Assembly (NCBI RefSeq): GCF_003003255.1
Contig: NZ_PVTD01000006.1
Location: 124,001 to 188,000, forward strand
DNA length: 64,000 nt
From: Aliiruegeria haliotis
Lineage (GTDB): Bacteria > Pseudomonadota > Alphaproteobacteria > Rhodobacterales > Rhodobacteraceae
Direction: 5' to 3'
The translations under genes were made by a program, and so were the position numbers. The notes under the pieces are model-generated. The model was not told the DNA's origin, made no database searches, and saw only the letters and a program-made list of their open reading frames with translations. This document shows, in pieces, positions 1 to 64,000 of the stretch. Each line of letters opens with the position of its first letter. Position 1 is the stretch's first letter.

Positions 1-125
1 CCCTGGCCGAACCGTTGGCAGGCACATCTCCACGTCTCCCACGCGTCGTTCAGTTGTCGACGCTTGCGCGCGCAGCAGACCTGCGGGCGAGGTTTTCTCG
101 CGTCGCGCGACGGAATCCTTTCTCT

Positions 126-149
126 ATTGCGTATTCAGAATATAGCAAT
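126..149. promoter_or_regulatory. Interrupted inverted repeat in leader of EF-hand gene
   Basis: ATTGC at 126-130 is matched by GCAAT at 145-149, with an inner TATT/AATA pair around a CAG centre. It lies about 25 bases before the start codon of the EF-hand gene, in an AT-richer patch. It could be an operator or a small leader hairpin; no regulator is identified. Confidence 0.3.
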
Positions 150-171
150 CAGATGAGAAGGGCCGTCTCCC

Positions 172-1131
172 ATGAAACCGATTTTCCTCGCCGCGATCAC
201 GGCTTCGGCGCTGGCTGCCAACCCAGTTCTTGCGCAGGACGATGCATCCGCCGCGCCGGGGGTGAATTTCCTGACCAACTGGGACGCCGACGGCGATGGA
301 ACCATTGCCCTCGACGAGCTGATCACGCGCCGCGCCGATATCTTCTCCGCCTTTGACGAAAACGAGGACGGCGCGTTGAGCGCCGAGGAGTTCGGGGTCT
401 ACGACCGGACACGCCGGGACTCCATGCAGCGTCCCGAGGACCGTGGAAATGGTCCGGGCCGGGCGGAGCAGGTGCTCGGTCTGTCTGCGTCGGACACCGA
501 CGGGAATGGCAGCGTGTCGCTGGAGGAGTTCCTGGCCGCATCCGCCGTCTGGATCGGTGTCATGGACCGGAATGGCGATGACGTTCTGACCGTGGACGAC
601 TTTGGTGCCGGCGGCCGTCAGGGTGTCGGCTCTGGACGGGGTCAGGGACATGAGCGTGGGGCCGGTCAAGGTCAAGGCCAAGGCAAAGGCAAAGGCAAAG
701 GCAAAGGTCAGGGTCAAGGCCAAGGTCAGGGGATGGGACGCCATGCGCAGATGCCGGACACCCCATATGCTCAGAAAGGGCGGGACGCAGCGTCCGGGAA
801 CGGGCGCACGCAAGGCGGAAACCGGCATCAAGGCATGGCCCCGGATCAACGACAGCGCATGGAGCGTGGGCAGGGTGGCGCCCAGGGCCACGGCCAACAG
901 GGCGGTCAGGGCAAGGGACGCTCGCAGCAGGCTGTGGCCTTTCAGGCATTCGCGACCGCCGATGGGGCGCTCTGGATTGTCGATGAACGGACTGGCGACG
1001 TTTTGATGTGCAAGGCCATTCCAGACACGAATACCGCCGCCGGGCTGCGCCCTGTCTGCATTGAAGCCGCGATCCAGCCCCCAGCTAGTGGCACGACTGC
1101 ACAGCCGCCAACCCGCGGCCGCGACCTTTGA
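172..1131 (+). CDS. Exported EF-hand calcium-binding protein with Gly-Gln/Gly-Lys repeat tract
   Basis: 319-residue protein with an N-terminal signal peptide (hydrophobic core about residues 5-20, probable cleavage near VLA-Q), so it should act in the periplasm or outside the cell. Four EF-hand loops are visible: residues 38-49 (DADGDGTIALDE), 62-73, 108-119 and 132-143. Residues about 160-188 form a low-complexity tract of alternating Gly-Gln and Gly-Lys pairs, followed by a Gln/Gly/Arg-rich region to about 240 and a short ordered C-terminus. The most likely role is calcium binding or sensing. It lies 76 bases upstream of, and co-directional with, a Ca2+-type P-ATPase, which supports a calcium-related job. 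The basic repeat tract is unusual and could bind anions or surfaces. No enzymatic domain is seen. Confidence 0.8.
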   Translation: MKPIFLAAITASALAANPVLAQDDASAAPGVNFLTNWDADGDGTIALDELITRRADIFSAFDENEDGALSAEEFGVYDRTRRDSMQRPEDRGNGPGRAEQVLGLSASDTDGNGSVSLEEFLAASAVWIGVMDRNGDDVLTVDDFGAGGRQGVGSGRGQGHERGAGQGQGQGKGKGKGKGQGQGQGQGMGRHAQMPDTPYAQKGRDAASGNGRTQGGNRHQGMAPDQRQRMERGQGGAQGHGQQGGQGKGRSQQAVAFQAFATADGALWIVDERTGDVLMCKAIPDTNTAAGLRPVCIEAAIQPPASGTTAQPPTRGRDL

Positions 1132-1207
1132 TCTGCCGCGAACGTGCCGGTAGACTGGGAGTGCGCCCCGAGGGCCGAGACGTGGCGACGGGACGACAGC
1201 GAAGTCG

Positions 1208-3958
1208 ATGGAGTCGATCATGTCGAGCGTCGCACGGACCTTCGGATCGCCCCAACCGGATCGGCTGCCGGCGTGGTCCCGGGACGGTGCGGAGGTGGCT
1301 TCCGACTTTTCGGTCACGCCATCGACGGGGCTGGACCCCTCCGAAGCTGCCCGGCGGCGCGCGGAGACCGGTCCCAACCGCCTTGCGGAGGCAAAACCCC
1401 TGCCGTCCTGGGTTATGTTCCTGAGGCAGTTTGCCAGTCCGCTGCTGATCATCCTGATCGCCGGATCGATGGTCTCGGCCTTGACCGGGCACCGGGTCGA
1501 TGCCGTCGCGATCCTGGCCATCGCGATCTTCAACGCTTTCGTCACCCACTGGCAGGAACACAAGGCCGCGCAATCTCTTGCGGCCCTTCGCAGGATGTCG
1601 GCCCCGTGGGCCTGCGTTCGCCGAGGCGGGCGACCGGTCGAGATTCCTGCCGCAGATATCGTTCCGGGCGATATCCTGATCGTGAAGGCCGGCGATATTC
1701 TCGCGGCGGACATCCGTTTCCTGGTGGCCAGTCGCGTGCAGGTAAACGAATCCACGCTGACCGGAGAATCCGAGCCTGTGGACAAGCAGGCCGATCCGAT
1801 CCCCGGCGAAGACGTTGCATTGGCGGACCGGTCGAACATGGGCCTCATGAGCACGCAGGTCACCGGCGGCAGTGGCGAGGGGATCGTGGTCGGCACGGGG
1901 ATGGACACCGAGGTCGGCCGCATCGCCGATCTGATGACCGCGGCCAAAGAGCCCAAGACCCCTTTGCAGCTCAAGATCGGCGTCCTTTCGAGGGTGTTGG
2001 TGGTCGCCGCGCTGATCGTCGTGGCAATCGTGATCGGCGTTGGTGTGATCAACGGCATGGGGACCTCCGAGATGCTGAACACGGCGATCTCGCTTTCTGT
2101 GGCCGCGATTCCGGAGGGCTTGCCGACAGTGGTGACCATCGTGCTCACGCTCGGCGCGCGGAACATGGCAGCAAGCAATGCGCTGGCGCGGCGCCTGTCC
2201 TCGGTCGAGACGCTGGGAAGCACGTCGGTGATCTGCACGGACAAGACCGGCACGCTGACCCAGAACCAGATGCAGGTGATGCGGTGCTGGGTGGCCGGCA
2301 AGCGCTGGGACGTCACGGGCGAGGGGTTCTATCCCGAGGGCGCCTTCGTGGACGCCGCCGGGACCGCGGCCGAGATCGACACCGAACCGGACCTGCGAGA
2401 AATGCTGTCCGTCTCCGCACTTTGCAATGACGCGCAGCTGGTCGAGGCAGACGGGCGGCCGGCGATCCTGGGCAATCCGACCGAAGGGGCGCTGGTCGTC
2501 GCGGCGGCAAAGGTCGGCATTTCCCGGCAGAAGATGCTCGAAGCGAAGGTGCAGATCCTGCGACGCTTCCCGTTCGACGCGACACGGAAAATGATGTCGG
2601 TGGTGATGCGGTTTCCGGACGGCCGAACGGTCCTTGGCATCAAGGGCGCACCGGACGTCCTCCTTTCGCGGTCAAGCCATCTGCGCATCGCCGGCGAGAC
2701 GCTGGAAATGGCGCCGGCCCATCGCGATGCTGTCGAAGCCGTGATCGCGAGCTTTGCGAGCGAGGGGCTGCGGACACTTGCGGTCGCCATCCGGGATCTC
2801 TCGGCGAAGGAACCGGACCAGGGAAACCCCGAGAAGAAGCTGGTCTTGCTGGGGATCTACGGGATCATGGACCCGCCGCGTGCCGAAGTGCCCGGTGCCG
2901 TTGCCGAGGCCCGTCGCGCTGGCATCCGCACCGTCATGATCACCGGTGACCACGCCGTGACGGCCAGGGCAATTGCCGGGCAAATCGGTATCAGGACCGG
3001 CACGGCTCAGACAGTGCACAAGGGCGTGGAACTGGACCTGATGAGTGACGAGAACCTGACGTCGGTCGTGCGCCACGCTGCGGTCTTCGCCCGGGTCACG
3101 CCCGAGCACAAGCTTCGCATCGTTCGCGCATTGCAGCGAAACGGCGAGGTCACGGCGATGACCGGCGACGGCGTCAACGACGCGCCGGCACTCAGAGCCG
3201 CGGATATCGGCGTTGCGATGGGCCTTTCTGGTACGCAGGTGGGCAAGGACAGCGCGGCGCTGGTGCTGCTGGACGACAATTTCGCGACAATCGTCACGGC
3301 CGTGCGAGAGGGGCGGCGGATCTACGACAACTTGCTCAAGTTCATCCGGCAGGAACTGACAGCCAACGTGGCGGAGGTGACGACGATCCTCTTTGCGTTT
3401 CTGTTGATGGGCGCGAATCCGTTGCTGCCGGTCACGCCGCTGATGATCCTCTGGGTCAATCTCGTCTCGGACGGCCTTCCGGCGCTTACGCTGGGGTTCG
3501 AGGCGGCAGAGCCCGACCTGATGTCCCGTCCACCCCGCCCCCGCAACGAGGACTTTTTCGCGGCCGGAATGAAGGAGCGGATCCTGATCCGTGGGACGCT
3601 CGTGGGTTTGCTGACTTTCTATGTCTTCCGGGTGTTTCTGGAACAGGGCGCGACGCTTGACCATGCCCGCACAGCGGCATTCATGACGCTTATCTTCGCG
3701 CAGATCTGGCATGTCTTTGATGCAAGGACGACCACGACGCTCTTTCGCAAGTCGCCGCTGGGCAATCGGACGCTGCTGGGCGCCGTGGCGGCGTCAATCC
3801 TGCTGTCGCTGCTGGCGACCTATACCGGTGCCGGGCACGTGGTCCTTGGCACCGCGTCTCTTCCGCTTCCGCACCTTGTAGGCACATTCTTCCTGGCCTC
3901 GCTGCCGACATTGCTGCTGTCCGGCATCAAGGAGGTTTTCGGGGTGACGTGGCTCTGA
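1208..3958 (+). CDS. Cation-transporting P-type ATPase, P2A calcium-pump type
   Basis: 916-residue inner-membrane pump of the usual length for the family. The TGES actuator motif is near residue 185, the phosphorylated aspartate is D345 in DKTGT, and the hinge motif TGDGVND begins at 652. Ion-site residues of SERCA-type pumps are present: PEGLP in M4, an N-x-x-E pair in M5 (ANVAEV) and N/D in M6 (NLVSDGLP), which argues for Ca2+ export driven by ATP rather than Na+/K+ or heavy-metal transport. An N-terminal cation-ATPase domain is present. The start at 1208 (MESIMSS) or the ATG 12 bases later are both possible. The preceding EF-hand gene suggests a two-gene calcium homeostasis unit. Mn2+ cannot be excluded as substrate. 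Confidence 0.9.
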   Translation: MESIMSSVARTFGSPQPDRLPAWSRDGAEVASDFSVTPSTGLDPSEAARRRAETGPNRLAEAKPLPSWVMFLRQFASPLLIILIAGSMVSALTGHRVDAVAILAIAIFNAFVTHWQEHKAAQSLAALRRMSAPWACVRRGGRPVEIPAADIVPGDILIVKAGDILAADIRFLVASRVQVNESTLTGESEPVDKQADPIPGEDVALADRSNMGLMSTQVTGGSGEGIVVGTGMDTEVGRIADLMTAAKEPKTPLQLKIGVLSRVLVVAALIVVAIVIGVGVINGMGTSEMLNTAISLSVAAIPEGLPTVVTIVLTLGARNMAASNALARRLSSVETLGSTSVICTDKTGTLTQNQMQVMRCWVAGKRWDVTGEGFYPEGAFVDAAGTAAEIDTEPDLREMLSVSALCNDAQLVEADGRPAILGNPTEGALVVAAAKVGISRQKMLEAKVQILRRFPFDATRKMMSVVMRFPDGRTVLGIKGAPDVLLSRSSHLRIAGETLEMAPAHRDAVEAVIASFASEGLRTLAVAIRDLSAKEPDQGNPEKKLVLLGIYGIMDPPRAEVPGAVAEARRAGIRTVMITGDHAVTARAIAGQIGIRTGTAQTVHKGVELDLMSDENLTSVVRHAAVFARVTPEHKLRIVRALQRNGEVTAMTGDGVNDAPALRAADIGVAMGLSGTQVGKDSAALVLLDDNFATIVTAVREGRRIYDNLLKFIRQELTANVAEVTTILFAFLLMGANPLLPVTPLMILWVNLVSDGLPALTLGFEAAEPDLMSRPPRPRNEDFFAAGMKERILIRGTLVGLLTFYVFRVFLEQGATLDHARTAAFMTLIFAQIWHVFDARTTTTLFRKSPLGNRTLLGAVAASILLSLLATYTGAGHVVLGTASLPLPHLVGTFFLASLPTLLLSGIKEVFGVTWL

Positions 3959-4206
3959 AGCGGGATTGGCTCTTTCAGAAATGCGAATCGGCGCGGCATT
4001 GCCGTCGCATGGTTCGGAAGGAGGCAAGCGGATCGGGCGGGGCGTTTCCGGTAGTGGTTTGTGGAGATACGGCCGCACCGGAACTGACGGAGGATGGCGC
4101 CGCAATCGGATTGCCGATGTCGGGCGAAAGGGCAGGCGATCCCTGTTACCAAAAAAGCAGTGCGATCACCGACGCGCGGCGAGTTGGTCGCCGTGAGTCC
4201 CGCGTT

Positions 4207-5220
4207 TCAGAACCCCATGACCCTGTCGACGAGCCAGAAGGTGGCCACACTGCCGATGGCATAGCCCATCATCGCGGTGCCCGGCGAATGGGCTTCTCTC
4301 ATCGAGCGGACCATCCCGGGAACGATCCGCCGGATCATCCCTATTGCCACGAGAACGGCGGCGACGAAGGTCAGTTGACCCAGCTCGACTCCGACGTTGA
4401 AGGCCAGCAACGCAACCGGAATATCGCCCTGCGGCAGGCCGATTTCGGTCAGCGCACCGGCAAATCCGAGCCCGTGCAGCAGGCCGAACGAGAAGGAGAC
4501 CAGCCACGGTGCGCGTTCGGAAAGCCGATAGGCGCCGTCCTCATGCTTCAGGATCTCCACCGCGAGGAACACGATGGAGAGCGCGATGCAGGCCTCGACT
4601 GGTGGACCCGGCACGGTGACATGCCCGAGAGCGGCGAGGGCCAGCGTGATCGAATGCGCCAATGTGAAGGCCGTGATCGCGCCGACCAACCGCCATGGGT
4701 CCCGGATCAACACTAGAAGGGCGAACACGAAAAGCAGGTGGTCCCAGCCTTCGAGGATATGGTCGAAGCCCAAACCGATGTAGCTGAGGAAAACGCTGCC
4801 GGTCGACAGGGTTTCGGGCAGCCGGTAGGCCGGTTCACCGGGTGTCAGCCGTATGGTCGAAACGGGTTCGTCAAGCGGCTGGACCCGCAGCAGCACATCT
4901 GTTCGCTGGGCGTCCAGCCCGGGGATCGAGACGATGCCGCCGCCGATCCCGTCGGGGCAGCTGGCCACCCAGCCGGTGATCCATGCATAGCCGTCGGACT
5001 TGGGGGCGTCGCCCCGCCGCGGGGTGCAGGTCTCTGGCAGGTCCGCATCGATGTCCATGGGGGCACCCTGCACGTCCGGACGACGCCAGAACACCTGCCA
5101 GGTTTCCGGTGTGAGCTGGCGCAGGTCGAGGTAGCCCGGCTCAAGCGCGTGCGACATCGCGCCTGCCGCCGAGGCCAGCACCAGGAGCCACGCCAGAACG
5201 ATTTTCCGCCCCAGGTTCAC
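4207..5220 (-). CDS. HupE/UreJ family membrane protein
   Basis: 337 residues from a GTG start at 5220 that overlaps the stop of the upstream prolyl-isomerase gene (GTGA), so the two are translationally coupled. A signal peptide/TM (residues about 5-22) is followed by a roughly 150-residue extracytoplasmic part and then about six membrane helices. Histidine/aspartate-containing motifs typical of HupE/UreJ_2 are visible: GFDHILEGWDHLLF, LAHSITLALAALG and SFGLLHGLGFAG. HupE proteins are implicated in nickel or cobalt passage for hydrogenase/urease, but no such enzymes are in this window, so the substrate is unknown. Longer in-frame starts reach into the neighbouring gene and are not used. Confidence 0.8.
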   Translation of the reverse strand: MNLGRKIVLAWLLVLASAAGAMSHALEPGYLDLRQLTPETWQVFWRRPDVQGAPMDIDADLPETCTPRRGDAPKSDGYAWITGWVASCPDGIGGGIVSIPGLDAQRTDVLLRVQPLDEPVSTIRLTPGEPAYRLPETLSTGSVFLSYIGLGFDHILEGWDHLLFVFALLVLIRDPWRLVGAITAFTLAHSITLALAALGHVTVPGPPVEACIALSIVFLAVEILKHEDGAYRLSERAPWLVSFSFGLLHGLGFAGALTEIGLPQGDIPVALLAFNVGVELGQLTFVAAVLVAIGMIRRIVPGMVRSMREAHSPGTAMMGYAIGSVATFWLVDRVMGF

Positions 5221-6050
5221 CGGTTGGCCTCGCCGGGTTGCGCAACGCTTTCGGGCAAAACGATCTCGTATTGCGCTTTCAGCCCTTCGATCTGGGCTTC
5301 GGTCAATGTCTCCGAGGTCTCCCTGCGCCAGTCCAGCAGGACGCTGTCGCGAACTTGATCGAGCGTGGGTACCTCGGCCGGCCTGGCCTCCAGAACCCGC
5401 ACCAGATGCGGACCGTAGCCGGAAGTGACCGGGCCGGCCCATTCGCCGACGGGTTGCTGCACCAACTGCGCGAAGAAACCCCGCCCGAAGGTTGCATCCA
5501 CCGTCCGTTCGCCTGCCGCCTGCATCGCCGGAGGCAGTAGTGACCGGCCAGAGAGCGTCCCGGGGTCCGCGCCGCCCTTCAAGGCTGCCAAGGTAGCTGT
5601 CGGATCGGTCCCTTCCGGCAGTTGCATCTGTTCGAACTCCAGCGTCGCGGAGCGCACGAAACGGTCGGGGTGGCGCTCCAGATGCGCCGCTAGGTCATCG
5701 TCCCCCGGAACCATGGATTGCGCGACCGATGTCGTCAGGAAAGACATCTTTTGCGACAGACGGTTTCGGATGACTCCGTCGCCCTGATCGAGGCCAAGCG
5801 CCTTTGCCTCGCGTACGAGCACTTCTTCGCGCACCATGGACTCCACGAGCGCGGCCAGTTCGTCCTCGGTCGGCGGCCGTCGCCAGGTCCCCTGGAACTG
5901 TGCTTCGAGCCGTTCGACATCCTGCGCATCGATCACGATTTGGCCGTCCGTGTCCGCTTCCGGATCGGGCGGATTCAGCCATGCGTACCATCCGAAGATA
6001 GCAAGGCCCAGGAGCAGGAAATGAAACAGGGGCTCTTTGAGTAAACGCAT
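5217..6050 (-). CDS. PpiC-type peptidyl-prolyl isomerase, membrane anchored
   Basis: 277 residues starting at ATG 6050 (MRLLKEPLFHFLLLG), with a GGAAGG ribosome-binding site 4 bases upstream. One N-terminal membrane anchor (about residues 9-25) precedes a SurA-N-like helical region (residues 30-120) and a C-terminal parvulin-like part ending in a helical tail. It is expected to catalyse cis-trans isomerisation of proline bonds in the periplasm and assist folding of exported proteins. It pairs with the HupE-family gene downstream by a 4-base overlap, an arrangement I recall from other alphaproteobacteria, suggesting a chaperone role for that membrane protein. The parvulin part is divergent, so activity is inferred from family resemblance. 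Confidence 0.75.
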   Translation of the reverse strand: MRLLKEPLFHFLLLGLAIFGWYAWLNPPDPEADTDGQIVIDAQDVERLEAQFQGTWRRPPTEDELAALVESMVREEVLVREAKALGLDQGDGVIRNRLSQKMSFLTTSVAQSMVPGDDDLAAHLERHPDRFVRSATLEFEQMQLPEGTDPTATLAALKGGADPGTLSGRSLLPPAMQAAGERTVDATFGRGFFAQLVQQPVGEWAGPVTSGYGPHLVRVLEARPAEVPTLDQVRDSVLLDWRRETSETLTEAQIEGLKAQYEIVLPESVAQPGEANR

Positions 6051-6565
6051 CCGGCCTTCCGAAAAAATGCTGCGATCGACGCAGACTAACAGCAGGCGTT
6101 GGCGACGCAATCGGGAAGTCGCCCGGTTCAGGAGTGGTTGGGGTGACGTCACCCGGCCGGCCTGTGATCCCCGGGGCGCAGCCACACATCCGTGCTCCCG
6201 GGGGTAAAGCTCGCCGTGGGCCGTCGGCGTTCCCGGAGGGTGGCGAATCGGGAGCGGTCACGGAGTGCGGGGGAGGGCGCCTGGCCATTGCAAGTTCCCT
6301 GTGTTTGCTCCGATGACGCAACGAAGGCGCCGCCACATGGCGCATTTTTCGCTGGCTGCCGGAATTGCCCCGGCATAACGTGAGGGTCATGCCCGCGAAC
6401 CGCGCAAGGGGTCAGCATCCAAGAGGATCGTGGGCATCGCAACTCGGGAGGTATTCGTGGCGGAGATGTGAAACGAGCGGGGTGTCCCTGTCGGATTTCA
6501 GGTCCTGTCACTGCCGACCCAAGCAACACGCCTAAAAAAGGCGAACCATCACGGGAGATTGATCC
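6051..6565. other. Intergenic region between prolyl isomerase and peptide ABC operon
   Basis: This 515-base stretch separates divergent genes and should hold both promoters. No protein gene is convincing here. A short stem-loop with a T-run lies at 6326-6348, and CGCC-TAAAAAA-GGCG lies about 25 bases before the dppA-like start. No sigma-70 promoter stands out. Confidence 0.5.
6326..6348 (+). terminator. Short stem-loop followed by TTTTT in leader of ABC operon
   Basis: GCGCC (6326-6330) pairs with GGCGC (6338-6342) around a 7-base loop, followed directly by ATTTTT. It has the form of a small intrinsic terminator on the plus strand but has no gene just upstream; it may end a short leader RNA or act as an attenuator for the peptide ABC operon. 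Confidence 0.35.
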
Positions 6566-8146
6566 TTGATCAGAAAAGTAACCATTGCTGCCCAGGCCGC
6601 GCTTCTGGCGTCCACGGGCCTCGTTTCGGCGGAGACGCTGAACTGGGCACGCGCCGGCGACAGCCTGACGCTCGATCCGCATGCCCAGAACGAGGGTCCG
6701 ACCCACGCTCTGGCCCACCAGATCTACGAGCCGCTGCTGATCCGCGACATGACCGGCCAGATGGTGCCGGCACTGGCCACCGAATGGGGCCCGAATGCCG
6801 ACGATCCGAATGTCTGGACGTTCAAGCTGCGGGAAGGCGTGACCTATCACGACGGCGCTGCGTTTGACTCCGAGGACGTGCTGTTCTCGCTGGAGCGCGC
6901 GCAGTCCGAGGACAGCGACATGAAAGAGTTGCTCAACTCGATCAAGGAGGTCCGCGCCCCCGATGCCTCCACGATCGAGATCGAGACCGATGGTCCGAAC
7001 CCGATCCTGGCCAACAACCTGACCAACCTGTTCATCATGGACAAGGGCTGGGCAGAGGCCAACGACGTGGTCAAGGTGCAGGACTTCGAGGGCGGTGAAG
7101 AGACGTTTGCCTCGCGCAATGCCAACGGCACAGGCCCCTACAAGCTGACGTCCCGTGCTCCCGACAGCCTGACGGAGCTGGAAGCTTTCGACGGATACTG
7201 GGGCAAGGGCGAGTTCCCGCTCGAGATCACCAAGATCAAGTATACCCCGATCAAGAACGCCGCGACCCGCGTCGCCGCACTCCTGTCGGGCGAGGTGGAC
7301 TTCATCCAGGACGTTCCGGTGCAGGACCTCGGACGCGTGGATGCCGATGAAAACCTCAAGGTGATCAAGGCGCCGCAGAACCGGGTGATCTTCTTCGGCC
7401 TCAACCTGGGCGACGACGATCTGACGACCGACGATGTCGAGGGCGCCAACCCCTTCGCCGACAAACGCGTGCGTCAGGCCATGAACATGGCGATCAACCG
7501 CGAAGCGATCATGAAGGTCGTCATGCGCGACCAGTCGATCCCGGCCGGTGTCGCCATGCCGCCTTTCGTGAACGGCTGGACCGAGGCGCTGGACACCATC
7601 CCGTCCAACGACATCGAGGCCGCGAAGGCACTGGTGGCCGAGGCCGGCTACGGTGACGGCTTCACCGTGACCCTGCACTGCCCGAACGACCGCTACATCA
7701 ACGACGAGGCGATCTGTCAGGCCGCCGTCGGAATGATGGCGCAGATCGGCATCACGGTGAACCTGGATGCCAAGCCCAAGGCGCAGCACTTCCCGCAGAT
7801 CAACAACCTGGAAACCGACTTCTACATGCTCGGCTGGGGTGTCCCGACCTACGATTCGGAGTACATCTTCAACTTCCTGGTGCACACCAAGACCGAGAAC
7901 CGCGGTTCCTGGAATGGCACTCGCTACTCCAACCCGGATATCGACGCGAAGATCGTGTCGCTGGCCTCGGAAACCGATCTTGCCAAGCGTGACGCCACCA
8001 TCGCCGAGATCTGGGCCGCCGTGCAGGACGAGATCCTGTACCTGCCGATCCACCACCAGGTGCTCAACTGGGGCATGTCGAACAAGGTCGAGACCGTCGT
8101 CGACCCCGAAGATGTGCCGAAGTTCAAGTATTTCACTCTGAACTGA
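6566..8146 (+). CDS. Peptide/nickel-type ABC transporter substrate-binding protein
   Basis: 526-residue family-5 (DppA/OppA-like) periplasmic binding protein. The start is TTG at 6566, preceded by GGGAG with 8-base spacing; no ATG fits. The signal peptide spans residues 1-22 (VSA-ETLNWARAGD). The mature protein opens with the typical LTLDPHAQNEG and IYEPLL segments. It should capture oligopeptides, dipeptides or a similar solute and deliver them to the permeases that follow. It heads a four-gene operon, separated from the first permease by a 55-base gap containing a strong stem-loop (8155-8180). The substrate cannot be set from sequence alone: opines, glutathione, heme or nickel are alternatives within this family. 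Confidence 0.88.
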   Translation: MIRKVTIAAQAALLASTGLVSAETLNWARAGDSLTLDPHAQNEGPTHALAHQIYEPLLIRDMTGQMVPALATEWGPNADDPNVWTFKLREGVTYHDGAAFDSEDVLFSLERAQSEDSDMKELLNSIKEVRAPDASTIEIETDGPNPILANNLTNLFIMDKGWAEANDVVKVQDFEGGEETFASRNANGTGPYKLTSRAPDSLTELEAFDGYWGKGEFPLEITKIKYTPIKNAATRVAALLSGEVDFIQDVPVQDLGRVDADENLKVIKAPQNRVIFFGLNLGDDDLTTDDVEGANPFADKRVRQAMNMAINREAIMKVVMRDQSIPAGVAMPPFVNGWTEALDTIPSNDIEAAKALVAEAGYGDGFTVTLHCPNDRYINDEAICQAAVGMMAQIGITVNLDAKPKAQHFPQINNLETDFYMLGWGVPTYDSEYIFNFLVHTKTENRGSWNGTRYSNPDIDAKIVSLASETDLAKRDATIAEIWAAVQDEILYLPIHHQVLNWGMSNKVETVVDPEDVPKFKYFTLN

Positions 8147-8154
8147 TCCAAGTG

Positions 8155-8180
8155 CGCCGCCTCCCCTCGCGGAGGCGGCG
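8155..8180 (+). repeat. Intercistronic stem-loop after binding-protein gene
   Basis: CGCCGCCTCC (8155-8164) and GGAGGCGGCG (8171-8180) form a perfect 10-bp stem with a 6-base loop, 8 bases after the binding-protein stop codon. There is no T-run. Such hairpins commonly shield the upstream mRNA segment and reduce read-through, giving more binding protein than permease. Confidence 0.75.
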
Positions 8181-8201
8181 TCCCCCTTCCGAGGACGGAA
8201 A

Positions 8202-9182
8202 ATGATCTCCTACATCGTGAAACGCGCCCTGCAGTCGGTGCTCGTGCTGCTGGCGGTGGGCTTCGTCGCCTTCGGCATGTTCCGCTTCATCGGCGACCCG
8301 ATCGACAACATGCTTGGCCAGGAGCGCACGGACGCCGATATCGAGCGCCTGCGCGAGATCCTCGGCCTGAACGACCCGTTCCTTGTCCAGTACTGGAACT
8401 TCCTGAAGGGAGCGTTGCAGGGCGACATGGGCGTCAGCTTCCGGCAAGGTCGGCCTGCGCTCGATATCATTCTCGATCGTCTGCCCGCGACGCTGGAACT
8501 GGCCATGGTCTCGGCCACCTTCGCGATGGTCGTCGGCATCTTCCTCGGCATCTACACGGCGATCAACCGCAAGGGTCCGATCACCAATTTCATCCTGACA
8601 ACCTCCCTTATCGGGGTTTCACTGCCGACCTTCCTGATTGGCATCCTGCTGATCTACTTGTTTGCAGTCGAACTGAAGTGGCTGCCGAGCTTCGGGCGGG
8701 GCGATGTCGTTCCTGTCGGTGACTGGTGGACGACGGGTCTGTTGACGGCGTCCGGATTGAAGTCGCTCATCCTGCCCGCGATCACGCTGGGGCTCTACCA
8801 GATGACGCTGATCATGCGCCTGGTCCGATCGGAGATGTCGGAGGTCCTGCGTCAGGACTACATCCGTTTCGCCCGCGCCCGCGGCCTGAAAGAGCGTGCG
8901 ATCAACTTCCGTCACGCGGTGAAGAACACGCTGATCCCCGTGATCACGGTGGCGGGCCTGCAAATCGGCTCGATCATCGCCTTCTCGATCATCACCGAAA
9001 CGGTGTTCCAGTGGCCCGGCGTCGGGCTCCTGTTCATCGACTCCGTCCAGTTCGTCGATATCCCCGTCATGGCCAGCTACCTGATGATGATCTCGGTCAT
9101 GTTCGTGGGCATCAACTTCATCGTCGACATGGCCTACCTGGCAATCGACCCCCGCCTGCGTGGCGGCAAGGGAGGCAACTGA
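8202..9182 (+). CDS. Peptide-type ABC transporter permease, DppB-like
   Basis: 326-residue inner-membrane permease with six predicted helices. The N-terminal helix (MISYIVKRALQSVLVLLAVG) is typical of DppB/OppB, and the EAA coupling loop lies around IRFARARGLKERAINFRHAVKN, where it contacts the ATPase. It forms the translocation channel together with the next gene. The start has a usable site (GAGGACGGAAA) just upstream. Its stop overlaps the following start by one base (TGATG), indicating coupled translation. Confidence 0.9.
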   Translation: MISYIVKRALQSVLVLLAVGFVAFGMFRFIGDPIDNMLGQERTDADIERLREILGLNDPFLVQYWNFLKGALQGDMGVSFRQGRPALDIILDRLPATLELAMVSATFAMVVGIFLGIYTAINRKGPITNFILTTSLIGVSLPTFLIGILLIYLFAVELKWLPSFGRGDVVPVGDWWTTGLLTASGLKSLILPAITLGLYQMTLIMRLVRSEMSEVLRQDYIRFARARGLKERAINFRHAVKNTLIPVITVAGLQIGSIIAFSIITETVFQWPGVGLLFIDSVQFVDIPVMASYLMMISVMFVGINFIVDMAYLAIDPRLRGGKGGN

Positions 9183-10099
9183 TGGATTCCGTGAAACGTG
9201 CGTTCGACAGCGACCTGGCGTGGTCCTTCCGCCACTCGCCGGTCGCAATCCTCTCCGCGACCGTTGCGCTGCTGCTGATCCTCGCAGCCGTCTGCGCGCC
9301 GCTGATCGCGCCCTACAACCCGTTCGACCCGGCATCGCTCAACCTGATGAACGGCTTTTCGAGGCCGATGGAGCCGAATGCCTTTACCGGGGACAGTTTC
9401 CTGCTGGGCACTGACGACCAGGGCCGCGATGTGCTCTCCACGATCCTCTACGGCATGCGGATATCGCTCTTTGTCGGCTTTGCCGCAGTGGTCTTCGCGA
9501 TGATCATCGGCGTGGTGGCCGGCCTCGTCGCCGCCTATGCCGGTGGCCGGGTGGACGCGATCATCATGCGCATCGCCGACGTGCAGCTGACCTTCCCCTC
9601 GATCCTCGTCGCCATGCTGATCTTCGGCATCGCCAAGGGCTTCACGCCGGTTCACCTGCGTGACCAGATGGCGATCTGGGTGCTGATCATCTCCATCGGT
9701 CTGTCCGATTGGGTGCAGTTCGCCCGCGTGGTTCGCGGCGCGGCGCTGGTGGAGAAGAGCAAGGAATACGTCGAAGCGGCCATTCTCATCGGCCGTGGTC
9801 CGATCGCCATCATCTTCCGGCATATCCTACCCAATGTGCTGTCGCCTGTGCTCGTCATCGCTACGATCTCGCTGGCATTGGCCATCATCGCCGAAGCCAC
9901 GCTCAGCTTCCTCGGTGTCGGAGCGCCGCCAACCAGGCCGTCGCTCGGTACACTGATCCGGATCGGGCAGGGGTATCTGTTCTCCGGCGAGTGGTGGATC
10001 CTGCTGTTCCCGTCGCTCACACTGCTGTTGCTGGCGCTTTCGGTGAACCTGCTCGGCGACTGGCTGCGCGACGCGCTCAACCCGAAACTCGGTGACTGA
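9182..10099 (+). CDS. Peptide-type ABC transporter permease, DppC-like
   Basis: 305 residues from ATG 9182, which shares its A with the TGA of the dppB-like gene. A cytoplasmic N-terminus (MDSVKRAFDSDLAWSFRHSP), one long helix at about 20-42, the GTDDQGRDVLS segment characteristic of DppC/OppC, then five more helices with the EAA loop around EYVEAAILIGRGPIAIIFRHILPN. It partners DppB in the membrane. The reading frame stays open far upstream inside dppB, but that extension has no family resemblance and was rejected. Confidence 0.9.
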   Translation: MDSVKRAFDSDLAWSFRHSPVAILSATVALLLILAAVCAPLIAPYNPFDPASLNLMNGFSRPMEPNAFTGDSFLLGTDDQGRDVLSTILYGMRISLFVGFAAVVFAMIIGVVAGLVAAYAGGRVDAIIMRIADVQLTFPSILVAMLIFGIAKGFTPVHLRDQMAIWVLIISIGLSDWVQFARVVRGAALVEKSKEYVEAAILIGRGPIAIIFRHILPNVLSPVLVIATISLALAIIAEATLSFLGVGAPPTRPSLGTLIRIGQGYLFSGEWWILLFPSLTLLLLALSVNLLGDWLRDALNPKLGD

Positions 10100-10100
10100 C

Positions 10101-11795
10101 ATGGAATTGCTCGAAATCAACAACATGGTGGTCGAGTTCCCGAGCCGCCACGGTGTTTTCACCGCTGTCGACGATGTCAGCCTGACCGTCGCCGAAGGCG
10201 AGATCGTCGGATTGGTGGGAGAATCCGGGGCCGGGAAATCGACTGTTGGCAATGCCGTCATGGGGTTGCTGCAATCGCCGGGTCACATGCCCTCTGGCGA
10301 GATCTGGTTGCACGGCGAGCGGATCGACCAGCTCTCGCCGTCCGACATGCGCTCTATCCGGGGCAAGCGGATTGGCATGATCTTCCAGGACCCGATGACG
10401 TCGCTCAACCCGATCGAGACCATCGAATACCAGTTGGTCGAGACAATACAGACCCACCTCGACGTCGGCACCTCGGAGGCCCGGCGCCGCGCCGTCGATC
10501 TGCTGGACCAGGTCGGCATTCCCGATCCTGCCAACCGGATCAAGCAGTACCCGCACCAGTTTTCCGGCGGGATGCGGCAGCGAGTGGTGATTGCGCTTGC
10601 GCTCTGTGTCGAACCGGAACTGATCATCGCCGATGAACCGACGACCGCGCTCGACGTGACGATCCAGGCGCAGATCCTCGAATTGATCAAGGACCTCTGC
10701 AAGAGTCGCAAGCTGGGCGTGATCCTCGTCACCCACGACATGGGCGTGATTGCCGAGACGACGGACCGTGTGGCGGTGATGTACCGGGGGCGCCTGATCG
10801 AGATGGGCGAAACCGATCAGGTGATCAACGCGCCGCAGCAACCCTACACCCGGTCGCTGATCGCTGCGGTGCCTCCCTCCAACAAGAAGATCAATCGCTT
10901 CCCCAAGGTCGCGATCGAGGAGAGCGACGGCAATGCGCTCCAGAACTTCGACCTAAAGGGGCACTGGCTGGGTCGTGGCGACGCCTTCGACACCACTGTC
11001 GAGAACCTCCTGGAAGTGCGCGACCTTCAGAAGCGCTTCATCGTCAAGTCCTCGATCCTGCCCCGCAATCGCGTCTACATGGACGCGATCAAGGGGATCG
11101 ATTTCGACGTCAGGTCGGGGGAGACATTCGGACTGGTCGGCGAGAGCGGCTCGGGCAAGTCCACGGTCGCACGGGTCATCACTGGGATCTATCCCGACGA
11201 CGGCGGCTCCATGCGCTTTGCCGGCCACGACCTGACCGGAGCATCCGGAAAGGACGATGCCCGGGCGGGACGTCAGAACATCCAGATGATCTTCCAGGAC
11301 CCGTATTCCTCGCTCAATGGACGGATGAAGATCTCCTCCATCGTCGCGGAACCGATGATCGTGAACAAGTTGACCGACACGGCGGAGGAGCGTCACCAGA
11401 TTGTCACCGACCTTCTGGAGCTCGTCGGGCTGGGCAAGGATGCGGCGAAGAAATACCCGCATGAGTTTTCCGGCGGTCAAAGGCAGCGGATCTCCATCGC
11501 GCGGGCATTGGCAACGCGGCCGCGTTTCCTGATTTGCGACGAACCGACGTCCGCGCTCGATGTCTCGATCCAGGCGCAGATCCTGAACCTCCTGAAGGAT
11601 TTGCAGGAGCAGTTGAGGTTGACGCTCTTGTTCATCAGCCACGATCTGCCGGTGATCCGACAGATGTGTGACCGTGTCGGGGTCATGCGGCATGGCGATC
11701 TCGTGGAGGTGGCCGATACCGAGGCTCTCTTCGAGTATCCCCAGCACAGCTACACCCAGACGCTGATCGGGCAGATGCCGAAGTTCGCGAAGTAA
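10101..11795 (+). CDS. Fused dual ATPase of peptide-type ABC transporter (DppD-DppF fusion)
   Basis: 564-residue protein with two complete ABC ATPase domains in tandem. The first has Walker A at residues 40-48 (GESGAGKST), signature SGGMRQR and Walker B LIIADEP. The second repeats these with GESGSGKST, SGGQRQR and FLICDEP. Each half ends with the oligopeptide-ATPase C-terminal segment (residues about 235-270 and the last 40). It supplies the two nucleotide-binding sites for the permeases upstream. ATG 10101 follows the dppC stop by one base; a GTG at 10092 would add three residues. No neighbouring gene hints at substrate, but the four-gene set is complete. Confidence 0.9.
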   Translation: MELLEINNMVVEFPSRHGVFTAVDDVSLTVAEGEIVGLVGESGAGKSTVGNAVMGLLQSPGHMPSGEIWLHGERIDQLSPSDMRSIRGKRIGMIFQDPMTSLNPIETIEYQLVETIQTHLDVGTSEARRRAVDLLDQVGIPDPANRIKQYPHQFSGGMRQRVVIALALCVEPELIIADEPTTALDVTIQAQILELIKDLCKSRKLGVILVTHDMGVIAETTDRVAVMYRGRLIEMGETDQVINAPQQPYTRSLIAAVPPSNKKINRFPKVAIEESDGNALQNFDLKGHWLGRGDAFDTTVENLLEVRDLQKRFIVKSSILPRNRVYMDAIKGIDFDVRSGETFGLVGESGSGKSTVARVITGIYPDDGGSMRFAGHDLTGASGKDDARAGRQNIQMIFQDPYSSLNGRMKISSIVAEPMIVNKLTDTAEERHQIVTDLLELVGLGKDAAKKYPHEFSGGQRQRISIARALATRPRFLICDEPTSALDVSIQAQILNLLKDLQEQLRLTLLFISHDLPVIRQMCDRVGVMRHGDLVEVADTEALFEYPQHSYTQTLIGQMPKFAK

Positions 11796-11833
11796 CAACT
11801 GGACGACGACCGCATGTGCCCGGGAATACAGGC

Positions 11834-11860
11834 GCCGCCGGGCAGTGTGTGGCCGGCGGC
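11834..11860 (+). terminator. Hairpin downstream of peptide ABC operon
   Basis: GCCGCCGG (11834-11841) pairs perfectly with CCGGCGGC (11853-11860) around an 11-base loop, about 40 bases after the ATPase stop. No T-run follows, so it is either a Rho-assisted end or an mRNA-stabilising 3' hairpin. Confidence 0.4.
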
Positions 11861-11972
11861 GATCGCCGTGAAGTGACGGCCAGCGGTAGCGCAAGTTGCC
11901 GGATGCGCCTTGCCGGTGCTGCCGGATGCCGGGGGACTTGCCTCGACGCCACGGGAGGACTAGGGCAGGGCC

Positions 11973-12794
11973 ATGAAAATACTCTTTCTCGGTGATGTTA
12001 TGGGCCGCGCCGGGCGCGCGGCGGTGGCAGAGTGCCTGCCTCGGATGCGGCAGGAATGGCGGCTGGATTTCGTGGTGGTGAACGGCGAGAACGCAACCTC
12101 CGGCATGGGGCTCTCGGGTGCCCATGCCAAGGCACTGCTGGAGGCGGGGGCGGATTGCATCACCCTGGGCGATCACGCCTTTGACCAGAAGGACATGCTG
12201 CAGGTCGTGGAGAAGGAGCCGCGTATCCTTCGTCCGCTGAACTTCGCCAAGGACGCCCCGGGTCGGGGCGCCGCGATCTTCACAGCGGCCAATGGCAAGA
12301 AGGTGCTGGTGGCGCAGGTGCTGGGACAGGTCTTCATGAAGCGGCCGTTTTCCGATCCGTTCTCGGCCATCGACCAGGTGCTGCGGGCCCATCCGCGCGG
12401 TGGCATGGTCGCGGCCAGCCTGATCGACGTGCACTGCGAGGCCACCAGCGAGAAGATGGGGATGGGCCATTTCTGCGACGGGCGTGCCAGCGTCGTGGTC
12501 GGCACACATACCCATATTCCCACCGGCGATGCGCAGATCCTGCCCGGTGGGACGGCGTTCCAGACCGATGCCGGCATGTGCGGCGACTACAACAGCGTCA
12601 TCGGTATGGAAAAGGCCGAGCCCATGCGTCGGTTTGTGACGGGAATGCCAAAGGGGCGCTTCACGCCTGCTTTGGGCGAGGCGACGGTCTCCGGGCTATA
12701 CGTGGAGACCGACCCGCGCACCGGCGCCGCGACACGGGTGGAGATGGTCCGTCAGGGCGGTCGGCTGGCGCCTTCCGGACCGGCGCCACTCTAG
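11973..12794 (+). CDS. YmdB family metallophosphoesterase
   Basis: 273 residues, full length for the TIGR00282/YmdB family. Metal-site motifs are in order: GDVMGRAGR (D8), NGENA (about 38-42), GDHAFD (about 69-74) and the histidine pair in THTHIPTGD (about 175-183). Characterised members such as Bacillus YmdB hydrolyse 2',3'-cyclic nucleotides and affect biofilm and motility gene expression; that function is inferred here from family. Cytosolic, with no signal peptide. In many alphaproteobacteria the gene lies near ygfA or yebC; yebC is about 4 kb downstream here. A hairpin (12802-12830) follows the stop. Confidence 0.85.
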   Translation: MKILFLGDVMGRAGRAAVAECLPRMRQEWRLDFVVVNGENATSGMGLSGAHAKALLEAGADCITLGDHAFDQKDMLQVVEKEPRILRPLNFAKDAPGRGAAIFTAANGKKVLVAQVLGQVFMKRPFSDPFSAIDQVLRAHPRGGMVAASLIDVHCEATSEKMGMGHFCDGRASVVVGTHTHIPTGDAQILPGGTAFQTDAGMCGDYNSVIGMEKAEPMRRFVTGMPKGRFTPALGEATVSGLYVETDPRTGAATRVEMVRQGGRLAPSGPAPL

Positions 12795-12801
12795 AAATGG
12801 C

Positions 12802-12830
12802 TTCGGGCAGGCCAATGGCGGCCGCCCGAA
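12802..12830 (+). terminator. Stem-loop after YmdB gene
   Basis: TTCGGGC (12802-12808) pairs with GCCCGAA (12824-12830), and an inner GGCC/GGCC pair extends the stem past a one-base bulge. It begins 8 bases after the stop codon; no T-run follows. Confidence 0.4.
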
Positions 12831-13146
12831 TGGTGCCGGCTCACCCTCCGCGCAGGTGGACAGGGCAAGGCGCTTGCGCGACCCGGTTTGCCGCGCCGGT
12901 CCGTCGTCGCTGCGTGTCCCGGATGGTCAGTTGAGGCGCACCCGCGACATCGCTCTCCCCGCGATCGGCCTCGGCCCGCGAGGTGTGCCCTCTGCTTGCA
13001 ATGTCGCGATGGTATAGACGTCGCCGGGTTGGCCGTGATCTGGTGTCGGTATGCAGGGTTCTGCCGGTCCCCACGGGTTGCTGGCAGGGATGGGGAGGTC
13101 CGGTCTTGCGGTTCTGGGTGTCGCCGAAGCGAAACCCGTTCACTAC

Positions 13147-13177
13147 TTGAATGCGCAGCAGTGGCCGTCTCTATACT
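13147..13177 (+). promoter_or_regulatory. Sigma-70-like promoter candidate (distal)
   Basis: TTGAAT (13147-13152) and TATACT (13172-13177) are separated by 19 bases. The -10 box matches consensus at 5 of 6 positions; the spacing is long. It would give a long leader for the SLC13 permease gene. Confidence 0.3.
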
Positions 13178-13334
13178 GCTGAAATTCTGTAATCGTTGTT
13201 GCCGGAAGGGCTGCGAGAGCAACCGCTTCTGCGAGTTGCCTCCCCATCGAATGCAACAAAGCGAATCCATCCGGGCGGCATCGCAACTAACGGGCCTCGC
13301 GCGGTTTCAGACTCGGTGTGGCGGTGTCAGGGCA

Positions 13335-13364
13335 TTGTCGGGATCGCGGCCCGGCCTCTATGAT
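13335..13364 (+). promoter_or_regulatory. Sigma-70-like promoter candidate for SLC13 permease
   Basis: TTGTCG (13335-13340) and TATGAT (13359-13364) with 18-base spacing: 4 of 6 and 5 of 6 matches to consensus. It lies about 120 bases before the likely permease start and is the best promoter match in this gap. Confidence 0.4.
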
Positions 13365-13484
13365 CGACAAGCCACGCAGCACTGCCCGGATTGGGGGCCA
13401 CCACGACGCGGGGGACGCCAAAGTCCCTTGCACGTTGGGGAGGCTACGCTAAGGATGGCCTCCGGAACTAGCGCAGGGCAGTCA

Positions 13485-15272
13485 ATGGAATTCCTCAGCC
13501 TCGGTCCGACGGTGCAGCCCGTCCTGGCGCTTGTCGTCGTGGTGGCCATGTTCGGCCTGTTTGCCCGGGAGGCTTTTCCGGCGGAGGTCGTTGCTATTCT
13601 CGGCGCGGCAATCATGCTCGCAACCGGCATCCTGCCCTATGACACCGCGTTAATGGTGCTGTCCAATCCGGCGCCCTGGACCATCGCAATGATGTTTATC
13701 GTCATGGGGGCGCTGGTGCGCACCGGCGCGCTCGACTGGTTCACCCAGATCGCCCAGAGGCAGGCCGAGACGAACCCCAGGCTCGCCGTCGGTACACTCA
13801 TGGCATTTGTCGTGCTGGCCTCGGCCATCGTCTCCAACACGCCGGTCGTGGTGGTGATGATCCCGGTGGTGGTACAAATCGCGCGCACGCTCGATCAACC
13901 GGCCTCCAAGATGCTGATCCCACTGTCCTACGCGGCGATCATGGGCGGCACGCTGACGCTCATCGGCACCTCGACCAACCTGCTGGTGGATGGTGTGGCC
14001 CGCGCCAATGGCCTGAAGCCGTTCGGCATCCTCGAAGTGACGCCGCTGGCAATCTTCATCGTCGGTTGGGGCATGCTCTACCTGCGGTTCGTGGCGCCGC
14101 GTCTTCTGCCGGACCGGCAGAGCATGGCCAACGTGCTCGGGGGCAAGGGGCGGATGAAGTTCTTCACCGAGGTCGCGATCCCCGAGGACAGTGGATTGAT
14201 AGGCCAGGAGGTTCTGGGCGTCGACCTCTTCAAGCGGGACGGAATTCGGGTCATCGACGTGCTGCGCGGCGATGCCTCGCTGCGGCGGGACATGAAGGGC
14301 GTGGTGCTGGAACCCGGCGACCGCGTGGTCCTGCGCACCAAGATGGAGGAGCTTCTGTCGTTGCAGGAAAACAAGAACCTGCGCGCTGTCGACAAGCTGA
14401 GCTCCGTGCGAACCGAGACCGTGGAAGTGCTGATTTCTCCGGGCGCTCGTATGGTTGGCCGCACGCTGGGTGCGCTGCGCTTGCGCCGTCGCTACGGTGT
14501 CTACCCGTTGGCGGTCCACCGGCGGAACCAGAACATCGGGCGCCAGCTCGACGATCTCGTGGTCCGCGTCGGCGATACGCTGCTGCTCGAAGGCGCGCCG
14601 GAGGATATCCAGCGCCTTGCCCTCGACATGGGGCTGGTCGACATCGCCAAACCCTCCGCCCGTGCCTTCCGCCGGGAAAAGGCCCCGATCGCCATTGCCG
14701 CCCTGCTCGCTATCGTCGGGCTCGCGGCCGTCGGGGTTGCCCCGATCCTTCTGCTGTCGTTCCTCGCCGTTGCCGTGGTGCTCATCACCCGCTGCATAGA
14801 TGCGGACGAGGCGTTCTCCTTCGTCGAGGCCCGCCTGCTGGCGCTGATCTTCTCCATGCTTGCCGTTGGTGCGGCGCTGGATGCCTCCGGTGCGGTCGAA
14901 CTCATCGTGAAGGCCGTGGCGCCGGGCCTGACGGTCCTGCCGTCCTTCCTCGTGATCTGGGCGCTCTACCTGCTGACGTCTGTCCTGACGGAACTGGTCT
15001 CCAACAACGCGGTCGCCGTTGTTGTCACCCCCATCGCCATCGGGCTGGCCGCCGCCCTTGGCTACGATCCACGGCCGCTGGTGGTCGCGGTCATGATCGC
15101 GGCCTCTGCGAGCTTCGCCACGCCCATTGGCTACCAGACGAACATGATGGTCTACGGACCCGGCGGCTACAGGTTCTCCGACTTCCTGAAGGTCGGCATT
15201 CCGCTGAACCTCTCCATCGGGGTGCTCTCCTCTATCCTGATCCCGTTCTTCTGGCCGCTCCAGCCTGGCTGA
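13485..15272 (+). CDS. SLC13 family permease with two TrkA-C (RCK-C) domains
   Basis: 595 residues from ATG 13485 (MEFLSLGPTVQPVL). About five N-terminal helices, then two cytosolic TrkA-C-type domains (residues about 205-290 and 300-385, rich in acid residues and ending GDRVVLRT and GDTLLLEG), then a second helical half. This is the layout of CitT/ArsB-superfamily sodium/anion symporters often annotated as sulfate or dicarboxylate carriers. Motifs such as SNTPVVVVMIPVV and SNNAVAVVVTPIA mark the two repeated transport cores. ATG 13455, preceded by GGGGAGG with 11-base spacing, is an alternative start adding 10 residues. The substrate is undetermined; sulfate, thiosulfate, sulfonates or dicarboxylates are possible. 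Confidence 0.85.
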   Translation: MEFLSLGPTVQPVLALVVVVAMFGLFAREAFPAEVVAILGAAIMLATGILPYDTALMVLSNPAPWTIAMMFIVMGALVRTGALDWFTQIAQRQAETNPRLAVGTLMAFVVLASAIVSNTPVVVVMIPVVVQIARTLDQPASKMLIPLSYAAIMGGTLTLIGTSTNLLVDGVARANGLKPFGILEVTPLAIFIVGWGMLYLRFVAPRLLPDRQSMANVLGGKGRMKFFTEVAIPEDSGLIGQEVLGVDLFKRDGIRVIDVLRGDASLRRDMKGVVLEPGDRVVLRTKMEELLSLQENKNLRAVDKLSSVRTETVEVLISPGARMVGRTLGALRLRRRYGVYPLAVHRRNQNIGRQLDDLVVRVGDTLLLEGAPEDIQRLALDMGLVDIAKPSARAFRREKAPIAIAALLAIVGLAAVGVAPILLLSFLAVAVVLITRCIDADEAFSFVEARLLALIFSMLAVGAALDASGAVELIVKAVAPGLTVLPSFLVIWALYLLTSVLTELVSNNAVAVVVTPIAIGLAAALGYDPRPLVVAVMIAASASFATPIGYQTNMMVYGPGGYRFSDFLKVGIPLNLSIGVLSSILIPFFWPLQPG

Positions 15273-15417
15273 TCGGCGGCGCCGTTCCGATGGACATACA
15301 CGGCGAAAAACCACCAATTGCCGACTGCTGAGCATGTCCCTTGATCGAGCCTGTTGCGTCGCCCGGCCCAACAGTGTTTTCCTGTCGGTCACGTTCGAGC
15401 AGATCAATGAGGACAAC

Positions 15418-16494
15418 ATGACCGCAAAGTCCCGCCTGAGCCGTCGCAGCGCCCTGACCGGCGCGCTTGGTCTGGGCCTCGCCACAGCCCTTCCCCTGCG
15501 TGCGAACCAGGGCGAGGAAGAACTCATCTTCAACGCCGACAATCTGCTTCCCGGGGAGTTTACCTGGCATCCGGAACGGTCACCGACGGGTGCGGTCGCG
15601 GTGATCGTCTCCTTGCCGGAACAGTTGGTGCATGTGTACCGCAATGGTGTGCGCATCGCTGTCTCGACCTGCTCGACCGGAAAGAAGGGCCACCGCACAC
15701 CCACCGGCGTCTTCACCGTGCTGCAGAAGGACAAGGACCATCGTTCCTCGACCTACAACAGCGCGCCAATGCCCAACATGAACCGTCTCACCTGGGACGG
15801 GATCGCGCTGCATGCGGGGCACCTGCCGGGCTATCCGGCCAGCCACGGCTGTGTGCGCCTTCCCTTTGCGTTCTCCGAACGGCTCTGGACGGTCACCCAC
15901 TACGGCACACCGGTGATCATTGCGGGCGCCAGGAACGATCCCTGGGAACTGGTGCATCCCGGTTTGCTGCTTGACGGATCGGCAGAGGCGGATCTTTCGG
16001 TCGCCGTGGACGCGCTGGCAGCAAAGAAGCATCCCTCCGACTGGACAGAGGCTGAGGCCCAGCCCGTCACCACGGTTCTCGTGACATCTGCGGATCGCCG
16101 CGTGGTGCTGATCGAGAATGGTGAGGAACTCGCCGATGGGGAACTGACCATCGAGGGGCCTGCAACCCTTGGCGAGCATGTCTTCCTCCTGCAGCACCCG
16201 GGCGCGGGGGATGACGCGTTGGTCTGGCACGGGCTGACCCATCACCCCGACCCGGCAGCGCCGCTGGCGCAGGAAACCCGGCTTCTTGACCGCATTCGGG
16301 CGCCCAAGGCCTTCACGGCGCAGATGCAGGCGCGCATGCATCCGGGGATGACCCTCATCGTGTCCGATCTGCCGTCCACGCCGGACAGGCGCTCTGGCAA
16401 GGATTTCGTGATCATGGCGGGTGAAAACCTGACATCGCCGCGTCCGAAGATCAGAGGCGACGAGGTGCCGACACCGTCGCCCAGCAGGGGCTGA
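15418..16494 (+). CDS. L,D-transpeptidase with Tat-like signal
   Basis: 358 residues from ATG 15418. Residues 8-30 look like a twin-arginine signal (SRRSALTGALGLGLATALP). The YkuD catalytic domain covers about 58-180 and ends in the signature SHGCVRLP, with H143 and nucleophile C145; a further histidine is at 132 in LHAGH. It should form 3-3 cross-links or attach proteins to peptidoglycan in the periplasm. The C-terminal half (about 190-358) has no domain I recognise but is proline/acid rich near its end. A second, different L,D-transpeptidase is encoded at 39584. The in-frame extension upstream to 15334 lacks family resemblance and was not used. Confidence 0.85.
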   Translation: MTAKSRLSRRSALTGALGLGLATALPLRANQGEEELIFNADNLLPGEFTWHPERSPTGAVAVIVSLPEQLVHVYRNGVRIAVSTCSTGKKGHRTPTGVFTVLQKDKDHRSSTYNSAPMPNMNRLTWDGIALHAGHLPGYPASHGCVRLPFAFSERLWTVTHYGTPVIIAGARNDPWELVHPGLLLDGSAEADLSVAVDALAAKKHPSDWTEAEAQPVTTVLVTSADRRVVLIENGEELADGELTIEGPATLGEHVFLLQHPGAGDDALVWHGLTHHPDPAAPLAQETRLLDRIRAPKAFTAQMQARMHPGMTLIVSDLPSTPDRRSGKDFVIMAGENLTSPRPKIRGDEVPTPSPSRG

Positions 16495-16683
16495 ACCGGG
16501 CGATGGCTGCCGTTGGGAAAAACCGGCGGCGGCTGCCCGCGCGCCCTTCTGCGCGTGTATCGACGCTGCCGGTGCACCTTCGCTTCAGCTATCATCCGGC
16601 TGCGGGATTGCCCCGCACCCGTGCTTTGCGATAAGGAACGGCTCAAATCTGAAAGACAGCCACGATCCGAACGGAGAAGACCC

Positions 16684-17424
16684 ATGGCCGGCCATTCAAA
16701 ATGGGCGAATATCCAGCACCGCAAGGGGCGCCAGGATGCAGCCCGATCGAAGCTTTTTTCGAAGCTATCCAAGGAAATCACCGTCGCTGCCAAGATGGGC
16801 GACCCTGATCCGGAAAAGAACCCGCGCCTTCGCCTCGCCGTAAAGGAAGCCAAGTCGAATTCCGTTCCCAAGGACGTGATTGACCGCGCGATCAAGAAAT
16901 CCGTCGCCGGTGAAGGCGACGACTACGAGGAAATCCGCTACGAGGGGTATGGCCCGGGTGGGGTTGCGGTCATTGTCGAGGCGATGACGGACAACCGGAA
17001 CCGGACAGCATCGACTGTTCGGTCGACCTTCTCCAAGCATGGCGGCAACCTCGGAGAAACCGGCTCGGTCGGGTTCATGTTCGAACGCAAGGGCGAGATC
17101 ACCTATCCCGCTTCCGTCGGCGACGAGGATTCCGTCATGGAAGCCGCGATCGAGGCCGGTGCCGAGGATGTTGAATCCGATGATGAGTTGCACATCATCT
17201 ACACCGCCGACACCGATCTGAACGATGTCTCCACTGCGCTGGAAGAGGCGCTTGGCGAGGCGGAGCACACCAAGCTGATCTGGAAGCCGACGACGACGAC
17301 CGATCTCGACCTTGAAGGGGCGCAGAAGCTGATGCGTCTGATCGACGTTCTGGAAGACGATGACGATGTTCAGCGCGTCACGGCCAACATGGAGATCTCC
17401 GACGAGGTCGCGGCACAGCTCTGA
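16684..17424 (+). CDS. YebC/PmpR family protein
   Basis: 246 residues, the normal family length. The start [18 protein letters not shown] is the family hallmark; [20 protein letters not shown] and the acidic domain 3 are also conserved. Members bind DNA as regulators or, as shown for YebC-type proteins, help translation of proline-rich stretches; the exact role here is inferred. Cytosolic. AGAAGA lies 6 bases before the ATG. It is followed by an intrinsic terminator at 17485-17515, so it is probably the last gene of its transcript. Confidence 0.92.
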
Positions 17425-17484
17425 CGCGATCTTTGGACGGCCCCCTAGACTGACCCGGCCCGCTCTATAGTCTCTACGTATCAG

Positions 17485-17515
17485 CCCCCGGACCCCGCGC
17501 GGATTCGGGGGTTTT
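17485..17515 (+). terminator. Rho-independent terminator after yebC
   Basis: CCCCCG (17485-17490) pairs with CGGGGG (17506-17511), with further internal GC pairing in the loop, followed by TTTT. About 60 bases past the yebC stop. Confidence 0.75.
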
Positions 17516-17618
17516 GCATTTATGTGGGCCCGGTATCGCAATGGCTACCCGGTTGGTCCTGCCGCAGGCCGGCCGCAATGTCGTAGCGCTGGGAACCGCG
17601 CTCCGCATGTCGTGGATG

Positions 17619-18524
17619 TCAGGTGGGCCAGAGAACGGTGCGGGCGGCCTGACGGATCGCCCCGGTCAGTGGTGCGAGCGCCGGGGCCGCAATCCGGCTG
17701 ACCTGCCAATGGAGTGGCGTGTCGAGCGGTAGCGTCGGGTCGAGAGGTACAAGGCGTCCCGCCGCGATATGGCCTTGGACCAGCGGTTCAGGATTCATCC
17801 CCCATCCGAGCCCGGCCAGCGCGGCGTCGACGAACGCCTGCGTGGAGGGAAGGAAGTGACTGGGTGGGGAGAGCTTTCGCCCGCCCTTCATCTGCAACCA
17901 GCGTGCCTGGAGCTGATCCTTCCGGTCGAAGGTCATGACCGGCGCCTCTGCCAGCGCCTCCGGGGTGACGCCGTCGGGGAAATGGGTCCGCATGTAGGCG
18001 GGGCTTGCGGTGGCGATATAGCGAAGCGCCCCGAGCGCGGTGCTGTCGCAGCCTTGAACCGGGGCGGCGTGCGCGGTGACGGCGGCCACGACCTCTCCCC
18101 GGCGCAGCCAGTCGGCGGAATGGTCCTGATCGTCCAGCGTGAGGTCGAAAAGCAGGCCGGGCGCGTCTCCTGCGGCGGCGGCCAGCGCGGGCGGCAGCCA
18201 GGTGGCAAGGCTGTCTGCGTTGGACGCGATACGCACGGCATGGTGCCCGGCTGTTCCCGCGATCGGGCCAATGTCGACGGAAAGCGCCTGTTCAAGCAAG
18301 GCGACCTCCTCCGCATGGCGATAGAGGCGGAGACCCGCTTCGGTGCCAATGCAAGGTTGTCCCCGCCGCACCAGCACGGTGCCCAGCCGCTCCTCCAAGG
18401 ACTTGATCCGTTGCGAGATGGCCGAAGGCGTCACATGCAGCGCCCCGGCCGCGCGGTCGAAGCTGCCGGTTCGGATGACTTCGGCAAGGGCGGCAAGCTG
18501 GGCCGTGTCGATGGAGAGCATCAT
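17619..18524 (-). CDS. LysR-type regulator of ArgP/LysG class
   Basis: 301 residues with an N-terminal winged helix-turn-helix (about 5-65; FDRAAGALHVTPSAISQRIKSLEERLG) and a LysR effector domain (about 90-295). The helix sequence and length resemble ArgP (IciA) and Corynebacterium LysG, which sense lysine/arginine and switch on a LysE-type exporter. The exporter gene lies divergently 98 bases away, and the intergenic region contains a T-N11-A type palindrome at 18559-18576, as expected for such pairs. The second ATG (MLSIDTAQ) is an equally good start. Confidence 0.88.
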   Translation of the reverse strand: MMLSIDTAQLAALAEVIRTGSFDRAAGALHVTPSAISQRIKSLEERLGTVLVRRGQPCIGTEAGLRLYRHAEEVALLEQALSVDIGPIAGTAGHHAVRIASNADSLATWLPPALAAAAGDAPGLLFDLTLDDQDHSADWLRRGEVVAAVTAHAAPVQGCDSTALGALRYIATASPAYMRTHFPDGVTPEALAEAPVMTFDRKDQLQARWLQMKGGRKLSPPSHFLPSTQAFVDAALAGLGWGMNPEPLVQGHIAAGRLVPLDPTLPLDTPLHWQVSRIAAPALAPLTGAIRQAARTVLWPT

Positions 18525-18558
18525 GCCCCAATAGGTTTAGTAAAACTGATCTGACATT

Positions 18559-18576
18559 AGACAGATTAGTTTGTCT
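18559..18576. promoter_or_regulatory. Candidate LysR-type operator between argP-like and lysE-like genes
   Basis: AGACA (18559-18563) and TGTCT (18572-18576) form a perfect inverted repeat with 8 bases between, in an AT-rich part of the divergent gap. This fits the LysR-family T-N11-A rule and probably serves the regulator at 17619-18524. Confidence 0.55.
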
Positions 18577-18622
18577 TATCCCCCTTGGGGCGGTACCTGC
18601 AAGGGGAACGACAACGGAGTGC

Positions 18623-19228
18623 ATGATGACCGAAGCCGCAACACAGGGGTTTTTCCTGAGTTTCAGCCTGATACTGGCAATCGGCGCGCAGAATGCCTTC
18701 GTGTTGCGGCAGGGTTTGCGGCGCGAACACGTGCTACCGGTGGTTCTGGCCTGTGCGGTTTCGGACGCGGTGCTGATATCGGTCGGCGTCTTTGCCTTTG
18801 CCGCGATCTCCGAGCTTTTGCCGGGTCTGGTGCCCGCGATGCGCTGGGGGGGCGCGGCTTTCCTCGCGGTATACGGTGCCATGGCGTTTCGCAACGCCTG
18901 GCGCGGGGGCGAGGCACTGGCCGCGAGCGGCGCGGAGGTGCGACGGTTGGGCCCGGTGCTGGCGACCTGCCTGGCGCTGACCTGGCTCAATCCGCACGTC
19001 TACCTCGACACTGTGGGGCTGATCGGATCGATTTCCGCAGGGTTTCCGGAGGCGCGACCGGCCTTTGCGGTGGGAGCTATCACCGCGAGTTTCGTCTTTT
19101 TCTTCTCGCTTGGCTTTGGTGCGCGCATGCTCCAGCCGCTCTTCGCGCGTCCGGCAAGCTGGCGCGTTCTTGATGTCATCATCGGCTTCGTGATGTGGTC
19201 GATCGCGCTCGGGCTGCTTCTGGGATGA
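18623..19228 (+). CDS. LysE/ArgO family amino-acid exporter
   Basis: 201-residue membrane protein of usual length with six helices. The N-terminus (FFLSFSLILAIGAQNAFVLRQGLRREH) carries the family GAQNAFVLRQG motif, and TWLNPHVYLDTVGLIG is the second conserved block. It is expected to export L-lysine/L-arginine with proton coupling, protecting against excess basic amino acids or their analogues such as canavanine. Regulated presumably by the divergent ArgP-like protein. Two adjacent ATG codons (18623 and 18626) are possible starts, with CGGAG just upstream. Confidence 0.9.
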   Translation: MMTEAATQGFFLSFSLILAIGAQNAFVLRQGLRREHVLPVVLACAVSDAVLISVGVFAFAAISELLPGLVPAMRWGGAAFLAVYGAMAFRNAWRGGEALAASGAEVRRLGPVLATCLALTWLNPHVYLDTVGLIGSISAGFPEARPAFAVGAITASFVFFFSLGFGARMLQPLFARPASWRVLDVIIGFVMWSIALGLLLG

Positions 19229-19347
19229 GGTCCTGTGATCGGGGACGCGCGCGCCGTTGATGGTCGCTTCGGACTGCAGTCCCGATACGCGCTGGCTTCG
19301 CGTTTCCGGCCTTGTCTCGCCGAGGCTGGTGATGTCTTGTCCCGCGC

Positions 19348-20262
19348 ATGGCTGAGACCGCCCCTTCCGTGTCCGCGCAACGCCCGCTGGTTGCTGTCTT
19401 CTGGATGGTCATCACGGGGCTCTGTTTCGTTGGGGTGACCGCAACGGTAAAGCATCTGGGCGGACGGGTGCCGGCAGCGGAGGCGGCATTCCTGCGCTAC
19501 CTGCTGGGGCTGGTTTTCCTTGTGCCGATGTGGCCTTCGCTGCGCCGTGCCCGGCTTACGCGGCCCGCCCGGCGTCTGTTCTGGCTTCGCGGTGGCGTGC
19601 ACACGCTCGGGGTAATCCTGTGGTTCTACGCCATGACGCGGATTACCATCGCGGAGGTAACGGCGATGAACTACCTGGTGCCGGTCTACGTGACCCTTGG
19701 CGCGGCGGTGCTCCTCGGGGAGCGTCTGGCCCTGCCGCGCATGCTGGCGGTGGGCGCGGCAATGGTGGGCGCGCTGATCATCCTGAGGCCCGGCTTCCGG
19801 GACCTCGATACGGGCCACTTCGCGATGCTGTTCACGGCCGTGTTCTTTGCCGCGTCTTACCTGATTGCAAAACGCATGACAGCAGAAGTGTCCCCGGCGG
19901 TGGTGGTGGCGATGCTGTCGATCACCGTCACACTCGGGCTTGCACCATTCGCGGCGGCAGTCTGGATCACGCCCAGCCTTGCCGACCTGGGCTGGCTGTT
20001 CGTCGTGGCCGGCTTCGCGACGGCCGGGCATTTCACGATGACGCTGGCGTTCCAGGCCGGTCCGATGGCGGTCACCCAGCCGGTGACGTTCTTGCAATTG
20101 CTCTGGGCAAGTCTGCTCGGGGCGCTGGTGTTTGCCGAACCGGTGGATGGCTGGGTGCTTGTTGGCGGCGTGCTCATTCTTGGCGCGGTGTCCTTCATCG
20201 CCTGGCGGGAGGCACGGCTGAAGGCGCGCAGCAGCCCGCCGGCGCCGGATGGGCAGGTCTAG
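19348..20262 (+). CDS. EamA/DMT family transporter
   Basis: 304 residues with about ten helices in two EamA repeats (about 15-145 and 160-290). The first repeat contains AAEAAFLRYLLGLVFL and the typical AEVTAMNYLVPVYVTLGAAVLLGE; the second ends in QLLWASLLGALVFAEPVDGW. Members export metabolites or amino acids; the substrate is not predictable. The ATG at 19348 has only a weak ribosome-binding site. It sits 119 bases after the LysE gene and converges on galM, with 66 bases between the stops. Confidence 0.85.
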   Translation: MAETAPSVSAQRPLVAVFWMVITGLCFVGVTATVKHLGGRVPAAEAAFLRYLLGLVFLVPMWPSLRRARLTRPARRLFWLRGGVHTLGVILWFYAMTRITIAEVTAMNYLVPVYVTLGAAVLLGERLALPRMLAVGAAMVGALIILRPGFRDLDTGHFAMLFTAVFFAASYLIAKRMTAEVSPAVVVAMLSITVTLGLAPFAAAVWITPSLADLGWLFVVAGFATAGHFTMTLAFQAGPMAVTQPVTFLQLLWASLLGALVFAEPVDGWVLVGGVLILGAVSFIAWREARLKARSSPPAPDGQV

Positions 20263-20328
20263 GCGCGGATCCTGCGGCGCGGCCACCGGCACGGCAGATG
20301 CGGCGTGCCCGCGCGTTTGTCCGTGAAG

Positions 20329-21327
20329 TCAGCTTCTGGAGAATGTGAAGCGGGTGACCTGCTCCCAGGCATCGCCCGGCGCGACCCGGATCGAGGGGAA
20401 GGCCGGGTTGTTCGGGGCGTCCGGCCAGAACTGTGCCTCCACCGCGAGGCCACACCGCGGACCGTAGCGGCGATGATCGTGGCCACTGGCACCGGGGGAG
20501 GACATGCCCTTGGCGTCATAGATCTGCAGGCCGGGTTCGGTCGTTTCGATCCCCATGGCGACACCATCGGGGCCGGTGAGGCGTCCGACAGGGCGGATGG
20601 CCCGGCGGGCCTCGGCAAGGCAGAAGTTGTTGTCGAGCACATCCGAAGGGCCGAGCGCGCGCGGCGTACGGAAGTCGTAGCGGGTGCCGTCCACGGCGAT
20701 CATCTCGCCAGTGGCAAGGTCGTTCTCGTCAGCAGGCAGGTAGTGGTCGGCGTCGATTTGCAGGATGTGGCCGTCGAACGTCGCGGCGGGGCCAAGATTC
20801 CAGTAGGAATGATTGGCGAGGTTCACGAGGCTGGGCGCGTCGGTCTCCACGCGGAAGGTCAGTGTAAGTGTCGAGCCATCAAGCGTGAAATGAGCGTCCC
20901 AGCGGCGATTGCCGGGAAAGCCGCCCTCGCCGTCGGGCGAATGGGTGGTGAGGTGCAAACGGGTTTCGGTGACCTCTGCGACATCCCATACCTTGATGTG
21001 CAACGCGGCCGATCCCCCGTGCAGGCAGTGGCCACCTGCGCCGTTGGCGTCGAAGGCCAGTTCCCGGCCATCGAGTTCGGCGCGGGCGTTCCTGATGCGG
21101 TTGGCGACCGGGCCGGCAATGGGGCCGAAGAACTGCAACGCGCCGCCCGGCTCATACTCCGCAAGCCGGTCGGAGCCGAGCGTCAACGGTCGGTCGAGCC
21201 CGGTCAGGCGAACGTCCTGCAGTGTGGCGCCATAGGTCAGGATGGAGGCTTGCAGGTCGGCGTTGGCGAGCGTGATCCGCTCGACCTCCGTTCCGAATGC
21301 GGTGGTGCCGAAGGGCTCGCGGGTCAT
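20329..21327 (-). CDS. galM: Aldose 1-epimerase (galactose mutarotase)
   Basis: 332 residues from ATG 21327, which overlaps the GH42 stop (ATGA). Catalytic histidine in the NHSYWNLG motif and the general-base glutamate in GLAVEAQFWPDAPN are present, along with the substrate-site segment GGSAALHIKVW. It interconverts alpha and beta anomers of galactose released by the two galactosidases of this operon, feeding the dehydrogenase that needs one anomer. Cytosolic. It is the last gene of the minus-strand galactoside operon. An extra five residues from 21342 are possible but lack a ribosome-binding site. Confidence 0.92.
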   Translation of the reverse strand: MTREPFGTTAFGTEVERITLANADLQASILTYGATLQDVRLTGLDRPLTLGSDRLAEYEPGGALQFFGPIAGPVANRIRNARAELDGRELAFDANGAGGHCLHGGSAALHIKVWDVAEVTETRLHLTTHSPDGEGGFPGNRRWDAHFTLDGSTLTLTFRVETDAPSLVNLANHSYWNLGPAATFDGHILQIDADHYLPADENDLATGEMIAVDGTRYDFRTPRALGPSDVLDNNFCLAEARRAIRPVGRLTGPDGVAMGIETTEPGLQIYDAKGMSSPGASGHDHRRYGPRCGLAVEAQFWPDAPNNPAFPSIRVAPGDAWEQVTRFTFSRS

Positions 21328-23228
21328 GGCAGATCCTTCCATGTGACATCGGCGGCGGCAATGGTCATGCCGTCATGGGTGACGGGTTCGGGCGAATAGT
21401 TGATGTAGAACCGCCGTGTCGCGGTATCCCGCACGCGCAGCCCGTCGGGCAGTAGGGTGGTCGCAATGCCCAGTTCCTTACAGGCAGTCTGGAGAATGCG
21501 GGAGAGAGCTTCCGCGTCCGGCCAGCCAGCGAGGTAATGCAACGGGCCGCGCCGCACCAGGACCGGCTGACCGGAGGTGGTTTCCACCACCACGTCGGCG
21601 TGCCCTTCGAGGCGTTCCAGCCAGCGGATCACGTGCCCGCCCTGCGCCAGCGGTTCCGCGACCGAAGGGGGCAGGCTTTCGGTCAGAGCAATCGTGGCAT
21701 CGAGATCCGGCAAGGCGGGCGGAAGCGGCACCGGGATGGCGAAGTCCTCGGTGCGCGTGTTGCTGCGCGGGCCGACAATGGCGATGCCCTCAAGCGCGGC
21801 GAGGCGTTCGCGCAGCGGAGCGGGCATCGTGAAGAGCCCCGGCGCCAGAACCAGCTTGTAGGCAGACAGGTCGGGAGTATCCGTCGGCAGAATGTCGACT
21901 GAAAGGCCAAGGCGCCGTAGTCCGCGATAGAAATCGAACACCAGCGCGAAATAGTCGAAATCGGCGCCTTGCGGCTGGATCTCCCAGGCCCATGCGGAGG
22001 GGTAATCGAACAGGATCGCGACCCGTGCCTGAACGGGCGTGATATCGCCCATGGCGGCAAGCTCCTCAGCCAGCTTCGCCGCTTCGGCAAGCGCGGGGGC
22101 CGGGGCGCTGTCGGGCCGCAGCAACCCGGCGTGCATCTGTTCCTGCGCGAACGGGGCCTGACGCCAGCGGAAGTAGCAGACGGCCTCGGCCCCATGGGCG
22201 ATGGCCTCCCACGCCCAAAGGCGGGCCATGCCGGGCATGGGAGCAGGGTTGTAAGGCGCCCAGTTCACCGGACCGGGCTGCTGCTCCATCACCCACCAGC
22301 GGCCACGGCCGACAGCGCGATAGAGGTCGTGGTGCAGCGCCTGCATGTCCGGATCGCCCTGGCGCAGGAACCGGTGCTTGTGCTCGGAGGTCTCGTCAAC
22401 CCGGTCCGAAAGGAAGCCAATCGGGTAGCTGTCCCACGAGGCAATCTCCAGATCCGCGCCGACGTCGAAATGGTCGAACTCCAGAATGCGGCCCATGTAG
22501 TTGTGGATCAGTGGCGCACCCGTGAGCCGGTGCAGCACATCCGCCTGCGCCTTGTTGAAGGCCACGACCATGTCGGAATGGTAGCGTCGCCAGTCCATCA
22601 CATGGGCGGGATTGGGTTCGGTCACCGTCAGGTTCGGCGCGTCGATCTCTGCGAATTCCGCGTAGTCCATCGACCAGAAGATGTTGCCCCAGGCGCGGTT
22701 CAGCGCCTCCGGCGACTGGTATTTCTGCGCCAGCCAGTTGCGGAACCCTTCGACCGCGGTCCGGGAGAAGGACACGGTGGTCTCGTGGCAGGCATATTCG
22801 TTGTCGATCTGCCAGGCCTGAACATGCGGATTGCGACCGTAGCGTTCTCCCAGAAGGCGCGCGATGCGGACGCATTCCGCGCGGTATCCCGCGTGCGAGA
22901 AATCGTAGTGACGACGGGAGCCGAACCGGCGTGGATTGCCCTGGGCGTCGACGGCGAGCATGTCGGGATGCTTGTCGATCATCCAGCGCGGCGGCGTGGC
23001 TGTCGGTGTCCCCAGCACAACCTTGAGCCCGGCGTTGCCAAGCACGTCGATGGCGCGGTCGAGCCAGTCGAACGTCAGTTTTCCGGGCTCGGCCTCAAGC
23101 CTGGACCAGGCAAACTCGCCGATCCGCACCCAGGTCAGGCCGGTTTCGGCCATGCGACGGGCATCTTCGGCCCAGACCTCTTCTGGCCAGTGCTCCGGAT
23201 AGTAGCAGACACCGAGCGCCGGTTTCAC
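21324..23228 (-). CDS. Beta-galactosidase, glycoside hydrolase family 42
   Basis: 634 residues. The GTG start at 23228 overlaps the lactonase stop (GTGA). The family-typical opening GVCYYPEHWPEE is present. Acid/base glutamate is E144 in QIDNEYACH and the nucleophile is E315 in WVMEQQPGPVNW. Domains: TIM barrel (about 1-380), trimerisation domain (about 390-580) and a small beta C-terminal domain. No signal peptide, so it acts in the cytosol on imported beta-galactosides such as lactose or short galactooligosaccharides. Its place beside an alpha-galactosidase and De Ley-Doudoroff genes makes galactose the expected product. Confidence 0.93.
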   Translation of the reverse strand: MKPALGVCYYPEHWPEEVWAEDARRMAETGLTWVRIGEFAWSRLEAEPGKLTFDWLDRAIDVLGNAGLKVVLGTPTATPPRWMIDKHPDMLAVDAQGNPRRFGSRRHYDFSHAGYRAECVRIARLLGERYGRNPHVQAWQIDNEYACHETTVSFSRTAVEGFRNWLAQKYQSPEALNRAWGNIFWSMDYAEFAEIDAPNLTVTEPNPAHVMDWRRYHSDMVVAFNKAQADVLHRLTGAPLIHNYMGRILEFDHFDVGADLEIASWDSYPIGFLSDRVDETSEHKHRFLRQGDPDMQALHHDLYRAVGRGRWWVMEQQPGPVNWAPYNPAPMPGMARLWAWEAIAHGAEAVCYFRWRQAPFAQEQMHAGLLRPDSAPAPALAEAAKLAEELAAMGDITPVQARVAILFDYPSAWAWEIQPQGADFDYFALVFDFYRGLRRLGLSVDILPTDTPDLSAYKLVLAPGLFTMPAPLRERLAALEGIAIVGPRSNTRTEDFAIPVPLPPALPDLDATIALTESLPPSVAEPLAQGGHVIRWLERLEGHADVVVETTSGQPVLVRRGPLHYLAGWPDAEALSRILQTACKELGIATTLLPDGLRVRDTATRRFYINYSPEPVTHDGMTIAAADVTWKDLP

Positions 23229-24085
23229 AATATCACCTTGTGTTCGCGCTGGCCCTTGGCGACATCGGGGATCGCGAAGGTCATGCCGTTCTCTGGTTGG
23301 TCTGCGAGCGTTTCGGCAGGAAGGTCGATCATGGCAGAGGTCACGAAGAGCGTGGTTAGATCGGGCCCGCCAAACGCGGGGCAGGAGGCCTGTTGCGCCG
23401 GAACCTCAACGGTCTGCACCAGGGCGCCGGAGCGATCGTAGGCCGCCACGCGGGACGCGCCCCACTGGGCGTTCCAGAACGTGCCATCGGCCCCCATCAC
23501 AGCGCCATCCGGACCCCAGCTTTCCGAGCGGAAATCCAGAAAGATCTCGGACTCGCCCACGGGCCATCCGTCCGCCTCGGACAGGCGGATCTTGCGGACC
23601 ACATGCTCGGCGGTGTCGCAATAGCAGGCAAAGCCGCCTTCGGGGTCGAAGCAAATCGCGTTGGTGATGGAGATGTCGGGGATGATCTTGCGGACCTCGC
23701 CACGGTAGTAGCGATAGATCGCGCCGGCGCCGGGTTCGGCGTTGAAGCCCATGGTGCCGATCCAGAACCCGCCCCATGGATCTGCGCGGCCATCGTTGGA
23801 TCGCGTGACAGGGTTGTCGGCCTCAAGGGGAGCGACATGGTCCTGCGCCCCGCTGTCGAGGTCGAAGGAAAAGAGTGCAGATTCGGAGGCGACAAGAAGC
23901 TGCGTGTCGCTGATCCAGCCGGCGGCCGAGACGTGCTCCTTGAAGTCCCAGCCGCGGGTCTTGTCGTCCTCGCGGGTCAGCAATTTCTTCTGGATGATGT
24001 CGAACCAGAACAGCTGGTTGCGGGAGGGGTGCCAAAGCGGCCCCTCGCCAAGCGTGCAGATCGTCGGGTCAAAGATCGTGGTCAT
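23225..24085 (-). CDS. SMP-30/gluconolactonase family lactonase
   Basis: 286-residue six-bladed beta-propeller. The metal-ligand glutamate is in LGEGPLWHPSRNQLFW (about residues 13-28), and later ligands lie in the RSNDGRADPWGGFWIGT segment (about 105-120) and GPDGAVMGADG. Family enzymes open sugar lactones; the gene order (dehydrogenase, kinase, aldolase) points to D-galactono-lactone to galactonate. ATG 24085 overlaps the dgoA stop. Arabinono- or gluconolactone are alternative substrates. Confidence 0.85.
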   Translation of the reverse strand: MTTIFDPTICTLGEGPLWHPSRNQLFWFDIIQKKLLTREDDKTRGWDFKEHVSAAGWISDTQLLVASESALFSFDLDSGAQDHVAPLEADNPVTRSNDGRADPWGGFWIGTMGFNAEPGAGAIYRYYRGEVRKIIPDISITNAICFDPEGGFACYCDTAEHVVRKIRLSEADGWPVGESEIFLDFRSESWGPDGAVMGADGTFWNAQWGASRVAAYDRSGALVQTVEVPAQQASCPAFGGPDLTTLFVTSAMIDLPAETLADQPENGMTFAIPDVAKGQREHKVIL

Positions 24086-24687
24086 TGGACGGCCGTATCG
24101 TAGGCGGAAACGAGGTCGCGGGCGCGTTCGGAAATCGCATCTGTGTCCATGCCGGGTTTGAACAGGGCAGAGCCGATGCCGAAACCGTCGGCCCCGGCGG
24201 CAATCCAGTCGCGGAAGTTGTCCGGTCCGGCGCCGCCCACGGCATAGACCTCGGTGTCCTTCGGCAGCACGGCGCGCAGCGCTTTGAGGCCCGCGGGGCC
24301 GGCCATGTCACCCGGAAAGAGCTTCAGCCCGGTGGCGCCTGCGTCGAGCGCGGCGAAAGCCTCGGTCGGGGTGAAGATGCCGGGCCAGGACTGCATGTCG
24401 AGCGCGCGGGTGGCGCGGATGACGTCCGGAACGCAATTTGGAGAGACAATGAGCTTGCCGCCGGCATCGTATACCGCGCGAACGTCCTCGACGCCAAGCA
24501 CGGTGCCCGCGCCGATCAGGGCGCGTTCGCCCACGGCCTTGACCATCTCGCCGATAGAGGTCAGCGGATCGGGAGAGTTCAGGGGCACTTCGATCCGGTC
24601 GATGCCGGCGTCTACGAGTGCCGTGGCGGCGGCGGCGGCCTGCGACGGGGCAATGCCTCGGAGGATGGCGATGATGGGACGGCTCAT
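24082..24687 (-). CDS. dgoA: 2-dehydro-3-deoxy-6-phosphogalactonate aldolase
   Basis: 201 residues of the KDPG/KDPGal class I aldolase family, of normal length. Conserved blocks: IAILRGI (about 5-11), IEVPLNSPDP (about 32-41), GAGTVL and the Schiff-base lysine in GLKLFPGD. The SPDP sequence, rather than the TLRT of Eda enzymes, supports the galacto-specific DgoA assignment. Product: pyruvate and glyceraldehyde-3-phosphate. Cytosolic. Overlaps both neighbours (ATGA upstream and downstream), so it is translated in a coupled chain with dgoK. Confidence 0.9.
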   Translation of the reverse strand: MSRPIIAILRGIAPSQAAAAATALVDAGIDRIEVPLNSPDPLTSIGEMVKAVGERALIGAGTVLGVEDVRAVYDAGGKLIVSPNCVPDVIRATRALDMQSWPGIFTPTEAFAALDAGATGLKLFPGDMAGPAGLKALRAVLPKDTEVYAVGGAGPDNFRDWIAAGADGFGIGSALFKPGMDTDAISERARDLVSAYDTAVQ

Positions 24688-25592
24688 GAGGTGGCCTTTG
24701 CAAGTTTGGTCCGGGCGGCGGCGAGCCCCTTGAGGGACATGCCGTCGCCATCGGCGATGGTGGCGGAGGCGCCGAGGGTTTCGAGCGCGGTGGCATAGAG
24801 TTGGCAGAGCTTGCCGGCGCCGACGATGGCGATGGCCTGGCCGAGCCAGTAGGGACGGGTTGCGGCAAGTTCGGACCCGATGAGCTGGCCAGAAAGGCTG
24901 GCGCGGGCCGTGCCGGGTTCCAACCCGTCGAGCAACCCTTGCGCGCGCAGGGAAAACAGCCGCGCCGCGAGTTTTTCCGGGCGGGACACGGCGTCGCCGA
25001 CGGCTGCGGCGAAGGCGTCGTCATCCCAGCCCTCGCCTGTCACGGAATGGCGCAGGATCGTGTTGGCCGAAAGCGCGGCAAAGATGTCGCCGGTCATGCA
25101 GGTCTGGAAAGAGACGACTTCACCGGCGGACACATGGCACCACTTGGTATGCGTGCCCGGAAGGCAGACGACGCCGTCGAACTGTGGGTTGAGCGCCTGG
25201 AAACCGGCGATCTGGGTCTCCTCTCCGCGCATGACATCAGCCGGCTCGGCCTGGCTAAGACCTCCGATGATGCGAAAGGTCAGACGCGGGTCGCGGGTCG
25301 GCGCAAGGGTCAGCCCGGCGCCGAGCGGTTCGCAGGGCACGGGTGTATAGGCCGCCTCGACCCAGCCCTGGCGTGCTCCGACCATGCCGCAGGCGATGAC
25401 GTCGATCGCGGTGTCCGCACTGGTATGCGGCCCGATCAGGTCGAGCAGTGCCGGTTCGAACTGCTCCGGCGCAAGCCCGCCCATCCCGGTGTCGGAATCT
25501 TCGGACCAGAGCACGGTGCCGTCCGCACTCATCCCCCAGGCCCGCAGGGTCGATGTGCCCCAGTCTACAGCGATCCAGTCCATTCCAGTCAT
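24684..25592 (-). CDS. dgoK: 2-dehydro-3-deoxygalactonokinase
   Basis: 302 residues starting at ATG 25592 (MTGMDWIAVDWGTSTLRAW), whose phosphate loop DWGTSTLR is typical of DgoK. FDGVVCLPGTHTKW is the second conserved block, and GELVG-like adenosine contacts occur near SLSGQLIGSEL. It phosphorylates 2-keto-3-deoxygalactonate at O6 with ATP. The start overlaps the SDR stop (ATGA), and the end overlaps dgoA. A longer in-frame start at 25757 falls inside the SDR gene and is rejected. Confidence 0.92.
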   Translation of the reverse strand: MTGMDWIAVDWGTSTLRAWGMSADGTVLWSEDSDTGMGGLAPEQFEPALLDLIGPHTSADTAIDVIACGMVGARQGWVEAAYTPVPCEPLGAGLTLAPTRDPRLTFRIIGGLSQAEPADVMRGEETQIAGFQALNPQFDGVVCLPGTHTKWCHVSAGEVVSFQTCMTGDIFAALSANTILRHSVTGEGWDDDAFAAAVGDAVSRPEKLAARLFSLRAQGLLDGLEPGTARASLSGQLIGSELAATRPYWLGQAIAIVGAGKLCQLYATALETLGASATIADGDGMSLKGLAAARTKLAKATS

Positions 25593-26359
25593 CCTGTTGT
25601 TACCACCCCGCCATCGAGCACCAGCGCCTGCGCCGTCATGGCGGCAGACGCGTTCGAGGCGAGAAAGAGGGTGCCGCCGACCATGTCTTCGGGCCCGAGG
25701 GTCCGCTTCAGGCATTGCCGTTCGAGATGTTGCTCCATTCCCTCTGGCGTCAGCCACTTGTCGAGCTGGCGCTGGGTGACGACCATGCCGGGAAGGAGCG
25801 CGTTGACGCGGATGCCGTCGGGGCCGAACTCCCGTGCCAGCGTCCGGGTGAGGCCGGTGATGGCGGCGTTGGCGGTGATGTAGGGCGCGTAGCCGTGGGT
25901 CGCCATCATGTAGCTGATCGAGGACATGTTGACGATCGCGCCGCCGCCCGCGGCCTGCATGCCGGGGATTACCTTCTGTGCCGCGAAGAAATAGGGCTTG
26001 AGGTTGATCGCCATTGAGGCGTCCCAGAAGGCCTCGTCGATGCCGAGTGTGTCGTGGCGTGAATCGTCGGCAGCGTTGTTGACCAGCACCCGTACCGGGC
26101 CATGCGCTTCGGCCGCGGCGTCGAGGGCGGCACGCAGGGCGTCGAGGTCGGTGATATCGGTGGGAAGGAACAGCGGTGCGGTGCCCGTCTTTTCTTTCAT
26201 CTGGTCGCAGAAGGCACTTGCGTCGGAGCGCTGCACAAAGGCCGCACGGGCGCCCTGTTGCAGAAAGCCCTCGGTCAGGGCGGCGCCGATGCCGGAGCCG
26301 CCACCGGTAATGAATACCGAGGCGCCGGCGAGGTCGGGATAGATTGGATGGTCGGTCAA
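25589..26359 (-). CDS. SDR family oxidoreductase, likely galactose 1-dehydrogenase role; catalytic Lys replaced by Asn
   Basis: 256-residue short-chain dehydrogenase. The cofactor loop is GGGSGIG (about residues 18-24), and VNNAADD and the catalytic serine in NMSSISY are present. The catalytic tyrosine is in APYITAN; the residue four after it is Asn (codon AAC), where the family has Lys. The C-terminal segment RQCLKRTLGPEDMVGGTLFLAS is family-typical. The start is TTG at 26359, with GGAGG spaced 5 bases before it; upstream GTG/TTG codons lack a site. Its position, with lactonase, kinase and aldolase but no other dehydrogenase, suggests oxidation of D-galactose to galactonolactone. The missing lysine makes activity uncertain unless another residue substitutes. 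Confidence 0.75.
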   Translation of the reverse strand: MTDHPIYPDLAGASVFITGGGSGIGAALTEGFLQQGARAAFVQRSDASAFCDQMKEKTGTAPLFLPTDITDLDALRAALDAAAEAHGPVRVLVNNAADDSRHDTLGIDEAFWDASMAINLKPYFFAAQKVIPGMQAAGGGAIVNMSSISYMMATHGYAPYITANAAITGLTRTLAREFGPDGIRVNALLPGMVVTQRQLDKWLTPEGMEQHLERQCLKRTLGPEDMVGGTLFLASNASAAMTAQALVLDGGVVTTG

Positions 26360-26399
26360 TTGGGCCTCCGGGGGATGCACGTAACCTTGCACCAACCGC

Positions 26400-26612
26400 C
26401 TACGCCCAGGGATTGTCGATGTACATGCGGTCTGTGTGCAGATCGGGCGCAGGGCGTCAGCAGCATGAACTCACGGGGTGCGTTTTCTGCCATGTTGCAC
26501 TTGAACGCAAGTCCTTGGCGGGCCGGAAGAATGGGATGGGCGGGCTGGTGTCGGTCCAGCCGTCGCCGAAGGGCACCGGGCCCTGGCTGGGCGCGATGCC
26601 GCATGCGGTCAC
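26400..26612 (-). pseudogene. Decayed small gene between alpha-galactosidase and SDR
   Basis: Three consecutive segments on the minus strand show coding-like GC-rich third positions and plausible protein sequence but need two frame changes. Segment one, from GTG 26612 (overlapping the alpha-galactosidase TGA as GTGA), reads to PPIPFFRPAKDL. After a one-base loss it continues as FKCNMAENAPREFMLLTP. After a one-base gain it returns to the first frame as APDLHTDRMYIDNPWA and stops at TAG 26402-26400. Read without shifts, the first frame hits TGA within the middle segment. Joined, it would give a protein of about 70 residues. I do not recognise the family. Sequencing indels rather than true decay are possible. 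Confidence 0.5.
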
Positions 26613-28717
26613 TCCGAGCGGCCCGGCCCGTCCTTGAGGCGGGTGCCTTCGATCACCCACATGCGTTCGGGGAAGCTCCACGGAACCGACAGACCCTGGC
26701 TCATCAGGAAGCGACCGGAGACCTCCATCGGGGCGTCTTTCAGTGTCGGCGTCCCGCGGGAGAGCGCATGCACGTCCTGGCGGTTGACCAGTTCGATCCT
26801 GTAGCGCGCCTCGGGATCCAGGCGTGTCAGTCGCAGCGGCCGCGGAGCGACCTGGCTGGACGTGTCGGCCTTGCCGATGAAGGCGACGAAGCGGCTGCCA
26901 TCCGGGGCCATCTGCTGTTCCGCGATCACGGCGGGGTCTGTGCTGTCGAGCCGCAGGATATCTGCCGCCGTCATCCAGCTACGGTTGGCTTTCCACCATG
27001 CCGTGACCTGCTTCAGCGTGGCGACCTCGTCGTCGCTCAACTCCCGGGGATCCATCTCGAACCCCATGTGGCGTTGGGCGGCCACCCAGGCGCGGAAGCG
27101 GATATCGAGTGTGCGCCCCGAGGTGTGGCAGTCGCGCGGCCCGACATGGGATCCGGTGATCGCAAGCGGCAGGAACAGCGCCGCGTTGTGCTGGATCCGC
27201 AGGCGTTCCAACGCATCGTTGCTGTCGGAGAGCCAGACCCGCTGCGTGCGGGCGAGGATGCCGAAGTCGATCCGGCCGCCGCCCGAGGCGCAGCTTTCGA
27301 TCTCCACATTCGGGAAGTCGGCGCGCAGGCGATCGAGCAGGGCGTAGGTGCCGCGTGGCTGGTCGGCATCCGGCATCGGCAGCACACGGTTGTGGTCCCA
27401 CTTGATGTAGTCGATGTCATTCGCGGAAAGCAGGTCGGCGATCTGGGCGTAGAGGTATTCCCGCACCTCAGGATTGGCCATGTCGAGGCACATCTGCTGG
27501 CGCCCGAGGATCTGGTCGGGGTAGCCAAGCGCCCAGTCGGGATGGGCACGGTAGGTCTCGGAATCCGGGTTGATCATCTCCGGCTCCAGCCAGATGCCGA
27601 AGGACATGCCCTCTGCCTTCACGTGTTCGATCAGAGGGGCGAGGCCGTCAGGGTACTTGCGCGGGTCTACCTGCCAGTCGGCCAGCGCCCGGGTGTCGTC
27701 GTCCCGGGTTCCGAACCATCCGTCATCCAGCACGAAGCGTTCCGCCCCAAGCGCTGCGGCCCGGCTGGCGATGTCCTTCAGGGTCGGAATGTGGTGGTCG
27801 AAATAGACCGCTTCCCAGCAATTGTAGTGGACCGGACGCGGGCGCTCGGGGGCGGGCCAAGTGACGATCCGGTCCCGCAGGTGACGCTGGAATGCGACGG
27901 CGCAGCCATTCAGTCCCTCGCCGGAGCAGGCGGCATAAAGGGTCGCGGTTTCGAACCGTGTGCCCTTGTCGGTCTCTGTCCCGTTGGCATTGCCGAACTG
28001 GACCTGGCGGCGGCCGTCGGGAAGCTCCTCGGCGACCATGCGATGGCCGCCGGACCAGCCGTAGTGAAAGGCGTAGGCTTCTCCTTGCGTATTGGTGGCC
28101 CCCCGGCACGGAATGATCAGCCCCGGGAAGGCCTCGTGCCCGGTGCGGCCGGTGCGGTTGTTACGGTAGCGCCCGCCAGCGGACCAATGCGTCGTGGCGG
28201 TCTGGAACTCGCCACACCAGCGACCGGTGAAGTCGATCAACTCGTCCGAATGATGCGGGGCCGGCAGGACCGGCGCGGCGAGCCAGTGCAGGCGGACGGG
28301 ACGATCGGCCTCCACCACGGCGCGGGCTTCCAGGATGTCGGTCTGCGGGTCGATACGGAAATGCGCGGTGTAGGTGATGCCCAGACCTTCGTCGGAGTAG
28401 GTCAGGGTCAGGTGATCGTAGCCGGCGACCTCGCTTTCGTAGCGGAAGCGGGAGTACATCGGCGTGCCGTCGGTGTCGTTCAGCACCAGCCCTGGCTGAC
28501 CGGGGAAGGTGCGGGTGCTCTCGGGGCAGATTGTAAGTTCGGGGTTGTGGTCGAGCATGCCGCCGGTCACGTCGATCTTGTGTGCACCGTAGATCGCGTC
28601 GAGATCCTCGCCATCCGGAAGCCTCGGCCCCCAGTAGATCACCCGGGCGAGGCGATCCTTGCGGGAACCGAAGGCAAGGGTCTGGCGGGGGCCGTCGATC
28701 CGCCAGGTCCGGATCAT
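26609..28717 (-). CDS. Alpha-galactosidase, glycoside hydrolase family 36
   Basis: 702 residues from ATG 28717, overlapping the permease stop (ATGA). N-terminal beta-sandwich (about 1-290), TIM barrel (about 300-620) and C-terminal beta domain. The nucleophile is D441 in DYIKWDHNR and the acid/base is an aspartate of WLSDSNDALER (497-501); the substrate-site motifs VLDDGWFGTRDDD and CASGGGRIDFG are intact. It removes alpha-1,6-linked galactose from melibiose, raffinose or galactosyl-glycerol-type compounds in the cytosol after ABC import; no signal peptide is present. The closest precedent is the agp/mel operon of rhizobia. The frame stays open upstream into the permease gene, but that part is not family-like. 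Confidence 0.93.
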   Translation of the reverse strand: MIRTWRIDGPRQTLAFGSRKDRLARVIYWGPRLPDGEDLDAIYGAHKIDVTGGMLDHNPELTICPESTRTFPGQPGLVLNDTDGTPMYSRFRYESEVAGYDHLTLTYSDEGLGITYTAHFRIDPQTDILEARAVVEADRPVRLHWLAAPVLPAPHHSDELIDFTGRWCGEFQTATTHWSAGGRYRNNRTGRTGHEAFPGLIIPCRGATNTQGEAYAFHYGWSGGHRMVAEELPDGRRQVQFGNANGTETDKGTRFETATLYAACSGEGLNGCAVAFQRHLRDRIVTWPAPERPRPVHYNCWEAVYFDHHIPTLKDIASRAAALGAERFVLDDGWFGTRDDDTRALADWQVDPRKYPDGLAPLIEHVKAEGMSFGIWLEPEMINPDSETYRAHPDWALGYPDQILGRQQMCLDMANPEVREYLYAQIADLLSANDIDYIKWDHNRVLPMPDADQPRGTYALLDRLRADFPNVEIESCASGGGRIDFGILARTQRVWLSDSNDALERLRIQHNAALFLPLAITGSHVGPRDCHTSGRTLDIRFRAWVAAQRHMGFEMDPRELSDDEVATLKQVTAWWKANRSWMTAADILRLDSTDPAVIAEQQMAPDGSRFVAFIGKADTSSQVAPRPLRLTRLDPEARYRIELVNRQDVHALSRGTPTLKDAPMEVSGRFLMSQGLSVPWSFPERMWVIEGTRLKDGPGRSE

Positions 28718-29559
28718 TTCACGGCACCCAGAGTCAGGCCGGCAATGAAGTGCTTCTGCATGAGGAAGAACATCGCAACCGGCGGCAGGGCGGCAATGAT
28801 CGCGCCTGCGGAGACGAGTTGCCACTGGGCGATCCACTGGCCGTTCAACGAGTAGAGACCGGCGGTCACGGGCTGCGTTTCCTTGGAGGTCGTCAGAACG
28901 GTTGCCCAGAAATAGTCGTTCCAGATGAAGGTGAAGATCAGCACCGCAAGCGCGGCGATGGCCGGCTTCATCAGTGGCAGCACCACGTACCAGAAAATCC
29001 GGAACTCGCTCACGCCCTCGACGCGCGCTGCCTCGATCAGCTCGCGCGGGAGCGCGCGGATGAAGTTGCGCATGAAGAGCGTGCAGAAACCGGTCTGGAA
29101 CGCCACGTGGAACAGAACAAGGCCGGTGGTGGTGTTGTAGAGGCCAAGGTTCACGGTCATGTCGCGGACCGGGACCATGAGGATCTGGAAGGGCACGAAG
29201 TTCCCCGCGACGAACATGAAGAAGATCCAGATGTTGCCTTTGAACTTGTAGATGCCGAGCGCGAAGCCGGTCAGGCAACTGAGTACCAGTGTGCCCAGCA
29301 CGGTGGGGATCGTGACCTTGAAAGAGTTCCAGATGTACTGGCCGATGGGGGAGTTGGTGAACACGTCGGCGTAGTTGCTGATGGCAAAGGAGGACGGCAA
29401 GCCGAAGTAATTGCCCGCGGCAAGGTCCGATGCCGGTTTCACCGAGGTGATTGCCACGCCGATCAACGGCAGCAGCCAGATGATGAGAGCCACGGGCACC
29501 AGCACCTGGTAGGAGATCTGGACGGCTCTGGATTGGTGTTCGATAGGACGGGGGAACAT
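28714..29559 (-). CDS. Carbohydrate ABC transporter permease, MalG/LacG-like
   Basis: 281 residues with six helices; the cytoplasmic EAA loop is in ELIEAARVEGVSEFRIFWYVVLPLMKPA. The C-terminus ends LTLGAVK, typical of the MalG/UgpE class. It pairs with the permease encoded just upstream (one base between stop and start) to carry galactosides across the inner membrane. The stop overlaps the alpha-galactosidase start, linking uptake and cleavage. Confidence 0.9.
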   Translation of the reverse strand: MFPRPIEHQSRAVQISYQVLVPVALIIWLLPLIGVAITSVKPASDLAAGNYFGLPSSFAISNYADVFTNSPIGQYIWNSFKVTIPTVLGTLVLSCLTGFALGIYKFKGNIWIFFMFVAGNFVPFQILMVPVRDMTVNLGLYNTTTGLVLFHVAFQTGFCTLFMRNFIRALPRELIEAARVEGVSEFRIFWYVVLPLMKPAIAALAVLIFTFIWNDYFWATVLTTSKETQPVTAGLYSLNGQWIAQWQLVSAGAIIAALPPVAMFFLMQKHFIAGLTLGAVK

Positions 29560-29560
29560 G

Positions 29561-30478
29561 TCAGAGCCCTTTCCGTTCGTCGCCGACCATCTTCCAGATG
29601 AAGCCGGTGATGAAGACCATCATGATGAGGAACAGGATGACGGCGACAGAGGCGCCATAGCCCATGCGGTAGCCGTATTCGGAGAGTGCCTGTTCGTACA
29701 TGTAGAACGAAAGCACGCGAGTGGATCCGTAGGGGCCGCCGTCCGTCATGATCGAGACGAGGTCGAAGGAGCGGAGCGCGCCGATGATTGTCACGACCAT
29801 CGCCAGGAAGGTGGCGGGCCTGAGTTGCGGCAGGATGATGTACCACAGCATCTTGAACCCCTTGGCAGCGTCCAGCCGGGCCGCCTCGATTTGCTCGGGG
29901 TCCACGGCGTTCAGGCCGGTCAGGTAGAGGATCATGCAATACGCGATCTGGGGCCAGAGGCCGGCAAAGATGATCCCGTAGGTCGCAAAACGCTCATCTG
30001 CCAGGATGGCGATCTCGGAGCCTGTGATCTTTTCGATGATCAGCGAGAAGAGTCCGAAACCCGGCGCGTAGAACCAGGCGAAGATCAGGCCGACCACGAC
30101 CTGGGAAATCACGAACGGAAAGAAGAAGAGCGACTTGTAGGCGCGCATCCCGCGGATCTTCTGGTTGAGGAAGATCGCAATCCCGAGACCCGCTGGAATG
30201 GCCAGCAGGTAGAGGACCAGCCAGATGACGTTGTTCTTCAGCGAGGTATAGAAGGCCTCGTCGTCGAAGAGTTCATGGTAGTTGGCCATGCCGATGAACT
30301 CTTTCTCGCCCAGCCCGTCCCAGGAATAGGCCGACAACCAGAAGCTCTCGAAGATCGGAATGATGACGTAGACGAGGAAGAAGATCACGCCCGGAACCAG
30401 AAAGATGTACGGGGTCAGCTTCTGCTGGTTTTCCCGCCACCAGGACCGGGTGTGGGATTCCGTGCTTGCGTGGCTCAT
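29561..30478 (-). CDS. Carbohydrate ABC transporter permease, MalF/LacF-like
   Basis: 305 residues, six helices. A hydrophilic start (MSHASTESHTRSWWRENQQKL) precedes TM1 at about 23-45. The EAA loop is in EQIEAARLDAAKGFKMLWYIILPQLRPA. It belongs to the same CUT1-type importer as the neighbouring binding protein, second permease and the ATPase on the opposite arm. It is separated from the binding-protein gene by 110 bases containing a strong stem-loop. Confidence 0.9.
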   Translation of the reverse strand: MSHASTESHTRSWWRENQQKLTPYIFLVPGVIFFLVYVIIPIFESFWLSAYSWDGLGEKEFIGMANYHELFDDEAFYTSLKNNVIWLVLYLLAIPAGLGIAIFLNQKIRGMRAYKSLFFFPFVISQVVVGLIFAWFYAPGFGLFSLIIEKITGSEIAILADERFATYGIIFAGLWPQIAYCMILYLTGLNAVDPEQIEAARLDAAKGFKMLWYIILPQLRPATFLAMVVTIIGALRSFDLVSIMTDGGPYGSTRVLSFYMYEQALSEYGYRMGYGASVAVILFLIMMVFITGFIWKMVGDERKGL

Positions 30479-30551
30479 GCGCGCATCCCTTCCGATTGAT
30501 TTGTGCTGGGGGTTGGAGCCGCGGGCCGGATCGGCGCCGGGCCATCAGGAC

Positions 30552-30578
30552 CGCGTGGCCGGACGGACCGGCCACGCG
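30552..30578 (-). repeat. Intercistronic stem-loop after sugar-binding-protein gene
   Basis: CGCGTGGCCGG (30552-30562) and CCGGCCACGCG (30568-30578) form a perfect 11-bp stem with a 5-base loop, about 10 bases after the binding-protein stop. No T-run on the transcribed strand. Expected to stabilise the binding-protein mRNA and lower downstream expression. Confidence 0.75.
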
Positions 30579-30588
30579 AAGGTTGGCG

Positions 30589-31821
30589 TTACTTGTAGAT
30601 CCGTGTGCGGGCCTTCTCGAGGCGCTCCAGGATCTGGTCGCGGCGCTCTGGCTTGACCATGAACTCCTGGAAGCCTTCCATTCCCATCTTGGCCATCTCG
30701 GCCGGTGCGTCGCGGTCGAAGAACTGCGCGATGCCGCCCGGGGTGGTGGAGAGGAGCTCGAAGCCGGCCTTGATGAACGGATCGTCCTCGTTGACGGAGG
30801 CATCCTTGTTGATCGGCAGCTGGCCCATGGCCGCGTTGATCTTGGTCTGGGCCTCGGGTGTGGCCAGATAGGCCAGGAACTTCTTGGCGTCTTCGACGTT
30901 GGAGGCGCCCGACGGGATGTGCACGGTGTCGGTCGGTGCTTCCTCGGCGCGCGGCACGTCCGGGTTGATCGTCGGGAACGGCATGAAGCCGAGGGTCTCG
31001 TCGGTCAGGCCACCTTCCTTGAAGACGGCGACGGCGAAGTTGCCCATGACGTAGTTGGCGGCCTTGCCCTGAACCAGGAGCGCTGCGGCGTCCTGCCAGT
31101 CAAGCGCGGCGTGGTTCTGGGTGATGTAGCCCGGCTCCACCAGCTTGGCCCACTCGTCGAAGGTCGCCTTCACACGGTCGTCTGTCCACTCGACCTTGCC
31201 GTTGGCCAGGTCCATGTGGAATTCGTACCCGTTGGTGCGCATGTTCAGATAGTCGAAGATACCGGCGCCCGGCCACAGCGCCTTGGTGCCGGTGGTCACG
31301 CAGTCGATGCCGGCTTCCTTGAACTTGGCGCAGTTGGCGATGAACTCTTCCCAGGTTTCAGGCACTTCCGCGCCGACCTGCTCGTAGGCTGTCTTGTTGA
31401 AGTAGATGCCCCACTGGTAGTAGGTGTAGGGCACACCCCACTGCTTGCCGTCGATGGTCATCGAGGGCAGTGCGGAGGCGAGGCTGTCCTTCAGCCCGTG
31501 CTCTTCCCAGACATCCGAGACATCCATGAACTGGCCCGAATTGACAAAGGGTGCCATGCGGTTGCCGGCGTACCAGTTGGCCAGGTCCGGTGCATCTGCA
31601 GAGAGGAAGTTGCGGATTGAGGTCTTGTACCCTTCGTGGTCGAAGTTCTGGAACTCGACCTTGATGTCGGGATTCGCGGCTTCGAAGTCAGCGATGACTT
31701 CCTGCATTGCGGCGAGCGGAGCCGGATCGAAGTCACCGTAGTATTTGACGGTACCCGCGGAAACGGCAGACGCTGCGGCGACGGCAATGACCGAGGCCGA
31801 CAGGGTGAGCATGGAACGCAT
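30589..31821 (-). CDS. Carbohydrate ABC transporter substrate-binding protein, LacE-like
   Basis: 410 residues of binding-protein family 1. The signal peptide covers residues 1-22 (hydrophobic core LTLSASVIAVAAASAVSA). The mature protein begins GTVKYYGDFDPAPLAAMQEV and includes VPYTYYQWGIYFNK. It should bind lactose, melibiose, raffinose or related galactosides in the periplasm; the specificity is inferred from the operon. GGGAGGAAAA lies 2-3 bases before the ATG, a strong site suited to high expression. It is the first gene of the operon, divergent from the IclR gene, with candidate operators between. Confidence 0.9.
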   Translation of the reverse strand: MRSMLTLSASVIAVAAASAVSAGTVKYYGDFDPAPLAAMQEVIADFEAANPDIKVEFQNFDHEGYKTSIRNFLSADAPDLANWYAGNRMAPFVNSGQFMDVSDVWEEHGLKDSLASALPSMTIDGKQWGVPYTYYQWGIYFNKTAYEQVGAEVPETWEEFIANCAKFKEAGIDCVTTGTKALWPGAGIFDYLNMRTNGYEFHMDLANGKVEWTDDRVKATFDEWAKLVEPGYITQNHAALDWQDAAALLVQGKAANYVMGNFAVAVFKEGGLTDETLGFMPFPTINPDVPRAEEAPTDTVHIPSGASNVEDAKKFLAYLATPEAQTKINAAMGQLPINKDASVNEDDPFIKAGFELLSTTPGGIAQFFDRDAPAEMAKMGMEGFQEFMVKPERRDQILERLEKARTRIYK

Positions 31822-31869
31822 GGTTTTCCTCCCTCGTGCGTTTTGCTTCGACGCCGCTCCGCAGCGAAA

Positions 31870-31886
31870 GTTTCACTATGTGGAAC
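31870..31886. promoter_or_regulatory. Candidate IclR-type operator
   Basis: GTTTCAC-TAT-GTGGAAC is a near-perfect inverted repeat (6 of 7 arm pairs) in the divergent gap between lacE-like and iclR-like genes. A second short palindrome, AACG-A-CGTT, overlaps its right arm (31884-31892). The position suits repression of the binding-protein operon by the IclR protein. Confidence 0.45.
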
Positions 31887-31993
31887 GACGTTTTGAATAT
31901 TGAAATCATAACTGCGAATCGCCTATGGTTGTCAACAGCCGACAAGGCGGTCCCGGGCAACAGGACGCCGCACCGGCTGGGAGGGCGAGGCGA

Positions 31994-32800
31994 ATGGCAT
32001 CAACGGGAGACGGGACCGTCGGAAAGGCGCTGGACGTGCTGGACCTGGTCGCGGCCCAGGAAAAGCCGGTTCGGTTCGCGGACCTTCAGCGGATGTCGCC
32101 GCTGCCCAAGGCAACGCTCTACAGGCTGGCGCAGACGCTGGTGAACCAGGGCATGCTGGTGCAGGATCCCTCGGCCGGGACCTATACGTTGGGCGTGCGA
32201 TTGGTGCGTTTGGCACATGCGGCCTGGCGTCAGGCATCGCTGGCGCCCATTGCGCGAAGGCACGTGGATATTCTGTGCCACGACACCGGGCTGACCGTGC
32301 ACCTCGCCCAGATGGACCACGGACATGTGCTCTATGTCGACAAGCGGACCGCAACCGGCGCCATTCGGATGTCGCAGGAAACCGGAAAAGTGGCGCCCGC
32401 CTATTGCACCGCCGTTGGCAAGGCGATGATGGCGTTCATGCCGGAAGGTGAACTGGCGGGAGTCATAAAACGTCAAAGTTTTCATAGATTTACGCCGACA
32501 ACCTTGACCAACGAGGTCGTTCTTCGCGCCGCCCTGGAACGGGCGCGGTCGCGCGGCTACGCCCGGGACCGGGAAGAACACGAGCCCGGCATGATCTGCG
32601 TCGCCGCGCCAATCCTGATCGATGGCGCGCGCGTTCTGGGGGCCGTCGGCCTGACCGGTTCGACGTTGCAGGTGGATTTCAGGCAACTGGAGGGGCAACT
32701 GCCGCGCCTCCATCAATGTGTAGAAGATATCGCCGGTGAGGCGGTTCATTGGTCCTACCCCGTTGAGGGAGAGGGCAAGACAGAAGGGAGATTGGGATGA
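31994..32800 (+). CDS. IclR family transcriptional regulator of the galactoside locus
   Basis: 268 residues from ATG 31994 (MASTGDGTVGKALDVLDL), with a purine-rich GGAGGGCGAGG upstream. The winged helix is at about 8-70 (ADLQRMSPLPKATLYRLAQTLV) and the effector-binding GAF-like domain at about 80-250 (YCTAVGKAMMAFMP and EHEPGMICVAAPI are family blocks). It probably senses galactose, galactonate or a keto-deoxy intermediate and controls the divergent operon. The stop overlaps the lacK start (ATGA), so the regulator and ATPase are co-made. In-frame codons back to 31925 lack a binding site. Confidence 0.88.
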   Translation: MASTGDGTVGKALDVLDLVAAQEKPVRFADLQRMSPLPKATLYRLAQTLVNQGMLVQDPSAGTYTLGVRLVRLAHAAWRQASLAPIARRHVDILCHDTGLTVHLAQMDHGHVLYVDKRTATGAIRMSQETGKVAPAYCTAVGKAMMAFMPEGELAGVIKRQSFHRFTPTTLTNEVVLRAALERARSRGYARDREEHEPGMICVAAPILIDGARVLGAVGLTGSTLQVDFRQLEGQLPRLHQCVEDIAGEAVHWSYPVEGEGKTEGRLG

Positions 32801-33855
32801 CAGGCGTCGTTCTGAACAATGTAGTAAAGCGTTTCGGCGACGTTCAGGTGATCCACGGGGTCGATCTGGAGATCGAGGATGGAGAGTTCTGCGTGTTCGT
32901 CGGCCCCTCCGGCTGTGGCAAGTCCACCTTGCTTCGGATGGTGGCGGGACTTGAAGAGACCACGGAAGGCAAGATCCATATCGGCGACCGGGATGTGACG
33001 GACATGGATCCGTCCGAACGGGGGGTCGCCATGGTGTTCCAGACCTACGCGCTCTATCCGCACATGACCGTGGCCCAGAATATGGGATTTGGTCTGAAAA
33101 TGACCGGTCATCCGAAGGAAGTGATCGATTCCAAGGTCGGCGAGGCGTCGCGGATCCTGAAACTGGACCCGTATCTTGACCGCCGTCCCAAGGCACTCTC
33201 GGGGGGGCAGCGCCAGCGTGTCGCCATCGGTCGTGCCATCGTGCGGGGGCCCGATGTGTTCCTGTTCGACGAGCCATTGTCGAACCTCGACGCGGAGCTT
33301 CGTGTCGAAATGCGGGTTGAGATCGCGCGCCTTCACGAGGAAATCGGCGCAACCATGATCTATGTCACCCACGATCAGACCGAGGCGATGACCCTGGCCG
33401 ACAAGATCGTTGTGCTGCGCGACGGTCGGATCGAGCAGGTCGGCAAACCGATGGATCTTTATCGTGACCCGGACAACAAGTTCGTTGCGGGCTTCATCGG
33501 ATCGCCGTCGATGAACTTCGTGAAGGGCGAGGCAACCGGCGGGAAAGTAACGGTCCCCGGGTTGGCGGCGGAGTTGGACCTGTCGGTGAACCTGCCCCAG
33601 GACGGTCGCAAGGTCGAAGTGGGTGTCCGCCCAGAGCACATCGAACTGGATGCCGCAGGTGACACACACGTGGTGGAATTGACCGAGGCGCTCGGGGGGG
33701 TGTCCTATGCCTACCTCGTGGCGCCGACCGGCGAACGGCTGATCGTCGAGGAACGCGGCGACTACCGGACCGAGAAAGGCGCAAAGGTCGGCGTGAGCTA
33801 TCCCATCGACAAGGTCTACCTCTTCGACGGCGAGACGGAGATGCGTCTGCGCTGA
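32797..33855 (+). CDS. Sugar ABC transporter ATPase, UgpC/MalK/LacK-like
   Basis: 352 residues. Walker A is at 36-44 (GPSGCGKST), Q-loop VFQTYALYPHMTV, signature LSGGQRQR, Walker B VFLFDEPLSNLD, and the H-loop in YVTHDQTEAM. The C-terminal MalK-type regulatory TOBE/OB part spans about 235-352. It energises the CUT1 importer whose other parts lie on the opposite arm; no second sugar ATPase is nearby. Translationally coupled to the IclR gene. A hairpin at 33874-33901 follows the stop. Confidence 0.92.
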   Translation: MTGVVLNNVVKRFGDVQVIHGVDLEIEDGEFCVFVGPSGCGKSTLLRMVAGLEETTEGKIHIGDRDVTDMDPSERGVAMVFQTYALYPHMTVAQNMGFGLKMTGHPKEVIDSKVGEASRILKLDPYLDRRPKALSGGQRQRVAIGRAIVRGPDVFLFDEPLSNLDAELRVEMRVEIARLHEEIGATMIYVTHDQTEAMTLADKIVVLRDGRIEQVGKPMDLYRDPDNKFVAGFIGSPSMNFVKGEATGGKVTVPGLAAELDLSVNLPQDGRKVEVGVRPEHIELDAAGDTHVVELTEALGGVSYAYLVAPTGERLIVEERGDYRTEKGAKVGVSYPIDKVYLFDGETEMRLR

Positions 33856-33873
33856 TCGCACCTCACGGGCCTG

Positions 33874-33901
33874 CGCGGCGGGAGGGCAGCTTCCCGCCGC
33901 G
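33874..33901 (+). terminator. Hairpin after lacK-like gene
   Basis: CGCGGCGGGA (33874-33883) and TCCCGCCGCG (33892-33901) form a perfect 10-bp stem with an 8-base loop, 18 bases past the stop. It is followed by TCTTCGG rather than a clean T-run. Confidence 0.55.
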
Positions 33902-33972
33902 TCTTCGGATGCAGGTTTCACCAATGCGACCCTTGTGGTGGCCGGTCATTGGGCCTATCCCGTGAAGCCGTC

Positions 33973-34059
33973 GCGGGCGTGGCGGAATGGTAGACGCATG
34001 GGACTTAAACTCCCTGGGGCGATGAGCCCGTGCCGGTTCAAGTCCGGCCGCCCGTACCA
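33973..34059 (+). tRNA. tRNA-Leu (anticodon UAA)
   Basis: 87-base class II tRNA with encoded CCA (34057-34059). The acceptor GCGGGCG pairs with CGCCCGT (one G-U pair), the D-arm GGCGGAATGGTAGACGC is leucine-like, the anticodon loop is CTTAAAC within GGGA/TCCC stems, and there is a long variable arm. The T-arm contains GGTTCAAGTCC. It reads UUA codons (and UUG by wobble), which are rare in this GC-rich genome. Confidence 0.95.
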
Positions 34060-34147
34060 ATCTGGCTTTGCCTGATATTGCGCGCGCTCGGAGTGCGGCG
34101 ACGACACATTCGCCATCCGGCCTTCCCGTTGTTTCACGCGTGCGGGT

Positions 34148-35446
34148 TCAGTGAACAGGCTGTGTCCGACTGTCGTCCACACCACTTGCATGAGCCGAGG
34201 AAAGTGACAGCAACCGGTCACACAAGGTCGGCAGTTCCGGACCTGCGTCGAGTCCCAATGCGTCATGCGCCGCAGCGGCAAGTGACCGGCACCGATCCGG
34301 AGTGAGTGCGCCAAGCGCCGCACCGAGGCTTGCGCCGTCGGTGACCTGTATCGCGGCGTGGGTCTCTTCAAGGCGGGCGTATTGCTCCGCGAAGTTCGTC
34401 AGGTCGGTTCCGTGCAGGATCGCGCAGCCGAACTGGGCAGGTTCATAGGGCGTGTGCCCCCCCTTTGGCACCAGCGAGGCGCCCACGAAACACGCCCCCG
34501 AGAGCGCGTACCAAAGCGGCATCTCGCCCAGCGTATCCGCCAGGTAAACCTCCGCATCACCGGGGTCTTCGCCCTTGGAGCGGGTGGCGAAGTCGAGTCC
34601 TGCGCTGTCGAGCAATGCCGCGACCTCCGGGCCGCGGCGCGGATGACGCGGGGCGAGGATCAACCGCAGGCCGGGTCGCGCAGCGCGGGCGGCAAGGTGG
34701 GCCGCGATCACCTGTTGCTCTTCTCCCTCGTGGGTGGAGGCGGCGAGCCAGGTGGCGTCGCGGTCGAAATGGCGGGCATAGCGGGCACGCAACGCAGGGT
34801 CGGGTTGGGGCAGAGTGACGGTTGCCTTCAGTGTCAGGCGCGGCGCGAGAGCTTCTGGCTGCAATCCGAGAGAAAGGAAGCGGGTCTCGGAAGCGGCGTC
34901 CTGCGCCGAAAGCAGCGAAACCGCGCCGAAAATCGCACGGCAGAGGCGCGGTCTGCGGGACCAGTGTCGTGCCGATTTCTCGGAAATGCGGGCAGAGATC
35001 ATGGCCACCGAGGCGCCTCGGGCTGCCGTCAGCACAAGTCGGTTGGGCCAGAGGTCTCCCTCCAGCAAGATCAGCAACTCCGGGCGGCATTGGGACAGGA
35101 ACCGCATCAGGCAGAAACGGAAATCGAGCGGCGCGAGCCGCGCGGTGAGCCGGGGATGCCCCCAGCCCGTCGCAAGCGCGCGCCCAGTAAGGGAGTTCGC
35201 CGTCACAACGATCCGCAGATCGGCGTCGCGTTCCAGAAGCGTTTCGATCAACCTGCGGGCGGAGGTCAGTTCGCCATTGGAGGCACCGTGCACCCAGAAT
35301 GTCCGGCCCGCTTCGGTCGGCACAGCGCCGTGCCCCAGACGTTCGCGAAGGTCGGCCCATGTTTCCTTGCGTTGCAGGATTCGCAGCGCGAACCATCCGG
35401 CAATCAGCGGAGCAAGCAGGGTCAGCAACAGGCGATACAGGAACAT
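34148..35446 (-). CDS. waaA: 3-deoxy-D-manno-octulosonic acid (Kdo) transferase
   Basis: 432 residues from ATG 35446 (MFLYRLLLTLLAPLIAGWFAL), with GGGAG 5 bases upstream; an ATG 12 bases earlier is possible. N-terminal membrane anchor, then a GT-B fold: WVHGASNGELTSARRLIETL (about 50-70), LLEGDLWPNRL (about 127-137), VAMISARISEKS, WLAASTHEGEEQ, and GASLVPKGGHTPYEPAQFGCAIL with the catalytic-region glutamate. It transfers Kdo from CMP-Kdo to lipid A precursor on the cytoplasmic face, showing an LPS-bearing outer membrane. Somewhat divergent from enterobacterial WaaA; the number of Kdo units added is unknown. Confidence 0.88.
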   Translation of the reverse strand: MFLYRLLLTLLAPLIAGWFALRILQRKETWADLRERLGHGAVPTEAGRTFWVHGASNGELTSARRLIETLLERDADLRIVVTANSLTGRALATGWGHPRLTARLAPLDFRFCLMRFLSQCRPELLILLEGDLWPNRLVLTAARGASVAMISARISEKSARHWSRRPRLCRAIFGAVSLLSAQDAASETRFLSLGLQPEALAPRLTLKATVTLPQPDPALRARYARHFDRDATWLAASTHEGEEQQVIAAHLAARAARPGLRLILAPRHPRRGPEVAALLDSAGLDFATRSKGEDPGDAEVYLADTLGEMPLWYALSGACFVGASLVPKGGHTPYEPAQFGCAILHGTDLTNFAEQYARLEETHAAIQVTDGASLGAALGALTPDRCRSLAAAAHDALGLDAGPELPTLCDRLLSLSSAHASGVDDSRTQPVH

Positions 35447-35777
35447 GCGGTCTCCCATGCACGGGCAGGAAAGCAGTACGCGCTGCGGTTGGGGGGAGCA
35501 AGGGAGGGCGGCGGCGACGCCTTTTTGGCTGCCGTGTTCACTTGGCAGGCGGTTGTCGCCCGCTGCCTGTTCTGCCTCAGGCCGGTGTCATGTTGCCCCG
35601 AGCGGTCTACCATCCTCGGGGCAGGCTGGAAGCCCGGGCTTGGGGGTCTTAGGCAGGGCGGGACGGGACTGACTGTGACCCCGGTTCTACAGACGAAACG
35701 CGCGTGTCAGGACACTCTGCCCATTCACCGTGTCAGATCGGGACGGGTCTCCGTGTCCCGACCGAATAAGGGAGCGC

Positions 35778-36743
35778 TCAAGCCGGCTTTTGCTCTGGTT
35801 GGGGCGCGGTGAACGCATCCGGTTCGTCCGACGCTGTAGGTCCCCCAAGTGAGTCCTCTTCCGGTTCGGCCTTTTCGGTTGTGGGAGTGGCGTCCTCCAT
35901 GTGCTCAAGTTCGGCATTCACCAACCCGCCCAGCAGAACCACGAAGGCCGAGAGATAAAACCACATCAACATCGCGATCACCGCGCCGAGGGAGCCGTAG
36001 ACCTCGTTGTAATTGGCGAAATTCTCCAGGTAGGTGGAGAACCCCCAGGAGACGAGTGCCCAGAGGAACATGGCCAGGATCGAGCCGGGAGAGAGCAGCG
36101 GGCTGCGCGCGCCATCCCGGTTGGGACCGAGCCGATAGAGCAACCCGATCCCCAGAAGCACGACCCCGACGCCCACCAGCCAGCGCAGGATTTGCAGCGC
36201 GAGCCCGGTGTAGGGGCCGAGTGGCAGGAAGGCGAGGGCAACCGGCGTCACGACGACCGTCGCCATCGACACCAGCGCCACGGCAACAAGCACCAGCGTC
36301 AGGAACAGTGCCATGAACATGCTTTTCAGCCCACCGCGCGGCGGGGTGCGATAGACGGCATTCAGCCCGTTTATCATGGCCGCCACCCCGGCGCGGGAGG
36401 CCCAGAGCGCGGTGCCGATCGACAGGACCGAAGCCCAACCCAGGACCTCCTTGGGGCCGTTGGCAATAGCGCGGACCTGCGCGTCGATGATTGAGAAAGC
36501 TTCTTCCGGGATCACCGACTGGTAGGTCAACAATTGCTGCTCAACGATATCCGGATCGGCGAAGAACCCCCAGAGCGTGACCACGGATGTGATGGCCGGG
36601 AAGATCGCCAGCAACCCGTAGAAGGCGACGCCGGCGGCGATCAGTGGCAGGTGGCGACGACTGATCCCGGTGCTGAGCGCACCAAGGAAAGCAAGGGCTT
36701 TTCGGAGCCGGGGAAACATTGGACGCATCGGGGCCTCGGTCAA
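35778..36743 (-). CDS. YihY/BrkB family inner-membrane protein
   Basis: 321 residues with six helices. Family blocks: LPLIAAGVAFYGLLAIFPAI (about 30-50), NGLNAVYRTPPRGG (about 124-137) and the final helices with YGSLGAVIAMLMWFYLSAFVVLLGGLVNAELE. The hydrophilic acidic tail (about 285-321) is predicted to be cytosolic. Often labelled ribonuclease BN, which is a historic misassignment; the function is unknown, probably transport or envelope related. It is divergent from gpsA. Confidence 0.85.
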   Translation of the reverse strand: MTEAPMRPMFPRLRKALAFLGALSTGISRRHLPLIAAGVAFYGLLAIFPAITSVVTLWGFFADPDIVEQQLLTYQSVIPEEAFSIIDAQVRAIANGPKEVLGWASVLSIGTALWASRAGVAAMINGLNAVYRTPPRGGLKSMFMALFLTLVLVAVALVSMATVVVTPVALAFLPLGPYTGLALQILRWLVGVGVVLLGIGLLYRLGPNRDGARSPLLSPGSILAMFLWALVSWGFSTYLENFANYNEVYGSLGAVIAMLMWFYLSAFVVLLGGLVNAELEHMEDATPTTEKAEPEEDSLGGPTASDEPDAFTAPQPEQKPA

Positions 36744-36908
36744 TGGGTCTCGGTTTTCCGGTCAACATAGCAGGCATCACCGTCGGGCAAAGGGGCTGCG
36801 GCGAGCGAAGCGCAGACGTGGCGGGTGGCAGTTGCAGTTGCTGCCCGAATGGGTCATTTTCCACGCCCGACAGGCATTTCGCCCGCATTCGACCTTCGGA
36901 GAGGTTTC

Positions 36909-38009
36909 ATGTCCACCCCCGCACCCGGCATCCACCCCGACCACGGCCCCTACCAGTCTATCGCGGTTATCGGCTCAGGCGCATGGGGGACGGCACTTGC
37001 GCTGAAGGCGGCACAGGCGGGACGGCGGGTTCGGCTCTGGGGGCGCAACCCCGAGGACCTCGCGACGATCCGCAAGACCGGCGAGAACATGCGCTACCTG
37101 CCCGGCATTCACCTGCCCGAAGGGCTGGATGCGACCGCAGACATGGCGGAAGCGGTGGAGGGGGCCGATTGCGTGCTGCTCGTGACGCCCTCGGTGACAT
37201 TGCGCGAGATCTGTCGGCAGGTTGCCCCGCATATCGCGGCGGGTGCGCCCGTGGTGCTCTGCGCCAAGGGGATCGAAACCGGATCCGGCAAGTTGCTGAG
37301 CGAGGTTGCCAGCGAGGAGCTTCCCGGGCACCCGATGGGGGCGTTGTCGGGGCCGACCTTCGCGCGGGAAACCGCGCTCAACTATCCGACGGCTGTCACC
37401 TTGGCCTTTCCATTCGCGCAGGCGCATCGCCGCGACCCGCAGGCAGCCCCCGCATCCCGGCTGGCGCTTTCCCTGGGCTCGGATAGCTTCCGGCCCTACA
37501 TCAGTGACGATCTGGTCGGCGTTGAAGTGGCCGGAGCGGTGAAGAACGTGGTGGCGATTGCCTGCGGGATGATGACCGGCGCGGGCTATGCCGAGAACAC
37601 ACGCGCCGCGCTGATCACATGGGGCATCGACGAGATGAAGGCGCTGGCGGAGGCGCTGGGAGGTCGCCGGGAAACGGTGGCGGGGCTCTCTGGCGTGGGC
37701 GACCTGACCCTGACCTGCTCCTCTACCACCTCCCGGAACATGCATTTCGGTGTCCAGCTGGGCTCCGGCATCTCGCGGGAGAATGTCTTTGACGGCACCC
37801 GCGTCGTGGTGGAGGGCGAGGTGAACGCGATCTCGGTGATCGACCTCGCGGACCGGATCGGTATCGACATGCCGGTCAGCCGTGCCGTGCATGATATCCT
37901 GCATGAAGGCGCCGACTTGCGGGATACCTTCGCCGGTCTCTGGTCGCGGCCTTTGACCGGGGAGAGCAAGTTCCTGAACGTCCTTTTGCGGCATCCGATG
38001 GCCGAATAG
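36909..38009 (+). CDS. gpsA: Glycerol-3-phosphate dehydrogenase [NAD(P)+]
   Basis: 366 residues from ATG 36909, with GGAGAGG upstream. The N-terminus is about 15 residues longer than usual before the Rossmann loop GSGAWGTAL (22-30). Substrate-site lysine in CAKGIETGSGKL, and catalytic lysine in GVEVAGAVKNVVAIACG; LSGPTFARE and STTSRN are also conserved. It makes sn-glycerol-3-phosphate for phospholipid synthesis in the cytosol. An insertion relative to most members occurs near AFPFAQAHRRDPQAAPASRL. Neighbours show no operon partner. Confidence 0.93.
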   Translation: MSTPAPGIHPDHGPYQSIAVIGSGAWGTALALKAAQAGRRVRLWGRNPEDLATIRKTGENMRYLPGIHLPEGLDATADMAEAVEGADCVLLVTPSVTLREICRQVAPHIAAGAPVVLCAKGIETGSGKLLSEVASEELPGHPMGALSGPTFARETALNYPTAVTLAFPFAQAHRRDPQAAPASRLALSLGSDSFRPYISDDLVGVEVAGAVKNVVAIACGMMTGAGYAENTRAALITWGIDEMKALAEALGGRRETVAGLSGVGDLTLTCSSTTSRNMHFGVQLGSGISRENVFDGTRVVVEGEVNAISVIDLADRIGIDMPVSRAVHDILHEGADLRDTFAGLWSRPLTGESKFLNVLLRHPMAE

Positions 38010-38210
38010 GCACGCGGTACAGGCCGGGCACATGTATGCTGCGGGCGCAATGCTGCGTGAGCAAAGGCGCAAATGTGCCAAAGAGGCGCAGAGTTGGCCC
38101 GGGCGATCCGGTTGCTCGTTCCTGACGTGTTGCCTACATCGGAGCCGGGGGACCGGCGCCATTGTCGGTGCTGAACGATCATTGTTGTGCAAGAACAGAG
38201 GAGTGGGCCC

Positions 38211-39362
38211 ATGTCCGCCATTCTGACCCTGAATGCCGGGTCCAGTTCCATCAAGTACTCCGTCTACCTTACGGGCAATGGCGAGCCAGAAGAGATTGCA
38301 TCCGGCCAGATCGATGGAATAGGTCCCGACGCCAAACTGATCCTGAAATACAAGGGCGAGACGACGGAGACCGCGCTCGGGCAGGCGGACCATACGACCG
38401 GGCTCAAGGCGGTGCTGGAAGCGCTGAAGCCGATCCTCGGCGAAACCGAGGTTGCGGGGGTCGGCCACCGGATCGTTCATGGTGGCCCCGACTACTCCGA
38501 ACCGGTCGCAATCGATGAAGAGATCCTCGAAAACCTTGCCGGGCTCGCCAAGCTGGCACCGCTGCACCAGCCGCACAACATCGCCGCGATCCGCGCCGCA
38601 ATGGTGGCCTTTCCCGGTGCAGTTCAGGTTGGGTGCTTCGACACCGCATTCCACCGCAGCCACGATTGGGTGAACGACGTCTACGCGCTGCCGAAGGCAT
38701 ACTACGAAGAGGGCGTTCGCCGCTACGGGTTCCACGGCCTCAGCTACGACTATATCACCGGCCATGTCGCCGAAACGATGCCGGAACTTGCGGACGCCAG
38801 GATCGTCATCGCGCATCTGGGCAATGGCGCCTCCATGACCGCTGTTCGCGGTCGCAAGGCGGTGTCGTCGACGCTGGGCTTCTCGGCAATGGACGGCGTG
38901 CCGATGGGGACGCGGTGCGGCCAACTCGATCCGGGTATCATCCTCTATCTGCTCGACAAGGGCATGAGCGCACAGGAAATCTCCGACCTTCTCTACAAGG
39001 AATCGGGAATGAAAGGCCTTTCCGGCCTGACGCACGACATGCGCACCATTCAGGACTCCGACCTGCCGGATGCGAAGGCCGCGTTGGAATACTACATCGC
39101 GCGAGTTACCCGGGAAGTGGGCGCACTGGCTGCGGCAAATGCCGGGATCGATGCGCTGATCTTCACCGGCGGGGTCGGCGAACACTCGCAGATCGTCCGC
39201 AGGGGCGTTTGCGCCAACCTCGGGTTCCTGGGCATTGCCATTGACGAAGCCGCCAACTCCGCAAGTGCACAGGTTATCAGCACGGGACCGGTGAAGGTCA
39301 TGGTGATCGCCACCGATGAAGAACGCGTGATTGCCCGCGCGGTCGCCGCGAAGATCGACTGA
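38211..39362 (+). CDS. ackA: Acetate kinase
   Basis: 383 residues from ATG 38211, with GAGGAG 7 bases before it. ASKHA fold: phosphate loop LNAGSSS (7-13), GHRIVHGG, the FDTAFH motif, HLGNGAS, the DTRMG-like block (here PMGTRCGQLDPG) and FTGGVGEHS. It interconverts acetate plus ATP with acetyl phosphate. No phosphotransacetylase gene lies beside it; xylulose-5-phosphate phosphoketolase or pta elsewhere could be the partner. With acs in the same window, the cell has both low- and high-affinity acetate activation. Confidence 0.93.
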   Translation: MSAILTLNAGSSSIKYSVYLTGNGEPEEIASGQIDGIGPDAKLILKYKGETTETALGQADHTTGLKAVLEALKPILGETEVAGVGHRIVHGGPDYSEPVAIDEEILENLAGLAKLAPLHQPHNIAAIRAAMVAFPGAVQVGCFDTAFHRSHDWVNDVYALPKAYYEEGVRRYGFHGLSYDYITGHVAETMPELADARIVIAHLGNGASMTAVRGRKAVSSTLGFSAMDGVPMGTRCGQLDPGIILYLLDKGMSAQEISDLLYKESGMKGLSGLTHDMRTIQDSDLPDAKAALEYYIARVTREVGALAAANAGIDALIFTGGVGEHSQIVRRGVCANLGFLGIAIDEAANSASAQVISTGPVKVMVIATDEERVIARAVAAKID

Positions 39363-39583
39363 CCGGCCCTGCACCGCTTCCCGCTTGGTCGCGGCACGTC
39401 CTCTGCGCCTGTTTCCTGCATTCTGTGCCCGTGTCGCGCACAGTCGGGGCAGGGCATTCGGGCAGGACGCAACCGCGTTGCGACGGGACCTCAGAAACGT
39501 CACCCTTGTGAACGGCCCGTGATTGACACCGCCGTGCCACCGGCGATGCTGTGCGCGACTGTCAGGCAATCATGGAGTAGGCC

Positions 39584-41191
39584 ATGCGGTGGATCAGGGC
39601 GTGTCTCCTGGCAACAAGTGTCACTGCAGCGGCTGCCGGGGGACTGTCCCCGGCGTCGGCACAGACCGAGGCGGCGCAGATCACGGCGGCTTTGGAGGCA
39701 TTGCCGAGCGGCGTGGCAGAGGTCGGCGGAGTGCGGATCGTAGCCACCGATTTTATACGTGATTTCTACGCTTTGCGCGACGGCAGGGTTGCCTGGTTCG
39801 ACACGCCAGCGGCGGATTCTCTGCTTACGGAGATGACACAGGCCCTGACCCAAGGGTTCCTGCCGCCTGACTTCCATCTGCCACGGCTGTTCGACCTGCA
39901 CGAGGCTGCGATCAACGGCGGCCCGGCGGAGGTCGCGACCTTCGAGATCGTTGCAACCGACGCGGCGGCGCGTCTGATTCATTTCATGGTTTTCGGCAAG
40001 GTCGACCCGGCAGCGATGGATGCCGCCTGGAACTTCGAGCGCCCGGTGATCGAGGCGGATCCCGTGGCCGTGGTGAACAAAGCACTTGAGGCGGGCGGTT
40101 TCTCCGAATTGATGGGCGAGTTGGCGATCCGGGACGAGCAATATCTCCTGCTGGTCGAAGCCCTGCGAACCTATCGCGAGATCGAGGCCGCCGGGGGCTG
40201 GCCACAGGTGCCCGAAGGCGCTCCCCTGAAGGTCGGGATGGACGATCCGCGCGTGCCAACCCTGTTGGAGCGGCTGGCGGTCGAGGGCGATTTCGAGGGG
40301 ATCGAGACGGAAGACACCACTTATTCCACCGCCGTTCAATTGGCCGTGGTACGATACCAGCGCCGGCACGGGCTGGAGGCGGACGGGGTCGTCGGGCCGC
40401 GGACCCTGGCGTCGCTCAATGCGCCGGTGACGGATCGGATCGACAAGCTGCGCCTGAGCCTTGAGCGGTTTCGGTGGTTCGTGCGCGGGCTTGAGGACGA
40501 TTTCGTGCTGGTCAACATCGCGGGGGCCCGGACATTCTTGGTGCTGGACGGGCAGCTTGCCTGGACAACCCGGTCGATCACCGGTTCGGCCTATCGCCAG
40601 ACGCCAGTGTTTCGCGACGACATCACATACATGGAGTTCAACCCGACCTGGACGGTGCCGAACTCGATCTTCGTGAAGGACAAGCTCGAACGGATCCGCA
40701 AGGATTCCGGTTACCTGGAGCGCAACAATTACATCGTGCGGGACCGCGCCTCCGGAAAGATCGTGTCGGCCTCATCGGTCAACTGGGGCGCGTCCAATCC
40801 GGGCGTGGCGCTCGTTCAGCAACCGGGGCCGAACAACGCGCTGGGGCTGGTGAAGTTCATGTTCCCCAACAAGCACGCGGTGTACCTGCATGACACGAAT
40901 GATCGGAGCCTCTTTGACCGCGATACGCGGAACCTCAGCTCCGGATGTGTGCGCATCGAGAATCCTTTCGTCTTTGCGGGCCTGCTGATGCAGGAAGATC
41001 CTTCCTGGACGCAGGGGCGGATGGACGAAATACTGGCCAGCGGGAAGACAACGCGGGTTGATCTTCCCCGACCGATGCCGGTCCTGCTGACCTACTGGAC
41101 CGCGTGGGTCGAGGATGACGTGGTGCATTTCCGAGAGGATCCCTACGAACGCGACGGGCGCGTGCTGAAGGCATTGAACGCCGCCTTCTGA
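39584..41191 (+). CDS. YcbB-type L,D-transpeptidase
   Basis: 535 residues with a signal peptide (1-25, SPASA-Q). Residues about 40-180 form the N-terminal scaffold, a peptidoglycan-binding helix bundle lies at about 245-290 (VQLAVVRYQRRHGLEADGVVG), and the YkuD catalytic domain at about 305-480 has the nucleophile C455 in SSGCVRIENP and histidine in AVYLHDT. The RHGLEADGVVGPRTL block is typical of LdtD/YcbB. It makes 3-3 cross-links in periplasmic peptidoglycan. Two hairpins follow the stop (41199-41235 and 41254-41281). Confidence 0.9.
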   Translation: MRWIRACLLATSVTAAAAGGLSPASAQTEAAQITAALEALPSGVAEVGGVRIVATDFIRDFYALRDGRVAWFDTPAADSLLTEMTQALTQGFLPPDFHLPRLFDLHEAAINGGPAEVATFEIVATDAAARLIHFMVFGKVDPAAMDAAWNFERPVIEADPVAVVNKALEAGGFSELMGELAIRDEQYLLLVEALRTYREIEAAGGWPQVPEGAPLKVGMDDPRVPTLLERLAVEGDFEGIETEDTTYSTAVQLAVVRYQRRHGLEADGVVGPRTLASLNAPVTDRIDKLRLSLERFRWFVRGLEDDFVLVNIAGARTFLVLDGQLAWTTRSITGSAYRQTPVFRDDITYMEFNPTWTVPNSIFVKDKLERIRKDSGYLERNNYIVRDRASGKIVSASSVNWGASNPGVALVQQPGPNNALGLVKFMFPNKHAVYLHDTNDRSLFDRDTRNLSSGCVRIENPFVFAGLLMQEDPSWTQGRMDEILASGKTTRVDLPRPMPVLLTYWTAWVEDDVVHFREDPYERDGRVLKALNAAF

Positions 41192-41198
41192 CCGACGC

Positions 41199-41235
41199 CG
41201 CTGGCGCGATCCCCCTTGATCCGGCGGCGCCAGCG
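41199..41235 (+). terminator. Hairpin after L,D-transpeptidase gene
   Basis: CGCTGGCGC (41199-41207) and GCGCCAGCG (41227-41235) form a 9-bp perfect stem with a 19-base loop, 8 bases after the stop. No T-run. Confidence 0.4.
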
Positions 41236-41253
41236 CCGGAGTGATGGCCAATC

Positions 41254-41281
41254 CCGTACCGACCGGGCGGTTGCGGTACGG
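41254..41281. repeat. Second hairpin in the convergent gap
   Basis: CCGTACCG (41254-41261) and CGGTACGG (41274-41281) pair perfectly around a 12-base loop. It may act with the preceding hairpin at the transcript end. Confidence 0.35.
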
Positions 41282-41571
41282 CAGCGGGAACATGTCCGAG
41301 TTCCGGTCGCCAACGGCAAGTAGAAACGGCAGCCGGAATCGCGGAGTGGGACCTGCGCCGTGCCAATGTGCAACGCCTTGCTCGGTTTGGTTCTCAAGCG
41401 TCGAAAAACCTGTGCCGTCCCCGGATTTCAGGGTCTGTCAGTGAGCGATGATGACCGGCCCCCCCCAACGGCCAAAGCGATTTCGCCGCGGGACAGCGTG
41501 GCTCCTGCCTCGGGGAAATCGAGGTCGAGAGGCCCCCCGGAGTGCTGCAATCTGGTGTAGGCGGTGCCCTG

Positions 41572-41606
41572 AAAAAAGAAAGAAACCGCCCCGGGAGGGG
41601 GCGGCT
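41572..41606 (-). terminator. Rho-independent terminator of the sulfatase gene
   Basis: On the minus strand CCGCCCC and GGGGCGG (41604-41598 and 41592-41586) form a 7-bp stem with a 5-base loop, followed by a T-rich run TTTCTTTCTTTTTT (41585-41572). It lies about 45 bases past the sulfatase stop and is the clearest intrinsic terminator in the window. Confidence 0.85.
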
Positions 41607-41648
41607 TCCATGTTTCACGTTCCGGACTGTCCCGTGCGGGCCGGAGGC

Positions 41649-43262
41649 TTACGGGCTTCCGGCCGGGGTCGAAAGCTTCTCCATGACCTTGTCGAGGCTG
41701 AAGGAAGCCGCTTCCTGCCGCGGCGGGAATTCCTGGAAGGTCTCAAGGAACTGAGCCACGTAGGCCTGCGCCGGCACCAGCATGTAGGCACGGTCGAGCA
41801 TCCAGTCGTAGTAGGTGTTCGACGTCCGGTATGCGCGTTCATAGGGGTCACGACGCAGGTTGAAGATCAATGGGATGCGCAGAGGCGTCAGCGGCTCCAT
41901 CCAGGCCCGCAGTGTACCCCAGGCCTTCTGCTCCAGGAAAGTGATCTTCCAGTCACGGTAGCGCAGCGCGGCAAGGTCGCCATCATCGGTGAAATAGAAA
42001 ATCTCTTCACGCGGGCTTTCGTCGGTCTCGCCGGTCAGCAGTGGCATGATGTTGTAGCCGTCGAGATGGACCTTGTAGTCACGACCGCCACCGACCTCGG
42101 CCACGGTTATCCCTTCAAGCAGATCCTCTTTCACCGTTTCGTTACCCGCGGCGGCAAGGAAGGTCGGCAACCAGTCCATGTGATGCACGATCTCGTTGAC
42201 AACTTCGCCTTCCGCAATCTTGCCGGGCCAGCGGACCATCGCCGGCACGCGCCAGCCGCCTTCCCACTGTGTGTTCTTCTCACCCCAGAACGGCGTCATC
42301 GCGGCATCGGGCCAAGTGTTCATGTGCGGGCCGTTGTCGGTGGAGTAGAACACGATGGTGTTGTCGGCGATGCCCATCTCGTCCAGTTTGTCGAGGAATA
42401 TGCCGATATGCAGGTCGTGCTCGATCATGCCGGCGGTGTATTCATCCACCGACTTGCCGACGATCTCGTTGGCCTGATCGCGCATCTCGGGTTTCACATG
42501 GGTGCGGAAGTGCATCCGGGTGCCCGACCACCAGACAAACCACGGCGTGCCGGCCTCTTCCTGACGCTCGATGAAGTCGATTGCTGCGGCAACCGTCTCT
42601 TCGTCGACAGTTTCCATGCGCTTCTTGGTCAGCGGGCCGGTATCTTCGATTTCACCGTCGGCCGACGACTTGATCACGCCGCGTGGGCCCCACTGCTCAC
42701 GGAATGTATTTCCGCCGGGCAGCACCAGGTCGCCCGGGTAATCCTCGTTCTCCGGCTCTTCCTCGGCATTCAGGTGATAGAGATTGCCGAAAAACTCGTC
42801 GAAGCCGTGGTTGGTCGGCAGATGCTCGTCCCGGTCGCCGAGGTGGTTCTTGCCGAACTGGCCGGTGGCATAGCCCTGGGCCTTCAGCAGCCCGGCAATG
42901 GTCGGATCCTCGACCTGCATGCCCTCTTCGGCGCCCGGCAGGCCCACCTTGGACAGGCCGGTGCGGAACACCGACTGCCCCATGATAAACGACGAGCGTC
43001 CGGCGGTGCAGGACTGCTCACCATAATAATCCGTGAAGATCATGCCCTCTTCGGCGATCCGGTCGATATTGGGCGTCCGGTACCCCATCAGGCCCATCGT
43101 GTAGGCCGAGATGTTGGACTGGCCGACATCGTCGCCCCAGATGACAAGAATATTGGGCTTTTCAGCGTCCTGTGCCCAGGCTGACCCTGCGATTGTCAGG
43201 GCCGTCGTGGCAATCGCAAGGCGGCGATACCATCCGGTTGGGTTTGGAGATGATTGGTGCAT
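41649..43262 (-). CDS. Periplasmic arylsulfatase-type sulfatase
   Basis: 537 residues from ATG 43262, with GGGAG 7 bases upstream. Signal peptide 1-30 (AGSAWA-QD). Metal aspartates are in ILVIWGDDVGQSN (D44, D45); the formylglycine cysteine is C85 in SCTAGR, the Cys-type class modified by a formylglycine-generating enzyme. Further sites: KNHLGDRDEHLPTNHG and STDNGPHMNTWPD. It cleaves sulfate esters, releasing sulfate; the natural substrate (sulfated polysaccharide, choline sulfate or aromatic) is unknown. Divergent from a Crp/Fnr-type gene that may control it. No maturase gene is in this window. The in-frame extension to 43433 is rejected. Confidence 0.9.
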   Translation of the reverse strand: MHQSSPNPTGWYRRLAIATTALTIAGSAWAQDAEKPNILVIWGDDVGQSNISAYTMGLMGYRTPNIDRIAEEGMIFTDYYGEQSCTAGRSSFIMGQSVFRTGLSKVGLPGAEEGMQVEDPTIAGLLKAQGYATGQFGKNHLGDRDEHLPTNHGFDEFFGNLYHLNAEEEPENEDYPGDLVLPGGNTFREQWGPRGVIKSSADGEIEDTGPLTKKRMETVDEETVAAAIDFIERQEEAGTPWFVWWSGTRMHFRTHVKPEMRDQANEIVGKSVDEYTAGMIEHDLHIGIFLDKLDEMGIADNTIVFYSTDNGPHMNTWPDAAMTPFWGEKNTQWEGGWRVPAMVRWPGKIAEGEVVNEIVHHMDWLPTFLAAAGNETVKEDLLEGITVAEVGGGRDYKVHLDGYNIMPLLTGETDESPREEIFYFTDDGDLAALRYRDWKITFLEQKAWGTLRAWMEPLTPLRIPLIFNLRRDPYERAYRTSNTYYDWMLDRAYMLVPAQAYVAQFLETFQEFPPRQEAASFSLDKVMEKLSTPAGSP

Positions 43263-43446
43263 CTGGGAACTCCCGGGTCGAAATCCAATTTTGCGGCTGT
43301 TCCAGTGTCCCGAAACCGGGAAACACGCGATAAACAGCCAGAAGCAGACCGACGGTGCAGGTCTGGAACCAACAAAAGAGTCCCTACGCGCTTTCGACCG
43401 ACACCGTTTGCCCGCTGCCAGTATACCGGGCACAACGCTGCATTCA

Positions 43447-43460
43447 CCATCAAGTGATGG
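43447..43460. promoter_or_regulatory. Palindrome in the sulfatase/Crp-family divergent gap
   Basis: CCATCA-AG-TGATGG is a perfect 14-base palindrome about 56 bases before the Crp/Fnr-type start and 184 bases before the sulfatase start. It is a candidate operator for that regulator; the half-site differs from the canonical Fnr and Crp boxes. Confidence 0.35.
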
Positions 43461-43516
43461 GTTTCGTCGTAAAGAATCTGTTGGCGCTCTAAAAAAAAGG
43501 TTTAACTGTTCGCCAG

Positions 43517-44215
43517 ATGCAAAAGGTAAAAAAATACAACGACTTCGATGAAGTTTGCGCGTTCCTTGGCCGTGTCGGATGGCTCGCGGAATGTCCGAGG
43601 TCTTCCCGCGACCTGATTTTTGGAAGCGCGCGTCTCGTCCGCTTTGCCGAGGACGAGCCTGTCTACCGGATGGGGGACCGAAGCGATGGTGTCTACGGTT
43701 TCGTGGACGGTGGCTTGCAGATCATGCTGCCGCGCGACAACCAGGAGATCGTGCCGATCCATCTGTCCGAGCCCGGTTTCTGGGTCGGAGAATCCGCGTT
43801 CTTCTCCGACAGCACGCGCCTCGTTTCTGTCGTGGCCACGCGCCCCACGGTCGGGCTCCACGTGCCACGTGCCTCTGTGATCGAACTATTGGAAAGTCAT
43901 CCGGACATAATCCAGGATTTCTATGCTTTGTCGCATCGTAACCTCGCCACTGCGCTGAAGCTGCTCGCCAATCTGACAATTGCCAACTCGACCAGCCGCA
44001 TTGCCCAAAGGCTCGTCTATTACGATGAAATTGCAGGGAAATGTGGTGCGCCGATACGCTTGACCCAGGAAGATCTGGCCAATCTGGTGGCGGTGTCGCT
44101 GCCGACGGTTGAGCGCGTCCTGCGGGGGCTTGGCGATGCGGGCGCGGTCGAGACAGGTCGCGGGCAGATCCGTGTGCTGGATCGAAGAAAACTTATCTCT
44201 TTGAGCTATGGGTAG
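43517..44215 (+). CDS. Crp/Fnr family transcriptional regulator
   Basis: 232 residues. Cyclic-nucleotide-binding-like beta roll at about 25-140 (ARLVRFAEDEPVYRMGDRSDGVYGFVDG and GFWVGESAFF) and a C-terminal winged helix at about 150-225 (LTQEDLANLVAVSLPTVERVLRGL). It lacks the N-terminal cysteine cluster of Fnr, so it is not an oxygen-sensing Fe-S type; the ligand is unknown. AT-rich codons at its start (MQKVKKYNDFD) and an AAAAAAAA run just upstream stand out from the neighbourhood. Divergent from the sulfatase, its likeliest target. Confidence 0.85.
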   Translation: MQKVKKYNDFDEVCAFLGRVGWLAECPRSSRDLIFGSARLVRFAEDEPVYRMGDRSDGVYGFVDGGLQIMLPRDNQEIVPIHLSEPGFWVGESAFFSDSTRLVSVVATRPTVGLHVPRASVIELLESHPDIIQDFYALSHRNLATALKLLANLTIANSTSRIAQRLVYYDEIAGKCGAPIRLTQEDLANLVAVSLPTVERVLRGLGDAGAVETGRGQIRVLDRRKLISLSYG

Positions 44216-44365
44216 GGGATGCCGCGCACGGCTCGATCAAGGCTGTCGATGGGACAAGCCCTCAACGTCTTTGCTGCTCCGGGCGCAAGGTTGCCAGCCA
44301 GAGCCCACTGGCCACACATGCCGGCGGGTCCTGAGGCTGTGATTCCATTCTTGCAGGTCGAGTGA

Positions 44366-45463
44366 TCAGGCGTTGAATAGGAAGTGGAGGACGTCGCCGT
44401 CCTTGACCTCGTAGGCCTTGCCCTCGACGCGCATCTTGCCGGCTTCCTTGGCGCCTTGCTCGCCGTTGCAGGCAATGAAGTCGTCATAGGCGATGGTCTC
44501 GGCGCGAATGAACCCGCGCTCGAAATCGCCATGGATGACACCCGCGGCCTTCGGTGCGGGATCGCCCTTGTGGATCGTCCAGGCGCGCGCCTCCTTGGGG
44601 CCGACCGTGAAGTAGGTCTGAAGGCCAAGCAGGTCGTGCCCGACGCGGATCAGCCGATCGAGACCGGCTTCCTCAAGGCCGAGTTCGGAGAGGAACATTT
44701 CCGCCTCCTCGGGATCGAGCTGCGCGATCTCCTCCTCGATCCGGGCGGAAATCACCACCGTCGCGGCCCCCTGTTCCGCTGCCATCTTCGCAACCGCTTC
44801 GGAATGCGCGTTGCCCTCGGCGGCCTCGTCTTCCGCGACGTTGCAGACATAGAGGATCTTCTTCGTCGTCAGAAGCTGGAGCATGTCCCAGGCCTTCCGA
44901 TCCTCTTCGTCCACGTCGACACTGCGGGCGGGTTTGCCATCCTCCAGCGCGGCCATGGCCGCCTTGAGCAGGCGTTCCTGTTGCAGCGCCTCCTTGTCGC
45001 CGCCCTTGATCTTGCGGACGAGGTTGGCCATGCGCTTCTCGATACTCTCCATGTCGGCGAGCATCAGCTCGGTTTCGATGGTCTCCGCATCCTCGACGGG
45101 GTTCACGCGGCCATCGACATGGGTCACGTCCCCGTCTTCGAAGCATCGTAGGACATGGGCGATGGCGTCGCATTCACGAATGTTGGCCAGGAACTGGTTG
45201 CCCAGACCTTCGCCCTTCGACGCGCCCTTCACCAGCCCGGCAATATCCACGAAAGTCATCCGCGACGGGATGATCTGCTTGGACCCCGCGATTGCGGCCA
45301 GCTTGTCGAGGCGCGGATCGGGAACAGCCACTTCGCCGACATTCGGCTCGATGGTGCAGAAGGGGAAATTCGCGGCCTGGGCCGCGGCGGTGCGGGTCAG
45401 CGCGTTGAAGAGCGTGGATTTGCCGACGTTCGGCAGGCCCACGATGCCGGTCTTGAAGCCCAT
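44366..45463 (-). CDS. ychF: Redox-regulated ATPase YchF (Obg-like)
   Basis: 365 residues from ATG 45463 ([19 protein letters not shown]). G1 loop GLPNVGKS (8-15), G3 [17 protein letters not shown], and a coiled-coil insertion at about 130-200. The C-terminal TGS domain contains the conserved ending [16 protein letters not shown]. YchF binds ATP rather than GTP and associates with ribosomes; it is linked to oxidative-stress response. Cytosolic and near-universal. A start 19 codons earlier is open but not conserved. Divergent from the VOC gene. Confidence 0.95.
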
Positions 45464-45569
45464 TGGATGATCCTTCGGAAAAACTCGCCGCCTTCTAATT
45501 GCAAGCGGCGGGTGGGGCAAGCCGTGCTAGACTTGCGCATACACCGGGACAGGACCAGGAGGACGCGAG

Positions 45570-45986
45570 ATGAACCCGACACCCTATGTCATGTTCGAGA
45601 ACGGCCAGTGCCGGGAGGCGATGGGTTTTTACGCCGATGTGTTCGGCGGCGAAATCGAGGCCATGATCCCGGCGTCCGAAGGGCCGATGGAGCTGCCGCC
45701 TGAGAAGGACGGCTGGCTCATGCACGCGGCGGTCGAGTTCGACCAGGGTCTGCTGATGGGCTGCGACGACGTGATGGGAGGGTTCGACCCGATGACCGGC
45801 AGTTCCATCATGATGGCGGTGGAGACGGTCGCGCGTGGGCGGGAGATCTTCGAGGCACTCGCGGAAGGCGGCGCGATCTCCACACCCTTTCAGGAGACCT
45901 TCTTCAGCCCGGGTTTTGGCACGGTCAGGGACCGGTTCGGGATCAACTGGATGATATCCTGCACGGCGCCCGTCGAGGCGAGCTGA
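45570..45986 (+). CDS. VOC family protein, PhnB/3-demethylubiquinone-methyltransferase-like
   Basis: 138-residue single VOC module. Opening NPTPYVMFENGQCREAMGFYADVFGGE and closing GTVRDRFGINWMIS match the PhnB-like subfamily. AGGAGG lies about 8 bases before the ATG. Such proteins have a glyoxalase-like fold, but their activity is mostly unknown; metal ligands are not complete here. It converges on the small exported-protein gene, with 3 bases between the stops. Confidence 0.85.
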   Translation: MNPTPYVMFENGQCREAMGFYADVFGGEIEAMIPASEGPMELPPEKDGWLMHAAVEFDQGLLMGCDDVMGGFDPMTGSSIMMAVETVARGREIFEALAEGGAISTPFQETFFSPGFGTVRDRFGINWMISCTAPVEAS

Positions 45987-45989
45987 TCG

Positions 45990-46307
45990 TCAACTGGGGA
46001 TCCCGAGATCGGCGAGGTCGGGGCGCGCTATACCGCCGTGCCAGTTGCCGCCTGACGCCATGATGCACGACATGCCGTTCGGCTCGGTCAGGAGGATGGT
46101 CCAGGTGCCGGTGGCGTCGGAAGACCAGATTTCGACCAGCCGGGTGTTCGTTTGCAGCCCGAGGCCAAGCTGCGTTTCCTTGAACGTCGTCTGCAGGCGC
46201 TCCACGACATGGTCGCGCGGGGCGCAACGCAGGGATTGGGCCGGGGCAGGCGGCGCGGTGGCCAGCATGCCGAAGATCGTGGCGAGGGTGGCGATACGCT
46301 TGAACAT
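45990..46307 (-). CDS. Small exported protein of unknown function
   Basis: 105 residues from ATG 46307, preceded by AAAGGAGAG, a strong ribosome-binding site. Signal peptide 1-23 (TLATIFGMLATAPPAPA-QS). The mature part has two cysteines (in RCAPRD and MSCIMAS) that could form a disulfide, and a WTILLTEPNGMSCIMASGG core. I do not recognise a named family, though small proteins of this form occur in Rhodobacteraceae. Divergent from trpA. Confidence 0.75.
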   Translation of the reverse strand: MFKRIATLATIFGMLATAPPAPAQSLRCAPRDHVVERLQTTFKETQLGLGLQTNTRLVEIWSSDATGTWTILLTEPNGMSCIMASGGNWHGGIARPDLADLGIPS

Positions 46308-46534
46308 GGTGCTCTCCTTTCCGTTCAGCGTGACAGGATCGCTGGGGCGGAGAAGCACGGGCGGCGTCCGCCTCCAAGCCAGCGTGGTGCGGCTGGTAAA
46401 CCAAATGTGGGGATCGCGCGGCGGCGCGAAAAGGAATTTGCCGTGGTCGTGAGGGTAAGTGTTCGGTCGCACGGGGCCTTGATTTTCCCCGCCGCATTCT
46501 GCACGAGGGTCCGGACCACGTTTGAGGACAGCAG

Positions 46535-47326
46535 ATGACCCGGATCGACGACACTTTTGCCCGGCTGAGTTCCGAAGGGAAAAAGGCCTTTGTTGCCTAT
46601 GTGATGGCCGGGGATCCGGACTATGCGACTTCTCTGGAACTGGTGAAGGGCCTTCCGGGAGCCGGTGTCGACATTATCGAACTGGGCCTGCCATTCACCG
46701 ATCCGATGGCAGACGGCCCGACCATCCAGCTTGCCGGTCAGCGCGCGCTGGAAGCGGGCATGACCCTGCAGCGGACGTTGGAGCTGGCGACAGAGTTCCG
46801 CAAGGGGGATGACACCACGCCCATCGTGCTGATGGGCTACTACAACCCGATCTACAATCGCGGCGTGGAGACGTTCCTGCGGGATGCCAGGGCGGCGGGA
46901 ATCGACGGGCTGATCGTGGTGGACCTGCCACCGGAGGAGGACTCGGAGCTTTGCATTCCCGCACAGGATGCGGGCCTGAACTTCATCCGTCTGGCCACAC
47001 CGACCACTGATGACAAGCGTCTTCCCAAGGTGCTCCAGAACACGTCCGGCTTTGTCTACTACGTGTCGATCACCGGAATCACCGGCTCGGCGGAAGCAGA
47101 GGCCGGTGACGTCGGACCGGAAGTCGCGCGGATCAAGGCTGCGACGGACTTGCCGGTGATCGTCGGCTTCGGCATCAACTCGCCCGAGAAATCGGAAGCG
47201 ATCGCCTCCGTGGCAAATGGCGCAGTGGTCGGTTCCGCGATCGTCAAGAGAATCGGCGAGGGACAGGCGACGGACGAGGTGCTGGCCTTCGTGAAAACGC
47301 TCGCGGATGGCGCGCACCGCGCGTGA
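46535..47326 (+). CDS. trpA: Tryptophan synthase alpha chain
   Basis: 263-residue TIM barrel of normal length. Catalytic residues E49 (in [12 protein letters not shown]) and D60 (in PMADGPT) sit at the same numbers as in enterobacterial Trp[10 protein letters not shown] and [10 protein letters not shown] are also conserved. It splits indole-3-glycerol phosphate to indole and G3P for TrpB. GAGGA is 7 bases before the ATG. The trpB/trpF genes are not adjacent, unlike the common trpFBA order; the sulfotransferase gene follows instead, 40 bases after the stop. Confidence 0.95.
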
Positions 47327-47366
47327 AGCGCGACGTCTGGCTGGGGCGAAGGTACTGGAGGCACCC

Positions 47367-48047
47367 GTGATTTCTCATCACCACCGTTGCATCTATTTTC
47401 ACGTACCCAAAACCGGCGGCCAAAGCATAGAGCGCCTGTTTCTGGACGATCTTGGCCTTTCATGGGAGCAACGGGCGCCGTTGCTTCTGGGGGCCAACGA
47501 GAACCGGAAAGTCGGCCCGCCCCGGCTGGCACACATGACCGCCGATGAAATCATCGCCTTTCGGTATATTCCTGAACGTATGCTCGGCGAGTATTTCTGC
47601 TTCGCGACGGTGCGGAACCCGTGGAGCCGTGTCGTCTCCGCTTTCCGTTACATTACCAGCCATGCGCGCTTTGAGGAATTCGTTGATGATCGGATTCGTG
47701 ACGGAGGACGGTTCGCGTGGTTTTTGAGACCGCAAACGGACTTCTACTATCGCAATGGCGAGAGTGTCTGCGACCAGGTGATCCGGCTTGAAAACCTGAA
47801 AGATGGCGCTGCAGGGCTGATCTCGCGGTTTGACCTGTCGTCACAACTTGGCCACGTCAATTCCTCCGGTGAGGCGTTGAAGGTCGGCGCACGGTTCAAA
47901 AATGCGGTCAAACATACCGCGGAGACGGGGGCGGCTCTCGAAGACCACTCCGACTGGCGCGAGTTCTTCACCCCGAGGACACGAGCAATAGTGGAAGCCT
48001 ACTATGCCCGCGATATTGACGTCCTGGGCTATGAATTCGACGACTGA
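47367..48047 (+). CDS. Sulfotransferase family protein
   Basis: 226 residues from GTG 47367, preceded by GGAGG with 5-base spacing; an ATG at 47307 inside trpA has no good site. The phosphosulfate loop is PKTGGQS (14-20) in YFHVPKTGGQSIERLF, and the 3'-phosphate contact block is FCFATVRNPWSRVVSAFRYI. Sulfotransferase-family-2 type (PAPS-dependent), cytosolic; it would sulfate a carbohydrate or small molecule, the acceptor unknown. Codon use is less GC-biased than its neighbours, a mild hint of acquisition. No glycosyltransferases are nearby. Confidence 0.8.
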   Translation: MISHHHRCIYFHVPKTGGQSIERLFLDDLGLSWEQRAPLLLGANENRKVGPPRLAHMTADEIIAFRYIPERMLGEYFCFATVRNPWSRVVSAFRYITSHARFEEFVDDRIRDGGRFAWFLRPQTDFYYRNGESVCDQVIRLENLKDGAAGLISRFDLSSQLGHVNSSGEALKVGARFKNAVKHTAETGAALEDHSDWREFFTPRTRAIVEAYYARDIDVLGYEFDD

Positions 48048-48075
48048 CCTGTGCCTGTTGCCCTGAATGGGTTGA

Positions 48076-48098
48076 ATTGGTAAGGGATCCTAACCAAT
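48076..48098. promoter_or_regulatory. Candidate operator upstream of lldD
   Basis: ATTGGTA-AGGGATCCT-AACCAAT is a 23-base imperfect palindrome with 9 of 11 arm pairs and perfect outer arms ATTGGT/ACCAAT. The outer arms resemble GntR/FadC-type sites such as those of LldR (TTGGT...ACCAA). It lies 22 bases before the lldD start. Confidence 0.55.
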
Positions 48099-48119
48099 AT
48101 CGAGGGGAGGCTCGGGGAC

Positions 48120-49286
48120 ATGCCCGTCATCACCAATATCGAGGATCTCAAGCGCATCTACCGTCGTCGAGCGCCGAAGATGTTCTATGATTATGCGGAG
48201 TCCGGAAGCTGGACCGAGCAAACCTTCCGCGAAAACACGTCCGATTTCGAACAGATCCGCCTGCGCCAGCGGGTTGCGGTGGATATGTCGGGCCGCTCGA
48301 CCGCGACGCAGATGATCGGGCAAGACGTGGCCATGCCGGTGGCGTTGGCCCCTGTCGGGCTGTGCGGAATGCAGCATGCCGACGGCGAGATCCTCGCCGC
48401 TCGGGCGGCGGAGAAATTCGGGGTCCCCTTCACGCTCTCCACGATGTCGATCTGTTCGATAGAGGACGTCGCGGAGAACACGTCTGCGCCCTTCTGGTTC
48501 CAGATCTACACGCTCAACGATGACGAGTTTAACCGCAATATCATCAACCGCGCCAAGGCGGCCGGTTGTTCAGCGCTTGTGATCACGGTGGATCTGCAGG
48601 TGCTTGGCCAACGGCACAAGGATCTCAAGAACGGCCTGTCCGCCCCGCCGAAGCCGACGTTGGCGAACTGGCTCGATCTTTCGACGAAATGGGCCTGGGG
48701 CCTTGGGATGCTGCAGACGAAGCGGCGCGAGTTCGGCAATATCGTCGGCCATGTCGAAGGTGTTTCCGACCCGTCGTCACTCTCCTCGTGGACGGCCGAG
48801 AAATTCGACCCGTCGCTCGATTGGGACAAGGTCCGCAAGCTGATGGACATGTGGGGCGGCAAGGTGATCCTCAAGGGGATTCTCGACGTCGAGGACGCGG
48901 TTCGGGCCGCGGAGGTTGGCGCGGACGCGATTGTCGTATCGAATCACGGGGGACGGCAACTCGACGGGGCAATGAGTTCCATCCGCATGCTGCGTCCGAT
49001 CATCGACGCGGTCGGCGATCGGATCGAAGTGCATCTCGACAGCGGGATCCGCTCGGGACAAGACGTGCTGAAGGCCGTGGCGATGGGGGCCAAGGGCACC
49101 ATGATCGGCCGCGCCTTCGTCTATGGGCTGGGCGCGATGGGCGAGGCGGGCGTGACCAGGGCGCTTGAAGTCATCCACCGCGAGCTCGACGTGTCGATGG
49201 CACTCTGCGGCCGCCGGCATGTCGGGGATCTGGATCGGGACGTTCTTCTGATTCCTGAGGACTTCGAAGGTCGCTGGCAGCGCTGA
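48120..49286 (+). CDS. lldD: FMN-dependent L-lactate dehydrogenase / alpha-hydroxy-acid oxidase
   Basis: 388-residue FMN TIM barrel. Active-site tyrosine in MFYDYAESGS (about 21-30), second tyrosine in FQIYT, aspartate in ITVDLQVLGQRHKD, FMN lysine in VILKGI, and catalytic histidine and arginine in SNHGGRQLDG. LldD-type enzymes oxidise L-lactate to pyruvate, passing electrons to quinone; glycolate or mandelate are alternatives in this family. GGGAGG-CTCGGGGAC precedes the ATG. A 13-base sequence is repeated across the start (48093-48105 and 48132-48144). A GntR-like operator candidate sits upstream, but no lldR gene is here. Confidence 0.9.
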   Translation: MPVITNIEDLKRIYRRRAPKMFYDYAESGSWTEQTFRENTSDFEQIRLRQRVAVDMSGRSTATQMIGQDVAMPVALAPVGLCGMQHADGEILAARAAEKFGVPFTLSTMSICSIEDVAENTSAPFWFQIYTLNDDEFNRNIINRAKAAGCSALVITVDLQVLGQRHKDLKNGLSAPPKPTLANWLDLSTKWAWGLGMLQTKRREFGNIVGHVEGVSDPSSLSSWTAEKFDPSLDWDKVRKLMDMWGGKVILKGILDVEDAVRAAEVGADAIVVSNHGGRQLDGAMSSIRMLRPIIDAVGDRIEVHLDSGIRSGQDVLKAVAMGAKGTMIGRAFVYGLGAMGEAGVTRALEVIHRELDVSMALCGRRHVGDLDRDVLLIPEDFEGRWQR

Positions 49287-49708
49287 AACGTTTTCGCGGG
49301 TTCCACGGTAACCGAGTCGCATTCCACTAGATTCGCGCCGCGAGGGGCAAGATTGTTGCGCCGAACGCGTCGTTCGGCGCATTTGTCGCAGCGTCAAGCA
49401 GCCTGCCGTGTTGATTCGTGCCGAGGAACACGTGTTGCTGGTCAAACGTAGACAGCCGTCAGGTGGTATTTAACGTATTGTTCTGTGGACGTTTTGCGCA
49501 AACGTGGGAAAAGATTTTTACAATATCGTTCTTTCGGTCGTCAAGAAATTCACAGAAAAATCGTTTTGAAAAAAAGAGTTACCCGTTTTTTGACGGATCG
49601 CGTATGGTCTACGTAAATCGCGCAAGGGGAGGGGCGTCGATTCAGACCGTGTGTCTGTTGTCGAACCTCCTCGAGCTGTCACATCGCGTACGCTAGGGAG
49701 GAAAGCCC
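49287..49708. other. AT-rich regulatory region upstream of acs
   Basis: 422 bases with no gene. The segment from about 49450 to 49620 is strikingly AT-rich for this genome (A- and T-runs such as GAAAAAAAGAG and CGTTTTTTGACG), as expected for a strong, regulated promoter or bent DNA. TTGACG at 49590-49595 with GTAAAT 17 bases later is a weak promoter candidate. GGGAGGAAAGCCC precedes the acs ATG. Confidence 0.5.
49590..49618 (+). promoter_or_regulatory. Weak promoter candidate for acs
   Basis: TTGACG (5 of 6 to -35 consensus) and GTAAAT (3 of 6 to -10) with 17-base spacing, about 90 bases before the acs start, at the downstream edge of the AT-rich block. Confidence 0.25.
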
Positions 49709-51667
49709 ATGACTGCAAAAGCCAAGGCCACCGGAGCCATCCCAAAAGACTTCGCCAAGAATGCCCACATCACAGCCGCGAAATACGAGGAGATGTACGC
49801 GGCCTCCGTGGCTGATCCGGAGAAGTTTTGGGGAGAGCACGGCAAGCGGCTCGACTGGATCAAGCCCTACACGAAGGTGAAGAACACCTCGTTCGCGCCG
49901 GGCAATGTCGACATCAAGTGGTTCGAAGACGGTACGCTGAACGTCGCCGCCAACTGCGTTGATCGCCATCTCGAAAAGCGCGCGCATCAGACCGCGATCA
50001 TCTTCGAGCCCGACAATGTCGACGAGCCGGCGCAGTACATCACTTACAAGCAGCTTCACACGCAGGTCTGCAAGTTCTCCAACGTTCTGGAGGAGCTGGG
50101 TATCCGCAAGGGCGATCGCGTTGTCATCTACCTGCCAATGATCCCGGAGGCCGCCTACGCGATGCTGGCCTGTGCCCGCATCGGCGCCATCCATTCCATC
50201 GTCTTCGCAGGCTTCTCCCCCGATGCGCTGGCCGCCCGCGTCAACGGGTGCGACGCGAAGCTGGTGATCACCGCCGACTATGCGCCGCGCGGTGGCCGCA
50301 AGACGCCGCTGAAGTCCAACACCGACGCCGCCCTGCTGCACTGCATCCACGACCCAAGCGTCCTTGTCGTGCGCCGCACCGGCGAGCAGACCACATGGGT
50401 CGATGGCCGTGACTTCGACTACGGCGAGATGATGCTGGAGGCCAACGACTACAATGCTCCGACCGAGGTTGGCGCAGAGGACCCGCTCTTCATCCTGTAT
50501 ACATCCGGCTCGACCGGTCACCCCAAGGGGGTCGTGCACACCTCTGGCGGCTACCTCGTCTATGCGGCGATGACCCATGAATACACCTTCGACTACCATG
50601 AAGGTGACGTGTTCTGGTGCACCGCCGACGTTGGCTGGGTCACTGGCCACAGCTATATCGTCTATGGCCCGCTGGCCAACGGCGCGACCACGGTGATGTT
50701 CGAAGGCGTGCCGACCTATCCGGATGCCGGGCGTTTCTGGGAAGTGTGCGACAAGCACAAGGTCAACCAGTTCTACACCGCGCCGACGGCCATCCGCGCG
50801 CTGATGGGCAAGGGCGACGAGTGGGTCGAAAAGTATGACCTGTCGAGCCTGCGCCTTCTGGGGTCGGTCGGTGAGCCGATCAACCCGGAAGCCTGGAACT
50901 GGTACAACGAGAAGGTCGGCAAGGGGAGATGTCCCATCGTCGACACCTACTGGCAGACGGAAACCGGCGGTCACCTGATCACGCCGCTGCCGGGGGCGCA
51001 TGGTACCAAGCCGGGCGCGGCCTCCTTCCCGTTCTTCGGCGTGCAGCCGGTTGTCCTTGATCCGCAATCGGGTGAGGAGATCCATGCAACCGAGGCGGAG
51101 GGCGTGATCTGCTTCAAGGACAGCTGGCCCGGCCAGATGCGCGGTGTCTGGGACGACCACGGTCGCTTCGAGAAGACCTATTTTGCGGACTACAAGAACT
51201 ACTACTTTGCGGGTGACGGCTGTCGTCGCGACGCCGACGGGTACTACTGGATCACCGGCCGTGTGGATGACGTCATCAACGTGTCCGGCCACCGGATGGG
51301 CACCGCGGAAGTCGAGAGCGCGCTGGTTGCACATGCCAAGGTCGCCGAGGCCGCCGTGGTGGGCTACCCGCACGACGTCAAGGGCCAGGGCATCTACTGC
51401 TACGTGACGCTGATGAACGATGTCGAGCCTTCCGACGAGTTGCTGAAGGAACTGCGCACCTGGGTTCGCCACGAGATTGGCCCGATCGCGACGCCCGATG
51501 TTGTCCAGTGGGCGCCCGGCCTGCCGAAGACCCGCTCCGGCAAGATCATGCGCCGCATCCTGCGCAAGATCGCCGAGAACGACTACGGTTCGCTTGGCGA
51601 CACCTCGACGCTCGCCGATCCGTCGGTGGTCGATGACCTGATCGAAAACCGTCAGAACCGGAAGTGA
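49709..51667 (+). CDS. acs: Acetyl-CoA synthetase, AMP-forming
   Basis: 652 residues, normal length. The ATP/AMP loop [11 protein letters not shown] is at 264-274, the acyl-binding [12 protein letters not shown] block follows, and the regulatory lysine is K612 in [11 protein letters not shown], the residue acetylated in other bacteria. Reaction: acetate + ATP + CoA to acetyl-CoA + AMP + PPi in the cytosol. It heads a gene series with adenylate kinase 4 bases downstream, then the DUF4212/sodium symporter uptake pair and signalling genes, indicating acetate (or propionate) assimilation. Confidence 0.96.
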
Positions 51668-51671
51668 TCCG

Positions 51672-52349
51672 ATGAGTGAAGCACCCACCCCACCCGTGCT
51701 GATCCTGCTGGGCCCTCCGGGGGCCGGCAAGGGCACCCAGGCACGGATGCTGGAGGACGCCTTCGGCCTCGTGCAGCTCTCCACCGGGGACCTGCTGCGC
51801 GGCGCCGTGGCCTCGGGCACCGAGGCTGGCCTCGCGGCGAAGGCCGTCATGGAGGCCGGTGAACTGGTGAGCGACGAAATCGTCATCGCCGTGCTCAAGG
51901 ATCGCCTCGGCGATGACGACACCGCGAAGGGTGTCATCCTTGACGGTTTCCCGCGCACCACGGCCCAGGCCGAAGCGCTGGACGGCCTGCTTGCCTCCTC
52001 CGGTCAGAAGATCAACGCCGCGATCAGCCTTGAAGTCGAGGACGACGCGATGGTGGAGCGGATTTCCGGTCGCTACACCTGCGGCAATTGCGGCGAGGGC
52101 TATCACGACAGCTTCAAGACGCCGGCCGTGGACGGCATTTGCGACAAATGCGGCGGTACGGAGTTCAAGCGTCGCTCGGACGACAATGCCGAAACCGTGC
52201 GCTCGCGGCTGGAAGCCTATCACGCGCAGACCGCGCCCCTGATCGACTTCTACCAGGGCCGGGGCGTTCTGAAGGAGGTCGCCGCCATGGGCGCGATCGA
52301 GGAGATCGCCGGCAAGCTCAACGAAATTGTCGCGCAGGCCCGCGCCTGA
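51672..52349 (+). CDS. adk: Adenylate kinase (long, zinc-finger type)
   Basis: 225 residues. P-loop GPPGAGKGT (14-22), AMP-site LSTGDLLRGAVASGT, GFPRT motif, and a LID with four cysteines C137, C140, C157 and C160 for zinc, as in Gram-positive-like long Adks. It converts AMP + ATP to 2 ADP. The start is 5 bases after the acs stop, so it is probably co-transcribed, and it would recycle the AMP made by Acs. Many alphaproteobacteria also keep adk in the ribosomal-protein operon, so this could be a second copy. Confidence 0.95.
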   Translation: MSEAPTPPVLILLGPPGAGKGTQARMLEDAFGLVQLSTGDLLRGAVASGTEAGLAAKAVMEAGELVSDEIVIAVLKDRLGDDDTAKGVILDGFPRTTAQAEALDGLLASSGQKINAAISLEVEDDAMVERISGRYTCGNCGEGYHDSFKTPAVDGICDKCGGTEFKRRSDDNAETVRSRLEAYHAQTAPLIDFYQGRGVLKEVAAMGAIEEIAGKLNEIVAQARA

Positions 52350-52468
52350 CCGACAGGGCGGGCAGCCTCATGCCCGCCGACGACCGGACCCGACTGTCCG
52401 GGAGAAAAACGCTGCCTTGCACGGGAGGTGCAGGGCGGGAGAACAGCCAACCAATCGGGAGGACCGAA

Positions 52469-52729
52469 ATGTCGGACAAACCTGAAAACAATGCGTATTG
52501 GGCGACGAACATCAAGATCGTCACCTGGTGCCTCGTCATCTGGGCACTCGTGTCCTTCGGCTTCGGCATTCTGCTGCGGCCGCTGCTCTCGGGGATCGCC
52601 GTCGGCGGCTCGGACCTGGGCTTCTGGTTCGCCCAGCAAGGTTCGATCCTCGTCTTCCTCGGGATCATCTTCTTCTACGCCTGGCGGATGAACAAGCTCG
52701 ACGCCGAACACGGCGTGGACGAGCAGTAA
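52469..52729 (+). CDS. DUF4212 small subunit of sodium/solute symporter
   Basis: 86-residue membrane protein with two helices (about 14-36 and 48-70), opening MSDKPENNAYWATNIKIV and containing WALVSFGFGILL, typical of the DUF4212 family. GGGAGGA precedes the ATG by 5 bases. These small proteins are encoded directly before an SSS-family carrier of the VC_2705 type and are thought to be its accessory subunit. The stop is 18 bases before the symporter start. Confidence 0.88.
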   Translation: MSDKPENNAYWATNIKIVTWCLVIWALVSFGFGILLRPLLSGIAVGGSDLGFWFAQQGSILVFLGIIFFYAWRMNKLDAEHGVDEQ

Positions 52730-52747
52730 GAATAGGGACAGGGAATC

Positions 52748-54538
<1,791 letters not shown>

Positions 54539-54659
54539 TCCCGCCAGAGGCCGGCCGGGTTTCCCAATGACCCGGCTGGCCGACAGCGACAACAACCGGC
54601 GCGTCCCTTTGCCCGAAGGGGCGCGCCGCATGCCTTCCAGGACCCCTGTTCACGGTGAG

Positions 54660-56504
54660 ATGATGCCAGATTCCGCCCTCGATCGAGACACCCGCATTCT
54701 GCGCTTTCTCGAACACGTCCACCCCTACGACAGCATGAAGCGCGAGACGCTGATCCGCATTTCCAAGGCCTTTCTCGATCGCAGCGCGGAAGCCGGGAGC
54801 ATGATCTACGCCGCCGGCACGCAGCTCGAAGGGCTATACCTGATCGAACACGGCACGGTTGAGATCACCGATCGCAACGGTGCGCCGGTGTCCATCCTTC
54901 ATGGCCGCAACTCCTTCGGAGAGCGTGGTCTGACCCGCGATGGCGTCGCGGTCACAAACGCGAAGGCCACGGAGGACACACGGCTACTCCTCCTGCCCGC
55001 AGACCAGTTCCACGAATTGCTCGAAAGTTCCAAAAGCTTCGCCCGTTTCTTCGATCGTGGGCGGAGCCCTGCGAAGGAACGGGGCGGTGATCTGACGACG
55101 CAGCGGGTGGGCGACCTGATGGCCCGCAACCCGATTGCGGTGGCGCCCACAACGCCGATCCAGACGGCCGCCACGATGATGCGCGACACCCGGGTCTCCT
55201 GCCTTGCGGTGACGGAAGGCGAAAACCAGCTTGTCGGGATCGTGACGCTCAGGGACATGGCGACCAAGGCCGTGGCGTCCGGCCTGTCGGGCGACACACC
55301 GGTCAGCCGGATCATGACGGCAGACCCCGCGAGCCTGCCGCCTTCCGCTCTCGGGTCCGACCTGCTCCATGTGATGCTGGAGCGAAAGGTCGGCCACGTC
55401 ACCGTGACCGAGGGCAAGCGGATCGTCGGCATCCTGACACAGACGGACCTGACCCGCTTCCAGGCGATCAGCTCCGCATCGATGGTGCAGGAGATCGCCG
55501 ACGCCTACTCCGCCGAAGCGATGGCCAAGGTCACTGCCCGCCTGCCCAAGCTGCTGATGCAACTGGTGGGCGCCGGCAACCGTCACGAGGTCGTCACCCG
55601 GCTGATCACCGATATCGCCGATGCCGTGACACGCCGCCTGCTGGCGCTTGCTGAGGGCGAGTTCGGACCACCGCCCGTGCCCTACCTGTGGCTCGCCTGC
55701 GGCAGCCAGGGGCGTCAGGAGCAGACCGGTGTGTCCGATCAGGACAATTGCATCATCATTGATGACGCGGTGACCGAGGCCGACATGGGTTACTACCGAA
55801 AGCTGGCGAAGTTCGTGTGCGACGGGCTGAACACCTGCGGATATTTCTATTGTCCCGGCGACATGATGGCGACCAACGAGCGTTGGTGCCAGCCGGTGAA
55901 GGTCTGGAAACGGTACTTCCAGGGATGGATCGACAAACCGGACCCGGAGGCACAGATGCTGGCCTCGGTCATGTTCGACCTGCGCCCTATCGGTGGCACG
56001 CAGTCGCTGTTTGCGAACCTGCAAATGGAAACGCTGGAGGCCGCGCGCAAGAACACGATCTTCGTTGGCCACATGATCGTCAACTCGCTCAAGCACACGC
56101 CGCCGCTGGGGTTGTTCCGCGGGTTTGCCACGGTGCGCTCGGGTGAGCACAAGAACGAACTCGACATGAAGATGAACGGCGTGGTGCCGGTTGTCGATCT
56201 TGGCCGGGTCTACGCGTTGCAGGGCACATTGACCGAGGTGAACACCCGGGCCCGCCTGGAAGCGGCCGAGGCCAATGGTACGATCTCGCAATCTGGTGCG
56301 CATGATCTGCTTGATGCCTATGACCTGATCGCCGAAACCCGACTGAAGCGTCAGGCCGACGAGATCCGGGCCGGACGCAAGCCCGACAACTTCATGCCGC
56401 CGTCGGATCTGAGCGATCTGGAGCGCAGCCATCTGCGCGACGCCTTCGTCGTGGTGCGGACCATGCAATCGGCGATCGGGCAGGGCAAGGGAATGCTGAG
56501 CTGA
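54660..56504 (+). CDS. cNMP-binding/CBS/DUF294 putative nucleotidyltransferase
   Basis: 614 residues from the paired ATGs at 54660/54663. Domains: cyclic-nucleotide-binding-like (about 30-135, GTQLEGLYLIEHGTVEI), two CBS repeats (about 150-285), a DUF294 nucleotidyltransferase core (about 310-460) with CGSQGRQEQTGVSDQDNCII, which holds the GSxGR...DxD pattern of the GlnD-like fold, and DUF294_C to the end. Probably an adenosine-ligand-regulated nucleotidyl transferase acting on a protein or nucleotide; the true reaction is unknown. In gammaproteobacteria such genes also sit by acs/actP and a DnaQ exonuclease. Earlier in-frame ATGs (54567, 54630) are possible. Confidence 0.82.
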   Translation: MMPDSALDRDTRILRFLEHVHPYDSMKRETLIRISKAFLDRSAEAGSMIYAAGTQLEGLYLIEHGTVEITDRNGAPVSILHGRNSFGERGLTRDGVAVTNAKATEDTRLLLLPADQFHELLESSKSFARFFDRGRSPAKERGGDLTTQRVGDLMARNPIAVAPTTPIQTAATMMRDTRVSCLAVTEGENQLVGIVTLRDMATKAVASGLSGDTPVSRIMTADPASLPPSALGSDLLHVMLERKVGHVTVTEGKRIVGILTQTDLTRFQAISSASMVQEIADAYSAEAMAKVTARLPKLLMQLVGAGNRHEVVTRLITDIADAVTRRLLALAEGEFGPPPVPYLWLACGSQGRQEQTGVSDQDNCIIIDDAVTEADMGYYRKLAKFVCDGLNTCGYFYCPGDMMATNERWCQPVKVWKRYFQGWIDKPDPEAQMLASVMFDLRPIGGTQSLFANLQMETLEAARKNTIFVGHMIVNSLKHTPPLGLFRGFATVRSGEHKNELDMKMNGVVPVVDLGRVYALQGTLTEVNTRARLEAAEANGTISQSGAHDLLDAYDLIAETRLKRQADEIRAGRKPDNFMPPSDLSDLERSHLRDAFVVVRTMQSAIGQGKGMLS

Positions 56505-56551
56505 CACGGCTCGGGCGCGCCGCCTAGGCGGCCATGGACCAGGGAGGGGCC

Positions 56552-57079
56552 ATGTTTCTGGAACTGATAGCCGCTGTTGCGGCCGGTTTTTTCGGCGCGG
56601 GTGCCGCAATGGCCGCAAACTGGTTGAGCGGTGGTCGTCTACCGCGGTGGAGCATGCCGGTGGCCGCCGGCGCCTGCATGATCGCCCTTGCGATCCGGAT
56701 GGAATACGCTTGGTTCGAGACCAATACGGCGGATTTCCCCGAAGGCGTCGAGATCACCAGCACGCGCGAAAGCTCTGCGTTCTGGCGGCCGTGGACCTAT
56801 GTCTGGCCGATGACCGACGGGTTCACGGCGGTCGATCTGGCTTCCGTCCGGACCAACGATACCGTGCCGGATCAGGCGATGGCCAAAATGTTCTTCTTCG
56901 CACGCTGGAAGGCCCCGCGTGAGGTGCAGATGGTGTTTGACTGCACCGACAACCGCATCGCACCTCTCAACGACACTATCACCTTTGACGATAGCGGCGC
57001 CGTGGCCGAGGCCGATTGGGCGATGCTGCCTGCCGACGACCCGACCCTCACCACCGTGTGCAAGGAGATCCGACCATGA
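56552..57079 (+). CDS. Membrane-anchored hypothetical protein in acetate signalling cluster
   Basis: 175 residues from ATG 56552, with AGGGAGG just before it; an ATG at 56534 adds six residues. One or two N-terminal hydrophobic segments (about 3-24 and 36-50) precede a soluble domain of about 120 residues with conserved-looking WRPWTYVWPMTDGF and FFFARWKAPREVQMVFDCTD. Family not recognised. Its stop overlaps the response-regulator start (ATGA), so its product probably works with the regulator/exonuclease pair. The soluble part likely faces the periplasm or the cytosol; the topology is unclear. Confidence 0.7.
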   Translation: MFLELIAAVAAGFFGAGAAMAANWLSGGRLPRWSMPVAAGACMIALAIRMEYAWFETNTADFPEGVEITSTRESSAFWRPWTYVWPMTDGFTAVDLASVRTNDTVPDQAMAKMFFFARWKAPREVQMVFDCTDNRIAPLNDTITFDDSGAVAEADWAMLPADDPTLTTVCKEIRP

Positions 57080-57480
57080 CCGGAACCGATCGTCCCGCCC
57101 GTATCCTGATCGTGGAAGACGAGGACAACATCGCGCTGGCACTCACCCATGTCCTGGGTCGGGAGGGTTGGGCGGTGAGCCGTGTCGCCGATGGCGATTC
57201 CGCCTTGCCCGCGATCCGTGCGGAGCGCCCCGACCTCGTGCTTCTCGATGTGATGCTGCCGGGGATCTCCGGCTACGAGGTCTGCCAGGCGGTGCGGCTC
57301 GAAGACGACCTGTCGGATGTGCGCATCCTGATGATGACCGCGCGAGGCAATGCAATGGAACGCCGCAAGGGGCTTGCCCTCGGGGCCGACGGGTTCATTG
57401 CCAAACCCTTCGACTTGTCTCACCTTCTGGAGCAGGCCCGGGACTTGCTGTCCGGGCAGGCGGAGGCAAATGATGCATGA
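57076..57480 (+). CDS. Single-domain response regulator
   Basis: 134 residues comprising only a receiver domain. Acid pocket in LIVEDEDN (residues 11-18), phosphoryl aspartate D58 in LVLLDVMLPG, the threonine in MMTARG, and lysine in FIAKPFD. No output domain, so it signals by protein contact, like CheY or Spo0F. It overlaps both the small membrane protein gene (ATGA) and the start region of the pseudokinase-exonuclease gene, implying a shared pathway. Its kinase may be elsewhere, since the adjacent sensor lacks a phospho-histidine. Confidence 0.88.
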   Translation: MTGTDRPARILIVEDEDNIALALTHVLGREGWAVSRVADGDSALPAIRAERPDLVLLDVMLPGISGYEVCQAVRLEDDLSDVRILMMTARGNAMERRKGLALGADGFIAKPFDLSHLLEQARDLLSGQAEANDA

Positions 57481-59578
57481 ATGGCTAGCGCGGAAACTCA
57501 GCCTCAGGCTTCGTGTCTTCCTCTTCTTTGCCCTCGTGGCGCTTGGCGGGCTTGCGGCGGTCGCGCTCGGGCTCTGGTCCGGATATCGGCGGGTGGACGA
57601 ACATGGCGTTGCCTCGGGGTTCACCTTTGCCGGGTTGATTGCGGGGTTCGGGATCCTGGGCCTCGTGGTCTGGGTCTGGTTCCTGTTCGACGAGAATGTC
57701 GCCAAGGCGATCCAGAAACTCGCCGGCGGGCTGCGCGCCCGGGCACACGCGGATATCGATGGCGATCTCGACCATGAGCCGGCCCGCTACCTCGGCGATC
57801 TTGCTCCCGCGGCGCAGGCAATCACCGGCTCGCTGAGCGAGACGAAGAACGCACTCGCCGAGGCCGTGGAGCGTGAAACAACCCGGCTGGCGGTGGAAAA
57901 CGCGCGGTTGCAGGCGTTGCTTGGCGATGTGCCGGAAGGGGTGCTGCTCTGCTCGTCCGATCACCAGATCGTCTTCTACAATGGCCGGGCGCAGCAGATC
58001 CTGACCGGGGAGGTCGCGCCGGGCCTCGATCGCTCGGTTCTGGACTACCTCAGCCCGTCTCCAATCCGGAATGCCTACCAACGGCTGGTGTCGGCCGAGG
58101 ACGACGACGCCGCCTGTGATGTCCTGTGCACTGCAACCCACTCTCTGGAAGTGCTTGCCGGTCGCATGCGGCTGGTGAAACTCCCGCAGCGCACCTCGGA
58201 ATCGCCAGGCTACGTGCTGACCCTTCGGGACATCACCGCGGACATGGCGTTGCACTCCGTGCGGGAAGGCCTCCTGGAGGATGTGTTCGACCAGGTGCGC
58301 CGCCCGGCGGCAAACCTGCAAACCGTGCTCGATGCCGGTGTGCTGGAAAACGGCGACGGGCGGCAAGCGCTCATGGGCGAGGTCTCGGCACTGGCCCATG
58401 CAATCACCGATCTGGCGCATCGCTACGATTCCGCTCGTGGCGGGTGGTGGCCGATGGAGGAGATCCGGGGATCGGAACTGGTGGATTCCGTCGTGGCACG
58501 GGTTGCGCACGAGGGCGTCAATCTGATCGCCGAGGCCGAACGGGTCATGCTGCGGGTGGACGCCTTCCACATGGTGGCCCTGCTGACCCATCTGTGCGAA
58601 CGCCTTGTGACTGTCATTGGCGCGCGCGCGCTGTCGCTGCGGATTGCCGATGACGAGGAAGGCGGCGCGATGATCACCATCGGATGGGCCGGCGATGTCC
58701 TTCAGGTCGGATTGCTGGAGGGTTGGCTGGATGTGCGCCTGGAGGTCGGGTTGGCGAATGTGACCGGGCGCACAATCCTCGACGCACATGCCACCGAGAG
58801 CTGGCCGGAGCCCGGTGCGGCCGGGCGGCGTCTGTTGCGATTGCCGCTCCGCGAGGCCTGGCCAGTGGGCGCGCCAGCGCCTGCGCCGCGTCGTTCCGCG
58901 GTCTACGATTTCGATCTGATGGACCGGGATCCCACAGGCGAACTGGCCGAAACCCCGTTGCGGGAGTTGACCTGTGTGGTGTTCGACACGGAGACGACCG
59001 GCCTGCTGCCATCCTCGGGCGACGAGATCGTACAGATCGCCGCGTTGCGGCTGCTTGGCGGCAAGCGGATCCCCGGCGAGACCTTCGAAAGCCTCGTGAA
59101 CCCGCAGCGCCCGATTCCGGCCTCTGCAACCGAGGTTCACCATGTCACCAACGAGATGGTGGCGAATGCGCCGACAATCGACGTGGTCGGACGGCGCTTC
59201 CACGGCTTCGCGCAAGGCGCTGTGCTGGTGGCCCACAACGCGCCTTTCGACATGGAGTTCCTGCGCCGCCACGAGGCGGGGATCGGAAAACGGTTCGAAA
59301 ACCCGGTGCTGGACACCGTTCTGCTGTCCGCCGTGGTCTTCGGGCAGTCGGAGACCCATACCCTGGATGCCCTGACCGAGCGGCTGGGGATCGTGATCCC
59401 ACCGGAGGCGCGCCACACCGCCATGGGCGACACGATCGCGACGGCGGCAGCACTGGAGATGATGATCCCGATGTTGGAAGGGCAGGGCTACCGCACCTTC
59501 GGGGAGGTGGTCGCGGCCGTGCGCAAGCATGGGCGGCTCCTGAAGGATCTCAATGCGGTGGAAGTCGGAGCGCACTGA
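57473..59578 (+). CDS. Degenerate sensor histidine kinase fused to DnaQ-type 3'-5' exonuclease
   Basis: 701 residues from ATG 57473 (GGAGG spaced 6); ATG 57470 is the alternative. Two helices (about 13-36 and 48-72) bracket a short loop, then a HAMP-like linker, a coiled coil (about 115-150), a PAS-like domain (about 150-245) and a DHp-like helix (about 260-330) where the usual phospho-histidine box reads DVFDQVRRPAANLQ, with no His. An HATPase-like region follows (about 340-470) without clear N and G boxes. A DEDDh exonuclease occupies about 497-665: D505/E507 in FDTETTG, D in HNAPFDMEF, and HTAMGD. The protein would hydrolyse DNA or RNA ends under control of a membrane sensor. The fusion is unusual; the nuclease substrate is unknown. 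Confidence 0.82.
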   Translation: MHEWLARKLSLRLRVFLFFALVALGGLAAVALGLWSGYRRVDEHGVASGFTFAGLIAGFGILGLVVWVWFLFDENVAKAIQKLAGGLRARAHADIDGDLDHEPARYLGDLAPAAQAITGSLSETKNALAEAVERETTRLAVENARLQALLGDVPEGVLLCSSDHQIVFYNGRAQQILTGEVAPGLDRSVLDYLSPSPIRNAYQRLVSAEDDDAACDVLCTATHSLEVLAGRMRLVKLPQRTSESPGYVLTLRDITADMALHSVREGLLEDVFDQVRRPAANLQTVLDAGVLENGDGRQALMGEVSALAHAITDLAHRYDSARGGWWPMEEIRGSELVDSVVARVAHEGVNLIAEAERVMLRVDAFHMVALLTHLCERLVTVIGARALSLRIADDEEGGAMITIGWAGDVLQVGLLEGWLDVRLEVGLANVTGRTILDAHATESWPEPGAAGRRLLRLPLREAWPVGAPAPAPRRSAVYDFDLMDRDPTGELAETPLRELTCVVFDTETTGLLPSSGDEIVQIAALRLLGGKRIPGETFESLVNPQRPIPASATEVHHVTNEMVANAPTIDVVGRRFHGFAQGAVLVAHNAPFDMEFLRRHEAGIGKRFENPVLDTVLLSAVVFGQSETHTLDALTERLGIVIPPEARHTAMGDTIATAAALEMMIPMLEGQGYRTFGEVVAAVRKHGRLLKDLNAVEVGAH

Positions 59579-59645
59579 GGCATCAGGACGCGCGTGACCC
59601 CGGAAGGTCTGGGGCAAGTGGGACTGTATCCGGATAGTGCCGCTC

Positions 59646-59747
59646 CAAGGGGCTGCCCATAGCACCGTTCGAAGCCGCCGCCCCTTGCTGCGGTTGCTCC
59701 TACGGCGAGTTGGTCGAATTCGCCCGTCGCATCCATGGACCAACTCG
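59646..59747. repeat. Two inverted repeats between convergent exonuclease and truA genes
   Basis: CAAGGGGC/GCCCCTTG (59646-59653 and 59680-59687) and CGAGTTGGTC/GACCAACTCG (59706-59715 and 59738-59747) lie in series in the 210-base convergent gap. Both stems are perfect with loops of 26 and 22 bases. They may act as transcript ends for both strands or fold as a structured RNA. Confidence 0.45.
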
Positions 59748-59788
59748 ACGCGAGGGGGATTGGCCAGGCCGCTTTGAGGAGCCTGTTC

Positions 59789-60562
59789 TTATAGTGCCGC
59801 GAAGGGATCTTGCGGATAGCCGACGCCGGCGAGGTAGAGGCCCTGAGGCGGACACACAGGCCCGCAGGCCGCCCGATCCCGCGCATCGAGCGCTGCCTTG
59901 ACGTCCTCCGGCGCCCAGGCCCCGGCTCCGACCCGCTCCAATGTTCCCACGAAGCTGCGGACCTGGTTGTGGAGGAAAGATCGGGCTTCGACATGGAAGT
60001 GGATCTCCGGCCCCAGCGGCGTGGAGACCTGTTCGATATCCAGCCGGTCGAGGGTCCGGACCGGGCTGTCGGCCTGGCATTCCGAGGCGCGGAATGTCGT
60101 AAAGTCGTGCCGGCCCAGAAGCGAGTACGCGGCCTGCCGCATCGGACCCACGTCGAGTGGCGTGGCGACCTGCCAGACCTTGCCCGCACGCAGCCCGGCC
60201 GGCGCCCTGCGGTTCAGAAGCCGGAACAGGTAGCGCCGTTCATGGGCGGAGAAGCGCGCGTGCCAGCTGTCCTCCACTTCGGCAACATCGACGATCACAA
60301 CCGGATGCGGCTTCAGGTGGTGGTTCAGCGCCTCCGACAGGCGGAACGGATCCCAGTGCTTGGCCATGTCGGCATGGGCCACCTGTCCAAGCGCATGCAC
60401 GCCTGCATCTGTCCGGCCGGCCGCAGCGATCGGCGGGCAATCGGCCTCCAGCCGCCGCAGCGCGGCTTCGACCGCGCCTTGCACGCTCGGGTGGTCCTTT
60501 TGGCGCTGCCAGCCGGAAAACGGCGCGCCGTCATATTCTATCTTCAGGGCATAGCGGGGCAT
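59789..60562 (-). CDS. truA: tRNA pseudouridine(38-40) synthase
   Basis: 257 residues of normal length. Opening [21 protein letters not shown], and catalytic aspartate D52 in [14 protein letters not shown]. Later blocks [10 protein letters not shown] and [13 protein letters not shown] match TruA. It converts uridines 38-40 in tRNA anticodon arms to pseudouridine. Cytosolic. Converges on the exonuclease gene and is divergent from ycjX, with 293 bases between. Confidence 0.95.
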
Positions 60563-60855
60563 GGGCGGCGCTTAGCCAAAACAGGGCGGCCTGTCCAGCC
60601 GCCCCGCCCCGTAGGGGCGCCCGGCCCCAAACGGCTCGAGATGCCAGTGGCATCGACGGCGGAGGGGACCTGCCCCACTCGCTTGTCACGGCATCGCGGC
60701 AGGTGAGGCTGGCCCGCGGTGACGCCTGGCGCTCGGCCTGCGGTGCAGGGTTCAGGCGCATCGGCACGTCGAACCCGGGACCACAGGACGCCATTCCCCC
60801 TAGGCAGCCCGCCAACGGGCCCATATGTAGGTCACCGTGGCTGCAGGAGGCATCA

Positions 60856-62277
60856 GTGGTAATCGGGCGGATCGCGGACGGGCTCGTTCAGGGTGTCGAA
60901 GGCGCGGGAGCGGCCTTTTCGGAGGCTTTCCTTGAGCCGACCCTGCGTATCGGGGTGACCGGGCTCGCACGGGCGGGCAAGACGGTGTTCATCACTTCGC
61001 TGGTGGCCAATCTCATGGACCGGGGGCGCATGCCGGGGCTGCAGGCGGTCGCCGATGGTTCCATCCGCTCGGCATGGTTGCAGCCGCAGCCCGACGACAC
61101 CGTGCCGCGCTTCGATTTCGAGGCGCATCTGGATGACCTGACCGGCCCCTCGCCACAATGGCCGGAGCCTACAAGCTCGGTTTCGGAGCTTCGCCTTTCA
61201 CTGAAGGTGCAGCCTCAAGGCATGATAGGGGCGCTCTCCGGGCCGCGAACATTGCATCTCGACATCATCGACTACCCGGGCGAATGGCTTCTGGACCTCG
61301 GTCTGATGGAAATGGACTACGCCGAATGGTCGACCGAGATCCTGGAGATTGCCAGCGCACGAGAGGAGGCCGGCGGGTTTCTTGCGGCGCTCGAAGGGCT
61401 CGATGCCGATGCCGGGTTAGAAGAGCGGTCGGCGAGGGATATCGCGCGTGCCTATACCGCCTACCTGCGAGCGGCGCGGCGTGCGGGCTATTCCGATTGC
61501 ACCCCCGGGCGCTTCCTGATGCCGGGAGACATGGAGGGGTCGCCGGCCTTGACCTTCGCCCCCCTGCCACCGGGCGCGGGGCGGGCTCCGAAGGGATCGC
61601 TCCGCCGCGAGATGGAACGGCGCTACGAGGCCTACAAATCAAAGGTCGTTCGCCCCTTCTTCCGCGACCATTTCGCCCGGATCGACCGGCAGGTGGTCCT
61701 TGTGGACCTGCTGGGGGCAATCCACTCCGGACCCCGCGCAATGGACGACCTGTCGCGGTCGATGAACCGTATTCTCGGCGCTTTCCGGCCCGGACGTACT
61801 GCATGGCTGGCACGGTTGCTTGGGATGAAGCGGGTCGACCGCATTCTCTTTGCGGCGACAAAGGCCGATCACATCCACCATACCCAGCACAATCGTATGA
61901 CCGCGATCATGGAGGCCATGCTGCGCCAGGCACGGGATCGAGCCGACTTTGCCGGGGCGAAGACCCGGGCCATGGCCATCGCGGCCTTGCGGGCAACGGT
62001 CGAGGAAACCCGGGAGGTCAAGGGAGAGACCCTCGGGATGGTACGGGGTCGATTACTGGAGACCGGCCGGGAGGCGGCGCTCTATCCCGGCACCCTGCCG
62101 GAGGACCCTTCGCAACTCCTCGTGCCGGCCCGCGATGGCGCGTCGGAATGGCTCGACGACGACTACGCCGTGATGCATTTCGCGCCCGCCTCGGGGACGC
62201 TGAAGCCGGGCGAAGGGCCGCCGCATATCCGTCTGGACCGCGCTGCGGAGTTTCTGGTCGGGGATCGCCTGCGATGA
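60856..62277 (+). CDS. YcjX family P-loop ATPase/GTPase-like protein
   Basis: 473 residues from GTG 60856, preceded by AGGAGG with 5-base spacing. P-loop TGLARAGKT at 35-43; LHLDIIDYPGEWLLDL forms the switch-like segment, and VLVDLLGAI and FAATKADHIHHTQHN resemble later G-motifs. Family members are stress-induced and partner YcjF; function unknown, with membrane or envelope-stress roles proposed. Its stop overlaps the GNAT start (ATGA). The long open frame upstream of 60856 is composition-driven and rejected. Confidence 0.88.
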   Translation: MVIGRIADGLVQGVEGAGAAFSEAFLEPTLRIGVTGLARAGKTVFITSLVANLMDRGRMPGLQAVADGSIRSAWLQPQPDDTVPRFDFEAHLDDLTGPSPQWPEPTSSVSELRLSLKVQPQGMIGALSGPRTLHLDIIDYPGEWLLDLGLMEMDYAEWSTEILEIASAREEAGGFLAALEGLDADAGLEERSARDIARAYTAYLRAARRAGYSDCTPGRFLMPGDMEGSPALTFAPLPPGAGRAPKGSLRREMERRYEAYKSKVVRPFFRDHFARIDRQVVLVDLLGAIHSGPRAMDDLSRSMNRILGAFRPGRTAWLARLLGMKRVDRILFAATKADHIHHTQHNRMTAIMEAMLRQARDRADFAGAKTRAMAIAALRATVEETREVKGETLGMVRGRLLETGREAALYPGTLPEDPSQLLVPARDGASEWLDDDYAVMHFAPASGTLKPGEGPPHIRLDRAAEFLVGDRLR

Positions 62278-62708
62278 TCCGCCTGCGCACCGCGACCATC
62301 GGGGACGTGCCGGAGATGGCGGCAATCCTTCAGACCTGGCTCGACCAGACCCCCTGGATGCCCGACCTGCACAGGCTGGAGGGAACGAAGCGGTTCGTGG
62401 CACGGCTCCTGGAGACCACGGAGGCCGAGGTGGCCTGCGGGAGCGAGGTCGATGGGTTCCTGTGCCTTGAAGGCGCCGAGATCCCGGCGCTCTACGTTGC
62501 GGAGAGCGCCCGGAGCCGCGGTGTGGGATCCGCGCTGATCGTAGAAGCGCAGGCAAGGCGCACCCGGCTGTGTCTCTGGACCTTTCAGGCCAACAGCCGC
62601 GCGCGCCGGTTCTATGCCAGGCATGGGTTTCTGGAGGTCGAGGCGACCGATGGCGCGGGCAACGAGGAAAAGCTGCCGGACGTGCGGCTGGAATGGAGCC
62701 GGACATGA
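62274..62708 (+). CDS. GNAT family N-acetyltransferase
   Basis: 144 residues, one GNAT domain. Acetyl-CoA loop in ARSRGVGSALIVEAQ (about 82-96), and the C-terminal motif B region ANSRARRFYARHGFLEVEATDG. Cytosolic. It overlaps both ycjX (ATGA) and the ycjF-like gene (ATGA), so it is embedded in that operon. The acetyl acceptor is unknown; a protein or polyamine of the envelope-stress pathway is a guess. Confidence 0.85.
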   Translation: MIRLRTATIGDVPEMAAILQTWLDQTPWMPDLHRLEGTKRFVARLLETTEAEVACGSEVDGFLCLEGAEIPALYVAESARSRGVGSALIVEAQARRTRLCLWTFQANSRARRFYARHGFLEVEATDGAGNEEKLPDVRLEWSRT

Positions 62709-63712
62709 GTGACTCTCCCAAGGGACCGGTCATCATCGAGTTTGAGGACGCCGTGGAGCCGCAGCCAGGCCCCGCTGAGGCACCGCCGGTGCCGGACGTC
62801 ACGCCGGACCTGCCCACGGGGCGGGCCATGCAGACGGTCGCGGTCATAGGCGCGCGCAAACCATCCCCACTCGGGCGGATGTTCTGGGGCGGGTTTGTCG
62901 GGCTGGTCGGTTTCGGCGCCTCGGTCGCGGCCTGGGATTTCGTGACCGGGTTGCTGGCACGCAACCAGCTTCTTGGCGGCATCGCGCTTGTGCTGGCAAT
63001 TGTGTTCCTGGTGGCCTGCCTTGGCCTCGCCCTGCGCGAACTTGCCGGGTTCTTCCGGCTGGCCCGTCTCGATGGCGTGCATCGCGACGCCGAGGCGGCC
63101 ATGGCGGGCGAGGACCTGGAACTGGCCCGGAAGGTCGTGGCTCGGCTGGAGACGCTCTACGCCCCGCGCAAGGATCTGGACTGGAGCCTTGAACGACTGA
63201 AGGAGCGGGCGGACGAGCAATTCGACGCGGAGGCATTGCTCGGGCTTGCGGAGGCGGAGCTCATGGCGCCCCTCGATGCCGCGGCGCGCCGCGAGGTGGA
63301 GGCAGCCGCGCGGCAGGTGGCCACCGTGACCGCCATCGTCCCACTTGCGCTTGCTGATGTGGCGACAGCGCTTGTTTCCACGGTGCGGATGATCCGGCGA
63401 GTCGGGGAGATCTACGGCGCACGGGCCGGCACGCTGGGAAGCCTGCGCCTGACGCGCTCCGTTCTGACCCATCTGGTGGCGACCGGGGCCGTGGCGGTCG
63501 GGGACGACCTGATCGGCTCGGTCGCGGGCGGCGGCGTGCTCAGCAAGGTTTCACGCCGGTTCGGCGAGGGAATCGTCAACGGGGCGTTGACCGCGCGCGT
63601 CGGCGTGGCCGCGATCGAGGTTTGTCGGCCGTTGCCCTTCGCGCGTCTGAAACGGCCGTCGGTCACCTCCTTGGTGAAGCGGGCGCTGTCGGGGCTGTTT
63701 GGCGCCGACTGA
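62705..63712 (+). CDS. YcjF/TIGR01620 (DUF697) family membrane protein
   Basis: 335 residues. Acidic N-terminus, two helices (about 63-85 and 93-115), then a soluble C-terminal DUF697-type region (about 170-335) with ATVTAIVPLALADVATALVSTVRMIRRVGEIYGAR, the family hallmark. Partner of YcjX in gammaproteobacteria (ycjXF), here split by the GNAT gene. The start at 62705 overlaps the GNAT stop. Confidence 0.85.
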   Translation: MSDSPKGPVIIEFEDAVEPQPGPAEAPPVPDVTPDLPTGRAMQTVAVIGARKPSPLGRMFWGGFVGLVGFGASVAAWDFVTGLLARNQLLGGIALVLAIVFLVACLGLALRELAGFFRLARLDGVHRDAEAAMAGEDLELARKVVARLETLYAPRKDLDWSLERLKERADEQFDAEALLGLAEAELMAPLDAAARREVEAAARQVATVTAIVPLALADVATALVSTVRMIRRVGEIYGARAGTLGSLRLTRSVLTHLVATGAVAVGDDLIGSVAGGGVLSKVSRRFGEGIVNGALTARVGVAAIEVCRPLPFARLKRPSVTSLVKRALSGLFGAD

Positions 63713-63746
63713 CGGTTGGCACGGCTTTGAAACGGGAGGATGCGCA

Positions 63747-64000
63747 TTGATCCGGGATCTGTCGGAGGCGATTGCAGCGGCCGGGGAGATCCGAGCCCAG
63801 ATGTTCCCATCCGCAAATGTCGTGCTGCTCGCCGGGTCCGTTGTCCGCGGCGAAGCGACTCCCACGTCGGATCTTGACCTCGTGGTCGTGTTCGACCGTG
63901 TCGCGCAGGCCCGGCGGCAATCCTTCACCTTTTCCGGCTGGCCGGTTGAGGCCTTCCTCCATGATCCCTGCACGCTGTCGTATTTCTTCCGGGAAGTGGA
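63747..64000 (+). CDS. Nucleotidyltransferase-domain protein (partial, runs off window)
   Basis: The 5' 84 codons are visible. The TTG start at 63747 is preceded by GGGAGG with 7-base spacing; an ATG at 63740 is in another frame without similarity. The motif LLAGSVVRGEATPTSDLDLVVVF (about 28-50) is the GS-x-x-x-GE...SDLDL signature of the minimal/kanamycin-type nucleotidyltransferase fold, with the two metal aspartates present. It follows the ycjF-like gene by 34 bases in the same direction. The substrate and C-terminal domain are unknown. Confidence 0.75.
   Translation, partial: MIRDLSEAIAAAGEIRAQMFPSANVVLLAGSVVRGEATPTSDLDLVVVFDRVAQARRQSFTFSGWPVEAFLHDPCTLSYFFREV

Follow-up and report, generated by a model that had tools for sequence, protein, structure and literature searches.

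We identified, in the 64,000 nucleotides of Aliiruegeria haliotis DNA analysed here (the window), a membrane protein that joins a degenerate histidine kinase to a DEDDh exonuclease, and a single-domain receiver gene that overlaps the gene for it. In relatives, as judged from aligned loci, the receiver gene rarely persists without the pseudo-DHp helical hairpin of the fusion protein, with joint changes of the two recurring on the tree. That the receiver is almost always absent where the putative docking part is absent suggests that a signal switches the exonuclease on or off.

Gene organization of the locus

The following genes were identified, all on the forward (+) strand.

49709..51667, + strand: acetyl-CoA synthetase gene (acs), an open reading frame with ACAS_N and a match to the AcsA model TIGR02188 (1006 bits, cut-off 725)
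51672..52349, + strand: adenylate kinase-like gene, an open reading frame whose homologue adjoins the cluster in relatives
52442..52729, + strand: small DUF4212 symporter subunit (PF13937, TIGR03647)
52748..54538, + strand: VC_2705-family sodium/solute symporter (TIGR03648, 809 bits)
54663..56504, + strand: cNMP-CBS-DUF294 putative nucleotidyltransferase (PF03445, PF10335, PF00571, PF00027), start codon uncertain
56534..57079, + strand: conserved 181-aa protein between the DUF294 and receiver genes, function not assigned, no Pfam model over cut-off
57076..57480, + strand: receiver gene, single-domain CheY-like, 134 aa (PF00072, E 5.5e-27), the proposed input of the pseudokinase
57473..59578, + strand: pseudo-histidine-kinase-exonuclease gene, 701 aa, with ATG at 57473 (ATG at 57470 also possible)

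The preliminary description had placed the fusion gene in an acetate cluster and had reported its overlap with the receiver gene, and both statements hold. The acs match lies at G000:C6:173775-175646, and the two overlapping genes share 8-11 nt on the same strand. We take the adenylate kinase-like gene to be adk, from its sequence. ActP was considered for the symporter near acs and was rejected, as TIGR02711 scores 135 bits (under cut-off). A promoter scan over 10.5 kb, uninformative for this organism, returned 0 promoter-like sites.

Relatives of the locus were analysed in a first set of 150 loci and a second set made up of the best 80 of 493 confirmed relatives (230 loci together). Blastp matches to the 181-aa protein, the N-terminus of which is hydrophobic as judged by eye, were found in 108/150 loci of the first set and 33/80 of the second.

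A kinase fold fused to an exonuclease

Structure prediction and profile searches give the order TM–HAMP-like–PAS–DHp-like–ATPase-like–DEDDh exonuclease, with the following features.

57503..57748, + strand: two predicted TM helices (residues 11-40 and 47-92; AlphaFold2), the second continuing into the HAMP-like stretch
57938..58231, + strand: PAS domain (residues 156-253), from the model, PF08448 and profile matches to the WalK PAS and DosP
58235..58438, + strand: pseudo-DHp helical hairpin (residues 255-322; helices 255-287 and 294-322), from the models, Foldseek and an HMM alignment to kinase H-boxes
58289..58291, + strand: codon of D273, which occupies the phospho-histidine position (aligned column 273)
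58298..58300, + strand: codon of R276 (His site +3), the arginine proposed to dock the receiver, from conservation and equivalence to DivL R553
58457..58849, + strand: ATPase-like (CA) domain (residues 329-459), in which W405 replaces the G1 Asp
58970..59482, + strand: DEDDh 3'-5' exonuclease domain (residues 500-670)

The AlphaFold2 model of the full protein (pLDDT 87.4) shows two TM helices, a long linker helix and then the PAS domain; its pTM of 0.47 makes the relative placement of the domains unreliable. The kinase core modelled alone reached pLDDT 89.7 and pTM 0.73, and its best Foldseek match is DivL (4q20_B, E 6.1e-11), a known pseudokinase. Searches with a profile built from 52 homologues find histidine kinases of solved structure (VicK 4i5s over positions 50-474, E 1.8e-25; also ThkA, DivL and HK853); for the HAMP-like stretch, the matches of this profile to HAMP-bearing transducers and to VicK are relevant. 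The Pfam HAMP, HisKA and HATPase_c models gave no match to the window protein, and PF08448 (PAS) scores below its cut-off (E 0.0015). Despite this, the models and profile matches uphold the DHp-like and ATPase-like parts described earlier; the feared absence of such a fold before the nuclease was not seen.

Column 273 holds E in 67, D in 53 and another residue in 25 of the 150 aligned rows, with 5 gaps and not one His, and a search of the same rows for an intact kinase ancestor inside the family turned up none. The G1 Asp position is Trp (W405) in 141/150 rows, the N box and second G box are not recognisable in the alignment, and HATPase_c matches 0/52 and HisKA 4/52 of the profile members. 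The protein thus lacks both the phospho-accepting His and the N/G1/G2 boxes of active HisKA-type kinases, as had been noticed from the single sequence, and has the PAS-DHp-CA fold without phospho-His that marks a DivL-like pseudokinase. Because the His and the G1 Asp are both absent, the kinase part should neither take nor give phosphate. Catalysis by an unusual route, using the acidic residue found at position 273 in 120/145 non-gap rows and an altered nucleotide site, is very hard to credit given the loss of the G1 Asp, the N and second G boxes and any HATPase_c match.

The catalytic residues of the nuclease are intact in sequence, in agreement with the preliminary description. PF00929 matches residues 502-660 (E 6.9e-34; 118 bits, the cut-off being 24), D505 and E507 are present in 150/150 rows, and D593, H648 and D653 in 149/150, with one gap; both the profile and the D-E-D-H-D set of a DEDDh exonuclease are therefore present. 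We also considered that the nuclease could be an eraser of nucleotidyl groups set on a protein by the DUF294 neighbour, so that acetate uptake or activation could be controlled reversibly. A DUF294-protein blastp match occurs in 142/150 loci of the first set and 62/80 of the second (some may be other CBS/cNMP proteins), the active site kept is one that cleaves phosphodiesters, and RNase Z has been published as a de-AMPylase (PMC12663964). However, the closest solved relatives of the nuclease act on nucleic acid, and we regard the eraser role as improbable.

Distribution of the fusion

Among 199 genomes of the same family, 96 match the fusion at E <= 1e-40, as the long form, as a short form that lacks the kinase part, or as fragments (G234). 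The record of Rhodobacter capsulatus (L252) contains a homologue of the long form, and a receiver with it. The fusion is widespread in Pseudomonadota, as a single chain across classes, and also occurs in records labelled Nitrospirota, Acidobacteriota and others, which there are metagenome bins. It is conserved across many genomes and therefore is no sequencing artefact; the search for the same domain order did not bear out the scenario of separate genes joined by error.

Short TM-PAS-exonuclease forms, which lack both the kinase part and the receiver, make up a large group on the tree. PAS control of the nuclease can thus suffice, which favours a rival explanation in which the pseudokinase acts on the receiver, sequestering or stabilising its phosphorylated form, while the exonuclease answers to the PAS/membrane part only. 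DivL, which prolongs the life of DivK~P in vitro, offers a precedent. Against this stands the fusion of the nuclease in one chain across classes. Taken with the loss of the receiver where the docking part is lost, the single chain suggests that the receiver serves the fusion protein, and we consider the rival unlikely.

Joint loss of the receiver and the pseudo-DHp hairpin

The pseudo-DHp hairpin was scored by the presence of helix-1 plus R/K276, a rule picked after seeing the alignment beside receiver status but coded without receiver data, and the tree was built from the N-terminal and exonuclease parts. In the first set (149 rows), 68 loci have both hairpin and receiver, 76 have neither, 4 have the DHp without the receiver and 1 has the receiver without the DHp criterion. 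The second set (74 loci, 6 having been set aside as contig ends) has 45 with both, 21 with neither, 8 with the DHp only and 0 with the receiver only.

On a 139-row tree, the two traits (pseudo-DHp and receiver) change 14 and 13 times. Among ten independent pairs on supported branches, the receiver follows the hairpin in an average of 6.8, goes against it in 0.0 and shows no difference in 3.2 (sign test: median p 0.016, range 0.0156-0.0312). With the roles of the two traits exchanged, 8 pairs give p 0.0156-0.0625. This rule and tree replaced a looser rule (hairpin of at least 50 residues) with an exonuclease-only tree, under which 69 loci had both, 69 neither, 11 the DHp only and 0 the receiver only, and which yielded just 2-3 supported independent pairs.

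An adjacent receiver was found with 0/67 and 0/14 of the frames that lack the ATPase-like part. Where the hairpin is lost but the ATPase-like part is kept, the receiver is lost too (L109, L112, L180, L199, L205, L236 and L237), and L229, outside the class, has a deleted hairpin and no receiver in its locus. The TM–PAS part between receiver and hairpin is retained, and therefore a single deletion cannot take both. Discordant loci with the DHp but no adjacent receiver include L285, missed by 11 nt, and L140 and L262, which have a receiver elsewhere in the locus; L194 and L214 have a truncated hairpin, and the remaining discordant loci are L147, L259, L275, L294, L304, L319 and L322. The coupling of receiver and fusion that had been proposed from gene overlap thus gains support from their joint loss.

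The receiver and a proposed docking arginine

The phospho-acceptor D58 and K110 of the receiver are kept in 114/114 aligned receivers (113 loci plus the window) and T/S88 in 113/114, the window having T88. PF00072 is the sole model over cut-off and there is no output domain, as in single-domain response regulators.

Column 276 of the fusion is R in 113/114 loci with an adjacent receiver; in 26 kinase-remnant loci without one, R occurs in 8 and K in 2. DivL R553, the equivalent of R276, is required for full DivK~P binding (PMC4211667). From this conservation and equivalence we propose R276 as a receiver-docking residue; like DivL, the window protein has an Arg at His site +3, and this is the one DivL docking residue compared.

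Mutual information between receiver and fusion columns (114 pairs, effective 65) came to 0.81-0.97 of expectation in the DHp region, which thus does not stand out. The top DHp-region pairs join positions 277, 285 and 299 with receiver positions 14-22, but the same receiver positions score high elsewhere too, and we give these pairs no weight.

A candidate upstream kinase

An SLC5-STAC histidine kinase is encoded within 37/230 loci, with the H-box intact in all 37. A profile of 8 of these kinases matches the CbrA SLC5-STAC structure 10ed (10ed_A) over positions 23-639 (E 4.4e-106), and HisKA plus HATPase_c are over cut-off in 3/3 scanned; the Pfam SSF model gave no match to them. The frame L340:6063-8771 encodes an SLC5-STAC kinase. 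In the family sense, the receiver is thus not the orphan it was first called. Other parts of that first reading stand: a pseudokinase fused to a DEDDh exonuclease, a membrane anchor, a receiver and an acetate gene set. In the window genome, the SLC5-STAC kinase lies unlinked on another contig, next to a receiver of its own that shares 40% identity with the window receiver. It is therefore only a candidate for the kinase of the window receiver.

These kinases bear on another explanation, that receiver and pseudo-DHp are not partners and both disappeared because a third factor (e.g., the SLC5-STAC kinase or habitat) had been lost. Counting by hand, with G234 left out as fragmented, we found an SLC5-STAC kinase (E <= 1e-80) in 35/35 receiver-bearing and 54/60 receiver-less family genomes that have the exonuclease. 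It is missing in 6 of the latter and 0 of the former, as the third factor would predict, but this small difference is too weak to count. Furthermore, loss can hit the hairpin alone with the ATPase-like part kept, and the docking Arg follows receiver presence. A third factor therefore seems doubtful to us.

Proposed mechanism

The explanation that we favor, and think probable, is a two-component branch that ends in a nuclease output, with the receiver docking on a dead kinase. An SLC5-STAC kinase sensing a short-chain acid would phosphorylate the small receiver. The receiver, judging from the joint loss and the docking residues, would then dock on the membrane-anchored fusion protein at its pseudo-DHp hairpin, so that information would run in the reverse of the usual kinase order, as it does in Caulobacter when DivK~P acts on DivL. 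Docking, together with the PAS/membrane part, may alter the kinase-like dimer and hence how active or accessible the DEDDh 3'-5' exonuclease is, the putative substrate being RNA or DNA.

We hold the wider account about as likely true as false: that a transporter-like kinase signals through a lone receiver to a dead kinase gating a membrane-tethered 3'-5' exonuclease, and that this arrangement is ancient and Pseudomonadota-wide, with receiver and docking hairpin repeatedly lost together to leave an exonuclease that has the PAS part only.

Comparison with known systems

Two-component outputs in bacteria are usually gene control, second messengers or motility. If the proposed branch exists, acetate-like carbon sensing would be linked directly to nucleic-acid turnover or repair via an exonuclease. 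A description of a kinase-like exonuclease fusion was not found among the matches listed in the open-licence literature.

A carbon-source setting is shared with the SLC5-STAC systems CrbS/CrbR (MxtR/ErdR) and CbrA/CbrB, and relatives of the fusion have an SLC5-STAC kinase nearby. Of their regulators, CrbR is an activator of the LuxR family and CbrB contains a domain that interacts with sigma54 (PMC5715377), whereas the window locus pairs a receiver lacking an output domain with a nuclease; without a DNA-binding domain, the window receiver is not of the CrbR type.

In Pseudomonas putida, PP_0353/PP_0354, a putative exonuclease and a CBS protein, belong to the ErdR regulon in pyruvate growth (PMC9927547). 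The likeness lies in the pairing of an RNase_T exonuclease with a neighbouring CBS-domain gene in an acetate/pyruvate regulon; the part of that source consulted says nothing of a fused sensor or a pseudokinase. Of 21 genomes from the genus to which the Pseudomonas record belongs, 20 have nothing closer than distant DnaQ-like matches, the best at E 1e-17 to 1e-22, and three candidates of 204-225 aa for PP_0353 have no DUF294 match within 11 kb. The proposed branch, if real, would offer a testable mechanism for this putative exonuclease.

The window exonuclease has the fold and catalytic residues of the PolC exonuclease domain, DnaQ epsilon, DinG and RNase T, which, among the matches seen, are not joined to a sensor or kinase part as it is.

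The closest parallel in signaling is DivL-DivK of Caulobacter (PMC4211667), likewise a pseudokinase read by a single-domain receiver. If our reading is right, the fusion would be a further natural and widespread example of a receiver being read by a dead kinase, one for which joint loss in evolution supplies independent evidence. In DivL, Tyr takes the phospho-histidine position and the action is through the kinase CckA, whereas the fusion has Asp/Glu there, a covalently fused exonuclease as its putative output and an acetate gene set around it.

Genomic context and distribution

The fusion gene and its receiver gene lie downstream of acs, adk (as we take it to be, having named it by eye from sequence), a DUF4212/VC_2705-type symporter pair, a cNMP-CBS-DUF294 gene and a small-protein gene. 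The preliminary description had placed the fusion gene in an acetate gene set, which acs upstream bears out, and had reported its overlap with a CheY-like regulator gene, which the coordinates confirm:

56534-57079, conserved small protein between the DUF294 gene and the receiver gene, no assigned function
57076-57480, single-domain receiver, 134 aa, overlapping the next gene
57473-59578, pseudokinase-exonuclease fusion, 701 aa, overlapping the receiver gene

ActP was rejected as the identity of the symporter at 52442-54538, which belongs to the VC_2705 type and has a DUF4212 small subunit. The small protein occurs beside long (with kinase-like part) and short (without it) Rhodobacteraceae forms alike, and thus whether it persists does not depend on the receiver.

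The domain order was sought in relatives and recurs. Matches were identified in 96/199 genomes of the family (E <= 1e-40) and 14/193 of the class (E <= 1e-30), and the long form with receiver also occurs outside the family. The exonuclease part was found in 41/299 genomes of the phylum (E <= 1e-28), with 34 listed in open frames of at least 640 aa (two of them, in genomes G360 and G574, without the N-terminal part). The named set, the best 80 of 493 confirmed relatives and including many metagenome bins, holds Burkholderiales, Rhodocyclales, Magnetococcales, Colwellia, Pseudomonas, Desulfuromonadales, Nitrospirota and Acidobacteriota records. Its best homologues (Frigidibacter albus, Gemmobacter megaterium and Rhodobacter capsulatus) are 55-57% identical, and it may omit the closest kin.

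The ATPase-like part is present in 83/150 loci of the first set and absent in 67. The N-terminal part is retained in 56 of these 67, typically as TM-PAS-exonuclease frames of roughly 460-510 aa that lack a kinase part; the others are fragments, or exonucleases whose N-terminal part is different or missing. No receiver is adjacent to frames lacking the ATPase-like part (0/67 in the first set, 0/14 in the named set). Split or shortened genes at L022/L248 (G029), L219 (G234), L258 and L316, possibly assembly errors, were left uncorrected.

Dead kinase site and intact nuclease

Computation gives a kinase fold with a dead site joined to an intact nuclease site, as the preliminary description had proposed from missing phospho-histidine and ATPase boxes and retained nuclease residues. 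The kinase H-box S-H-E-L-R-T-P-L aligns to F-D-Q-V-R-R-P-A in the window, and none of 150 aligned rows has His at the DHp site (E 67, D 53, gap 5, other 25). The first G-box Asp is replaced by Trp (W405, 141/150), with the first Gly retained (G407, 143/150). Scanned singly, 4/52 cores matched HisKA (best E 8e-5) and 0/52 matched HATPase_c. Kinases with phosphatase activity carry Thr or Asn at His site +4; this column (277) is R, A, G or P in 123/150 rows and Thr or Asn in 5/150. Nuclease residues D505 and E507 are present in 150/150 rows, and D593, H648 and D653 in 149/150, with one gap.

Judged from these residues, the fusion protein should be unable to phosphorylate the neighbouring receiver, which itself appears phosphorylatable: D58 and K110 are present in 114/114 receivers (113 loci and the window).

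Proposed docking on the dead kinase

Our best reading is that the phosphorylated receiver docks on the dead kinase part and thereby switches the membrane-held exonuclease. The signal would run from receiver through dead kinase to nuclease; we infer this direction, and likewise the docking, the effect on the nuclease and its substrate.

Position 276 is Arg in 113/114 kinase-remnant loci with an adjacent receiver, whereas among the 26 that lack an adjacent receiver 8 have Arg and 2 have Lys (Fisher p 1e-15 for Arg, kinship ignored; L140, L262 and L316 left out, L285 reassigned by hand). Its equivalent in DivL, the Caulobacter pseudokinase read by DivK~P, is R553 (Tyr550 + 3), position 276 likewise being His site +3. 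R553A and three other DivL mutants lose DivK~P binding 8-15-fold, whereas Y550H does not reduce it (PMC4211667). Four loci (L289, L306, L323, L328), whose source records carry Deltaproteobacteria or Desulfuromonad(ales) labels, have a full-length hairpin with Gln at 276 and no receiver nearby.

Joint loss of pseudo-DHp and receiver

The pseudo-DHp was scored present with at least 18 residues in helix-1 columns 266-288 and R or K at 276, a rule set after the alignment had been seen; the receiver was scored present with a same-strand receiver frame no more than 600 nt upstream (700 nt in named loci). Across 148 loci and the window, 68 have both, 76 neither, four the DHp without receiver (L140, L147, L194, L214) and one a receiver without the DHp criterion (L116, a full hairpin with Ser at 276). 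For the named loci, with six left out as contig ends, the counts are 45, 21, 8 and 0; the two sets have at least five genomes in common.

On a tree built without the kinase part, from the N-terminal and exonuclease columns of 139 rows, pseudo-DHp and receiver change 14 and 13 times. Supported branches gave 10 independent pairs, in which the receiver changed the same way in 6.8 (mean), the opposite way in 0.0 and not at all in 3.2 (median p 0.016). These counts do not separate gain from loss; we read the changes as losses, since outside the family, too, the usual form is the long one with receiver. Such joint losses include 50 short forms that group together (support 84), a clade of 8 whose hairpin is truncated and most of whose members keep the ATPase-like part (among them L109, L199, L205, L236 and L237; support 99), L112, L180, L128, L134 and L209, as well as L229 from another class. 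Along the locus the parts run receiver - TM - PAS - hairpin - ATPase-like - exonuclease; since the TM-PAS retained after losses sits between, receiver and hairpin must be lost by separate deletions. Of the arguments that the two are functionally linked, this one is the strongest.

Counting against the reading are the remaining hairpins without a nearby receiver (L147, L259, L275, L294, L304, L319, L322), mutual information between receiver and fusion columns, in which the DHp region is not enriched, the choice of the hairpin rule with the alignment already in view, and an exonuclease-only tree too weak for the joint-loss test. Separately, L238, L265 and L280 (two from Paracoccus and Pontibaca records) keep helix 1 with R276 and the receiver, with helix 2 cut; this shortened hairpin is perhaps the minimal docking unit.

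Possible source of the signal

In 37/230 loci of unequal length, the pair has a kinase nearby, some 740-1040 aa long and with its H-box intact; the receiver is adjacent by rule in 34, and L140, L262 and L285 have one within the locus. The kinase's N-terminal 600 residues (profile of 8) match structure 10ed (E 4.4e-106), CbrA SLC5-STAC according to PMC13022988. HisKA and HATPase_c exceed the cut-off in 3/3 such kinases scanned. The kinase is downstream of the fusion gene in some loci and upstream in others (L142, L143 and L149 against L146, L150 and L310); therefore the genes of the module have been rearranged but have not parted.

The window's genome encodes an SLC5-STAC-type kinase on another contig, beside a second receiver 40% identical to the window receiver:

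L340:3892-8771 (= G000:C9:164891-169770), ScfRs-domain regulator (short-chain fatty acyl-CoA type), second receiver, small frame and intact SLC5-STAC-type kinase, in a row

In the family sample this kinase occurs in 35/35 receiver-bearing versus 54/60 receiver-less genomes. That it phosphorylates the window receiver is only plausible, because it is unlinked here and receiver-less genomes mostly keep it. Alternatively, the phosphate may come from a small-molecule phosphodonor, for instance acetyl phosphate.

Comparison with known systems

The putative exonuclease of the Pseudomonas putida ErdR regulon is a physiological clue to the window nuclease rather than a demonstrated orthologue. According to PMC9927547, it matters when the cells grow on pyruvate but not on acetate under the conditions tested, and the authors speculate on mRNA decay. 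Open-licence literature matches listed include no description of a kinase-like exonuclease fusion. Each part of the system is of a known kind; what is new is the combination of a receiver-read dead kinase with a nuclease output.
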